A stretch of DNA of 48,656 nucleotides, from assembly GCA_913064725.1 (NCBI GenBank), contig CAJYAI010000016.1, positions 1 through 48,656 of the forward strand, in the 5' to 3' direction. The translations under genes were made by a program, and so were the position numbers. The DNA comes from an uncultured Alteromonadaceae bacterium. Its GTDB lineage: Bacteria; Pseudomonadota; Gammaproteobacteria; Pseudomonadales; Halieaceae. Shown piece by piece: positions 1-48,656 of this stretch. A model generated the notes under the pieces. The model had not been told where the DNA came from. It worked only from the letters and a program-made list of their open reading frames with translations, and made no database searches. The stretch's first letter is position 1. Every line of letters begins with the position of its first letter.

Positions 1-512
1 TGATCCCGCCGCGGCCACCGCAATCTGGTGTGAGTCGCGAACTATTCCCTCGTCATACGGGGTACGTTTTTGATCCGATGGCGGCCGCCGGTACAGCGGC
101 TAAAATAACGCTTACACAATTGCTCGATTACAAGCGCGCTGCGCGAATGAATAATCAGCAATTGGCTGATTTGGACCTCCCCGGCTTTGCCGATGTCCTA
201 TCTATCGTTATCAACGATCTATGGCCCTCTTCACGTGATTCGAGCTTGATCACGATTGAGCGAATGGTACAGGTGATGCTGGTTGATCAGCTGGTATCAC
301 TGCTAGGGAATGTGGCGGCGGCACCTCAAGTTCGCGCCGATGCCCTCGATGCGCTGGTCAAGATCCAAAAGCGCGCTGAAAAGACGCGTGACCGTACTCT
401 GCCTGGTGCTGCACACATGCGCTTTATTGCACGCCAGATCTCCGCGCACCTTGATGCATCTGATGTTTTTCAGCGAGGCGACTTGACGGTTCCACCCGGA
501 TCGCCAATCTGA
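1..512 (+). CDS. zinc-dependent metalloprotease-like protein, C-terminal fragment
   Basis: The frame is open from the window edge (first full codon at base 3) to the stop at 510-512, so this is the 3' end of a gene starting outside the window; the GTG at 30 is not believed to be the start. About 170 residues are visible. The stretch HTGYVFDP, the helical region with KITLTQLLD, and the PPGSPI tail resemble the C-terminal end of the large (roughly 800-residue) bacterial zinc metalloproteases with DUF5117/DUF4953-type domains. The catalytic HExxH region would lie upstream, so the protease activity cannot be confirmed here. The gene converges on an acyl-CoA ligase 124 bases downstream. Family assignment is from recalled sequence character and is moderate. 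Confidence 0.6.
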   Translation, partial: IPPRPPQSGVSRELFPRHTGYVFDPMAAAGTAAKITLTQLLDYKRAARMNNQQLADLDLPGFADVLSIVINDLWPSSRDSSLITIERMVQVMLVDQLVSLLGNVAAAPQVRADALDALVKIQKRAEKTRDRTLPGAAHMRFIARQISAHLDASDVFQRGDLTVPPGSPI

Positions 513-636
513 CTTGAATAGCGCTGTCGTGTGACCTGATGAGCACCTTTGGCGATGCTTTTAGCGATGCTTGCATCGAAGCCTTCCGGTGAAATTATGG
601 CCTTATCGCACCGGTCAGTGCATTGCGTTTACGCCG

Positions 637-2187
637 TCACTCGTTGGCCTGTGGCGGATATTGCTCACGCAGTACTCTTTTTAAAATCTTACCGCTGGGG
701 TTTCGAGGGATTAGGTCGGTAAACTCGACCGCTTTAGGTCGCTTAAATCGTGCGAGCTTGTCGTCGCAAAACGCGAGGATGTCGTCGCTTGTAAGTCCTT
801 GGTCACTTTTTACGACGACTGCGAGAGGAGACTCTCCCCATTTGTCGCTTTTCTGTCCGATGACCCCGGCTTCACTGATACCGGGGTGACTTTGTAAAAC
901 ACCCTCAATTTCCGCGGGATAGACGTTTTCACCACCGGAAATGATCATGTCCTTAATGCGATCTTGGATCGCGAAAAATCCTTCATCATCCATGACACCC
1001 ACATCACCTGTCCGCAACCACCCATTAACGAGCGTCTCCTTTGTGGCGTCAGGTCGATTCCAATATTCCCGCATGATGTGTTTTCCACGGACCATCATCT
1101 CGCCGGCCTCGCCAACAGGTAGTGCATTACCTTTATCGTCCGCGACCATAACATCCGTGAAGAAGAAGGGTTTGCCGCAGGATTCTGGCTTTCTAACCGC
1201 ATTTACGGTGTCCATCAAGCAGGCGGGTCCGCAGGTCTCGGTCAGTCCGTAGACCTGAGCAATATCAATGCCCATTTGTTGGAATTGCTGCGTGAGTGCA
1301 ACTGGAACGGGCGCCGCACCGGTCATAAACCATCGCAGGCTTGACCAGTCGTACCGTTCAAAATTGGGCACCTGGACCATAAAATTAAGCATGGCGGGGA
1401 CCATCAGACCGCTGGTGATCTTTTCACGCTCAACGCACTCCCAAGCGGCTACCGGATCGAAGCTCCGCATGACGAATGTTGTAGCGCCGTGGTAGGCGTT
1501 TATGGTCAGGGGTGTGAGGGCGCCAACGTGGAACATAGGTAGGCAGGCGATATAACGCTCGTCGTCACGGTAGTCCGCAGTGGCGTGAATAGTAAAGACC
1601 CCCCACATGGCCGAGGTATGGGTGTGCACCACACCCTTGGGTAAACCAGTCGTACCCGAGGTGTACATGATGTACAACATGTCATCATCTTCAGCGCCAC
1701 AGTTGGGCTCGGCACTGCTCGCGCTCAGGCGATAGCTGTCATAGGACGTTGCAAAAGGCTGGCAAGCGCTGCCTGCACCGCCCACCACATGAATCCACTG
1801 ACCAATATTTGTCTTATCGCCACGATGGTGAAGCTCACTCACGGTCTCTGCGAACTCATTGTCAAAAATGAGTGTTTGCACGCCAGCATCTTTCAATATG
1901 AATTCAAGTTCGTCAGCTACGAGCCGCCAGTTGAGTGGCACCACAACACCGCCTATCTTGGCTACGGCAAAAAAAGACTCCATGAACTCGACCGAATTCA
2001 TGAGCAGTAGGCCAACCCGATCACCCTTTTTTAAGCCATCAGCTTTGAGCGCGTTGGCAACTTGGTTGGCTCGGTCATTCAGGTCCCGAAATGAGTAGCG
2101 CCGACTGCCGTCACTCTCAACATATGCCTCTCGGTCGGGGTTTAAGTGCGCGCGCTTGGTGAGCAACAGGCCTATGTTAGTTTTCAT
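637..2187 (-). CDS. long/medium-chain fatty acid--CoA ligase (AMP-forming)
   Basis: Member of the ANL adenylate-forming superfamily, expected to activate a carboxylic acid with ATP and join it to CoA in the cytoplasm. The 516-residue length is normal. Visible motifs are the P-loop TSGTTGLPKG (about residues 176-185), YGLTETCGP, GWLRTGDVG, the hinge region DRIKDMIISGGENVYP, and the C-terminal NPSGK with the catalytic lysine near residue 500. The ATG at 2187 is chosen because a GAGG Shine-Dalgarno sits just before it; a TTG seven codons upstream is possible but lacks one. The closest character is FadD3/FadD-like, but the substrate cannot be told from sequence. It is a single gene, convergent with the metalloprotease fragment and divergent from fusA2. 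Confidence 0.88.
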   Translation of the reverse strand: MKTNIGLLLTKRAHLNPDREAYVESDGSRRYSFRDLNDRANQVANALKADGLKKGDRVGLLLMNSVEFMESFFAVAKIGGVVVPLNWRLVADELEFILKDAGVQTLIFDNEFAETVSELHHRGDKTNIGQWIHVVGGAGSACQPFATSYDSYRLSASSAEPNCGAEDDDMLYIMYTSGTTGLPKGVVHTHTSAMWGVFTIHATADYRDDERYIACLPMFHVGALTPLTINAYHGATTFVMRSFDPVAAWECVEREKITSGLMVPAMLNFMVQVPNFERYDWSSLRWFMTGAAPVPVALTQQFQQMGIDIAQVYGLTETCGPACLMDTVNAVRKPESCGKPFFFTDVMVADDKGNALPVGEAGEMMVRGKHIMREYWNRPDATKETLVNGWLRTGDVGVMDDEGFFAIQDRIKDMIISGGENVYPAEIEGVLQSHPGISEAGVIGQKSDKWGESPLAVVVKSDQGLTSDDILAFCDDKLARFKRPKAVEFTDLIPRNPSGKILKRVLREQYPPQANE

Positions 2188-2607
2188 TGGAGTGCCTCGC
2201 TTGGTCAATCTTGGAGCCCCAGTATTTTTTTTGTTGGGAAGCTCTTTGCAGGCAAAACTTTGGTCCGATTTGAAGAAAAATACAAGTTAGGACGCCGGCT
2301 TTATGGTGAAAAGCGCGTTTTGCTTCCCACATCGTAAAAAGCAATGAGTCAAACATCAGGAAAACACAGACGTGAGTAACGTCAAAAGTTATCACTTTGT
2401 CGAACAACACCTACTTCTCGCCATCTGAATATGGTAAAAAGCGCGCGCAACGCAAGCGGTGATCAAGACGAATTGATATTCCTCTTCGTAAACAGCAGAT
2501 TTTGGCGTCGTTACGGTGTGGGCAGTTCGCACGCTCTGATGACACGGCAGAGCGGCAATTGTGGCCGTTGCCATTCGACTTAACGAAAATGACTGGAAGA
2601 AAGAACA
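2188..2607. other. gene-free intergenic stretch between divergent genes
   Basis: These 420 bases separate the divergent acyl-CoA ligase and elongation factor G genes and must carry both promoters. I found no open frame with coding character, no convincing -35/-10 pair at a proper spacing, no terminator and no repeat. The half facing the ligase (about 2220-2430) is AT-richer than its surroundings. An untranslated leader for fusA2 is possible but unsupported. Confidence 0.5.
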
Positions 2608-4701
2608 ATGTCCGCAGACTTATCTTTGTACCGTAATATCGGTATTTTCGCCCACGTAGACGCGGGGAAAACCACGACGACGGAGCGAATCTTGAAGCTC
2701 ACTGGAAAGATCCACAAGACCGGTGAAGTGCACGATGGCGCCGCCACCACCGATTTCATGGAGCAAGAGCAGGAGCGTGGTATCACCATTCAGTCTGCGG
2801 CTACTACCTGCTTCTGGAAAGACCACCGAATGAACATCATTGATACGCCCGGACACGTGGATTTCACGGTTGAGGTATATCGCTCGTTGAAAGTCCTTGA
2901 TGGCGGCGTGGGTGTTTTCTGCGGTTCGGGCGGCGTGGAGCCACAGTCAGAGACCAACTGGCGCTACGCCAACGAGTCTGAGGTCGCCCGCCTCATTTTT
3001 GTCAACAAACTCGATCGTTTGGGCGCTGATTTTTACCGCGTGGTCGATCAGGTGCGAAACGTTCTTGCTGCAAATCCATTGGTAATGACACTGCCGATCG
3101 GTCGTGAAGATGACTTTGTGGGTGTCGTCGACGTACTGACCAAGAAAGCCTATATCTGGGACGATTCTGGGTTGCCAGAAAATTACGAAGTCGTCGATGT
3201 GCCAGCAGACATGGTGGACGATGTTGAGACCTATCACGAGCAGCTAATCGAAGCGGCTGTTGAGATGGATGACGATCTTATGATGTCTTACATGGAAGGT
3301 GAGATGCCTTCTATCGAGGATATTAAGCGGTGTATTCGCGACGGTACGCGGACAATGCACTTTTTCCCTACATACTGCGGAAGTGCGTTCAAGAATAAAG
3401 GCATTCAGCTGGTTCTCGACGCCGTCGTTGATTACCTGCCGAGCCCCACTGAGGTCGATCCGCAGCCGCTAACTGACGAAGAAGGTGAGCCCACAGGTGA
3501 GGTTGCCGTGGTCGATGTTAATGAGCCGCTTCGCGCACTTGCCTTCAAGATCATGGATGACCGCTTTGGTGCACTGACATTTGTTCGCGTCTACTCCGGC
3601 ACAATGAAAAAAGGCGACACCATCCTCAATTCAGCAACCGGCAAAACCGAGCGTATTGGACGAATGGTTGAGATGCATGCTGATGATCGAACAGAAATCG
3701 ATACGGCGCGAGCTGGAGATATCTTCGCTTGTATCGGCATGAAAAATGTTCAAACGGGCCACACGCTGTGCTCAGTTGATAAGCCATGTACCTTGGAAGC
3801 AATGGTGTTCCCCGATCCCGTTATATCAATTGCCGTCGCACCAAAAGACAAGGGTGGCTCTGAGAAGATGGGCATCGCTATCGGTAAAATGATTGCTGAG
3901 GATCCGTCTTTCCGGGTTGAGACCGACGAAGATTCGGGCGAAACCATCCTCAAGGGAATGGGCGAGCTTCACCTTGATATTAAGATCGATATTCTACGTC
4001 GTACTTACGGTGTTGATTTGGAGGTTGGTCAGCCTCAGGTGGCTTATCGTGAGACGATTACGCAGGCACTTGAAGATAGCTACACCCACAAGAAGCAGTC
4101 CGGTGGTTCAGGCCAGTTTGGTAAGATTGACTATCGAATTACTCCTGGACAGCCCGGAGACGGCTTTACCTTCAAATCATCTGTTGTCGGCGGTAACGTA
4201 CCAAAAGAGTTCTTCCCGGCGATCGAAAAGGGCTTTGCGGTCATGATGCAAGAGGGACCACTTGCGGGCTTCCCAGTACTCGATGTTGCTGTCGAACTTT
4301 ACGATGGCGGCTTCCACGCGGTTGACTCATCTGCCATCGCGTTCGAGCTGGCAGCAAAAGGCGCATTCCGTCAGAGTATGCCGAAGGCATCTCCTCAGCT
4401 AATCGAGCCCGTAATGAAGGTTGATGTATTTACGCCTGATGATCATGTCGGTGACGTCATTGGTGACCTGAACCGTCGACGCGGTATGATCAAGGATCAA
4501 GAAGCCGGTACGACAGGAGTGCGCGTCAAGGCAGATGTTCCTCTCGCTGAGATGTTTGGATACATCGGGTCATTGCGCACAATGACGTCGGGTCGTGGTC
4601 AGTTCTCGATGGAGTTTTCGCACTATCTTCCCTGTCCCTCCAGTGTCGCTGCAACCGTCATTGAAGAGGCAAAAGAGCGAAAAGCCGCCAAGTCTAAATA
4701 A
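2608..4701 (+). CDS. fusA: elongation factor G, EF-G2 type
   Basis: A translational GTPase of 697 residues, expected to act on the ribosome in translocation or recycling. The GTPase motifs are complete: AHVDAGKT (residues 15-22), RGIT (57-60), DTPGH (79-83) and NKLD (133-136). Domains II to V follow with normal length. The N-terminal segment [21 protein letters not shown] and the [18 protein letters not shown] segment match the second EF-G paralog of gammaproteobacteria (fusA2/fusB type) better than the copy that sits in the str operon, and no rpsL, rpsG or tuf is nearby. The start follows a purine-rich GGAAGAAAG sequence. It is a single transcription unit ended by the hairpin at 4722-4747. 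Whether this copy is the essential translocase or an accessory factor cannot be told here. Confidence 0.93.
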
Positions 4702-4721
4702 GCGATTTTGTTAGATAACAG

Positions 4722-4747
4722 CCCCGCCTAGTAGCGGGGTTTTTTTT
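4722..4747 (+). terminator. rho-independent terminator of fusA2
   Basis: A six-pair GC stem (CCCCGC at 4722-4727 with GCGGGG at 4734-4739), a six-base loop, and a run of eight T immediately after. It begins 21 bases past the fusA2 stop codon. Confidence 0.93.
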
Positions 4748-4824
4748 GCCTGGTACTTTACATCTGTCGGGTAGACCGAGAGAGTAGGGGCCGAACGCAA
4801 TAATAAGTCAGTTGGAGATTCACT

Positions 4825-5214
4825 ATGTTTTCAAAGTACGGGCCAATGGTGGTTGGTATCCCACTGTTAGCACTTGGGTTTTTGTGGGTGGTTAGTCCCA
4901 TCAATGCGGCAGGCAGCTTGAGCAGTGAGCTGCTAACAGGGCCCGCACTAACGACGCAAATTGGCGATAGCGCCGCCTTCTTTCTCGGCAGCGGATTTTT
5001 ATTGTTCGTGGGTGGGCTCAAGCGCGACGCCACTATGATTTTGATAGGTGGATCGCTTGTTGGGATCGTTGCACCAATAAGAATAATTGCTGCAGTGGCG
5101 CACGGAGGAGACATGACTTTGGAGCCGATTGTGGTAGAGATAATCACCTTCTTGGTCGCGATTATGGCAGCGCGTCAGATCGAGGGCGCGTCGCGAGATA
5201 CGGCCCATGGTTAA
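4825..5214 (+). CDS. small integral membrane protein, function unknown
   Basis: 129 residues with about four hydrophobic helices (roughly 5-28, 48-65, 68-92 and 98-117) and short loops. A GGAG lies just before the ATG. It overlaps the next gene (NnrU-like) by eight bases, so the two are translationally coupled. The general build resembles small DUF4345-like four-helix proteins, but I do not recognise it firmly. No catalytic residues are evident. Confidence 0.7.
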   Translation: MFSKYGPMVVGIPLLALGFLWVVSPINAAGSLSSELLTGPALTTQIGDSAAFFLGSGFLLFVGGLKRDATMILIGGSLVGIVAPIRIIAAVAHGGDMTLEPIVVEIITFLVAIMAARQIEGASRDTAHG

Positions 5215-5755
5215 ATTGTTGGCGGGTGTACTGCTGTGGTCATTGGCACACTTATTCAAACGGCTTGCACCCACGTTCAGGCAAGGTATGGGCGATACTG
5301 GCAAACTCGTTGTGACGCTTGCGCTTTTTGGCAGTCTTGTTCTCATGGTCTCGGGTTACCAAGACGCCTCGGGGCCAGTTTGGTGGGTGCGTCAGCCGTC
5401 ATCGCTATTAATCAGCAACGTTCTCATGCTGCTGGCCGTTTACTTGATGGTTGTATCCGCACTGAAAACAAGTGCAACCAGGGTAATACGTCACCCTCAA
5501 TTGTCTGCGGTAAAGGCGTGGAGCCTTGGCCATCTTCTGGTTAATGGCGACTTACCATCGCTTGTCTTATTCGGTGGACTCCTGATGTGGGCGCTTCTCA
5601 GTGTCCTTATTATTAATCGTCAGGATGGTGAGACCAAACTGGCTGCCACTAATCCATCGTGGTTGCGAGAGGTCATAGCTATCCTTGCGACCTTTGGTGC
5701 TTACATCCTGATTGGTCTTGTTCATGGATATCTCGGTTACCCGGTATTCAACTGA
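5207..5755 (+). CDS. NnrU family membrane protein
   Basis: 182 residues, five to six hydrophobic helices. The layout matches NnrU: an N-terminal helix with SLAHLFKRLAP, a middle segment ending IRHPQLSAVKAWSLGHLLVNGDLPSLVLFGG, and a C-terminal HGYLGY. NnrU was named for a gene linked to nitric oxide and nitrite metabolism in alphaproteobacteria. Its biochemical role is unsettled, and relatives occur in many organisms without denitrification. No denitrification genes are present in this window. It overlaps the preceding membrane gene and ends two bases before the glycosylase start. Confidence 0.85.
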   Translation: MVKLLAGVLLWSLAHLFKRLAPTFRQGMGDTGKLVVTLALFGSLVLMVSGYQDASGPVWWVRQPSSLLISNVLMLLAVYLMVVSALKTSATRVIRHPQLSAVKAWSLGHLLVNGDLPSLVLFGGLLMWALLSVLIINRQDGETKLAATNPSWLREVIAILATFGAYILIGLVHGYLGYPVFN

Positions 5756-5757
5756 CC

Positions 5758-6384
5758 ATGCAATACATGCTCGGAACTGCCGATATTGCGCAATCGCTAG
5801 ACAAGCTCGCTGAGGAGCACGAGCGCATTGCGTTGGCTATTGCGGCGGTAGGCTATCCACAAGAGCGACGCCGAGAACACTCCTTTGCTACGTTGGCTCG
5901 AATTGTTGTAGGGCAGCAGGTTAGTGTCGCCGCCGCGACCTCTATCAGTAGGCGGTTATTGGAGCAGCTCGGAGGGGACTTGAGTGCCCAAGCCGTATTG
6001 TCTTGCAATGAAGACACGCTGCGAAGTGCCGGGCTCTCTCGGCAAAAGGTGACGTATCTTCTGTCATTGGCGGCTGCCGAGATGTCAGGCCAGCTGTCTC
6101 TCGAGTCACTACCGAACTTGTCAGACGATGCGGTTCTTGACGTTATAACGGCTATAAAAGGCTTTGGGGACTGGTCCGCGCAGATGTATTTGATGTTCTC
6201 CTTAGGTCGACCCAATATTTGGCCTATAGGCGATTTGGCGGTGCGAGAGGGTTTCAAGCGGATTCACGGACTTCAAGACCGACCTACTGCTGCCCAGCTC
6301 AGGTCGCTGGGTGACCCTTATCGGCCCCATCGAAGTGCCCTTGCCATGTTGTGTTGGCAATATTGCAATGCAGAACCGCTATGA
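5758..6384 (+). CDS. DNA-3-methyladenine glycosylase (AlkA-like, HhH-GPD)
   Basis: Base excision repair glycosylase expected to remove alkylated purines. The 208 residues cover only the HhH-GPD catalytic part, without the AlkA N-terminal domain. The helix-hairpin-helix is IKGFGDWSAQMYLM (133-146) and the catalytic aspartate is Asp159 in WPIGDLAVREG. VVGQQVSVAAA (50-60) is the conserved helix before it. ATG at 5758 is chosen because it follows the NnrU stop by two bases; an upstream in-frame codon would run deep into nnrU. Its stop overlaps the tadA start (ATGA at 6381). Confidence 0.9.
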   Translation: MQYMLGTADIAQSLDKLAEEHERIALAIAAVGYPQERRREHSFATLARIVVGQQVSVAAATSISRRLLEQLGGDLSAQAVLSCNEDTLRSAGLSRQKVTYLLSLAAAEMSGQLSLESLPNLSDDAVLDVITAIKGFGDWSAQMYLMFSLGRPNIWPIGDLAVREGFKRIHGLQDRPTAAQLRSLGDPYRPHRSALAMLCWQYCNAEPL

Positions 6385-6872
6385 CGATATTCTCTGAGTC
6401 CGATAGTCGATTTATGGCATTGGCAGTCGAGGAGGCAGGGCGGGCAGCATCGCTGGGCGAAGTCCCGGTGGGAGCCGTTGTGGTTCGAGATGGACAGGTA
6501 CTCGCATTGGAGTGCAATCGCCAAATTACGCTCAATGATCCGTCTGCCCACGCAGAGATGTTGGCATTGAGAAAGGCTGCGCAGATGCTGGGAAACTATC
6601 GACTCCCGGAGTGCGAATTATTTGTCACGTTAGAGCCCTGCACTATGTGCTGTGGTGCACTGATCCATGCGCGCGTGAAGCGATTAGTGTTTGCGACGAC
6701 TGAGCCGAAGGCCGGCGCTGTCATAAGTACCATTCGCGCCTTGGATAATCCGTCGTTAAATCACAGTGTTCTGTGGCAGCAGGGCCTCATGGCCAGCGAC
6801 AGTGCGCAACTCTTGCGTGAGTTTTTTAAGACAAGGCGAGCCTCAAAGACTGAGCGGCGTCCATCGCAATAA
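6381..6872 (+). CDS. tadA: tRNA-specific adenosine deaminase
   Basis: Deaminates A34 to inosine in tRNA-Arg(ACG). The zinc and catalytic residues are present: His57-Ala-Glu59 and Cys87-x-x-Cys90 in PCTMCCG. The 163 residues are typical length. The ATG overlaps the glycosylase stop as ATGA, indicating coupling; a longer reading from 6351 would have no family counterpart. The 3' end overlaps the 3' end of the convergent mltF by 30 bases. In E. coli, tadA, mltF and purL are also neighbours. Confidence 0.95.
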   Translation: MTIFSESDSRFMALAVEEAGRAASLGEVPVGAVVVRDGQVLALECNRQITLNDPSAHAEMLALRKAAQMLGNYRLPECELFVTLEPCTMCCGALIHARVKRLVFATTEPKAGAVISTIRALDNPSLNHSVLWQQGLMASDSAQLLREFFKTRRASKTERRPSQ

Positions 6873-8261
6873 AGCATTCGCTGTCGATGTTAACGCTGTC
6901 AGATCTATTGGCGGCGCAACACCGTTATTGGGAATGTCTTGCAATTGCAGCGTTGCAAAGTAGTGGCGAATATTATCGACGTAGGTAACCGCCTCCTCGC
7001 CACGAGCGAACCCATGTCGGAGCTGTGGGTAAATAGCCGGATCTTGCAGGGCGGGTAAATGCTGTCGAACATCTTGCCAAAGATGCGGGTCACCGCCGTT
7101 GCCCTCAGTGAGCCGCCGCGCCTCCTCAAGGTGGGCCATTCCGACATTATAGGCGGCTAATGCCATCCATGTACGATCGGGATCATCGATGTCATTGGGA
7201 AGTCGCCGAAGCAGACTCCGTAAAAACCGTGCGCCACCATGCAGGCTTTGCTCAGCGTCAAGACGATCTGTCACGCCCATCTCCGTTGCGGTCGGACGCG
7301 TCAGCATCATCATGCCACGCACGCCCGTAGGCGACTTGGCTGCGGGGTTCCAGTGCGATTCCTGATAACTGATAGCTGCTAAGAGGCGCCAATCGAGTCG
7401 AAACTCATGTGCGACTTTTTCGATTAACGGTTGCCACTTGGGTAACTTCGTCCTCACAGCACGTTGGAAGGTAAACGATTCTATGCGAGAGGCATAAGCG
7501 ACATTACCAAAATACGCTTGCTCCGCTCTCTTTAACGTACCGTCGCTCTTTGCAGCGCTCAGAAAGTCATTGGCCTTTTCTCGCCACTCGCCAGCTCGGG
7601 GATCGCTGCCGAGATACCAAACAGTGTTGAGTGTCGTTTGAAGCTCAAAGGCCTTGGCAACTCGTGGGTATAGGCGTTGCTGCATTGAAAACTCGCCTGA
7701 GTCCAGCAGTGCGACGTCTGCCTCGCCACGATTAATTGCGCTCAAAACGGCGCTTGATTCGGCGGTTTCCAACACACGCCAGCGTACCGCTGGATTCAAC
7801 TCTCTCAGTAGATTTAGTCTGATGGCGTGCTGACTGCCCTGCATAATCACGATATCAAGATCGGTCAGATCCTCTATCGAGCGCGGCTTGTATTGCCCCG
7901 CTTTATAAACAACGACTGGTTGCTGATCCAGGTATGATTGGGTGGACTCAAACAGTTGATCTCGCTCAGTGGATTGCGTCAAACCGGCTGCAGCGACATG
8001 AGCCTCGCCGCGCTGAAGGGTCTCAAACACTTCTTCCAGCGTGAACGCAACTTTGACTCGAAGGCTCATATCCTCGGCTTTAGCAAAGGCGCGAACGAGT
8101 TCGTAATCGAAACCAGCTGGCTCGTCTGCTCCTAAGTAATAGGTTGTCGGACCATTACGCGTCACCACAACCAGCTCATTACCCGGCTCGAGGTTGTCCA
8201 ATACTGACAAGTCGCCGCAGCTTGATAGGCTCACGAGCCCTAGAATAAAAAGTCGCCTCAT
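6843..8261 (-). CDS. mltF: membrane-bound lytic murein transglycosylase F
   Basis: Outer-membrane lipoprotein that cleaves the MurNAc-GlcNAc bond of peptidoglycan to give 1,6-anhydro ends. With the ATG at 8261 the protein has 472 residues, begins with a short signal peptide and has a lipobox LSSC with the acylated cysteine at residue 15. A periplasmic-binding-protein-like regulatory domain covers about residues 25-260, followed by an SLT domain with catalytic Glu301 in SYQESHWNP and the downstream MMMLTRPTA and AAYNVG motifs. The frame is open to 8351, but that extension precedes the signal peptide and would run to the purL start, so it is rejected. Confidence 0.93.
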   Translation of the reverse strand: MRRLFILGLVSLSSCGDLSVLDNLEPGNELVVVTRNGPTTYYLGADEPAGFDYELVRAFAKAEDMSLRVKVAFTLEEVFETLQRGEAHVAAAGLTQSTERDQLFESTQSYLDQQPVVVYKAGQYKPRSIEDLTDLDIVIMQGSQHAIRLNLLRELNPAVRWRVLETAESSAVLSAINRGEADVALLDSGEFSMQQRLYPRVAKAFELQTTLNTVWYLGSDPRAGEWREKANDFLSAAKSDGTLKRAEQAYFGNVAYASRIESFTFQRAVRTKLPKWQPLIEKVAHEFRLDWRLLAAISYQESHWNPAAKSPTGVRGMMMLTRPTATEMGVTDRLDAEQSLHGGARFLRSLLRRLPNDIDDPDRTWMALAAYNVGMAHLEEARRLTEGNGGDPHLWQDVRQHLPALQDPAIYPQLRHGFARGEEAVTYVDNIRHYFATLQLQDIPNNGVAPPIDLTALTSTANALLRWTPLSL

Positions 8262-8295
8262 GCGTCGAGTGTAGCTCAGATATTTGCTGTGAACA

Positions 8296-8324
8296 TTCAC
8301 CCAACGACGTTGGCGCTGTATGAT
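8296..8324 (+). promoter_or_regulatory. purL promoter with inverted repeat in the spacer
   Basis: A sigma-70-like promoter: -35 TTCACC (8296-8301), 17-base spacer, -10 TATGAT (8319-8324), predicting a start near 8331 and a leader of about 20 bases. The spacer contains a perfect inverted repeat, CCAACG-A-CGTTGG (8301-8313), well placed for a repressor. It does not match the E. coli PurR box, which is an even palindrome with a central CG. Confidence 0.55.
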
Positions 8325-8351
8325 ACTCGCTTCATCGATTAGGACCTGCAC

Positions 8352-11300
8352 ATGCTTCTTTTGCCCGGATCCGATGCGCTATCAGCGCCTCGTTTTGACA
8401 GGTTATCTGCGCAGATAGCCAATCTCGATGCCTCATTGATGCTTAAGCGCGCTTTTTATGTCTACGCGATAGATGCGGCGGGTGAGGTAGATAGCGCCGC
8501 ATTGGCGGCGCTGTTACAGCCAGGGACCAGTGCTAAGCCATCAGGCGGCGAACTTGATGAGCAGGAGATTGTTATTGTTGCGCCGCGGTTTGGCACCATT
8601 TCTCCTTGGTCGAGTAAAGCAACCGACATAGCACTGAACTGCGATCTCGGCGCCGTTAAGCGCATCGAACGCGCTGTGGTCTATGTTGTGTCGGGGCTGT
8701 CAGCATCCGAGTACGGGTCTGATGTGGCGGCATTCCTTCACGATAGGATGGTGGAGACGGTATTGGGGTCCCTCGATCAGCTAGAGGGCCTGTTCACTGA
8801 TATTCATCCGCGACCACTCGCGACCATACCTGTCATAGCCGAGGGACGTAGCGCCCTTGAGATGGCCAATGACTCTTTAGGGCTAGCACTTGCGGCAGAT
8901 GAAATCGACTACCTCGCAGATGCCTTCAACGCCTTGAATCGCGATCCATCGGACACTGAGTTGATGATGTTTGCTCAGGCAAACTCAGAGCACTGCAGGC
9001 ATAAAATCTTCAATGCGTCTTGGACAATTGATGATGTAGATCAAACGTGGTCACTGTTCGGCATGATCAAAAATACCTATCAACAAGGTGGTGACAACGT
9101 ACTCTCCGCCTACGCGGATAATGCCGCGGTGATGGCGGGTCACACAGCAGGGCGGTTTTACCCAAGCCCCGAATCGCAGGTGTGGAACTATAACAATGAG
9201 TCCATTGCGCTGCTGATGAAAGTGGAAACACATAATCACCCGACAGCAATCGCGCCCTTTGCAGGCGCTGGTACAGGTTCAGGAGGAGAGATTAGAGACG
9301 AGGGTGCGGTTGGGCGAGGCTCAAGGCCCAAGGTGGGGCTGTGCGGTTTTACAGTCTCACACTTGAACCTACCTGATCATCCAAGGCCTTGGGAGCTGGG
9401 TTACGGGAAGCCCAGCCGCATTGTGACACCCTTGCAAATAATGACCGATGGACCGCTTGGGGCTGCGGCGTTTAATAACGAGTTTGGTCGCCCTAACTTG
9501 GCGGGATACTTTAGAACGTTTGAAGTGGCGACAAGCGACGGTGTTCGCGGTTACCACAAGCCCATCATGGTTGCGGGTGGTTACGGCAATATCAAAGTCG
9601 AGCATGTCGAGAAGCCGCCCTTCGAGGCGGGTGCAAAGTTGGTGGTTCTGGGTGGTCCGGCGATGTTGATTGGGCTTGGTGGCGGTGCAGCTTCCTCGAT
9701 GACGAGTGGGTCGAGTACTGAGGACTTGGACTTCGCATCGGTTCAGCGCCAAAACCCGGAGATCCAGAGGCGTTGTCAGGAAGTGATTGACCGGTGCTGG
9801 GAGCGTGGTGAGCAAAATCCGATAGCCTTTATCCACGATGTCGGTGCGGGCGGCCTGAGCAATGCCTTCCCAGAATTAGTAAAAGACGGTGGCTGTGGTG
9901 GTGATTTTGAACTCCGTAAAATCCCCAGTGATGAGCCGGGTATGAGTCCCTTGGAGATCTGGTGTAACGAATCGCAGGAGCGATACGTTTTGGCGATCAA
10001 TCCTGAGGATCTGAGTGAATTTGAGGCTATTTGCGTCCGCGAGCGATGCCCTTTTTCGGTGGTAGGCGAGGCTACTAGTGAGCAGCATCTCCGCTTGGGC
10101 GATACGCTACTTGAGAGTAACCCTGTGGATTTGCCGCTATCACTCTTATTTGGTAAGCCGCCTAAAATGCACAGAACAAGCTACCGCGCCTTGCCACCTA
10201 CCGATGATTTTACGGGCGAGGTCCCGATTTCTGAGGCGCTAGAGCGGGTACTGACATTCCCCGCCGTTGGCAGCAAAAGCTTTTTGATTACCATCGGTGA
10301 CCGTTCAGTCACGGGTATGGTGGCGCGCGATCAGATGGTAGGTCCCTGGCAGGTTCCCGTGTCTGATGTTGCGGTGACCACTGCGGCCCTAGACACTCAT
10401 CTCGGTGAGGCGATGAGTATGGGCGAGCGAACACCCGTGGCGACACTGGACGGACCTGCTTCGGGGCGTTTAGCAGTGGCCGAGGCTATTACTAATTTAC
10501 TGGCTGCGCCTGTTCAGACACTTGAGGATATCAATCTATCGGCAAACTGGATGTGCGCTGCCGGCCACCTTGGGGACGATGCCGTTCTCTATGACACGGT
10601 TAAAGCGGTCGGTCTTGAGTTTTGCCCTGCCCTCGGGATAACCATTCCTGTGGGTAAGGACTCGATGTCAATGCGAACGCAGTGGGATGACGACGCGGAG
10701 ACTAAAAGCGTGACGGCGCCAGTCTCGTTAATCATTACGGCTTTCGCACCGGTCGCTGATGCACGCGAGACACTCACACCTGAGTTAAAGCGTGACGAAG
10801 CGACGAGCTTGCTTCTCATCGATCTGGGACAGGGTAAAAACCGGTTAGGTGGATCCGTATTAGCCCAGACCTACGGTAAATTGGGGTCGAGCGTCCCCGA
10901 TGTTGCAGCCGACGATGTGAAAGCGCTCTTCAACGGAGTCAAGGCGTTGAAGGCCGCAGGCACGATTTTGGCCTATCACGACAGATCAGATGGCGGCGTG
11001 CTCGTCACGCTGCTCGAGATGGCCTTTGCCGCTCGCTGCGGGCTCAACGTGGAAATTAAGTGTCAGCCCGAGCAGGCGCCTGCTGTGCTCTTCAGTGAGG
11101 AGGTAGGTGTTGTCATTCAGGTGGCAGATCACCAGTTGTCGGTGGTCAGTAAGATATTGGGCGAGCACGGTTTAGATACCATGACAACGACGATAGCCAA
11201 GCCCAGACTAGACGAACGTATCGTTGTCAATACCGAGTCGTTTGAGGTTATAGACAGTCGGCGGGGCGTTCTTCAGCAGTTGTGGTCGCAAAACTCCCAT

Positions 11301-12215
11301 GCGATCCAACGCGAGCGGGATAATGCAGACTGCGCCGATCAGGAGTTTGCACTCATTTGTCAGCCTGATCCGGGTTTGTCTGCCAGCCTTAGCTTCGATA
11401 TTTCAGATGATGTTGCCGCCCCCATGATTGCCACGGGAGTGCGTCCTACAATTGCGATATTGCGCGAGCAAGGTGTCAACGGTCAGGCGGAAATGGCCGC
11501 GGCATTTCATCGAGCGGGATTTGATGCTGTCGATGTCCACATGTCGGATTTGAAATCAGGACGGCGCCACTTGTCAGACTTCAAAGGACTCGCCGCCTGC
11601 GGGGGCTTTTCATACGGAGATGTCCTGGGTGCTGGTGAGGGCTGGGCGAAGGGCGTGTTGTTTGATGCTGCAATGAGCGATCAATTTCAGGCGTTTTTTG
11701 AGCGCCAGGATAGCTTTGCGCTAGGTGTCTGTAACGGCTGTCAAATGCTGTCCGCACTCGCGCCGCTTATTCCCGGCAGTGATCACTGGCCCCGCTTTGC
11801 GCGCAATCATTCCGAGCAATATGAGGCGAGACTGGTTCGGGTGAAGGTGGAGCAATCCCCCTCTATTTTATTTGAGGGCATGGTTGGTTCTGAACTGCCT
11901 ATTGTTGTGGCGCATGGCGAGGGGCGAGCACAATTTGGTGGCGCGGAATCGTTCGACCAGCTCGAATCGTCAAAGCGTGTGGCGCTTCGCTACGTCGATA
12001 ATTTAGGTCAAACCGCATCGCTATTTCCGGCGAACCCCAATGGTTCGCCTAATGGCATTACGGGTCTTTGCAACTCAGATGGGCGAATCACTATTATGAT
12101 GCCGCATCCTGAGCGGGTGTTTAGACGGGTTCAGTTATCCTGGGCGCCAGACGATTGGCCGGAGGACTCGCCTTGGATGCGACTCTTTCGAAACGCGCGT
12201 GTCTGGGTGGACTAG
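8352..12215 (+). CDS. purL: phosphoribosylformylglycinamidine synthase
   Basis: Fourth step of purine synthesis: FGAR + glutamine + ATP gives FGAM. It is the large single-chain form (1287 residues, as in E. coli). In order it has an N-terminal PurS-like domain (with [17 protein letters not shown]), a linker with [15 protein letters not shown], the duplicated PurM-like ATP-binding domains ([19 protein letters not shown] and the second half around YHDRSDGG), and a C-terminal glutamine amidotransferase with Cys1127 (GVCNGCQM), His1252 and Glu1254 (PHPER). All are intact. Gene order purL divergent from mltF is shared with E. coli. Confidence 0.98.
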
Positions 12216-12318
12216 CGGCCTATGCCGATAGCCTTGACGGAGCCTACAAGCTACACTTCGCGCCTTTCTTAACTAATGCTTAGATAATGCCTTGCCGCAT
12301 TTGCCCTACGGAGCTGGA

Positions 12319-14238
12319 ATGCTAAACCGCTACCCAATATGGAAGAACCTGTTCATAGCGTTGATTGTTGCTATGGGGTTTTACTATGCATCCCCTAACC
12401 TATACGCACCGGATCCCGCGCTGCAGTTTGGCGGAACCAGCAGTGCGCAAGGGGTCGATGAGGCGACGATGGCTCGCGTTAGTCGTGCGCTTTCAGCATC
12501 GGGTGTTGGGCATTTCGGACAGGAAATCCAGGATTCAGGAAAGACCGGTTTGGTTCGGTTGGACAGCCGGGATCAGCAGCTCAAGGCCCAATCTATTTTG
12601 CAGCGAGAGCTGGGTGATGGGTACGTTGTCGCACTGAACTTAGCGCCCACCACACCGGATTGGTTGCTCAATGGTGGGGCACAACCGATGAAGTTGGGGC
12701 TTGATTTGAGTGGAGGCGTTCATTTTAAGCTCGAGGTCGACGTCGACGCGGCAACTGTTCGCAAGCTTGAGCAATATGAAAGTGGCATCAAGCGGCGGCT
12801 TCGTGAAAAGCGTATCCGGGGGCGCGTGGCGCTTGAGGGTCGTCGGATCGGCATGACGTTCCGGTCTGAGGAAGACCGAGAAGTAGCGCGGTCAGAAGTC
12901 AGGGATCTTTATCCAGAGTTGCTTCTCGATCGAGTCGATGCTGAGACCGTTCAATTATTTGCTGAGGTAACTGATGCGACGATCGCAGAAGGGGTCGAAT
13001 ATGCGGTAGCACAAAACCTCACGACCTTGAGAAATCGGGTTAATGAACTCGGTGTATCGGAGCCGTTGGTGCAGCGCCAGGGAAAGAATCGAATCGTTGT
13101 TGAGTTGCCTGGGATCCAAGATACGGCGGAGGCAAAGCGTATCTTAGGCAAGGTGGCCAACCTTGAGTTTCGTCTCGTTGCCGAGACCAACGCGCCCATC
13201 TCGGAGCGCCAGCGATTCGACTATCGAGGCGAAGCCCGGCAGGGTATGACTGAATGGCTTGAGCGAGAAATCATCATTACGGGCGAGCGCGTATCGAATG
13301 CAGCGGCCAGTTTCGATCAGAATGGTCAGCCTAACGTTCAAATAACACTCGATGGCGAAGGCGGTATGCTGATGTCGCGCGCGACGCGCGCCAACGTGAA
13401 GCGCCGCATGGGCGTCCTGTTTATCGAGCGCAAATTCCGCACCAGCTACGATACCGACGAGAACGGTGAGACCGTTATTAATCGTCAGCCCTATGACGAG
13501 AAAAAGGTGTTGACCGCCCCTGTGATTCAATCTGCTTTGGGGGCTCAGTTTCAAATTACGGGCTTAGACAGTCCGGCTGAGGCTTCAGAGCTTGCTTTGA
13601 TGCTCAGAGCCGGTGCGCTAGCGGCACCGATCAGTTTTGTCGAGGAGCGGACCGTCGGACCATCTTTGGGCGCAGAGAATATTGAGTTGGGGGTCAAATC
13701 ACTGCAGCTGGGTTTAACGCTGGTTGTTCTCTTCATGATGCTTTATTACCGCGTCTTTGGTGTCATCGCGGTAGTAGCACTTACCGCCAACTTAGTCTTG
13801 CTCGTCGCGGTCATGTCGCTTCTGAGCGCGACATTAACGCTGCCGGGCATTGCTGGCATCGTGTTAACTGTCGGTATGGCAGTAGATGCAAACGTCCTCA
13901 TTTTTGCGCGGATTAGAGAGGAAATTGCCGCTGGATCATCAAATCAGCTGGCTATACACAGTGGATTTCAGCGAGCTGTTACCACGATTTTAGATGCGAA
14001 TATTACGACGCTGATTGTGGCTGTAATTCTGTACGCAGTCGGAACGGGGCCAATAAAGGGGTTTGCCGTTACGCTCTCGGTGGGGATCATCACATCAATG
14101 TTTACTGCGATCCTGGGCACGCGCGCCTTGGTCAATCTGGCTTATGGCGGGCGTCGCGTGGAGCGACTCAGCATTGGCCGCGTTAAAATGAAACCTGCGG
14201 TAACCACTGCGCCAACCAATGCGGAGAGCACAGTATGA
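12319..14238 (+). CDS. secD: protein translocase subunit SecD
   Basis: Inner-membrane subunit that, with SecF, uses the proton gradient to help pull exported proteins through SecYEG. 639 residues: one N-terminal helix (about 8-26), a large periplasmic region with GLDLSGGVHF and LRNRVNELGVSEP, then five C-terminal helices including TVGMAVDANVLIFARIREE. ATG at 12319 is preferred because GGAG sits five bases before it and the product begins like other SecD proteins; a TTG nine codons upstream is less likely. It overlaps secF (ATGA). The usual upstream partner yajC is absent. Confidence 0.96.
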   Translation: MLNRYPIWKNLFIALIVAMGFYYASPNLYAPDPALQFGGTSSAQGVDEATMARVSRALSASGVGHFGQEIQDSGKTGLVRLDSRDQQLKAQSILQRELGDGYVVALNLAPTTPDWLLNGGAQPMKLGLDLSGGVHFKLEVDVDAATVRKLEQYESGIKRRLREKRIRGRVALEGRRIGMTFRSEEDREVARSEVRDLYPELLLDRVDAETVQLFAEVTDATIAEGVEYAVAQNLTTLRNRVNELGVSEPLVQRQGKNRIVVELPGIQDTAEAKRILGKVANLEFRLVAETNAPISERQRFDYRGEARQGMTEWLEREIIITGERVSNAAASFDQNGQPNVQITLDGEGGMLMSRATRANVKRRMGVLFIERKFRTSYDTDENGETVINRQPYDEKKVLTAPVIQSALGAQFQITGLDSPAEASELALMLRAGALAAPISFVEERTVGPSLGAENIELGVKSLQLGLTLVVLFMMLYYRVFGVIAVVALTANLVLLVAVMSLLSATLTLPGIAGIVLTVGMAVDANVLIFARIREEIAAGSSNQLAIHSGFQRAVTTILDANITTLIVAVILYAVGTGPIKGFAVTLSVGIITSMFTAILGTRALVNLAYGGRRVERLSIGRVKMKPAVTTAPTNAESTV

Positions 14239-15149
14239 AGCCGATAGCGTTCATGCGCGGTCGATTTATCGCCGCTACTATCTCAGGTTTATTGCTGACG
14301 GGGACACTGGTGTCACTAGGCCTACAGCAGTTGAATTGGGGCCTCGATTTTACAGGTGGCACGCTTATTGAGTTGAACTACGAACGCAGTGCTGACCTCG
14401 GGGCGATCCGCGATGAGCTCGCGACCGAGGGCTACGACGGTGCGCTAGTGGTGAGTTTTGGTAGCGATAGAGATGTTTTGGTCAGGCTTCCTATCAGTTA
14501 CTCAGATGCGGAGGGTACTCGTATGGTCGATGTGTTGCGAGCATCGACATCGCAAGAGGTGACCTTGCAGCGAATGGAATTTGTCGGCCCGCAGGTAGGA
14601 GATGAGCTGCGAGAGCAGGGCGGTCTGGCTATGCTGTTAGCGCTGGGACTTGTCCTGATCTACGTGGGATTTCGCTTTCAATTAAAGTTTGCAATGGGTG
14701 CGGTTATCGCTCTTGCTCACGACGTGCTCATTATTCTCGGGTTCTTTTCAATCACGCGATTGGAGTTCGATCTCTCCGTTCTAGCAGCCATCCTGGCCGT
14801 GATTGGCTACTCGCTTAACGATACTATCGTCGTATCGGATCGTATTCGTGAGAATCTGCGTAAAATCCGCAAGATGAGCCCGTTGGGCGTTATTGATGTA
14901 TCGCTAAATGAGACCCTTGGTCGGACATTGGTGACATCACTGACCACGATGCTGGTCTTGACCTCTCTGGCCATTCTCGGCGGCGACATGATCTTTGGAT
15001 TTGCCGTTGCTCTGCTTGTAGGCGTGTCGGTCGGTACCTACTCATCCATTTATGTTGCCTCAACGTCACTGCTGGCGCTCGGAGTGACTAAAGAGGATGT
15101 GGCAATTCCTGTTAAGGAAGGTGAGGACCAGGATGCGATAGCACCCTGA
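14235..15149 (+). CDS. secF: protein translocase subunit SecF
   Basis: Partner of SecD. 304 residues with an N-terminal helix, the conserved GLDFTGGTLIEL just after it, a short periplasmic domain, and five C-terminal helices with IGYSLNDTIVVSDRIREN. The start overlaps the secD stop by four bases. It ends nine bases before the convergent suhB stop, with no terminator visible between them. Confidence 0.96.
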   Translation: MKPIAFMRGRFIAATISGLLLTGTLVSLGLQQLNWGLDFTGGTLIELNYERSADLGAIRDELATEGYDGALVVSFGSDRDVLVRLPISYSDAEGTRMVDVLRASTSQEVTLQRMEFVGPQVGDELREQGGLAMLLALGLVLIYVGFRFQLKFAMGAVIALAHDVLIILGFFSITRLEFDLSVLAAILAVIGYSLNDTIVVSDRIRENLRKIRKMSPLGVIDVSLNETLGRTLVTSLTTMLVLTSLAILGGDMIFGFAVALLVGVSVGTYSSIYVASTSLLALGVTKEDVAIPVKEGEDQDAIAP

Positions 15150-15158
15150 TTAGGAGTA

Positions 15159-15941
15159 TCAGCGAATAGCGGCGGCGATGTGTTTGAGTAGCTTAGGGTT
15201 ACCACACATCACATCGCCACCATTTAGTACGTCATCACTGCCTTTGAAATCCGTGATTAAACCGCCTGACTCTCGGATGAGCAGTGCGCCGGCAGCGACA
15301 TCCCAAGGCTTTAAGTCCGCTTCCCAGAAGCCGTCCAAGCGGCCTGCAGCGACGTAGGCGAGGTCTAGCGCGGCAGCGCCAGCACGGCGGACGCCCATGG
15401 AGTTGCCCGCTATTTCGCCGAGCCCCTTGAGGTACCAAGCCATACGATCCTCGCTGTGGCCAAGAAAGGGTGTGCCAGTGCCTATAAGGCACTCCTTGAA
15501 GTCAACGCGATCCGATACCCGGAGTCGACGACCGTTAAGCTGTGCGCCTCTCCCGCGAGAGGCGGTAAATTCCTCTTGCCTGACGGGGTCCAAAACAACC
15601 GCGTGCTCGACTTTGCCGGCTTTTGTGCAAGCAATACTGATGCAGTAGTGAGGAATGCCTCGCATGAAGTTACTGGTGCCATCGAGTGGATCGATAATCC
15701 AGACATACTCTGCATCCTCCGGACCTGTTCGTCCGCTCTCCTCGCATAGGAAGGCATGATCAGGGTAGGTTTTTTGCAAGTTGAAGATGAGCTCTCGCTC
15801 TGAGGCTAAATCCACTTCGGTAACGAAATCCGCTTTTCCCTTGGCTTCAAATCGGAGCCGGGTGAGGTCGTCAGAGGCACGAGCGATCAGATTGCCTGCT
15901 TTTCGTGCTGCGCGAAGCGCGATGTTAACCATTGGTTCCAT
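15159..15941 (-). CDS. suhB: inositol-1-monophosphatase family protein
   Basis: Mg-dependent phosphatase fold; in E. coli SuhB also takes part in rRNA transcription antitermination. 260 residues. Metal-binding motifs are EESG, IIDPLDGTSNF and WDVAAGALLIRESGG. ATG at 15941 gives the usual family N-terminus (MEPMVNIALRAARKAG); the frame continues upstream to 16013, but that part has no family resemblance. It is on the opposite strand within an otherwise plus-strand block, divergent from trmJ, as I recall for Pseudomonas. Confidence 0.93.
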   Translation of the reverse strand: MEPMVNIALRAARKAGNLIARASDDLTRLRFEAKGKADFVTEVDLASERELIFNLQKTYPDHAFLCEESGRTGPEDAEYVWIIDPLDGTSNFMRGIPHYCISIACTKAGKVEHAVVLDPVRQEEFTASRGRGAQLNGRRLRVSDRVDFKECLIGTGTPFLGHSEDRMAWYLKGLGEIAGNSMGVRRAGAAALDLAYVAAGRLDGFWEADLKPWDVAAGALLIRESGGLITDFKGSDDVLNGGDVMCGNPKLLKHIAAAIR

Positions 15942-16005
15942 GATGCTATCCGGGTAATCGGGGGGAGCGCGATGATAACAAGAAGCGCGTCTCTGCGTTA
16001 GGGTT

Positions 16006-16014
16006 TGGTACACT
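16006..16014 (+). promoter_or_regulatory. possible extended -10 promoter of trmJ
   Basis: TG-G-TACACT at 16006-16014 fits an extended -10 element, 26 bases before the trmJ ATG. No good -35 lies at the matching distance, which is acceptable for this promoter type but leaves the call weak. Confidence 0.35.
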
Positions 16015-16039
16015 CGCGCTCGACTTCTGTGAGCTGATT

Positions 16040-16783
16040 ATGAACGCATCCAATATTCAAATTGTACTGGTTAATCCATCGCACCCTGGAAATATTGGGG
16101 CTGTCGCAAGAGCAATGAAGAATATGGGGCTTCGACAACTAGTGTTAGTGGCTCCTCGGCAATTTCCCGATCCTGAAGCGGAGTGGCGCGCCGCAAGCGC
16201 CGTAGACATTATTCATGAGGCTCGCGTGGTGGGCACATTGGATGAAGCTATCGCTGGCAGTCAATTTGTCGTGGGCACCAGTGCGCGGGATCGGCGTATT
16301 CCCTGGCCTGTACAAGACGCACGATTAACAGCGAAGCGCATCGTTGAGCGATCTGTAGCTGACAAGGTGTCCGTCCTATTTGGGCGTGAGGACAGCGGCT
16401 TAAATAATGAAGAACTTCGTCGTTGCAATCTACATTGTCACATTCCAACGCATCCTGATTATGAGTCACTGAATTTATCGATGGCGGTTCAGATTGTGTG
16501 TTACGAGATTCGCATGACAGAGCTGGAGGGATCTCTACCAACGGCAGAGGATGCGCACTGGGAAAACGCGTTTGCGACCTCTCAGGACATGGAGTATTTT
16601 TATGAGCACCTCGAAGATACGTTAATAGACCTAGAGTTTTTAAATCCTAACGCGCCTCGGCAACTCATGACCCGGATGCGGCGTTTATACAGTCGTGTTC
16701 GCTTGGATGACATGGAAGTGCAGATTTTGCGGGGTATTTTGAAAGAAACCCGGCGCTTAGTGCGCGAAAACAACAATAAATAG
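16040..16783 (+). CDS. trmJ: tRNA (cytidine/uridine-2'-O-)-methyltransferase
   Basis: SpoU-family (SPOUT) enzyme that methylates the 2'-O of nucleotide 32 in several tRNAs using SAM. 247 residues with the three trefoil-knot motifs in order: VNPSHPGNIGAVARAMKNMG near the N-terminus, LFGREDSGLNNEEL in the middle, and HIPTHPDYESLNLSMAVQ. The C-terminal helical tail ends in RRLVRENNN, usual for TrmJ. It is followed after 73 bases by iscR; the cysE gene found between them in Pseudomonas is missing. Confidence 0.95.
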   Translation: MNASNIQIVLVNPSHPGNIGAVARAMKNMGLRQLVLVAPRQFPDPEAEWRAASAVDIIHEARVVGTLDEAIAGSQFVVGTSARDRRIPWPVQDARLTAKRIVERSVADKVSVLFGREDSGLNNEELRRCNLHCHIPTHPDYESLNLSMAVQIVCYEIRMTELEGSLPTAEDAHWENAFATSQDMEYFYEHLEDTLIDLEFLNPNAPRQLMTRMRRLYSRVRLDDMEVQILRGILKETRRLVRENNNK

Positions 16784-16807
16784 CCTCCCTCTGTGGCTAA
16801 ACGCCTA

Positions 16808-16832
16808 ATTCTTGACTAAACTAGTCGGGTAT
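16808..16832 (+). promoter_or_regulatory. IscR type 1 operator over the isc promoter
   Basis: This 25-base site agrees with the E. coli type 1 IscR consensus (ATASYYGACTRWWW then YAGTCRRSTAT) at 23 positions by my alignment, with mismatches at the third and fourteenth bases. The core GACTAAACTAGTC (16814-16826) is partly symmetric. It covers a -35 element TTGACT (16812-16817); a weak -10 TAGAAA lies at 16833-16838. Occupation by [2Fe-2S]-IscR would block transcription, the known feedback on the isc operon. Confidence 0.75.
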
Positions 16833-16856
16833 TAGAAAACGAACTACATCACGCGC

Positions 16857-17324
16857 ATGAAATTGACGACTCGGGGCCGCTACGCGGTGACAGCAATGTT
16901 GGATTTGGCTATTCACGGAAGTGATGAGCCCATCACGCTTGCGGACATTTCGACGCGGCAGGAAATATCCCTGTCTTATTTGGAGCAGTTGTTTTCAAAG
17001 CTTCGGCGCGAGGAGTTGGTGCGAAGTGTTCGGGGTCCGGGCGGCGGCTATCAGCTAGCTCGAGCCTTCGATCGAATATTCGTGGCACAGATCATAGATG
17101 CCGTTGACGAATCTATTGATGCAACGAACTGTCAGGGCCGTGGTGATTGTAATCACGGGGAAGTGTGTCTCACACACCACCTTTGGCAGGATTTGTCGGA
17201 TCAGATTCACGGCTTCTTGAGCGGTATTAGCTTGGAAGATCTGGTAAGCCGCAGTGGGCGCCAGGGTGGCGGATATATGGCGGGGCTTGTTGAGTCTCAG
17301 CCACTTACTTTGAGAGATATGTAG
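16857..17324 (+). CDS. iscR: Fe-S cluster assembly transcriptional regulator
   Basis: Rrf2-family winged-helix sensor that represses the isc operon when it carries a [2Fe-2S] cluster. 155 residues. The DNA-binding domain covers about 1-65 (with [24 protein letters not shown]). The cluster ligands Cys92, Cys98, Cys104 and His107 sit at the same positions as in E. coli IscR. It is the first gene of iscRSUA-hscBA-fdx and lies 24 bases after a matching operator, so autoregulation is expected. Confidence 0.97.
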
Positions 17325-17349
17325 ACCAGAACGGTCTGGGGGAAAATGT

Positions 17350-18582
17350 ATGGGTAAGGCTGAAACGATTAATGTCCCGATCTACCTCGATTATTTATCG
17401 ACCACGCCCGTCGATCCGAGGGTTGTCGAGGCAATGACTCAGTGTTTATCGATGGATGGGGTTTTCGGTAATCCGGCATCTCGATCGCATCAGTACGGCT
17501 GGAAGGCAGAGGAGGCCATTGAGAATGCGCGCTGCCAAGTGGCCGAACTGCTTAATGCAGACCCTCGAGAGATTGTGTGGACATCGGGCGCGACCGAGTC
17601 AGACAACCTCGCCATCAAAGGCGCGGCGCACTTTTACCAGCGTAAGGGCAAGCACATCATTACCTCTAAGATAGAGCATAAGGCTGTGCTGGATACCTGT
17701 CGGCAGTTAGAGCGTGAGGGTTTCGAGGTGACGTATCTCGAGCCCAATACCGATGGTTTGACTACGCCACAAATGATCGCGGATGTGATTCGCGACGACA
17801 CAACTGTGGTTAGCGTGATGCACGCAAATAACGAGATAGGCGTCGTCAATGATGTGGCGGGCATCGGCGAGGTTTGTCGAGAGCGAGGCGTCATCTACCA
17901 TGTTGACGCAGCACAAAGCACTGGCAAGATGCCTCTGGATATGGAGGCGATGAAAATCGACCTGTTGTCGATCTCAGCGCACAAAATGTACGGCCCAAAG
18001 GGCATCGGCGTGCTATACGTCCGTCGAAAGCCACGAGTGCGTCTCGAAGCTCAAATGCACGGTGGTGGCCATGAACGCGGGATGCGCTCAGGAACGCTAG
18101 CGACTCATCAAATTGTGGGTTTGGGTGAGGCGGCACGCATTGCTAAAGAAGAAATGCAGGCTGAGGGCGAGCGTTTAAAAGGGCTGCGTCAGCGGTTTTG
18201 GAATGCCATTAACGACATACCCGAGGTGCACATCAATGGCTCTAGAGACCATCGTTTACCGGGTGCATTAAACGTCAGCTTTGCCTTTGTAGAGGGTGAG
18301 TCGTTGCTGATGTCCTTGAAAGGCCTTGCAATTTCTAGCGGGTCCGCCTGTACCTCGGCGAGTCTTGAGCCCTCATATGTGTTGAGAGCACTGGGACTAA
18401 ACGACGAACTTGCACACAGCTCATTGCGATTTAGTTTTGGGCGTTTTACCACCGAAGACGACGTTGATACGGCGGCGCGAAGCGTGCGCCATGCCGTTGA
18501 TAAGTTGCGGGAACTATCGCCACTATGGGATATGTATCAAGACGGTATTGACCTCAGTACAATTGAATGGGCAGCGCATTAA
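17350..18582 (+). CDS. iscS: cysteine desulfurase
   Basis: PLP enzyme that removes sulfur from cysteine as a persulfide for IscU, tRNA thiolation and other acceptors. 410 residues. The PLP lysine is Lys212 ([10 protein letters not shown]) and the persulfide cysteine is Cys334 in the mobile loop [15 protein letters not shown]. The N-terminus has a few residues more than E. coli IscS before [22 protein letters not shown] Shine-Dalgarno precedes the ATG. It is 25 bases after iscR. Confidence 0.97.
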
Positions 18583-18611
18583 TCGGCGCGTAGCGCCCCA
18601 AGGAATGAATT

Positions 18612-18995
18612 ATGGCTTACAGCGATAAAGTAATTGATCACTACGAGAACCCCCGCAATGTCGGCAAGCTGGATGCAGACAGTGACAACGTCGGAACGGG
18701 CATGGTTGGTGCGCCAGCGTGCGGCGATGTCATGCGACTTCAGATACAGGTCAATGAGGACGGTGTCATAGAAGACGCAAAGTTTAAGACCTATGGCTGT
18801 GGTTCAGCCATTGCGTCAAGTTCACTGCTTACGGAGTGGGTAAAAGGTAAAAAGCTCGATGAGGCTGCTGCTATAAAGAATACAGAGATAGCGCAAGAAC
18901 TCGCCTTGCCACCCGTGAAAATTCACTGCTCGGTACTGGCAGAGGACGCGATAAAAGCAGCGGTCAAAAATTTCCGTGAGAAGCGGGGCGACTAA
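18612..18995 (+). CDS. iscU: Fe-S cluster scaffold protein
   Basis: Scaffold on which [2Fe-2S] clusters are built from IscS sulfur and then released with HscA/HscB. 127 residues. Ligands Cys37, Asp39, Cys63, His105 and Cys106 are all present, and LPPVK (99-103) is the HscA recognition motif. Its stop overlaps the iscA start by one base. Confidence 0.98.
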
Positions 18996-19318
18996 TGTCT
19001 ATTAGCGTTACATCCGCTGCCGCCGACCACGTAAGCAAGCAGCTGCGAGCACGGGGTAGTGGCGAGGGCATCCGGATTGGTGTCAAAACGTCAGGCTGCT
19101 CCGGCTTGGCGTACGTCCTAGAGTTCGTTGATGTGAAAGACCCGGACGATACCGTGATCGAGGCTGAGGGTGTCTGTGTATTTGTCGACCCTAAGAGTCT
19201 GGTTTATTTGGATGGAACGGTTGTTGACTATACGCGCGAAGGGCTTAATGAAGGGCTGGAGTTCAAAAATCCGAACGTGGCCGGTGAGTGCGGCTGTGGT
19301 GAGAGCTTCACGGTCTGA
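18995..19318 (+). CDS. iscA: A-type Fe-S cluster carrier IscA
   Basis: A-type carrier that passes Fe-S clusters or iron to apoproteins. 107 residues with the three invariant cysteines Cys35 (TSGCSGLAY), Cys99 and Cys101 (ECGCGESF). Position directly after iscU and the IscA-type spacing distinguish it from ErpA and SufA. Confidence 0.96.
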
Positions 19319-19351
19319 GTCAGAGTGGCTAACTGAAGCTGGTGGGGTCGC

Positions 19352-19861
19352 GTGACCAATTACTTTCAAGTATTTGATTTGGCTCCGCGTGTTGCGATTG
19401 ATGTGGCTGATTTGCAGGCGCGCTACGAGCAAATAATAATCCTATGTCATCCAGATAAATACGCTGGCGCTCCCGCTTTTGAACAGCGTGCCGCAGCCAA
19501 GCGAGCAGCAGACGTGAATCAAGCATATGAGGTGCTGGCTCATACTGTAGCGCGAGCTGGTCACTTATTAGCGCTTCGGGGTGTGGATATTCAGTCGCTT
19601 GAGCGACAGCCAGCGTCGCCAGATTTCTTATTTGAACAAATGACACTGCGTGAAGAAGTGCAGATGTTAAACACGCTCACCGATGCCGAGGCAGTGGCAT
19701 TGAGCGAGCGTATTACGACAGCCTACGATGACGCAAAAAATAAATTTGCCTACTACTTCGACGCGGACGATCTTGCTGCTGCCTCAAGTGCATGGGTAGA
19801 ACTGCACTACCAACATAAACTGACGGATGAGCTATCTAGGGCTAAGAGACAGGTGAGTTAG
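19352..19861 (+). CDS. hscB: Fe-S cluster co-chaperone HscB
   Basis: J-domain co-chaperone that brings IscU to HscA and stimulates its ATPase. 169 residues: a J domain at 1-75 with the HPD motif at residues 33-35 (LCHPDKYAGA), then the helical IscU-binding domain. The start is GTG, with GGTGGGG a few bases upstream; no ATG start gives the family N-terminus NYFQVFDL. It ends five bases before the hscA start. Confidence 0.95.
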   Translation: MTNYFQVFDLAPRVAIDVADLQARYEQIIILCHPDKYAGAPAFEQRAAAKRAADVNQAYEVLAHTVARAGHLLALRGVDIQSLERQPASPDFLFEQMTLREEVQMLNTLTDAEAVALSERITTAYDDAKNKFAYYFDADDLAAASSAWVELHYQHKLTDELSRAKRQVS

Positions 19862-19866
19862 AACCC

Positions 19867-21723
19867 GTGTTACTTCAAATTTCAGAGCCTAACGGCCCCA
19901 ACGAGAACTCTCGAGCGCGCAAGCTCGGGCTCGGCATCGACTTGGGTACGACTAATAGTTTAGTTGCTATAAAAATGTCCGACGTGGCTCATGTACTGAC
20001 TGACAAGGAAGGACAGGCGTTACTGCCATCAGTTGTTAACTTTGGCGCTGAGGTGACTGTCGGACACGCAGCACTTGAGTTGGCGGTAGTGGATCCCGAG
20101 AACACCATCGTGTCAGCAAAGCGCCTGATGGGGCGCTCGCGCGATGACCTTAACAAAAATCAGCAACGTGGTCTTATCGACGCTGACCGACTTGCATTTG
20201 CCACCCGGCAGGGTCACAAGACTCCCGTGGAGGTATCGAGTGAGATTCTAAACGTACTTGCTGTTCGTGCGAGAACTCTGCTTGAGGCTGAAGAGGATGG
20301 CGTGGTGCTAACGGTCCCCGCCTATTTTGACGATCGTCAGCGTCAAGCAACCAGGCAGGCCGCCGAGCTTGCGGGATTGAATGTTCTTCGTCTACTCAAT
20401 GAGCCAACGGCCGCAGCCGTCGCTTATGGACTTGACGAACATATCGAAGAATCTGACGTGATTGCCGTCTATGACCTGGGCGGTGGCACTTTCGACATTT
20501 CTATTTTGCGTATGGAGCGTGGGTTGCTCAGAGTTCTGGCAACGGGCGGTGATAGCGCGCTAGGTGGCGATGATTTCGATGAGATGCTGGTCGATTGGAT
20601 GTGCGAACGTTGGGGGCTCAGTGTACTCACTTCGGTGCAGCGCCGCCGCCTTACATCGCTGGCCCGTAGTGTTAAAGAGCGACTGAGCGAGACTGATGGC
20701 GTTGCCATACCGGGTCCAGCTGAGCTTGTTGGTCTGCCTGACCTGTCGTTGACGCGAAAGCAGTTTCACGAAATCAGCGCTGGTCTGGTTGCGCGCACTT
20801 TAGACGCGTGTAAGCGAGCGATGGAGGACGCGGGCGTATCGCAGGTAGCCCACGCGGTGTTAGTTGGGGGCTCAACTCGGATGCCGGTCATTCGTGACGC
20901 GGTGGCGGCTTATTTCGGCATAGAGCCGTTGTGCTCGATTAACCCGGACGAGGTAGTTGCATTAGGGGCGGCATTGCAAGCCGATGTATTGGTAGGCAAC
21001 GGCAATGGCGAAGAAGCCTTGCTGCTAGATGTTATTCCGCTGTCGCTGGGTCTTGAGACGTATGGTGGTCTCATAGAGAAAATCATCCCGCGTAACTCGG
21101 TGTTACCACTGGCAAAGGCGCAGGAGTTTACAACAGCCAAGGATGGCCAAACGGGGCTCGTTATTCATGTGCTACAAGGTGAGCGTGAGCGCGTTGAAGA
21201 CTGCCGATCTCTCGCACGCTTTGAGTTGACGGGCATACCCCCTATGGTCGCTGGTGCAGCCCGAATTTTGGTGACCTTTAAGGTTGATGCTGATGGGTTG
21301 CTGGAGGTCTCAGCTCGCGAGGAGACTACGGGCACTGAAGCTGTCCTAGTGGTCAAGCCCTCATTCGGGTTGAGCGATACTGAGGTGGCATCGATGTTGC
21401 GATCCAGTCAGGAAAATGCTGCCGAAGACATGCAAGCTAGACAATTGCGAGAGGCGAGGGTTGAAGCTGAGGCATTGCTTCACAGTTTGGCGGGTGCGCT
21501 CGCTGCAGATGGCGACTTGCTCGGTGTCGCTGAGCGTGGCGCGTTGGAAGATCTGGCTGCTGAGCTGCTCGCCGTATTGGACGCGGTTGATATCGAATCC
21601 ATAAGATCGAAGACAGACCAACTCGGCGAGGCCTCGTTGGCCTTTGCCGAGCGCAGAATGGATCGAAGTATACAGAGTGCTTTGAGCGGCGTCGCCGTGT
21701 CTCAGCTTGAGTCATTGGAGTAG
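19867..21723 (+). CDS. hscA: Fe-S cluster assembly chaperone HscA (Hsp70 family)
   Basis: Specialised Hsp70 that binds the LPPVK motif of IscU and drives cluster release. 618 residues, close to the E. coli length. The nucleotide-binding domain has GIDLGTTNSLVA near residue 24, AVYDLGGGTFDISI and VLVGGSTRMP; the substrate domain begins around DVIPLSLGLETYGGLIEKIIPRN. The start is GTG, giving MLLQISEP, nearly the E. coli N-terminus. No DnaK-type C-terminal acidic tail, as expected for HscA. Confidence 0.97.
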   Translation: MLLQISEPNGPNENSRARKLGLGIDLGTTNSLVAIKMSDVAHVLTDKEGQALLPSVVNFGAEVTVGHAALELAVVDPENTIVSAKRLMGRSRDDLNKNQQRGLIDADRLAFATRQGHKTPVEVSSEILNVLAVRARTLLEAEEDGVVLTVPAYFDDRQRQATRQAAELAGLNVLRLLNEPTAAAVAYGLDEHIEESDVIAVYDLGGGTFDISILRMERGLLRVLATGGDSALGGDDFDEMLVDWMCERWGLSVLTSVQRRRLTSLARSVKERLSETDGVAIPGPAELVGLPDLSLTRKQFHEISAGLVARTLDACKRAMEDAGVSQVAHAVLVGGSTRMPVIRDAVAAYFGIEPLCSINPDEVVALGAALQADVLVGNGNGEEALLLDVIPLSLGLETYGGLIEKIIPRNSVLPLAKAQEFTTAKDGQTGLVIHVLQGERERVEDCRSLARFELTGIPPMVAGAARILVTFKVDADGLLEVSAREETTGTEAVLVVKPSFGLSDTEVASMLRSSQENAAEDMQARQLREARVEAEALLHSLAGALAADGDLLGVAERGALEDLAAELLAVLDAVDIESIRSKTDQLGEASLAFAERRMDRSIQSALSGVAVSQLESLE

Positions 21724-21733
21724 GGAATATCGC

Positions 21734-22072
21734 ATGCCACAAATTATCGTTTTACCGCACTATGAGATCTGCCCTGATGGAGCAGTGGTAGAGGCCGACA
21801 GCGGTCAAAGTGTCTGTAACGTCTTACTTCAACATGATATCGATATCGAACATGCCTGTGAGATGTCCTGTGCCTGTACAACATGCCATGTCATCGTGCG
21901 AGAGGGATTCGAGTCTATGCCTGAGGCCGATGAGCTCGAAGAGGACTATCTCGATAAAGCCTGGGGTCTCGAGCCCGAGTCGCGTTTGTCCTGTCAGGCT
22001 ATCGTGGGAGACGAACCTCTGGTGGTTGAGATACCGAAGTACACGATAAATCACGCCTCAGAGAAGCATTAA
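21734..22072 (+). CDS. fdx: ISC system 2Fe-2S ferredoxin
   Basis: Adrenodoxin-type ferredoxin that supplies electrons for cluster assembly. 112 residues; the ligands Cys42, Cys48, Cys51 and Cys87 match E. coli Fdx positions, with Cys46 also conserved. ATG at 21734 gives the family N-terminus MPQIIVLPH. It is the last isc gene. No iscX follows; the next 119 bases hold the ndk promoter. Confidence 0.96.
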   Translation: MPQIIVLPHYEICPDGAVVEADSGQSVCNVLLQHDIDIEHACEMSCACTTCHVIVREGFESMPEADELEEDYLDKAWGLEPESRLSCQAIVGDEPLVVEIPKYTINHASEKH

Positions 22073-22092
22073 AAAAGTACACATTTGTCGTC

Positions 22093-22121
22093 ATGACAGG
22101 CTGAGATAAAGAACTTATACT
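22093..22121 (+). promoter_or_regulatory. sigma-70 promoter of ndk-rlmN-pilW
   Basis: -35 ATGACA (22093-22098), exactly 17 bases, then -10 TATACT (22116-22121), each one base from consensus. The predicted start is near 22128, about 64 bases before the ndk ATG. It separates the isc operon from the next unit. Confidence 0.65.
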
Positions 22122-22191
22122 CCGCCCGCGTTGCACTGCAGCTGTGCTGAACTGCGGTGAGGTACTTTTCTTTTATCTTCAGGAGGCATTC

Positions 22192-22617
22192 ATGCCGGTT
22201 GAACAAACCCTTTCGATTATCAAGCCCGATGCAGTTGCGAAAAATGTAACTGGGCAAATTAACACACGCTTTGAAGCGGCAGGACTGCAGATAGTTGCCC
22301 AAAAAATGATGCGTTTGTCAGACGCATTAGCCGGCGGCTTTTATGCCGAGCATAAAGAGCGTCCTTTCTACCCTGATCTGGTTAACTTTATGACCTCTGG
22401 TCCGGTTGTAGTTCAGGTATTAGAGGGCGAGGGTGCGATCTTGAAGAATCGTGAGCTGATGGGTGCGACCAACCCGGCTGAGGCTGATGCAGGCACCATC
22501 CGAGCTGATTTTGCGCAGTCAATCGATGCTAATGCGGTACACGGTTCTGACTCACCGACGTCGGCTGCACGCGAGATTGCTTATTTCTTCGCAGCCAGCG
22601 AACTCTGCAGTCGATAA
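22192..22617 (+). CDS. ndk: nucleoside diphosphate kinase
   Basis: Transfers the terminal phosphate of ATP to other NDPs through a phosphohistidine. 141 residues. The catalytic histidine is His117 in NAVHGSDS, and the N-terminus [12 protein letters not shown] is typical. A full AGGAGG Shine-Dalgarno precedes the ATG at 22192; the frame extends upstream into the leader but without family resemblance. Confidence 0.97.
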
Positions 22618-22630
22618 GTCCCAATACGCT

Positions 22631-23779
22631 ATGCCGGACGCGCTCATCGCCACCACAGCTCCGGCCAGCAAGGTCAATCTGCTGGGTATGACTCGCAGTC
22701 AGCTCGAGGCATTTTTTGCCGATATAGGCGAGAAAGCGTTTCGGGCGCAGCAGGTGATGAAATGGGTTCATCACCATGGTGTCCTAGATTTTCAAGAGAT
22801 GACCAACCTTGGAAAGGCCCTGCGTGATCGATTGAGCGAGTTAGCTGAGGTGGTGCCACCCAGCATTGAGAGTCAACAGGACTCTGCTGACGGCACCCGC
22901 AAGTGGGCCATAACCGTGGCAGGCGGAGCACTGGTCGAGGCCGTTCTCATTCCCGAAGGCGAGCGCGCAACGCTGTGCGTGTCATCGCAAGTAGGCTGTA
23001 GCTTAGATTGCAAGTTCTGCTCAACGGGTAAGCAGGGTTTCCAAAGAGATTTGACCGCTGCCGAGATCATCGGCCAAGTTTGGCTGGCCATCGATTCGTA
23101 CGATGGATGGCAATCTGGGAAGGGTCGTGTGGTCACTAATGTCGTTATGATGGGCATGGGTGAGCCCCTCTTGAATTTTGACAACGTGGTCTCCGCAATG
23201 ACCCTAATGTGCGACGATCTGGCCTACGGTTTATCCAAGCGAAAAGTAACGCTATCGACATCGGGCGTCATTCCCGCACTTGATAAGCTGGCGGAATTGT
23301 CTGACGTTAGTCTTGCTATCTCTCTTCACGCGCCCAACGATGCGATTCGGGATCAAATCATTCCGATAAATAAGCGGTATCCGATTGATGTCTTGTTGGC
23401 ATCCGCGCGCGCATACATAGACGCGCAGAGCGATAAAAAGAGAGTCGTGACAATCGAATACACACTGTTAGCGGGCGTTAATGACCAGGTTGAGCACGCC
23501 CATGAACTGGCGCAGTTACTAAAAAATTACCCATGCAAGATCAACCTTATACCGTTCAATGACTTCCCTAATTCGGGTTTTGAGCGACCGAGTGGCAATG
23601 CGGTATCACGTTTCTGGAAGGTATTGATGGAGGCGGGTTTCATTGTCACCGTGAGGACGACAAGAGGTGATGACATCGATGCGGCTTGTGGTCAGTTGGT
23701 GGGAGAGGTAAACGATAAAACCAAACGATCTGCTCGATATCGTGCACAATACGAAGAAGCTGACACCATAGAGGGGTAG
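22631..23779 (+). CDS. rlmN: dual-specificity 23S rRNA/tRNA adenine C2-methyltransferase
   Basis: Radical SAM enzyme that makes 2-methyladenosine at 23S rRNA A2503 and tRNA position 37. 382 residues. The cluster motif is Cys123-x3-Cys127-x2-Cys130 (CSLDCKFC), followed by [12 protein letters not shown]; the methyl-carrying cysteine is near residue 353 in AACGQL. ATG at 22631 lies 13 bases after the ndk stop; the longer open frame overlapping ndk is rejected. As a [4Fe-4S] enzyme it is a client of the neighbouring isc system. Confidence 0.95.
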
Positions 23780-23787
23780 ACGTCTCG

Positions 23788-24549
23788 GTGAAAAAATATG
23801 GGTTACTGGCAGTTGTGATGCTACTGAGCTCCTGCGTAGTGGAAACCAGTGGGCCCAGACCTACACCTGTTGATCCTCAGCAGGCTCTTGAGCAGCGGGT
23901 TAGTCTCGCTCGCCAATACATTGGCTCGGGTGATTGGGAAAACGCGAAGCGCAATTTAGAGTTGGCGGCGGCGATCGACGGCGACAACGCCGATGTATTG
24001 GAGGCGTTTGCACTCGTATTTCAAAGCACCGGGGAGTTCGAGCGGGCGGAGGAGAGCTTTGACGCTGCGCTGGCCGCAGGCGGTGGATCTCGCGCCCGCA
24101 ACAATTACGCGGCGTTTCTCTACTCACAAGGTCGTTACTCAGATGCAGCTCGGGAGTTCCGCGCAGTCACTGCTGATATGTTATACAGCGGTCGACCCAG
24201 AGCGTTTACAAACCTCGGACTTGCACTGTTGCAGATAGATCAGTCCAGTGCCGCTAAATCAGCGTTTACTCGGGCATTGATGATGGACCCGAATGACAGC
24301 ACAGCACTGCTAGAGTTGACCCAGATAGCACTGACTGAGGGTGAAGTCACGGCCGCGAGTGGGTATTATAATGATTATAGAGCTGGTGTTCGCAGACAGA
24401 CCGCACGCGCACTCATCTTAGGCGTAGAGATAGCTCGTCTTAATGGTGATGCGGATATGGAGGCGAGCAATATGCTAGTGCTTCGTAATTTGTATGCTGA
24501 GACGCCAATAGTCAGGGCATGGACCGCGGCTCAACGCGAGCAGCGGTAA
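23788..24549 (+). CDS. pilW: type IV pilus biogenesis/stability lipoprotein PilW (PilF)
   Basis: Outer-membrane pilotin-like lipoprotein that helps the PilQ secretin assemble. 253 residues from a GTG start eight bases after rlmN. Signal peptide with lipobox LSSC (Cys16), then TPR repeats from about residue 30 to 180 (for example SGDWENAKRNLELAAAIDGDN and SGRPRAFTNLGLALL). The position after rlmN is the usual one for PilF/PilW. No other pilus gene is in the window. Confidence 0.88.
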   Translation: MKKYGLLAVVMLLSSCVVETSGPRPTPVDPQQALEQRVSLARQYIGSGDWENAKRNLELAAAIDGDNADVLEAFALVFQSTGEFERAEESFDAALAAGGGSRARNNYAAFLYSQGRYSDAAREFRAVTADMLYSGRPRAFTNLGLALLQIDQSSAAKSAFTRALMMDPNDSTALLELTQIALTEGEVTAASGYYNDYRAGVRRQTARALILGVEIARLNGDADMEASNMLVLRNLYAETPIVRAWTAAQREQR

Positions 24550-24579
24550 TACGATAAGAAGAAGGTAGGGGAACTCTCG

Positions 24580-25710
24580 ATGAGCCAAGCTTCACCCATA
24601 AAGCGCCGCAAAAGCCGTCAAATTATGGTTGGTAATGTGCCTGTGGGAGGCGACGCACCGATCAGCGTGCAGAGTATGACGAACACCGAAACCTGTGATG
24701 TTCAGGCGACGCTCTCACAGATCAATGCTATCGCTGATGCGGGTGCCGATATCGTCCGCGTTTCGGTGCCGAGCATGGACGCCGCTGAAGCCTTTAAACA
24801 AATACGTCAGGCGTCACCGGTTCCCCTCGTTGCCGATATTCACTTCGACCACAAAATTGCGCTAAAGGTTGCACAGTATGGCGTAGACTGTCTGCGGATT
24901 AACCCTGGCAATATTGGCAAAGAGCAAAAGGTTCGCGAGGTTATTGCCGCCTGCAAAGACAAAGGTATCCCGATTCGTATTGGTGTAAACGCCGGCTCCC
25001 TCGGGAAAGAGTTGATGCGGAAATATCCTGAACCCACCGCGGAGGCGCTGATTGAGTCAGCGCTCAATAATGTTGATATTCTGGACCGACATAATTTTCC
25101 AGACTTCAAAGTCAGTGTAAAAGCGTCTGAGGTCTTCATGGCAGTCGCAGCATACCGAGGCTTGGCCACGCAGATTGAGCAACCTCTCCATCTGGGTATC
25201 ACGGAAGCGGGCGCGCTTCGGGGCGGCACAGTCAAGTCATCTGTTGGTTTAGGTATGCTTCTCATGGAGGGTATCGGTGATACGCTGCGTGTTTCGCTCG
25301 CGGCAGATCCGGTGGAGGAAGTAAAGGTCGGCTTCGAAATCCTAAAGAGTCTCAAATTACGCACAAATGGTATTAACTTTATCGCATGTCCCAGCTGTTC
25401 CCGCCAAAACTTCGATGTAATCGGTACAATGAACGAGCTGGAGCGCCGTCTCGAAGATATCCGCACGCCGATGGATGTGGCGGTGATCGGTTGTATCGTA
25501 AACGGACCGGGCGAGGCGAAAGAAGCGGATGTTGGTTTGACGGGCGCCACACCTAATAATTTGATTTATCTCGATGGTGAGCCCGATCACAAAATCAGTA
25601 ATACCGGTTTTGTCGATCATCTTGAGTCTGTCATCCGACAGCGTGCTGATCGGTTGGAAGCTCAGCGTGCTCGCGAAGAAGCTGAGATTATTTCCAGCAG
25701 CAGTCACTAG
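24580..25710 (+). CDS. ispG: 4-hydroxy-3-methylbut-2-en-1-yl diphosphate synthase
   Basis: Penultimate step of the MEP isoprenoid pathway, converting MEcPP to HMBPP with a [4Fe-4S] cluster. 376 residues. The cluster ligands Cys270, Cys273, Cys305 and Glu312 ([20 protein letters not shown]) are at the same numbers as in the E. coli enzyme. The N-terminal TIM barrel has [15 protein letters not shown] lies before the ATG. In Pseudomonas a rodZ-like gene sits between pilF and ispG; here the gap is only 30 bases. Confidence 0.97.
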
Positions 25711-25722
25711 GATAGGTAATCA

Positions 25723-27003
25723 ATGAGTCAGTACCGCGCTATTCGGGGAATGGTTGATGTTCTCCCCGGTGAGACATCTCTGTGGCAAATGTTGGAACAG
25801 ACGGCACGTGATGTGCTTTTTGCACACGGCTACTCCGAGATTCGTACGCCTTTGCTCGAGAGCACTGATTTATTTGCGCGTACGATTGGTGAGGTGACAG
25901 ATATCGTCGAGAAGGAGATGTACTCGTTTCCTGATCGAAATGACGATAGTTTGTCGCTCAGGCCTGAAGGCACGGCTGGGACGGTTCGCGCCGCGGTGCA
26001 GCACAACCTCATTCAATCTCCGCAGCGCGTCTGGTACATGGGACCGATGTTTCGCTATGAGCGCCCACAGAAGGGCCGACAGCGCCAGTTCCACCAACTG
26101 GGTGTAGAGGCATTTGGTATGCCAGGCGCTGACCAGGATGCAGAGCTTTTGTTGATGTGTCGACAATGGTGGAAGCGGCTCGGTATAGACGATGTGCTTA
26201 CCCTGGAACTTAACACTATCGGCAACAACGAGGGTCGTGAGCGTTATAAAATCGCTTTAACGGGTTATTTGAGTGATAATTTTGATGCGCTAGACGAGGA
26301 CAGTCAGCGTCGACTCGCGACAAACCCGCTGCGAATTTTGGATAGTAAGATTGCATCAACACAAGCGGTCCTGACGAGTGCACCTGAGATGGCGACTTTT
26401 CTCGACGATGATGCTCGAGCTCATCATGACCGCTTGTGTGAATTGCTCGATATCGCAGGGCTACCGTTCATATCGAATCCCCGTCTGGTCCGAGGGCTGG
26501 ATTACTATAACAAAACGGTATTCGAATGGACGACGGACCGACTGGGTGCGCAAGCTACCGTGTGCGGTGGTGGTCGCTATGACGGCATGGTTGCGCAATT
26601 TGGCGGTAAATCAACGCCGGCGTCAGGCTTTGCAGCTGGACTAGAGCGTCTGGTATTACTCCTGCAGACACTCGAGATGGATGCAAATACATCGCCTGAT
26701 CTTTATATTGTCAGCGCGGATGACGATGCCTTCGCCCAAGCGCTGTGTGAGGCAGATAGAATACGCGCGGCATTTCCTGGACTGGGTGTTGTCCAGCACT
26801 TGGGCGGTGGCAGCTTTAAGAGCCAGTTCAAACGCGCCGATAAAAGTGGCGCGGCTTGGGCCATGGTATTTGCAGCGGAGGAACTGGCTGAAGGCAAAGT
26901 GACTTTAAAGCCGCTTCGATCCGATGAACAACAGATGACCCTCTCTCGAGAGGATCTGAACACTTTTTTACACCAGTTAGAAACACTGGCTTTTGAGAAT
27001 TGA
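25723..27003 (+). CDS. hisS: histidine--tRNA ligase
   Basis: Class II synthetase that charges tRNA-His. 426 residues. Motif 2 includes FRYERPQKGRQRQFHQLGVEAFG, the histidine-specific loop has LVRGLDYYNKTVFEW, and motif 3 lies in ASGFAAGLERLVLLL. The C-terminal anticodon-binding domain is complete. It starts 12 bases after ispG. Confidence 0.97.
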   Translation: MSQYRAIRGMVDVLPGETSLWQMLEQTARDVLFAHGYSEIRTPLLESTDLFARTIGEVTDIVEKEMYSFPDRNDDSLSLRPEGTAGTVRAAVQHNLIQSPQRVWYMGPMFRYERPQKGRQRQFHQLGVEAFGMPGADQDAELLLMCRQWWKRLGIDDVLTLELNTIGNNEGRERYKIALTGYLSDNFDALDEDSQRRLATNPLRILDSKIASTQAVLTSAPEMATFLDDDARAHHDRLCELLDIAGLPFISNPRLVRGLDYYNKTVFEWTTDRLGAQATVCGGGRYDGMVAQFGGKSTPASGFAAGLERLVLLLQTLEMDANTSPDLYIVSADDDAFAQALCEADRIRAAFPGLGVVQHLGGGSFKSQFKRADKSGAAWAMVFAAEELAEGKVTLKPLRSDEQQMTLSREDLNTFLHQLETLAFEN

Positions 27004-27013
27004 GGAGTAGACG

Positions 27014-27694
27014 GTGGCTGATCATCTTCAGGAAGAAGAGCAGTTAGAGGCAATTCAACAGTGGTGGCGAGAGAACCGTGTTTCTGTTGTTGCGGCTGTG
27101 GTATTGACCCTTGGTGGGTCATTTGGATGGTCTGAGTATCAGGATTATTCCCAAGAGCAAGCGGTCCTGGCGGCTGATACTTATGATGAGTTGCTACAGA
27201 AGAGGGAAGCGGGTGAGCCCGCAGATGAGTTGGCGCTTATTAGTGAGAGCCTTCGGGGTAGTCATAGCGATAGTGTTTTCGTTGACTTTGCGTCTTTACA
27301 GGTAGCGGCTACAGCGGTGGGCAACGGAGATTTAGAGCTGGCAAAGCGTGAGCTTGAGTCGGTCGTCTCCCGTGTGGATCTTGACTCGACCCTTGGACAA
27401 CTGGCGCAATTGCGTCTGGCTCGAGTCTTAGCAGCGTCGGGAGATGAGGCTAGTGCGATAGCTATTTTGGCATCAGGCAGCGATGCTTTCCCTGCAAGTT
27501 ATGCGCAAGCACTCGGTGATATACATCTGGCGGCAGGGCGAGAGGCTGAGGCCTTAGAGGCCTACCAGACGGCGCAAACCGAATCTTTAGCGCTCGGTGG
27601 TCAGTTGGGTCTGATTGACCTGAAAGTCAGTGGATTATCGCTCCGAGTTAGCGACGATTCAGCAGCGGTGAGCTCGGCTGAGGAAGCGCAGTAA
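27014..27694 (+). CDS. yfgM: YfgM family ancillary SecYEG translocon subunit
   Basis: Bitopic inner-membrane protein with periplasmic TPRs; in E. coli it associates with SecYEG and PpiD. 226 residues from a GTG start ten bases after hisS. A short cytoplasmic segment (EEEQLEAIQQWWREN) is followed by one helix (about 22-42) and TPR-like repeats. It overlaps bamB by one base. The order hisS-yfgM-bamB-der is conserved in gammaproteobacteria. Confidence 0.9.
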   Translation: MADHLQEEEQLEAIQQWWRENRVSVVAAVVLTLGGSFGWSEYQDYSQEQAVLAADTYDELLQKREAGEPADELALISESLRGSHSDSVFVDFASLQVAATAVGNGDLELAKRELESVVSRVDLDSTLGQLAQLRLARVLAASGDEASAIAILASGSDAFPASYAQALGDIHLAAGREAEALEAYQTAQTESLALGGQLGLIDLKVSGLSLRVSDDSAAVSSAEEAQ

Positions 27695-28866
27695 TGAACT
27701 TACGACAACTACTGTTTATTAGCGTGTTGAGCCTGCCGATGGGCGGTTGCAGTACAGTACAGGACTGGTTTGCGTCTGATGATGAGGACCTGACTGCGCC
27801 AGTGGAGCTCGAGCGCATCGATGCCAAAGTGGCTATAAAAAAGCAGTGGTCGACGAAGATTGGCGACGGTCAGGGCGATGGCTTTTACAAGATCACACCG
27901 ATCTTGGTGGACGGCATTGCCTACGTTGCCTCAAGTGATGGTGTGGTTGCGGCCGTGCGTGTCTCTGACGGTGACCGGGTGTGGTTGGTTAAGCTTGAGC
28001 GGCCATTGTCCGGCGGTGTGAGTTTTCATAACGGCAGTTTGTATGTCGGTGGCGCCGATGGATCTGTGCTAGAGCTGTCGGCGGCAGATGGTCGGATTTT
28101 GTGGCAGGCGACGGTATCGGGGGAGGTATTGGCGCCGCCTGCGGTATCTGACGATTGGGTTGTCGTACAGACCTACGATGGCAAACTTTTGGGTTTTAAA
28201 ACAGGTGCTGATAGCCCGACCTGGACGGTCACCAGCGATGTGCCTGTGCTGACTTTGCGGGGAACTTCTGTACCCCTATTGCTGGGCAATAATGCTATTG
28301 CGGCGTTTGCCGACGGCAAAGTGGTCGCGATCGATGTCAACTCGGGGAATGTGTCGTGGGAGTCTCGGATAGGTGTTCCCCAGGGGGGCTCCGAGATCGA
28401 TCGCATCGTTGATATTGACGGTACGATGACCCAACAAGGTATTGAACTATTTGTCGCGAGTTATCAGGGTCTAGTTGCGGCGATAGATACCCGCACCGGG
28501 CGAAAACTGTGGCAGCAAAATGTTTCGTCGGTAGCAGGGACTCATGTCGGTTTTGGCAATGTCTATGTTGCGGATGTCGACGGAACCCTGAGTGCCTTCC
28601 TGCGCACCGGTCAGGGTGTTCGGTGGCAGAATATTGAACTTGGCTACCGCGAGTTATCGCGACCAACGCCGATCAGTAGTTATGTAGCCACGGTGGACTT
28701 TGACGGCTACTTGCATCTTTTATCCCAAGTTGATGGACAGATTGTCGGCCGTGCCAAGGTTGCCGGTAGCGCCGCGCGTGCTGACATGATTGCCGCCAAC
28801 GGTCGACTGATTATTTTCGCGGATAATGGACAACTTCTTTCTTATGAGCTAGAGGCTCTGGATTAG
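27694..28866 (+). CDS. bamB: outer membrane protein assembly factor BamB
   Basis: Lipoprotein of the BAM complex that inserts beta-barrels in the outer membrane. 390 residues with a signal peptide and lipobox MGGC (Cys19), then an eight-bladed PQQ-like propeller seen as repeated motifs such as [28 protein letters not shown] and [12 protein letters not shown]. Overlaps yfgM by one base and ends four bases before der. Confidence 0.95.
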
Positions 28867-28870
28867 CCAC

Positions 28871-30292
28871 ATGCTCCCCGTTATTGCCTTGGTGGGACGC
28901 CCTAATGTAGGGAAGTCGACGCTATTTAATCAGCTCACCAAGTCGCGCGATGCGTTAGTCGCTGACTATTCAGGCCTGACACGTGATCGTAAGTATGGCG
29001 AGGGGCTCTGTGGCGAGCAGCGCTTTATGGTCATTGATACGGGCGGAATAACCGGTGAAGAGGCTGGTATTGACGCGGCAATGGCCGCGCAGTCACTTGC
29101 TGCTATTGACGAGTCTGACGTTGTTCTATTGATGGTGGATGGACGGGCCGGACTTCAAGTGGGTGATCACGCTCTGGTCCAATTGCTGCGCGCTCGAAAC
29201 AAGCCCTTCGAACTGGTGATCAATAAAATTGACGGTATCGGCGAGGATGTGGCCGCCAGTGACTTTCACAGTCTAGGTGTTAGTCGGTTGCATACGATTG
29301 CTGCGACCCATAATCGGGGTATCCGCTCAATGATTTCGGAGGTAATGGAGCCCTTCGCAGGTCTGAGCGAGCAGACAGATGAGGACGCAGGTAGTGGCAT
29401 ACGGGTTGCCATTGTAGGTCGTCCCAATGTCGGTAAGTCGACTTTGGTTAATCGTCTGCTAGGCGAGGATCGAGTCGTGGTATTTGATGAGCCCGGCACA
29501 ACGCGCGACAGCGTGTTTATAGCCTATGAGCGCCATGGACAAGCGTATACGTTAATCGATACGGCCGGCGTTAGGCGTCGAAAGAATGTAAAAGAGACGG
29601 TAGAAAAATTCTCCATCGTTAAGACACTAAAGGCGATCGATCAGGCTAACGTCGTGATTTTGCTGATGGATGCCCACGAGGGTGTTGTAGAGCAGGATCT
29701 TCACCTGCTGGGGCAATGTATAGAGGCTGGGCGGGCACTGGTCGTTGCTTTAAATAAGTGGGATGGAATGGCCGCTGACCAGCGAGAGCGGGTCAAGGTT
29801 GAGCTCGAGCGGCGACTGCTGTTCGTAGACTATGCCGATATCCACTTCATATCCGCCCTACATGGCACGGGTGTGGGCCATTTGTATGAATCAATTCACG
29901 GAGCCTATGAGTCCGCCACTCGGAAGCTTACGACACCGCGGCTAACCGCACTGCTGGAGGACATTATTTCGACGCATCCCCCTCCGATGGTCAGTGGTCG
30001 TCGCGTGAAACTTCGTTACGCCCACATGGGTGGTCACAATCCCCCGCGTATCGTGATTCACGGCAACTCTACGGACAAACTGCCCTCGAGCTATGTCCGC
30101 TATCTTGAAAATGCGTTCAGACGGGAGCTTGAACTATCGGGCACGCCGATACGTATTGAATTACGCACGGGTGACAATCCTTACGCGGGGCGCCGGAATA
30201 AATTGACTGAACGACAAGTTCAGCGGCGGAGACGATTGGTATCGCACATCAAGAAGTCTGAGAAAAAACGAAAATCGAAAAAGGGGCAGTAA
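28871..30292 (+). CDS. der: ribosome biogenesis GTPase Der (EngA)
   Basis: Tandem GTPase needed for 50S subunit maturation. 473 residues. Both G domains have GRPNVGKST (near residues 8 and 182), with NKID in the first and NKWDG in the second; a KH-like C-terminal domain follows, ending in a lysine/arginine-rich tail. It ends the ispG-der run; no terminator is evident in the next 139 bases. Confidence 0.97.
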
Positions 30293-30322
30293 CGCCCTCA
30301 TAACCCTGCGTTCGCACATATA

Positions 30323-30350
30323 TTCATCGCAATGATGAAGTAGATATAAG
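30323..30350 (+). promoter_or_regulatory. possible aceA promoter
   Basis: TTCATC (30323-30328), 16 bases, TATAAG (30345-30350). The -10 is good and the -35 poor. The region downstream to 30380 is AT-rich. Weak call. Confidence 0.3.
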
Positions 30351-30431
30351 TAATTTATTTAACAAATAATAAGAGTTCCGTCATAGTCCGCGCATTCAAA
30401 AACGGTACCGCGCAGTGAGGAAGGTGTATAG

Positions 30432-32018
30432 ATGAGCAATTACCTAGAGCAAATTGAACAGTCACGCAGCATAGAGACAGCGGCTAACGGTGTCAGCGCT
30501 GAGCATGTGGTGCGTATGCGCCTTCAGAATCAGTTTAAGACAGGTTTAGATGTTGCTCGTTACACCGCGGACATCATGCGCCGCGATATTGACAATTACG
30601 AGGCCGATTCGTCGCAGTACACGCAGTCATTGGGGTGCTGGCACGGTTTCATTGGTCAGCAGAAAATGATTGCCATCAAAAAGCACTTCGGAGACACAAA
30701 CCGACGCTATTTGTATCTCTCTGGGTGGATGATTGCGGCGCTGCGTTCTGAGTTCGGTCCATTACCGGATCAATCGATGCATGAGAAGACATCGGTGCCG
30801 GCTCTTATCGAGGAGCTATACACCTTTTTACGACAGGCTGATGCACGCGAATTAGGTGGGCTTTTCCGTCAACTCGATATCGCACGTGACGAAAAAAATG
30901 AGGTGCTCGAGCGCTCTATCTTGAGTCAGATCGATAATTTCCAGACCCATGTTGTCCCCATCATTGCGGACATTGATGCCGGCTTTGGCAATGAGGAAGC
31001 AACGTACTTATTGGCCAAGAAGATGATTGAGGCGGGCGCGTGTGCGATCCAGATCGAAAATCAAGTATCAGATGAAAAGCAGTGTGGACACCAAGACGGG
31101 AAAGTGACGGTTCCGCACGCCGATTTCTTAGCTAAAATTAGAGCGGTTAGGTATGCCTTCATCGAGTTGGGTGTTGATAACGGCATTATTGTCGCGCGAA
31201 GTGACTCTCTTGGCGCCGGCCTTACGAAGCAGATTGCTGTGACTAATGAGCCAGGCGATCTTGGCGATCAGTACAATAGCTTTCTCGATGGCGACGTTAT
31301 TCAAACCGCAGAGGACCTCGAGAATGGTGATGTTGTGGTCAAGGCTAATGGACAGTTGTTGCGTCCTAAGCGATTGGCATCAGGTTTGTTCCGTTTTAAA
31401 CCAAATACGGGCGAGGATCGTGTGGTTTTAGACTGCGTTACATCACTTCAAAATGGTGCTGATTTGCTGTGGATTGAGACCGAGAAGCCGCATGTGGGTC
31501 AAATTGCCAGCATGGTAAACCGAATTCGAGAGGCGGTTCCAAATGCGAAACTGGTGTACAACAATAGCCCGTCGTTTAACTGGACGTTGAGCTTCAGACA
31601 GCAGGTATTTGACGCTTGGGCCGAAACAGGTGTTGATGTGAGTCATTACGCGCGAGATGAGCTGATGTCCGCGAGCTATGACGAAACAGAACTCGCAGTT
31701 GAGGCAGATCGTCGTATTCAGTCATTTCAGGCTGATGCCGCTCGTGAAGCTGGTATCTTCCATCACCTTATTACACTCCCAACTTACCATACGGCCGCAT
31801 TGTCTACGGATAATCTCGCTAAAGAATACTTTGGTGAGGCCGGTATGTTGGGTTACGTCGCCGGCGTACAACGCAAGGAAATACGTCAAGGTATTGCCTG
31901 TGTAAGGCACCAAAATATGGCGGGCTCGGACATGGGTGACGATCACAAAGAGTACTTCTCGGGTGAGGCGGCACTAAAAGCGGGCGGTGCCGACAACACC
32001 ATGAACCAGTTTGGTTGA
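30432..32018 (+). CDS. aceA: isocitrate lyase
   Basis: Splits isocitrate to succinate and glyoxylate in the glyoxylate shunt, needed for growth on acetate and fatty acids. 528 residues, the longer form typical of Pseudomonas rather than the 434-residue E. coli form. The catalytic cysteine is Cys218 in KQCGHQDG; IIADIDAGFGN, WIETEKPHVGQI and YNNSPSFNW are conserved active-site segments. GAGGAAGG precedes the ATG. It stands alone with its own terminator; no malate synthase or aceK is adjacent. Confidence 0.96.
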   Translation: MSNYLEQIEQSRSIETAANGVSAEHVVRMRLQNQFKTGLDVARYTADIMRRDIDNYEADSSQYTQSLGCWHGFIGQQKMIAIKKHFGDTNRRYLYLSGWMIAALRSEFGPLPDQSMHEKTSVPALIEELYTFLRQADARELGGLFRQLDIARDEKNEVLERSILSQIDNFQTHVVPIIADIDAGFGNEEATYLLAKKMIEAGACAIQIENQVSDEKQCGHQDGKVTVPHADFLAKIRAVRYAFIELGVDNGIIVARSDSLGAGLTKQIAVTNEPGDLGDQYNSFLDGDVIQTAEDLENGDVVVKANGQLLRPKRLASGLFRFKPNTGEDRVVLDCVTSLQNGADLLWIETEKPHVGQIASMVNRIREAVPNAKLVYNNSPSFNWTLSFRQQVFDAWAETGVDVSHYARDELMSASYDETELAVEADRRIQSFQADAAREAGIFHHLITLPTYHTAALSTDNLAKEYFGEAGMLGYVAGVQRKEIRQGIACVRHQNMAGSDMGDDHKEYFSGEAALKAGGADNTMNQFG

Positions 32019-32038
32019 TTGCGTCCGTAAAGATGTCG

Positions 32039-32067
32039 AACCCAGTCCTCGTGACTGGGTTTTTTTT
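32039..32067 (+). terminator. rho-independent terminator of aceA
   Basis: Nine-pair stem AACCCAGTC (32039-32047) with GACTGGGTT (32053-32061), five-base loop, and Ts through 32067. It lies inside an upstream extension of the next open frame, which supports placing that gene's start downstream of it. Confidence 0.93.
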
Positions 32068-32122
32068 GCTTGTAAGTTGCCTAGATCTTGCTAATGCGTG
32101 GTTACCAGAGCAAAGTTCCACT

Positions 32123-32695
32123 ATGAAATGGGACAATATAGATGAGCAGGTTTGCTCCGTCGCACGAGCCTTGTCGATAGTGGGTGAGCGGTGGACGCTG
32201 CTGATCATTCGAGATGCGCTAAAGGGAACCCGACGTTTTGAGGGCTTTCATAAGAGTTTAGGTGTGACACGCCATCGACTCACCGAAAGACTCAATGCTT
32301 TGGTTGAATCAGGTGTCATGACCAAGGTGCCTTACAGCCGAAGCCCCGAGCGGTTTGAATATAGGCTGACTCGAATGGGACTGGGACTGTATCCGGTACT
32401 GATGAGCCTGAGTCGATGGGGAGATCAATGGCTCACCGATGAGTTGGGACCGCCGCTGACATATTGGCACAGTCGATGTGCTTCTGCCTGTGAGCCAGAG
32501 CTGGCTTGCAGTGGCTGTGGCGAGCCTCTGAAGCCCGAGGAAGTGTCAGCAAAGCTGGGCCGAGAGCTTGGTGAATATGTGGCACACTTAGAGGCGCACG
32601 GGTTACCGGTTCCCGGCAATGCCGAGCTACCAAGACTCGCAGGTGAATACCGACAAAAACGTGATAGGAGCGCTAGACATGAACCAGCAAGTTAA
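32123..32695 (+). CDS. HxlR family transcriptional regulator
   Basis: 190-residue winged-helix regulator. The HxlR core is clear: CSVARALSIVGERWTLLIIRDALKGTRRF, then GVTRHRLTERLNALVESGVM and the wing KVPYSRSPERFEYRLTRMG. The C-terminal part has CASACEPELACSGCG, a cysteine cluster like that in many HxlR proteins and perhaps a zinc site. ATG at 32123 gives the family N-terminus; the frame extends to 32015 but crosses the aceA terminator. It overlaps the aldolase gene by 17 bases, so the two are probably cotranscribed. Target and ligand are unknown. Confidence 0.88.
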   Translation: MKWDNIDEQVCSVARALSIVGERWTLLIIRDALKGTRRFEGFHKSLGVTRHRLTERLNALVESGVMTKVPYSRSPERFEYRLTRMGLGLYPVLMSLSRWGDQWLTDELGPPLTYWHSRCASACEPELACSGCGEPLKPEEVSAKLGRELGEYVAHLEAHGLPVPGNAELPRLAGEYRQKRDRSARHEPAS

Positions 32696-33464
32696 CAATC
32701 TGATTATGAATGCTGATGAGAACATGGGCACCGTTGAGCGCACGCCGCAGGATGAGCAGCTGTTCCGCAAGCAGCGGCTGGCGGCAGCACTGCGTATTTT
32801 TGGGCGATTTGGTTTCGATGAGGGTGTTGCTGGACACATCACCGTTCGTGATCCGCTCGACCCAGAAACGTTTTGGGTCAACCCGATGGGTCGCTCCTTT
32901 AAAATGATGTGCGTCTCTGATTTGATTCGGGTGGATCATGGTGGTCAGATCGTTGAGGGCTCTGGCATCCTTAACGGTGCCGCCTTTACGATACATAGTC
33001 AGATACACGCAGCGCGTCCCGATGTTACAGCAGCAGCGCATGCGCATTCAATTTACGGAAAGACGTGGTCGTCACTCGGACGTTTATTGGATCCCTTGAC
33101 CCAAGATGCCTGTGCCTTTTACGGAGATCATGCGCTGCTTGATGATTACACAGGTGTTGTCGTTGATATGGATGAGGGCGAGCGACTAGCTGAAACCTTA
33201 GGCGATAAGAAGGCAATCATTCTCAAGAATCATGGACATCTCACGGTCGGGCAGTCGATTGAGGAAGCAACCTGGTGGTATGTCACTATGGAGCGATCTT
33301 GCCAGGCGCAGTTAATGGCTGAAGCGGTGGGAGAAACCAAACCTATCCCTCATGACATGGCGGGCCACACGCAGAAACAAGTAGGCAGTACTTTAGCGGG
33401 TTGGTTTAGTGGCCAGCCTCTATTCGATGTCATTATGAGCGAGCAACCAGAGCTACTCGACTGA
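32679..33464 (+). CDS. class II aldolase/adducin family protein
   Basis: 261 residues of the zinc-dependent class II aldolase/adducin fold. Metal ligands are visible as HAHS (His121, His123) and HGH (His185, with His187 near). GVAGHITVRDP near the N-terminus is the conserved phosphate/glycine segment, and FWVNPMGRSFKMM follows. ATG at 32679 has AGGAG eight bases upstream. Substrates of this superfamily range from sugar phosphates to aromatic acids; the NPMGRSF segment is seen in the subgroup lacking an assigned sugar-phosphate substrate, so none is proposed. Confidence 0.88.
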   Translation: MNQQVNNLIMNADENMGTVERTPQDEQLFRKQRLAAALRIFGRFGFDEGVAGHITVRDPLDPETFWVNPMGRSFKMMCVSDLIRVDHGGQIVEGSGILNGAAFTIHSQIHAARPDVTAAAHAHSIYGKTWSSLGRLLDPLTQDACAFYGDHALLDDYTGVVVDMDEGERLAETLGDKKAIILKNHGHLTVGQSIEEATWWYVTMERSCQAQLMAEAVGETKPIPHDMAGHTQKQVGSTLAGWFSGQPLFDVIMSEQPELLD

Positions 33465-33465
33465 C

Positions 33466-33482
33466 AGCCGCGAGAGCGGCTT
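33466..33482. terminator. possible bidirectional hairpin between convergent genes
   Basis: Stem AGCCGC (33466-33471) and GCGGCT (33476-33481) around a GAGA tetraloop, in the 19-base gap between convergent stop codons. The T-run after it is short (TTGTT on the plus strand), so it may be a weak terminator for both genes. Confidence 0.45.
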
Positions 33483-33483
33483 G

Positions 33484-34080
33484 TTAGAGTGGCTCGTCGA
33501 ATCTTCGCCGATCGAAAGACACAAGCAATAACCACAGTGTGGTTAGCTGTACCAGCAGTAAGGGGTAGTGTATGAGTTGGATCAAGGCGAGTGAATCGTC
33601 GGTCTCTAGCCAGGTGCGACCCCATTGATAGAATCCAGCGGCGGACGCCAAGCCTAAGAGGGCGCCAATGGATTTGCCCAGGTCTACAGGTTTGAACTTA
33701 TCCGTTGCTATGACTAGGGTCTCAAGTCTGACGAGGTAGTTACCGAAAATGAGCGCGAGCTGGAAGCCCAGGTACACCCCTGCGGCCATGGTGAAGCCCA
33801 TGGGGTAAAGCAATATCGCAATCACGCTCAATAGCGCAATCACCTCAACCCCCACGGATATTCGAAAGAACCAAAATAGATTAAAGAGCTTTGAGTAGGC
33901 GAGTGCGACTAGCGAGGTACCTAAGCTAAAGCCGATGCCACCCGCTGAAAAGACCTCCGGTGGTAAAGGCGCCATTAGTCCAACGTAGGCAGTCCCCCAA
34001 ACGCCTTGAAAAAATGCGTTGACCGACTTGTAGGCGATAAAAGGTTTTAGACGGAGTGCCGGATGGGAGTGTTGGCGCAT
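33484..34080 (-). CDS. unrecognised integral membrane protein in cobalamin operon
   Basis: 198 residues, mostly hydrophobic, with about five to six helices (including roughly 24-40, 48-70, 75-95, 98-118 and 168-188). It has no cysteine. I do not recognise the family; segments such as ALIFGNYLVRLETLVIATDKFKPVDLG recall half-transporters, but this is only an impression. Its start directly abuts the cobO stop, and both follow btuB under one cobalamin riboswitch, so the simplest inference is a role in cobalamin or cobamide uptake across the inner membrane, or in an adjacent salvage step. BtuM, the known small B12 membrane transporter, depends on a cysteine that is lacking here. Confidence 0.75.
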   Translation of the reverse strand: MRQHSHPALRLKPFIAYKSVNAFFQGVWGTAYVGLMAPLPPEVFSAGGIGFSLGTSLVALAYSKLFNLFWFFRISVGVEVIALLSVIAILLYPMGFTMAAGVYLGFQLALIFGNYLVRLETLVIATDKFKPVDLGKSIGALLGLASAAGFYQWGRTWLETDDSLALIQLIHYPLLLVQLTTLWLLLVSFDRRRFDEPL

Positions 34081-34680
34081 CTAATAGTCAACACCTCTGC
34101 GTGCTTTGACTCCTGCTCGGAAGGCATGCTTGATCTCTTTTACTTCAGACACTGTGTCGGCGAGATCCTGAAGGCCTGTGCCACCGCCACGCCCGGTGAT
34201 AACGACGCTTTGGTGATCAGGACGGCATTTGACCGCCTCTAACACCGCTGCCTCGTCAAGATACCCAAAGGACAGCATGTAGGTTAGCTCGTCGAGAATG
34301 ACGAGTTCGTAGATGGGATCACTCAGCATACGGCTAGCTTCATGCCATGTTCGTTCGGCAGCTTTGATATCTGCCTGCCGATCTTGGGTGTCCCAAGTAA
34401 AGCCGGTACCCATTTGATAAAAATCGCCCTGTGGCAGCGCAGATCGACAGAATAGCTCTTCACCCGACAATTGCTGGCCTTTGATGAATTGGACGATACC
34501 GACACGCTGTTCGTAGCCCATGGCCCGCATCACCATCCCAAAGGCTGAACTGGTCTTGCCCTTACCGTTTCCCGTGAGTAACAACACGACACTCTTCTCT
34601 GTATCCGCTGCTGCAATTGATGCATCGACGCTTGTCTTTTGCTTTTCCATTGAGGTTTTGTGCTTTTCATCTTTACGCAT
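34081..34680 (-). CDS. cobO: cob(I)yrinic acid a,c-diamide adenosyltransferase
   Basis: Adds the adenosyl group from ATP to reduced corrinoids, making the coenzyme form of B12 (CobO/BtuR/CobA family). 199 residues. The Walker A loop is GNGKGKTS (residues 37-44), followed by AFGMVMRAMGYEQRVGIVQFIKG, WDTQDR, and VILDELTYMLSFGYLD, and ending in TGRGG and AGVKARRGVDY. The N-terminal 30 residues are variable and rich in lysine. It begins ten bases after btuB. With no de novo corrin genes nearby, salvage of imported corrinoid is the likely job. Confidence 0.93.
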   Translation of the reverse strand: MRKDEKHKTSMEKQKTSVDASIAAADTEKSVVLLLTGNGKGKTSSAFGMVMRAMGYEQRVGIVQFIKGQQLSGEELFCRSALPQGDFYQMGTGFTWDTQDRQADIKAAERTWHEASRMLSDPIYELVILDELTYMLSFGYLDEAAVLEAVKCRPDHQSVVITGRGGGTGLQDLADTVSEVKEIKHAFRAGVKARRGVDY

Positions 34681-34690
34681 AAGGATTCTT

Positions 34691-36550
34691 CTATAGTGAG
34701 AGGCTGATGCCGGCGTACAGCGTACGCCCCGGACTCCGGTATCCGACGATGTCGGTGTAGCCCTTGTCCATCAGATTTTCAGCTCGCAGCGAGACCGAAA
34801 CGCTCTTGCCGATATCGCGCGTATACGATGCGTCCATCACGCTGTAAGACGCGAGTTGAGTACCAAAGCCATCACTTCGATCGCCTGTATGGCGTGCCAG
34901 GACTAACCATCTAGATTGAGTGCCCGTGTAGCTCGCAGATAGTTGTGCTGTCAGGTCTGGTCGGTAGGGCAGGTCAATACCTGTCGTATCCTCCGCTGAG
35001 AGCTGAGAGATAAAGGCGTCTAATTTGATCTGTGGGCTAACCTGCCAATCCGCAGTGGCCTCAATCCCATTGAATTTACTGGTTCCCTCGACTTGCAGAT
35101 AGCCGCCGGCAAACAGCGAGGGAACGTAGGAGTATACAATCGCATCGCTTACCCTTTGCTGGAAGTAAGTCAGATCCCAGCGAACTGCATTCTGTGTGCC
35201 CCGTACGCCCACTTCCCAGCCCGCACTCTGTTCCTCTGTGAGCGATGTCTCCTGCGCCTCAGCGAGGGCGAAAGGCGACAGATTGGAGCCCACCTCATAG
35301 GGTGAGGGAGCTCGGAAGCCTGTGCCATAGGCTGCCTTCAGGGTAATACCATCGAATCTTGTTTCGCGCAGTGCAGTGAGGCGCCATGATGTATGGCGGC
35401 CAAAGTCGTCGTTATCGTCGGCGCGCACCGCGAGTGATACTGTTCCGCGTTCCAATGACTGTTGCAGGTTGATAAAGGCCGCATCGTTACCACGGCTTCG
35501 GGCTGTGCCAAAGCCATCGTCATAGCTTTGCTCATCGCTATCGATGCCCAGAGTGAGTCTCATGCCCTCTCTTACCGTACGGTTGTGCAAAACCGACATC
35601 TGCTTGTTGACGCCTGTTAATTCGAACTGGAACAGATCGTCGGTGTAGTACGATCGGTAACTGTCACTCTCACTCCACCTGATCTGTGTCTGGTGCTCAG
35701 TGCCGCTATGAGCGACGACAACGCCCTGGTTTTCATTCTCATAGCCATCCGAGCAGTTGTTGCTGGATACAAAATTAAAGCTGTCATCAAATCGACCGCA
35801 GCCATCATAATCACTGCTAGCATCAACGTCCCGCTTGGTCACCGTCGCCGACCAACCCCGCCACTCTGGCGTCATATAGGTTACGTGAACACTGTCGTTG
35901 GTATAGCCGTCTCTATCCAGTAACTCAGTATCACTCAATCGCGAATTCAATCCGTCGGTTTTAGCCTGATTTAACACTGCGGTTATCGCGCCCATTGATG
36001 TGGCGCCTGTACTGACTGCAAGAGACTCGGTTTCAAATCCGTAGCCACCACGTTCGCTGCGAACGTTAAGACTGGGCTTATCGGTACCGCGACGACTGGT
36101 TAATGCAATGACGCCCCCAGCGTCGGCGCCCCATAACAGTCCTTGTGTGCCACGAAGGACTTCAATGCGCTCTAGGGAATCCGAAAGAATGTGTTCTATC
36201 CGAGGTGAAATTTGAGGCGATGAAGGATCGCTGACGTCAATGCCATCGACGAGAAGCCGTGTTCTAAACGCGTCTTGGCCTCGTATTCGAATGCCAGTGA
36301 CGGCGCCGATGCCACCGTTTTGCGTCGTTGAGATTCCAACCTGTGTTTTTAACAGCTGTGGCAGGGTAGCTGAGCCAAGTATGTTTATCTGCTCTCGGTC
36401 AATCACATTAACGGACACAGCTAGCGAATCGGCGCTAGTGTCGACTCGATCTGCAACCACCACGGTCTCCTCCATGGTGCTGGCCATCGTGATGTTGGAG
36501 ACGACCGCGATGAGCATCACGATCAGAAAACGGAATGTATCTTGTGCCAT
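34691..36550 (-). CDS. btuB: TonB-dependent cobalamin receptor BtuB
   Basis: Outer-membrane receptor that imports cobalamin with energy from TonB. 620 residues from the ATG at 36550, which has AGGAG six bases upstream and begins a signal peptide (MAQDTFRFLIVMLIAVVS). ETVVVAD soon after cleavage fits a TonB box. The plug domain has LPQLLKTQVGI, IRIRGQDAFRTRLLVDGIDV and ERIEVLRGTQGLLWGADAGGVI; the barrel follows to the C-terminus, with ENLMDKGYTDIVGY near the end. The last residue is Leu rather than the usual aromatic. The cobalamin riboswitch upstream supports the substrate. Confidence 0.92.
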   Translation of the reverse strand: MAQDTFRFLIVMLIAVVSNITMASTMEETVVVADRVDTSADSLAVSVNVIDREQINILGSATLPQLLKTQVGISTTQNGGIGAVTGIRIRGQDAFRTRLLVDGIDVSDPSSPQISPRIEHILSDSLERIEVLRGTQGLLWGADAGGVIALTSRRGTDKPSLNVRSERGGYGFETESLAVSTGATSMGAITAVLNQAKTDGLNSRLSDTELLDRDGYTNDSVHVTYMTPEWRGWSATVTKRDVDASSDYDGCGRFDDSFNFVSSNNCSDGYENENQGVVVAHSGTEHQTQIRWSESDSYRSYYTDDLFQFELTGVNKQMSVLHNRTVREGMRLTLGIDSDEQSYDDGFGTARSRGNDAAFINLQQSLERGTVSLAVRADDNDDFGRHTSWRLTALRETRFDGITLKAAYGTGFRAPSPYEVGSNLSPFALAEAQETSLTEEQSAGWEVGVRGTQNAVRWDLTYFQQRVSDAIVYSYVPSLFAGGYLQVEGTSKFNGIEATADWQVSPQIKLDAFISQLSAEDTTGIDLPYRPDLTAQLSASYTGTQSRWLVLARHTGDRSDGFGTQLASYSVMDASYTRDIGKSVSVSLRAENLMDKGYTDIVGYRSPGRTLYAGISLSL

Positions 36551-36553
36551 AAC

Positions 36554-36576
36554 AGCTCCTAATTCTAATGAGAGCT
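36554..36576 (-). promoter_or_regulatory. hairpin sequestering the btuB ribosome-binding site
   Basis: In the btuB transcript, AGCTC (complement of 36572-36576) can pair with GAGCT (complement of 36554-36558), which includes most of the AGGAG Shine-Dalgarno; a G-U pair extends it by one. There is no T-run, so the likely mode is control of translation start, as in other gram-negative cobalamin riboswitches. Confidence 0.5.
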
Positions 36577-36660
36577 GCGGACAAGCAAAGAGAGCAACCA
36601 CGCCAAAAGCACGAGGCGACGACTCCCTGCTGGTGCCCACCGCGCCGTCGGGTTAAACAT

Positions 36661-36780
36661 CGTTAGGCAGGTATCGGGCTAAAACAACCTTATAAGGTTG
36701 TTCACACCGTTGCGGGGGCAGCGCTGGCTCTTCCAGTCTTCCCTTTTAACCTACCCGGACGTAACGCCTGTAGGCACCTA
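36661..36780 (-). promoter_or_regulatory. cobalamin riboswitch upstream of btuB
   Basis: Read on the minus strand, the segment carries the conserved order of the class: GGTGCC (36773-36778), GGTTAAAAGGGAA, a small stem GACTGG/CCAG, CGCTGCCCCCGCAACGGT, a variable hairpin, and the closing AGCCCGATACCTGCC (B12-box type; 36666-36680). The variable hairpin is a perfect 20-base inverted repeat (36683-36702; AACAACCTTA and its complement). Adenosyl- or methylcobalamin binding would lower btuB-cobO expression. Confidence 0.93.
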
Positions 36781-36790
36781 AGTTGGACGG

Positions 36791-36819
36791 ACGTTACGCG
36801 CTTGCACGAAGCGAGTCAA
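36791..36819 (-). promoter_or_regulatory. candidate promoter of the btuB operon
   Basis: On the minus strand: -35 TTGACT (36814-36819), 17-base spacer, and a weak -10 TAACGT (36791-36796). The predicted start near 36784 is just before the first riboswitch motif, which supports it. Its position also argues that the divergent DUF501 gene begins at 36846, not further upstream. Confidence 0.45.
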
Positions 36820-36845
36820 TGCACAACTTGTGGTACGGTGCGCGC

Positions 36846-37427
36846 ATGAATGATGACAACAATCGACGCGAGTCATTTGATAACGAGTGCCACGATAACA
36901 GGCGCGAACGAGTCACTCGTTGGCATAGCTTCGTTTCGGACTGCCTAGGGCGGGACCCGCGAGGATTACGCGACGTGGTTGCGTTTAACAGCGAAGGCAA
37001 CCCTACCGTTATTCAAGTGAGCTCGGTTGTGGGCGATAAGCCCTTCCCAACGCTGTACTGGCTGATAGACGCCGCTTTGTCGTTGCGGATTGACCGGTTG
37101 GAGGCAGCGGGTTGGATTGCTCGACTTCAGGCAGAGATCAATCACTCCGAGTGCTTTCGGCGGCGTATGCAGAGCGACCATACAGCGCATATAGCCCTAC
37201 GTGACAGTTTTATCACCGCTGAGGAGCGAGCGTTATTGGGAGACAGAGGAATGCTGTCAGCCTTGTCTCAACGCGGCATCGGAGGTATCAGTGAACCTGA
37301 CCGCGTCCGCTGCTTACACACATGGTATGCAGCGCATTTAGTGGTTCCCAACGGTATCGGCGATATTGTCGACAGTCTTTTTATCGACGCGTCACCAAGA
37401 CCCATGATCGCTGCCCTTAGGTTATAG
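36846..37427 (+). CDS. DUF501 domain-containing protein
   Basis: 193 residues. After a hydrophilic N-terminus of about 38 residues, the DUF501 pattern is clear: LGRDPRGLRDVVAFNSEGNPTVIQVSSVV, KPFPTLYWLIDAALS, IDRLEAAGWI, RGIGGI and VRCLHTWYAAHLV. The KCLHxHxA motif usual in the family appears here as RCLHTWYAAH, with one substituted histidine position. No function is established for DUF501. ATG at 36846 is preferred because upstream codons would lie in the btuB promoter; the Shine-Dalgarno is weak, so the start is uncertain. Confidence 0.82.
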   Translation: MNDDNNRRESFDNECHDNRRERVTRWHSFVSDCLGRDPRGLRDVVAFNSEGNPTVIQVSSVVGDKPFPTLYWLIDAALSLRIDRLEAAGWIARLQAEINHSECFRRRMQSDHTAHIALRDSFITAEERALLGDRGMLSALSQRGIGGISEPDRVRCLHTWYAAHLVVPNGIGDIVDSLFIDASPRPMIAALRL

Positions 37428-37525
37428 CCGTTCTCGAATACGGCAGCTTTTTCTGGCAACAGAACCTGCCAGACCACAGGTAACTACCTACCAGCTCGGC
37501 CTGGAGACTTGATTGCGGTGCTGGC

Positions 37526-37897
37526 TTAGCCAAAATGGCAGAAGCAAAGCTTATTGCCGTCAGCATCGCGTGCATATGCACCGTAAAACACATCGGGTAT
37601 TCGCTGTCCGGGTTCGCCATCGCAGGTTGCGCCGAGGGATAGTGCTCGGGCGTATAGTGCATCAACTCCTTCTTTGCTGCCGCCATGAAACGCCACCATC
37701 ACACCATTACCTGACGTTGGCGCCTCTCCATCGTAGGGCACACACACGGCGAGACAGGTCTCTTTCATGGACGAACCAAAAAAGGCAATTCGATCGGTAG
37801 CCATGACTTTTCTCCATCCCAAGGCCTCGGTAAGGGCACCATAAAACGCGATTGATGCAGTGAGATCGGAGGCACCAATAGTGGTGTATGCAAGCAT
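37526..37897 (-). CDS. VOC family protein (glyoxalase-like)
   Basis: 123 residues, a single vicinal-oxygen-chelate unit of two beta-alpha-beta-beta-beta modules: YTTIGASDLTASIAFYGALTEALGW at the N-terminus and FYGAYARDADGNKLCFCHFG at the C-terminus. Such proteins include metal enzymes and resistance-type binding proteins; the specific one cannot be named. It converges on the DUF501 gene, and the 98 bases between them contain only a hairpin without a T-run. Confidence 0.88.
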   Translation of the reverse strand: MLAYTTIGASDLTASIAFYGALTEALGWRKVMATDRIAFFGSSMKETCLAVCVPYDGEAPTSGNGVMVAFHGGSKEGVDALYARALSLGATCDGEPGQRIPDVFYGAYARDADGNKLCFCHFG

Positions 37898-38029
37898 GTC
37901 GTATGTCCTTGAGCCGTGGATAAAAGGGGTGCAATCATAGCCCTATCATCAGGCTGATGCGAATTTTCAGGAGAGATTGTTCACGTAGAAAAAATAAGGC
38001 TATCCTCGTCATGCGGTCCGGGAGATGTA

Positions 38030-39751
38030 ATGGAAGAAGTGACGATCGGTGGCATTGTTAGCTTATTGCTAATAGGGCTCATTTTTACGCGCACAAGTGC
38101 CTCTATCTTGTTTTTGACGGCTGCGCTGGCATGCTTGTTTACCGGGCTTGTGGACATGGCATCCTTTTGGGAAAAAGCGACGAATGAAGGCGTGGTCACG
38201 CTCATATTACTCATGCTCTGTGCTGTCGCTCTGGAGCGATTACCATGGCTGGGCCTGCTCTCTCGCGGCTTAGACTCGCCGAATCTGCATGTAGCTACCT
38301 CTCGATTGGCCATAGTGGCGGCGTCGCTATCTGCGGTGATGAACAATACCGCAATTGTCGCAGCACTCGCTCATCTGCTTCGACGAAGCAGCTATCACTT
38401 ACCTTCTCAGTTGCTACTGCCGCTCTCGTATGCGGCCATTTTAGGCGGAACACTCACGTTGATTGGCACCTCGACGAATCTCATTGTCAGCAGTTTTTTA
38501 GCTGATCGACGAGGTCATGGTTTTGCCTTTGACGATTTTTTCTGGGTCTCAGCCCCTGTGGTGCTTGCGGCCATCGTCGTGTTAACAGGCTTGTCTTATC
38601 GATTGCCAAAACGGCAGGTGACAGAAGAAGCACGTAATGAGTATGCCCTGGAGGCGGTAGTTGAGCCCTCGGGTGATCTTGTCGGCATGTCTGTGAGAGA
38701 GGCGGGTTTACGTGACTTAGAAACGCTTTACTTGGGCGAGATCGAGCGTGCTGGTCGTATCATTCAGCCTGTCTCGCCAGGCGAGATTTTACAGGGCGAT
38801 GATCGTCTGATTTTTGTAGGTGACATCACTGATGTTGCGCGGTTAGCACGTATTGGGGGGTTGACAACCTTTGCCGAGGAGCAGGGCCTAATGCGCTCGT
38901 CCTTAACCGAGGTGGTCGTTGCGCCGGGGTCAATCATAGACGGTCGAACGCCACGTGATGTCGGATTCAGAGCGCGTTTTGACGCGGCGATCGTGGGATT
39001 GAAGCGAGATGGAGAAACCGTAAGTGGAAAGTTGGGGAGAACAACCTTGCGCGCCGGTGATTTATTAGCCCTTGCAACAGGGGACGATTTTACGCAACGT
39101 AAAAATCTTGGGCGCAATTTCTTTCTGTTGTCCACTGATCTAGACGTACGATTGATGACCACATGGCAAGGTATGGTCGTGACCGCAGTACTGCTGCTGG
39201 TAATAGGCCTAGCCGCGGTTGGAGTCTTAAATCTATCTCTGGGGCTTATGGCCATGTTGACCACACTGTGGGGGGCAAACATCGTCAGTTCCGATGACTT
39301 GCGACGTCGTTTTCCGTTTGATGTTTGGATTCTCGTTACATCTGCGCTGGTAGTTGCGCAAGCCCTGATCGATACGCAGCTTCTGTCACTTGGGCTTTCT
39401 TACCTGATGCCTCTGCTAACAGAGCAGTCCCCGGTTCTCGGCCTCATCATTATATTTCTGATGACATTGCTACTGACCGAGTTAATGACTAACAACGCAG
39501 CGGCCGCATTGATGTTCCCTTTCGGTTATGCCACTGCTCAGGCCTTCAACGTTGATGTCATGCCCTTTGCCCTGAGTGTTGCCTTTGCCGCAAGCGGGTC
39601 TTTTTTAACTCCTTACGGATATGCGACTAATCTCATCGTCCAAAATCTGGGGGGTTATACGCGAGGCGATTACCTGCGATTTGGCTTCCCGATCTCGCTG
39701 CTATATTCGATCGGAATTCTATCCATGTTGGTAGCCATTTACTTCCCGTAG
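38030..39751 (+). CDS. SLC13 family permease with RCK_C (TrkA-C) domains
   Basis: Inner-membrane anion transporter of the DASS/SLC13 type, 573 residues. The N-terminal membrane half contains MNNTAIVAAL and the GTSTNLIV motif; a soluble middle (about 205-375) holds two TrkA-C-like domains (for example VEPSGDLVGMSVREAGL and VVAPGSIIDGRTPRDVGFRARF); the C-terminal half repeats the fold with MTNNAAAALMFP and YGYATNLIV. Paralogs of this build transport sulfate or similar anions, but the substrate is not readable here. GGGAG lies five bases before the ATG. Confidence 0.9.
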   Translation: MEEVTIGGIVSLLLIGLIFTRTSASILFLTAALACLFTGLVDMASFWEKATNEGVVTLILLMLCAVALERLPWLGLLSRGLDSPNLHVATSRLAIVAASLSAVMNNTAIVAALAHLLRRSSYHLPSQLLLPLSYAAILGGTLTLIGTSTNLIVSSFLADRRGHGFAFDDFFWVSAPVVLAAIVVLTGLSYRLPKRQVTEEARNEYALEAVVEPSGDLVGMSVREAGLRDLETLYLGEIERAGRIIQPVSPGEILQGDDRLIFVGDITDVARLARIGGLTTFAEEQGLMRSSLTEVVVAPGSIIDGRTPRDVGFRARFDAAIVGLKRDGETVSGKLGRTTLRAGDLLALATGDDFTQRKNLGRNFFLLSTDLDVRLMTTWQGMVVTAVLLLVIGLAAVGVLNLSLGLMAMLTTLWGANIVSSDDLRRRFPFDVWILVTSALVVAQALIDTQLLSLGLSYLMPLLTEQSPVLGLIIIFLMTLLLTELMTNNAAAALMFPFGYATAQAFNVDVMPFALSVAFAASGSFLTPYGYATNLIVQNLGGYTRGDYLRFGFPISLLYSIGILSMLVAIYFP

Positions 39752-39799
39752 CGTAACATCGTCTAAAACCGGGTCGGGCGGATGAACACATAAGGATGG

Positions 39800-40609
39800 T
39801 CAGGCAGTCAGCAATGCTCTGACTTTTTCCTGCAGCTTGTGAGCACGCAATCGTTGTTGAAGTCGAAGTTCAGACATTCGTTCCGTTATGTTCAAATCGT
39901 CCTCAATTTCCGGCGTTAACTCCAGTATGTCGAGTATTTTTAGGGTAGTGGCGATTCGTCGCCAAGACCTAATATGGCACTCTATGTCACTAAAACCGAC
40001 AATATCGGCTCCGCCATTTTCGACATTTGGGGTGCGCAACACGAGACAGGTGCGTAGCTCGCCAGCGGCACTTTCAAGTTTTAGCCAATCTTGGAATCTG
40101 TCGTGCTTAAGCACACGGATTTTCAACTTACTGAAACGATGAAATGCTTTTTCGGCGCGTTCAATGCCAATCGCATCGATGGGATCACGGTCGGGTAATG
40201 CGTCGAGGTATCCATACCACCAGCGCCGGATTCGCGTCCATTCGGACTTCGATAGTATTTTCTGACACTGCTCGAGAGGTTTTTTCGACAGGCGCTGGAC
40301 GGCACCCGCCAGCTTCGCGTGGTCAGACTCTGGCAATGACTGACGTAATACATCGACCGTGTTGAGCCAATGTGTCCCCATTTCGAGCTTGAGTTGTAGC
40401 TTGATCCAACGTTTGCCCAGCTTAGCGGCCTGGACATCGTCCAGCGTGTGGATCAGGTAGATCGTGTCGTTGACCACCCGATCAAACTGCCAAAGTGCCG
40501 TAGCCTCATGCGGTTTCTTAAGCCATTCTTTGCGCAATTGTTCTAAGTCACCGCTCGCATCGCGTAGCGCTGCTATCTGAGACTTGGGTTGGCTGTTGAC
40601 CTGAGACAT
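39800..40609 (-). CDS. hypothetical helical protein, possibly distant CHAD-like
   Basis: 269 residues, hydrophilic and apparently all-helical, with many basic and tryptophan residues (TRIRRWWYGYLDAL, FQDWLKLESAAGELRTCLVL, SWRRIATTLKILDILEL). No signal peptide or membrane helix. The repeated helices with histidine and arginine loosely recall CHAD domains, which bind polyphosphate, but the diagnostic RxxxRRLR pattern is not clear and I do not assign it. It converges on the SLC13 gene and is divergent from the desaturase. Confidence 0.7.
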   Translation of the reverse strand: MSQVNSQPKSQIAALRDASGDLEQLRKEWLKKPHEATALWQFDRVVNDTIYLIHTLDDVQAAKLGKRWIKLQLKLEMGTHWLNTVDVLRQSLPESDHAKLAGAVQRLSKKPLEQCQKILSKSEWTRIRRWWYGYLDALPDRDPIDAIGIERAEKAFHRFSKLKIRVLKHDRFQDWLKLESAAGELRTCLVLRTPNVENGGADIVGFSDIECHIRSWRRIATTLKILDILELTPEIEDDLNITERMSELRLQQRLRAHKLQEKVRALLTA

Positions 40610-40652
40610 CAGTTCAATAATTCTGTGAGTAAGTCATAACTACGACGGACAA

Positions 40653-40661
40653 TGTTATCAT
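40653..40661 (+). promoter_or_regulatory. possible extended -10 promoter of the desaturase
   Basis: TG-T-TATCAT at 40653-40661 fits an extended -10, about 38 bases before the desaturase ATG. No matching -35. Weak call. Confidence 0.3.
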
Positions 40662-40698
40662 CTAACGACAAAATATTCAGTCCGAGCTAGGGGATTAA

Positions 40699-41604
40699 AT
40701 GAAGGTCAACGAGCTGCTTTCATTGCAAGAGCGTGAGATGTTACTGAGACGCAGCGACACCAAGGCGTGGTTGATGGTTACCCGAACCTGGCTCCTCACC
40801 TTGGCTATACTATGGTTGGTTGACTATCAGACGACTTTTCTTACACTTTTTGGGGCCTGGATACTCCTGCCGGGCCGTCAATTGAGCCTCGCTGTTCTGA
40901 TGCACGAAGCGGGGCATGGCAGTCTGTTTAAGACACGACCGTTCAATCAGTGGGTGGGCCAATGGTTATGTGCCTTGCCTACGCTCGGTGACCTTCACTC
41001 TTACGCACGCGGGCATCAGGCGCATCATCGTCTGGCGGGCACCTCGGATGACCCAGATCTTGACAATTATCGGGCTTACCCGATCTCCCGGGACAGCTTG
41101 CAGCGAAAATGGCAAAGAGACCTGTTGGGAAAGACGGGTCTGAAACTAGTGCGAGCCTTAGCCAGTGGCTCCGCTAGTCAAATGAGTCGCGAGACCCATG
41201 GCTCTAAACACCTGATTTTGAAGCAAATAGCGGTGCATCTGGTGTTCATCGCCGTCTTGTCACTCTTGGGTATCGGATGGACCTGGTTTGTGTGGATGTT
41301 CACGTTTCTGACGTCGTATATGTGGGTGGTCCGGTTGCGACAGGTGGGTGAGCACGCGGTTGTTCCGGACCTTTACGATCCGGACGTTAGAATGAATACG
41401 CGAACGGTCGATGCACCTTTCTGGCAGCGATTTCTCGTTGCACCGAATAACGTGAACTACCACATGGAACATCACTTCATGGCGGGGGTGCCCTGCTACA
41501 ATCTGCCTCAGCTGAGGCGCTTACTGCGACAAAAAGGCTTCCTTGATGACGTCCCAGAGGTACAGGGTTACGGCCAAGTCCTTAAGATGGCGGTACAGCC
41601 ATAG
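40699..41604 (+). CDS. fatty acid desaturase family protein
   Basis: Membrane di-iron enzyme of 301 residues with the three histidine boxes: HEAGH (69-73), HQAHH (106-110) and HMEHH (255-259, preceded by NNVNY). Two pairs of membrane helices lie around residues 25-65 and 180-215. Relatives introduce a double bond or hydroxyl into acyl chains or carotenoid-type substrates; the exact one cannot be read. AGGGG lies before the ATG. It may be a single gene; 141 bases without a gene follow before the small peptide gene. Confidence 0.88.
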   Translation: MKVNELLSLQEREMLLRRSDTKAWLMVTRTWLLTLAILWLVDYQTTFLTLFGAWILLPGRQLSLAVLMHEAGHGSLFKTRPFNQWVGQWLCALPTLGDLHSYARGHQAHHRLAGTSDDPDLDNYRAYPISRDSLQRKWQRDLLGKTGLKLVRALASGSASQMSRETHGSKHLILKQIAVHLVFIAVLSLLGIGWTWFVWMFTFLTSYMWVVRLRQVGEHAVVPDLYDPDVRMNTRTVDAPFWQRFLVAPNNVNYHMEHHFMAGVPCYNLPQLRRLLRQKGFLDDVPEVQGYGQVLKMAVQP

Positions 41605-41745
41605 ACAAAAGCGCGGTAGTGGGTTCCTTAAACGCGGATTCTGATCGTTCCTGCGCACTCAAGATGTTCATCTTCCGAGCTTGTTCTGAGAGGCTGGCAC
41701 TATCCCACTGACAGGGATTTTCAACCAGACCAAGGAGGGTCTTTT

Positions 41746-42006
41746 ATGCGTCGTTACACGACATCATGTTTACTCACTTTCTCACTGTGCCTCACATTAC
41801 CCGTGGCAGCCATGCCCCCAGACGCGCTCATCAATAATACGCTATCGGTACCCGGTGAAATCAATAAAGCGGTCATCGTGGATAGCGAACTTGCAGAGGT
41901 GAGAGGTCAGGTGTGGCCGCTCATTTTGGGCGTTGTCGCCGTCGATTTGGCGCTGCAAGCCTATTTTTACGGGGTCTATCTTCCGAACACCCGAGGCGGT
42001 CGTTAG
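41746..42006 (+). CDS. small exported protein with ELxxVxGQ leader-like motif
   Basis: 86 residues with a strong Shine-Dalgarno (AAGGAGGG). Residues 1-22 form a classic Sec signal peptide ending PVAA. Residues 44-55 (IVDSELAEVRGQ) fit the spacing of double-glycine leader motifs cleaved by C39 peptidases: hydrophobic at -12, Glu at -8, Leu at -7, Val at -4 and Gly at -2, but Gln at -1. A hydrophobic helix (57-80) and a basic tail NTRGGR follow. If processed after Gln55, a 31-residue peptide would remain. I do not recognise the family. The C39 peptidase two genes downstream is the obvious candidate partner. An alternative is a simple two-helix membrane protein whose motif is chance. Confidence 0.75.
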   Translation: MRRYTTSCLLTFSLCLTLPVAAMPPDALINNTLSVPGEINKAVIVDSELAEVRGQVWPLILGVVAVDLALQAYFYGVYLPNTRGGR

Positions 42007-42077
42007 TATTACCTCTCGATGAGCATTTTTATAATCTTGACTGCCGCCCTCGGGCGGCGCTATCAGGTGATTGGCAT

Positions 42078-42311
42078 ATGATGAGTCCCAAGCGGCAATT
42101 GGATGAAAAGTTGAGGGTGTTTGAGTCTGGACGTCGCAAAAATAAGATGTTCCTGCGCGCACTGATCCCGACCATCATTACTTGGAGTGCACTAGGCCTG
42201 ACCTATGCTGTGCTGCGGCCATCGACTGCAGATGACTTAGTCTGGGTAAGCGGCATGCTTGCACTCTTTGCATTGCAGATAATGGCAGCGTGGATTCAAT
42301 CCGAGGATTAG
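42078..42311 (+). CDS. small two-helix membrane protein
   Basis: 77 residues: a basic cytoplasmic N-terminus (SPKRQLDEKLRVFESGRRKNK) followed by two membrane helices (about 27-45 and 53-72) and an acidic tail. The ATG at 42078 has AGGTGA seven bases upstream. It lies between the ELxxVxGQ peptide gene and the C39 peptidase gene (nine bases to the latter), so the three probably form an operon. A GCCGCC/GGCGGC hairpin (42043-42058) sits just before its ribosome-binding site. Function unknown. Confidence 0.72.
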   Translation: MMSPKRQLDEKLRVFESGRRKNKMFLRALIPTIITWSALGLTYAVLRPSTADDLVWVSGMLALFALQIMAAWIQSED

Positions 42312-42320
42312 TTTCGATAA

Positions 42321-42920
42321 ATGCGGCAGCTATTCGCATCGGTGTGCGAGGAAGCCTTGATTACTGAGGGAGTGATTTGCTCGCCAAAACAGCCATTGTT
42401 ACTCCGGCTGAGAACAGGCCTAGCCGCGTTGTTCTTGGTAGCCCTACTCAGTCATCAGCTGGAGGTGCGCGCTGCCAATGTGTCTCCTGTTGTTAGTCAA
42501 ACGTCAGATACAGACTGCGGACTCGCTGCATTAACCATGCTGCTGCGGCGTGAAGCGTCGGTATTTACCTCCATCGCGGCGCTGGATATGTTAGCCGCCG
42601 TATTAATTGATCCAACGTCCAAGCGACATCGGTCCGAGGGGTATTCCGTTCGCGAGCTGCAAACACTGGCGAGAGCCTTTGGTTATCGTCTGGTCGCCAT
42701 GAGAATGACACTGGATTCCTTCTATGCGGGATCGTTTCCGATCATGGCATGGATCGACGTTGGTGACGGGGGTCACTTTACCCTCGTAGAGCGCGTTGAT
42801 AAGGGATCCGTCGTTTTGGCCGATCCGACCCGAGGCCGAGTCTCGCTTAATCAGAATGCATGGCGCGAGGTATGGCTAAAGGATCTCAGTGGGATCATTT
42901 TGCGGTTGACCGCTCTTTAA
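42321..42920 (+). CDS. stand-alone C39 family cysteine peptidase, exported
   Basis: 199 residues. A hydrophobic segment (about 33-51, LAALFLVALL) serves as a signal peptide or anchor, so the peptidase should face the periplasm. The C39 catalytic set is complete: oxyanion Gln60, Cys66 (TDCGLAALTMLL), His152 (GGHFTLVE) and Asp168 (LADPTRGR). There is no ABC or multi-helix region, so this is not a bacteriocin exporter of the PCAT type; the build is closer to FapD-like stand-alone C39 proteases. The start is not certain because the N-terminal 25 residues are unusual for a signal peptide. Its 3' end overlaps that of the convergent M16 gene by four bases. Confidence 0.85.
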   Translation: MRQLFASVCEEALITEGVICSPKQPLLLRLRTGLAALFLVALLSHQLEVRAANVSPVVSQTSDTDCGLAALTMLLRREASVFTSIAALDMLAAVLIDPTSKRHRSEGYSVRELQTLARAFGYRLVAMRMTLDSFYAGSFPIMAWIDVGDGGHFTLVERVDKGSVVLADPTRGRVSLNQNAWREVWLKDLSGIILRLTAL

Positions 42921-45859
42921 ACGATGTCGCGGTAAGTCCACCCGAGTTCAGTCAATGGTTTACTCACTGCGGTTTTGGCATCGGTAAGAATCACCGAGCA
43001 GCTCGCTTTACCGCTGAGATAGGTTTCTGTAACACGTTTTAAATCGTCTACGGTCGTAGAGATGATTGACTCTCTGAGCTCCCGATTGTGCTCCAATGTT
43101 CGCCCGTACAACCCATCGTAAAACGCTTTTTTGACCTCTCCTGCTGGCGATGCCGGCTTGTCCACACTGGAAATTACACTCAGGATGGCCTCTTCAAGCG
43201 CAGATGCATCATGCTCGGAGGTGAGGATCCAGTCGAGAGATGCGTCAAAATCATTCAGTGTCTCGAGATTCCTAGGATCTCGGTACGAAAAAAATCGAAA
43301 AGCGCCAATGTTCCCATCGTGACTTGCGCCACCGCCATAGGCACCACCTTGCTCTCTAATACAGCGGTGTAAGTACCCGTTGCGTAAATAGGCCGCGAGT
43401 ACGGATAGAGCTGGCGCGTCGGGATGCCCACTTGGGACCGTGGGATAAGCCTTTGCACAAAAATTGACCTGGGTGTTGACTGCCCATATTTGATTTTCGA
43501 GACTGCTTTTTTCAGTAATTGACCAACTACCGACTGAGCTATCAGCAGCTGCACCTGAAAAGGTGTTTCTGAGTGTCTGGCTCGCGTTTTCGAGATTATT
43601 TGAGTCAGCCACGGTTAGCAAATTAATACGCGATGTGGACAGCATGCGATCTCGCAGCAGTGTGAGCCTCTCAGCGAGTGAATCAATATCATTTGGGACT
43701 CTCAGCTGGTCGTCAATAGCTCTTAATTGTGCAATGCCTTCGAGACCACTTTGACTATGATATAGCCCTGCAAGCGGACTCATGCTGGCGCAGGCGGCAG
43801 TCATTGCTAGGCTATGTCCTGCACCACTAATACTTTGATCACGCCGCGCCCGCATTTGGCTGATCAGCTCTTTAATTCGATCACCCTCTGTAAATGATGC
43901 GGAGGTTAGCGTGTCTAACATGAGTGAACTTTGGGCGGTAATGCGATTAGCGAGTGCCTTGGAAGATACGATTAAAAATCCTGAAGCATCATCCACGTTA
44001 TCCCGCGAGGCACGAGTCGAGACACTCATACTCAGACTGCCAACGCTCGCTGACTGTCTGTCTTGAATGTCGAGGTACGATGCCTCGCCGATACCCACTT
44101 CTGAAGCGACAGCGCACATGAGTGGTAAAAGGGTTTGCTGCTCCGGCACTAAAGCCGGTAACGCTAAGGCAACCTGTTGATATACCAAGCCGTTTGTCCC
44201 TGCCTTACCCATGTAATGATAGGTGCCTGGGGCGACTACTGTGGCTTCGAGTGCGGCTTGGGCAAGGTCCTTGGGAATGTCGTCAATGTCTACTTTGGGC
44301 AGAATGCTAGCGTCATCAATCTGCGCTTGGCGAGTCTCGAGGTCCTGTGCAAGCTTGCGTACATTGGCGAGTGCTGTTTCATCTAACGTATCGCGTATAG
44401 CCGAGAGGCGTTTGGCCTCCCGCGCCTTGCGCACCTCATCAAGGCCCGGGTCCGGTGCGACCACAAGCGTGACACGATGTGGATTATCAATAACCAGTGC
44501 ACGAAGGCGCTTTTGGATATAGTTGGGATCGCTGAGTCGACTCCGCAAGCGTTCGACCGCCGGACCAAGATCTAGCGCTGCCACGGCATCGCCATTGTGA
44601 GTAGCAGCCCCAAGTGCTCGAAGCATAAGGTTGAGCCCGTAGGGCATTCCGTCACCGGTTACCTCACGTTGATGAAGCTCAATTTGGTGCAAAATAGCGT
44701 CGAGTCGAGTTGTCGGAACGCCTTCCTCCGCAGTCCGACTAATGACCTCAATGACGCTCGCTTCAAACGCGTCAACATCGTGTTCATTACTACCCTCTAT
44801 TCCGCAACACAGAACCATTTCGCGCATAGAGTCTTCAAGACCGCAAAGCGGAGAGGGCGCGGAGCCTAAGTCATTTGTCTCTAACCACTGCATGAGCGGC
44901 GAGGCGCTATTTTCCATCAGTACCGATGACAGCAGCTGTGCTTCCAACATCGCATCAAGGTCGGCGCTTTCACCTAATTTCCAGCCCATAATGAGGTGCG
45001 TTTTGTTGTGGGTATCAGCGTCTTCTATCGCGTAATGATGGTGCGCGCGTTTTGGTGAGTCGAATGGCGTTTCAGGTACTACTTCAATTTGCTCTGGGGA
45101 GCGCTCAAAGCGACTGAGAGCCTCGCGCTCGAACACGTCGTGGTGCTGTGACACGGGAAGATTACCAAATGTGAGTAAAATGGCGTTACTCGGATGATAG
45201 TGTCCCCGGTAAAAAGACAGTAGCTGCTCATAACTCAGGTCGGGGATGGCTTCTGGGTCACCCCCACTATTGTGGTGATAGGTATTCGTTGGGAATAGCT
45301 CAAAACAGAGTCGATCCCACAGTACGGATGAGATGGATGACATTGCGCCTTTCATCTCATTGAATACAACACCCTTGTAGACGAGGGGGGCGTCGGCTTC
45401 ATCAGACGCGAGCTCTATTCGATGTCCCTCTTGCGCAAAATCGAGTGGGTCCAAACGGGAGAAGAACACTGCGTCCAAATAAACAGACAACAAGTTATCA
45501 AAGTCTTTTGGGTTCTGTGTTGCAAAGGGGTAGGCCGTCCAATCTGAACTCGTGAAGGCATTCATAAATGTGTTCAACGAGCGGCGTAACATCATGAAAA
45601 ACGGATCTCGGACGGGATATTTCTCGCTGCCACACAGCACGGTGTGTTCTAAAATATGAGCAACCCCCGTCGAGTCCTCTGGGACCGTTTTCAGAGCTAC
45701 CATGAAGACGTTTTCATCCGAACTTGTCGACATGTGTAGGTGTCGAGCGCCGGTTTTTTTATGCACATACTCTTGAATATCAAGACCGAGTGAATCGATG
45801 GGTACTTGTCGAACAAGTTCGAAGGCCGGGTGCGTAGAAGGTGTTACGACTGCATTCAT
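42917..45859 (-). CDS. M16C family zinc metallopeptidase (presequence protease-like)
   Basis: 980 residues, the length of presequence protease/falcilysin-type M16C enzymes, which enclose and degrade peptides. The inverted zinc motif HILEH (residues 68-72) is in the first domain, followed by TVLCGSEKYPVRDPFFMMLRRSLNTFMNAFT. The second, inactive half has EQGGAYGGGASHD near the C-terminus, the conserved R/Y-type substrate segment. No signal peptide is evident, so it should be cytoplasmic and may clear peptides, for example signal peptide remnants. It is the downstream gene after mnmC and the cyclase, 14 bases from the latter. Confidence 0.92.
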   Translation of the reverse strand: MNAVVTPSTHPAFELVRQVPIDSLGLDIQEYVHKKTGARHLHMSTSSDENVFMVALKTVPEDSTGVAHILEHTVLCGSEKYPVRDPFFMMLRRSLNTFMNAFTSSDWTAYPFATQNPKDFDNLLSVYLDAVFFSRLDPLDFAQEGHRIELASDEADAPLVYKGVVFNEMKGAMSSISSVLWDRLCFELFPTNTYHHNSGGDPEAIPDLSYEQLLSFYRGHYHPSNAILLTFGNLPVSQHHDVFEREALSRFERSPEQIEVVPETPFDSPKRAHHHYAIEDADTHNKTHLIMGWKLGESADLDAMLEAQLLSSVLMENSASPLMQWLETNDLGSAPSPLCGLEDSMREMVLCCGIEGSNEHDVDAFEASVIEVISRTAEEGVPTTRLDAILHQIELHQREVTGDGMPYGLNLMLRALGAATHNGDAVAALDLGPAVERLRSRLSDPNYIQKRLRALVIDNPHRVTLVVAPDPGLDEVRKAREAKRLSAIRDTLDETALANVRKLAQDLETRQAQIDDASILPKVDIDDIPKDLAQAALEATVVAPGTYHYMGKAGTNGLVYQQVALALPALVPEQQTLLPLMCAVASEVGIGEASYLDIQDRQSASVGSLSMSVSTRASRDNVDDASGFLIVSSKALANRITAQSSLMLDTLTSASFTEGDRIKELISQMRARRDQSISGAGHSLAMTAACASMSPLAGLYHSQSGLEGIAQLRAIDDQLRVPNDIDSLAERLTLLRDRMLSTSRINLLTVADSNNLENASQTLRNTFSGAAADSSVGSWSITEKSSLENQIWAVNTQVNFCAKAYPTVPSGHPDAPALSVLAAYLRNGYLHRCIREQGGAYGGGASHDGNIGAFRFFSYRDPRNLETLNDFDASLDWILTSEHDASALEEAILSVISSVDKPASPAGEVKKAFYDGLYGRTLEHNRELRESIISTTVDDLKRVTETYLSGKASCSVILTDAKTAVSKPLTELGWTYRDIV

Positions 45860-45873
45860 GATTTTTCCTGAGT

Positions 45874-46662
45874 TTACTGTGGTTGTCGCTCGATGAGTTC
45901 GATGCGATATAGGTAAGGCCAGCGTTTGCCGCTCACCCAGACTGACCCATCACTGGGATCACTCGCTATACCGTTTAGAACGTCCGTATCCTGCCGTCGC
46001 TCTGTTCGAGGCAACAGTCCTGTCAAATCAATGATACCGATGATAGTGCCGGAAGCGGGGTCAATTCGAACAATCTGATCCGTAAGCCATACATTAGCCC
46101 AGATCTCGCCATTGATCCATTCCAGTTCATTTAGTCTGGTAACGTTTTTCCCATTAAGCGTGACATTGATCAAGCGCAGAAGCTGCTTATCCTTCCATAC
46201 AGATAAGCGATGTGTGCCATCTGAAATCCAAAGATGATCCCCATCACTGGTGATGCCCCAGCCCTCGCCACGAATTGGCCATGTGTCAATAATATCAAGG
46301 GTGGTTGGCTCGACCGTCAGTAGCTGTTCTGACCGCCAGGTCAACATATAGAGTAGGCCATCTAGTTCCGTCAGACCCTCGGCAAACCAGCGGTCTGGGA
46401 GCTCTGCTCGATGTTCCATAGTGACTGACGGCCAATCGTATCGAGCGATAAATGACTGTCCGTAGAGGCCCGAACTTACCCAGAGCGCATGGTCCCAGAT
46501 CAGTAAGCCCTGTGTGAAATTAGTGCGATCAATGGCGCGCTGCTCGACGACATTGACGTCGTACATGGGGATCGATTTAGCGGATGCGCTGGGACATAGC
46601 ATGAGCCAGGGCAATGCGGCCAAGGCGCAGATAGTCAATCTGAAAAAGACCGCTGACGTCAC
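45874..46662 (-). CDS. glutaminyl-peptide cyclotransferase, bacterial propeller type
   Basis: 262 residues with a signal peptide (cleavage near SASA, about residue 28). The mature protein is the five-bladed beta-propeller of the plant/bacterial QC family: FTQGLLIWDHALWVSSGLYGQS, FAEGLTELDGLLYMLTW, GEGWGITSDGDHLWISDGT, LNELEWINGEIWANVW, and VLNGIASDPSDGSVWVSGKRWPYLY. Such enzymes cyclise N-terminal glutamine to pyroglutamate on exported proteins. Its start overlaps the mnmC stop by four bases, so the two are translationally coupled. Confidence 0.9.
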   Translation of the reverse strand: MTSAVFFRLTICALAALPWLMLCPSASAKSIPMYDVNVVEQRAIDRTNFTQGLLIWDHALWVSSGLYGQSFIARYDWPSVTMEHRAELPDRWFAEGLTELDGLLYMLTWRSEQLLTVEPTTLDIIDTWPIRGEGWGITSDGDHLWISDGTHRLSVWKDKQLLRLINVTLNGKNVTRLNELEWINGEIWANVWLTDQIVRIDPASGTIIGIIDLTGLLPRTERRQDTDVLNGIASDPSDGSVWVSGKRWPYLYRIELIERQPQ

Positions 46663-48644
46663 GTTAGCCCTTTTACTAGTTTGCGCCTGAGAAAGCGCGC
46701 TGGAGATACCGCTTTGGATAAGTACCGCGGTAGGGGGGGAGGCGTATTCATCATTTGAGAGACCAATAACTCGGCCAGTAAGGGCGCCGATGTCAGTCCT
46801 CTGGATCCAAGTCCCGTCAGTACGAACAGGCCCGCTACGCTGGGCTGTTTAGCATCGATAATACGTTTTCGATCATGCCGTAGGCCGTCATAGGTCGCTA
46901 GGAAAACCGTCTCATTGGGGACAGGTCCAGCTACGGGGAGATAGTCGGCAGTGGCACAGCGTATCGACGCCTGTCCTTTTGGACCCTGCGGAGACAGGAG
47001 TACTGGCAGTGAGGGTAAATTTGCGCGAAGTTGGTTTAGGTTGGTTTCATGGTCCTCAGGACGCTCGTCCGTAGTCGTATCGTTGAGCCCATACGTCGCA
47101 CCAACACAGTGCTGTCCCATCTTTGCCGTCGGCGTATATCCCTCATGGCAGACGGTACACTTCATCGCCGCTAAGGGGCCATGCGAATCAATGTGTGACG
47201 TCTGACCTCGAATGGGTTGCACCGGAAGCCAGCTCAGTCTCTTGTCGTTCACGGCTTGCCAGGCGGTCGTGATCACTGCGGCATCGGCTATGGCTACGAT
47301 GTCATTATCGATATTTCTGGCCGACCACGTAGTTGTGCCATGGGATTCCAGTGTGATTGCACCCAGGCCCTCGATAACGCTGATTTTTGGGTGTTTAAGC
47401 AACATGGCACAAATGCCCTGCGGATGCAGCCAACCCGAGTCCGGGAAGTACTGCGCTGGTTTTTCGAGGTCAATGCCCGCTATTTCTGATGCCTCTTCTC
47501 TTGACACAATTTTAAGCGGGCTCTCCTCATCATCAAACGCGTCTTTTAAGCGCGTCAATGTGGACTCATCGGAGAGTTGTAAATAGCCAGATAGCTCCCC
47601 ATCAACGCCCGGTTCCAGCTCGCGCTGGTCAAATTTTTGATGATGATAATCGACTGAAAAGCCGTAGGCTGTGAGTGAAAAATCAGATAGCGAGCTGTGC
47701 TTGTGCGAGGGACGGGTATAAATAACGCCCTGAGCCTGCGTCGATCCTCCAGAGGCAATGGTATTTTGCTCCAGTACCGTTACGGTACAGCCACTTTCTG
47801 CGAGCTTTCGCGCAACGTGACTGCCAGCGAGGCCCGCCCCCACAACCAAGCAATGCGCAGGGGCTGCTTGTGTCTCAGGTTGATCCCAAGGAGTGACAGT
47901 GAGCGCGGTCTTTGCCGGGAGCGAATGCTCACCGTAGCGATTAAATTCCGCACGCATGCATTCTCGCTTTCGACCGAACCCCGCTCGCTTTGATACGGTA
48001 AACCCACATTGTTCGAGCGCTCTCCTAACGTGGCTGGAGGCAGTAAACGTGGCAAGCGTCGCATGGTGTCGACTGAGTATTGCGACGTTCTCTAAAAGTT
48101 GAGTACCCCACATTGACTCGTTGCGCGATGGAGTAAAACCGTCAAGCAGCCAAACATCGATCCAAGATTGATCAAAACTCGCTAGGTCATCAAGCGCGTC
48201 TGAGGCGTCTTCCCACCAGAAGTCAACGGTCAGACCTTCAACGACGTTCGGTCGACGGTGACAGCCCGCCATTGGGGCGGGCCAACGAGCGACAAGCGCT
48301 TCAATTTCCTTGGAAAGTGTCAACCAATGGACGTTTACAGCCCGAAGCTGGCCCCTCGATAGGGGGTGTTTGTCGATGGCAATGATGTGGCAGCGTGCGC
48401 CGTCTGGTTTATGCGCTCTCCAAGCTTGCATAATCAGGGCAAGATTTAGCGCTGTACCAAGGCCTAACTCAGCAATGACCAGCGTTTGGCCGGGCGTGAG
48501 GCCCTGGATGCGGTCAACGATGCCACCCCCCTCGATAAAGACATAGCGACTCTCCTCTAACCCGTTCTCAGGAGAGTAATAATTGTCATCGAACTCTCGC
48601 GATCTTGGTGTGCCTTGCTCAAAATCGAGTGTCGGGCGAGACAT
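46659..48644 (-). CDS. mnmC: bifunctional tRNA mnm5s2U34 methyltransferase/FAD oxidoreductase
   Basis: Final two steps of mnm5s2U34 synthesis in tRNA wobble uridine. 661 residues. The N-terminal methyltransferase (about 1-245) begins DFEQGTPRSREFDDNYYSPENG, with the SAM-binding VIAELGLGTALNL and WLLDGFTPSRNESMWG. The C-terminal FAD oxidase begins at about 262 with VVGAGLAGSHVARKL and ends with DGLRHDRKRI and LTGLGSRGLTSAPLLAELL. The ATG at 48644 gives the usual N-terminus, so the gene is complete, though its promoter is outside the window. Confidence 0.95.
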   Translation of the reverse strand: MSRPTLDFEQGTPRSREFDDNYYSPENGLEESRYVFIEGGGIVDRIQGLTPGQTLVIAELGLGTALNLALIMQAWRAHKPDGARCHIIAIDKHPLSRGQLRAVNVHWLTLSKEIEALVARWPAPMAGCHRRPNVVEGLTVDFWWEDASDALDDLASFDQSWIDVWLLDGFTPSRNESMWGTQLLENVAILSRHHATLATFTASSHVRRALEQCGFTVSKRAGFGRKRECMRAEFNRYGEHSLPAKTALTVTPWDQPETQAAPAHCLVVGAGLAGSHVARKLAESGCTVTVLEQNTIASGGSTQAQGVIYTRPSHKHSSLSDFSLTAYGFSVDYHHQKFDQRELEPGVDGELSGYLQLSDESTLTRLKDAFDDEESPLKIVSREEASEIAGIDLEKPAQYFPDSGWLHPQGICAMLLKHPKISVIEGLGAITLESHGTTTWSARNIDNDIVAIADAAVITTAWQAVNDKRLSWLPVQPIRGQTSHIDSHGPLAAMKCTVCHEGYTPTAKMGQHCVGATYGLNDTTTDERPEDHETNLNQLRANLPSLPVLLSPQGPKGQASIRCATADYLPVAGPVPNETVFLATYDGLRHDRKRIIDAKQPSVAGLFVLTGLGSRGLTSAPLLAELLVSQMMNTPPPLPRYLSKAVSPARFLRRKLVKGLT

Positions 48645-48656
48645 TAACCGCCAATC

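Follow-up and report, generated by a model that had tools for sequence, protein, structure and literature searches.

An exported precursor and stand-alone C39 peptidase cassette of Halieaceae as a probable variant of FapD/FapF-type processing modules

Three neighbouring genes of an uncultured Halieaceae bacterium, encoding an exported precursor (p1), a small membrane protein (p2) and an exported C39 peptidase (p3), are best explained as a reduced variant, with new cargo, of processing-and-secretion modules of the FapD/FapF type, here consisting of substrate, p2 and peptidase (probability roughly 0.7). The cassette is regarded as a derived variant of this wider kind because the operon of relatives contains a FapF-like outer-membrane barrel and because the leader motif of p1 recurs in FapE and FilA. 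For the same reasons the view of an earlier sequence-only reading, in which the system stood apart from known ones, was given up. Linkage of the genes, register of the motif, catalytic residues of the peptidase and presence of the motif in FapE and FilA were established from the sequences, and the barrel fold was obtained as a structure model. Positions (Table 1) refer to the window, that is, the whole analysed DNA stretch of 48,656 nucleotides.

Table 1. Features of the cassette and its upstream neighbour in the window.
Feature	Position	Strand	Basis
p1, 86-aa exported precursor (candidate substrate)	41746..42006	+	ORF; AGGAGG upstream; family in 56/140 host-family genomes
p1 Sec signal peptide, residues about 1-22	41746..41811	+	by eye: MRR, hydrophobic core, AxA-like site; aligned relatives start alike
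Double-glycine-like leader motif IVDSELAEVRGQ, p1 residues 44-55, predicted C39 recognition/cut site	41875..41910	+	Gly -2 invariant
Predicted mature product, p1 residues 56-86: hydrophobic helix; conserved Asp67, Gly76, Tyr78, Pro80	41911..42003	+	most conserved part of p1
G+C-rich hairpin in p1-p2 gap	42042..42059	+	predicted folding
p2, two-helix membrane protein, 77 or 76 aa	42078 or 42081-42311	+	ORF
p3, exported stand-alone C39 peptidase, 199 aa	42321..42920	+	PF03412; PDB matches PCAT1/LahT/ComA
Fatty acid desaturase, upstream, not counted in the system	40699..41604	+	PF00487

The open reading frames at 41746-42920 confirmed the initial description of three adjacent plus-strand genes (86, 77 or 76, and 199 amino acids). 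A PreP-type M16 peptidase gene (Pfam) follows the cassette in the window on the opposite strand. The desaturase gene sits at the position that is held by the barrel gene in relatives. It was ruled out as a member of the system, since its frame is intact (301 aa) in a genome (G070) in which the cassette has decayed. A G+C-rich stem was predicted in the p1-p2 gap of all eight folded stretches (window and seven relatives), with differing sequence in two of them, and might, as judged from predicted folding, hold the substrate level above the enzyme level. In genus relatives this hairpin has an altered sequence and is in places followed by a T-rich stretch. The promoter scan yielded 0 promoters with 1.6 expected.

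No family was matched in Pfam searches of p1 and p2. Behind its Sec-type signal, p1 has a variable pro-region and the motif, after which come a hydrophobic stretch that includes Asp67 and then a basic tail; the motif belongs to the 86-residue protein (residues 44-55) and not to the 77-residue one. On a leader profile of the host family, whose training set included the window leader, the window motif scored 23.5 bits. The double-glycine leader signature L(-12) E(-8) L(-7) V(-4) G(-2) G(-1) is matched in register by the window, but with Gln at -1. The register itself, which had been noticed from the single sequence, was borne out across the p1 family: hydrophobic residues are kept at -12, -7 and -4 and Gly -2 is invariant. 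In the alignment of 40 rows, three positions besides Gly -2 never vary: the Asp and, in the product, the Gly and Tyr. Positions -7 (L, M, A, I, V) and -4 (T, V, L, S and others) vary more than in the PCAT leader. The supposed special role of a GQ ending did not hold: only G-x is conserved, residue -1 being R (13), E (7), Q (6), K (5), A (2) or G (2) among 35 unique leaders, and GQ was therefore dropped as a conserved ending. A true GG ending occurs in all nine p1 sequences of a group of relatives (L206-L214) and likewise in HTCC2080 itself (L079/L163). Mean pairwise identity among 26 non-redundant p1 sequences was 0.53 for the product core, 0.28 for the motif, 0.19 for the signal, 0.16 for the tail and 0.12 for the pro-region.

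The type IV prepilin signature is a G-F-x3-E type site at a cytoplasmic leader. The p1 motif was rejected as such a site, because the motif of window p1 comes after a Sec-type signal, has Gln behind the Gly and has no Glu at +5. According to the available part of PMC6363468, Leu-12, Leu-7 and Val-4 of the PCAT leader occupy a hydrophobic groove of the C39 domain, Glu-8 is replaceable, and known C39 sites terminate in Gly-Gly, Gly-Ala or Gly-Ser. Most p1 sites carry R, Q, K or E at -1, unlike these known sites, so that the cut may fall at another bond or the enzyme may have changed.

For distribution analysis, 140 host-family genomes were searched with thresholds of E <= 0.01 for p1 and E <= 1e-8 for p3. 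p1 was detected in 56 and p3 in 42 of these genomes, and 40 of 57 genomes of the window's genus had p1. The p1 family was scarcely seen outside the host family. Co-occurrence of the 86-residue protein with a C39 peptidase, which had been suggested as a check, was borne out: the order p1-p2-C39 was present in all 12 closest relatives (L004-L015), and C39 followed p1 in 39 of 41 named p1 loci, with the remaining two interrupted by a contig end. These 41 loci were collected by a pattern scan of named genomes, using a pattern that leaves out the window's own subgroup, and are titled Luminiphilus, Halieaceae, Haliea, Kineobactrum, Chromatocurvus, Pseudohaliea or HTCC2080. At 29 of them the PreP gene was found on the opposite strand. 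Linkage and register together support the proposed pairing of an exported substrate with an exported C39 as a putative processing pair.

For completeness, 15 further stretches were taken, 11 of which contain both p1 and C39. One has C39 without p1 and with other genes in the p1 position (L204), one has only a C39 remnant (L205), one has the barrel with another cargo and gave no C39 profile match (L215), and one stops at the barrel (L218). In G070, p1 and C39 are both interrupted by stops and p2 was not found; this joint decay indicates a joint function. A match in another genome (G246) was ruled out as a relative, as its 15-kb stretch contains no C39 by profile.

p3 scored 65.7 bits on Pfam PF03412 (cut-off 22). 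The intact Gln-Cys-His-Asp set described initially is present as Gln60, Cys66, His152 and Asp168. An alignment of 31 C39 sequences (window included) shows no exchange at Cys66, His152 or Asp168. Gln60, which we take to be the oxyanion-hole residue, is present in 26 of the 31 and absent from five, all of them HTCC2080-like. The structure model of p3 (pLDDT 85.8) gave its best PDB matches with peptidase domains of PCAT, LahT and ComA; PF03412 score, Cys/His/Asp and fold place it in peptidase family C39. Residues 1-30 were badly modelled, and C39 of close relatives begins directly at the signal peptide. The annotated N-terminus of p3 is therefore doubtful and its true start is probably downstream. 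No ABC transporter was found beside the three genes, as had been stated from the sequence. One other C39 match in the window genome lies on another contig (L002:1501-1857) within a 726-codon open frame, a length that would suit a C39-ABC transporter.

p2 of the window matched p2 of the barrel-bearing genera (hhalign, probability 95) and resembles a small membrane partner. It was not found in HTCC2080-like loci, one of which (L163) leaves no room for it. A similarity of p2 to SLATT was set aside (13.2 bits, below the cut-off of 41).

p1 is preceded in other genera by a gene for an outer-membrane barrel, immediately upstream and in the same orientation. A profile built from six of these barrels matched 23 of the 140 family genomes, 21 times beside p1, once beside another Sec-exported protein (G056) and once at a contig end (G138). 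The protein in G056 (L215:1821-2477) has 218 amino acids, LSPAEMAATEGD and Gly-rich cargo, and the 7-kb stretch around it gave no C39 profile match. In the window's genus the barrel was detected in one of 57 genomes, and the window genome had no match with the relatives' barrel profile. The FapF search of the window genome likewise gave no match, with 3 of 14 controls matching and none of them over the cut-off. The Chromatocurvus barrel was modelled with 12 long strands (pLDDT 77.9). Its top four PDB matches were FapF chains (TM about 0.6), with autotransporter and COG4313 barrels close behind; as barrels of this size are alike and the autotransporters rank so near FapF, this match is only suggestive. 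A Cys-bearing p1 tail was present in 12 of 14 named loci with barrel versus 0 of 27 without, an association to be read as correlation only because the 41 loci are related. As no barrel was detectable in the window genome, secretion is not claimed for the window.

For analysis outside the family, C39 was searched in 293 genomes of the order, 102 of which matched at 1e-10, many in frames of <350 codons. From these surroundings 38 stretches of up to 20 kb around C39 were picked by hand, mostly one or two per genus, covering 30 genera, with 37 outside the host family. The leader profile, made from 35 host-family leaders only (three corrected and one added by hand), was applied to ORFs passing a crude Sec-signal test. 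Scores of at least 10 bits were obtained for 31 of 212 signal-bearing ORFs located at most 2.5 kb from C39 on its strand, for 1 of 101 on the opposite strand and for 0 of 337 more than 4 kb away. One of the 31 near matches (L134) was judged spurious; with this match dropped and one region per genus, the counts were 21/168 near versus 0/279 far. A same-strand match was present in 24 of the 38 C39 regions and in 14 there was none. All 28 unique match sites have G at -2 and L or M at -7, 25 have L or M at -12, and the -1 residue is Q (14), R (9), K (3) or G (2).

Matches include FapE and FilA/DUF6160-type proteins. In a fap operon (L161) with FapA to FapF all above cut-offs, FapE carries LKDQELATLRGR, with the Gly at residue 49 of 256; among FapE-like proteins the motif Gly lies at residue 39 to 61. 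According to the available text of PMC5557850, FapE alone among the Fap proteins is completely processed at its N-terminus, from which peptides (first ~70 residues) are absent. The position of the motif Gly agrees coarsely with these absent peptides. FapA of the same operon (L161:12062-12499) has LSDGDFASVASG in a similar register, with SG in place of GG and a low profile score. FapA is reported as unprocessed.

Related modules were found in further genomes. In another family of the class (G465, L091:3990-11668), two modules lie in tandem, each with a motif-bearing cargo protein (353 aa in one, 142 aa in the other), a C39 and a protein that matches the barrel profile (64 and 90 bits). Also outside the host family (G690, L092:6399-9494), one strand encodes in succession a barrel (123 bits), an exported cargo of 132 aa (motif LSHDEMQKTEGE, Gly-rich tail), a small membrane protein, an unnamed 277-aa gene and C39. 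One host-family genome (G134) combines a short protein that has the motif but no helix with a C39 scoring 132 bits on FapD and a barrel-like protein scoring 45 bits on FapF.

For export, cleavage, exact bond and the fate and role of the product, the following course is proposed. p1 and C39 would each enter the periplasm via Sec, and signal peptidase would take off the p1 signal. C39 would then grip the leader helix of p1 via the hydrophobic residues -12, -7 and -4, in the manner of cytoplasmic PCAT peptidases, and would cut behind Gln55 of the Gly54-Gln55 pair or between these two residues. The predicted product is a hydrophobic helix of about 31 residues, which might act as a membrane peptide, a signal or a surface subunit. 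In relatives with the FapF-like barrel, the mature peptide, usually ending in a Gly-rich Cys pair, probably crosses the outer membrane or assembles at it. Nearly all genomes of the window's genus lack the barrel, and there the peptide is probably retained in the envelope, where p2 might be its partner in the inner membrane.

Three other explanations were weighed. A bacteriocin or microcin cassette, with p1 as antimicrobial precursor of the double-glycine type, p2 conferring immunity and C39 as maturation enzyme, is unlikely. It would account for a short hydrophobic, sometimes Gly/Cys-rich product adjoining a small membrane protein, and the G690 and G056 modules, with Gly-rich cargo behind the same motif, look bacteriocin-like by eye. 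However, conservation within p1 is highest in the product, while pro-region and motif vary; bacteriocins usually show the reverse pattern. The spread of p1 over a bacterial family and through most genomes of the genus, the locus shared with the opposite-strand PreP gene at most named loci, and HTCC2080-like loci in which p2 was not found also argue against this explanation. Quite unlikely is a role of the freed propeptide (p1 residues 23-55) as the functional product, e.g. as periplasmic signal or chaperone, with the helix as mere membrane anchor. In its favour, a cut at the border of the hydrophobic segment would set about 33 residues free as a soluble peptide. Against it, no other part of p1 is conserved as little as the propeptide, and in FapE, FilA and G465 the motif stands before large, differing cargo.

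It is very improbable that C39 chiefly binds leaders, as a chaperone or for handover, without any need to cut them. Residues other than Gly at -1 in most leaders and the absence of Gln60 from five aligned C39 sequences are consistent with such a role, and non-cutting C39-like domains exist according to the available text of PMC5557850. The invariance of the catalytic Cys, His and Asp argues against it, as does FapD, which the same text describes as working in the periplasm and requiring its Cys, Cys-to-Ala exchange abolishing secretion. A reduced FapD/FapF-type module with new cargo was thus retained as the best explanation.

Beyond the window, we consider it somewhat probable that these cassettes belong to a widespread gammaproteobacterial Sec-dependent double-glycine pathway, in which a dedicated C39 in the periplasm cleaves cargo bearing a Sec signal and an L-x-x-x-E-L-x-x-V-x-G-x leader, the cargo then passing to a FapF-like barrel. 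Fap and Fil would be two cases of this pathway, the cargo would be modular, and the Luminiphilus-type cassette would have lost the barrel and would mature an envelope-kept helix peptide. Such a pathway would put double-glycine processing outside the ABC-transporter setting and would make unnamed exported proteins beside C39 genes predictable substrates. Since the leader motif is common to p1 and to proteins of known surface-fibre systems, it indicates the likely cut site of the enzyme of those systems and nominates a candidate cleavage site for FapD/FilB-type peptidases. PMC6173800 (2018), in its available text, gives the FapD substrate as yet to be determined, and PMC12822426 (2025 review), likewise in its available part, has FapE and FapF as thought to be processed by FapD. 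In the partly available literature FapF is also named as a possible FapD target. No report of this motif in FapE/FilA or of the FapD/FilB cut site was recognised in the open-licence literature. The motif shared by FapE, FilA-type proteins and p1 gives the exact residues to mutate and the exact N-terminus to seek, and renders the question of FapD/FilB-type substrates directly testable.

The comparison with known systems supports FapD as the nearest parallel, as had been proposed from the sequence: relatives have a FapF-like barrel, and FapE has the motif. The available parts of PMC3792158 and PMC6173800 describe FapD and FapF as likely members of larger families and fapD-fapF pairs in five further phyla, respectively. 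Cassette and Fap share a Sec-exported C39 and the leader motif (LKDQELATLRGR of FapE), and the predicted 12-stranded barrel of cassette relatives has FapF as its best fold match. In contrast to Fap, the cassette cargo is a tiny helix peptide without match to FapE, window C39 scored 45.4 bits on the FapD model with a cut-off of 330, and no FapF was detected in the window genome. Among the ORFs listed beside the cassette, no fap gene other than C39 was present, FapA and FapB included. Searches of the window genome for FapC and FapE gave no match, though no control genome matched either.

Fil (FilA/FilB/FilC, names as in NCBIfam) is a putative pilus system of Acinetobacter. Its exported C39 beside DUF6160/FilA-type proteins, whose VTGQ leaders share the GQ ending with window p1, resembles the cassette, but FilA-type proteins are far larger (225-296 aa), window C39 scored 31 bits versus the FilB cut-off of 475, and no DUF6160/FilA partner above the cut-off was detected. 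The sole DUF6160-type match in the window genome was rejected as a second substrate (14 bits, under the cut-off, a chance VTGQ in an MFS-type transporter frame). With the PCAT/AMS proteins ComA, LahT and PCAT1, the cassette shares the C39 fold, the catalytic residues, the L-12/L-7/V-4 knobs and Gly -2. It differs by the Sec signals on both enzyme and substrate, by a -1 residue that is usually not Gly, and by p3 being a stand-alone protein of 199 aa with no fused ABC transporter domain, which sets it apart from type I secretion. By these measures the window cassette falls outside Fap, Fil and type I secretion, yet on the present comparison it would work most like FapD acting on FapE.
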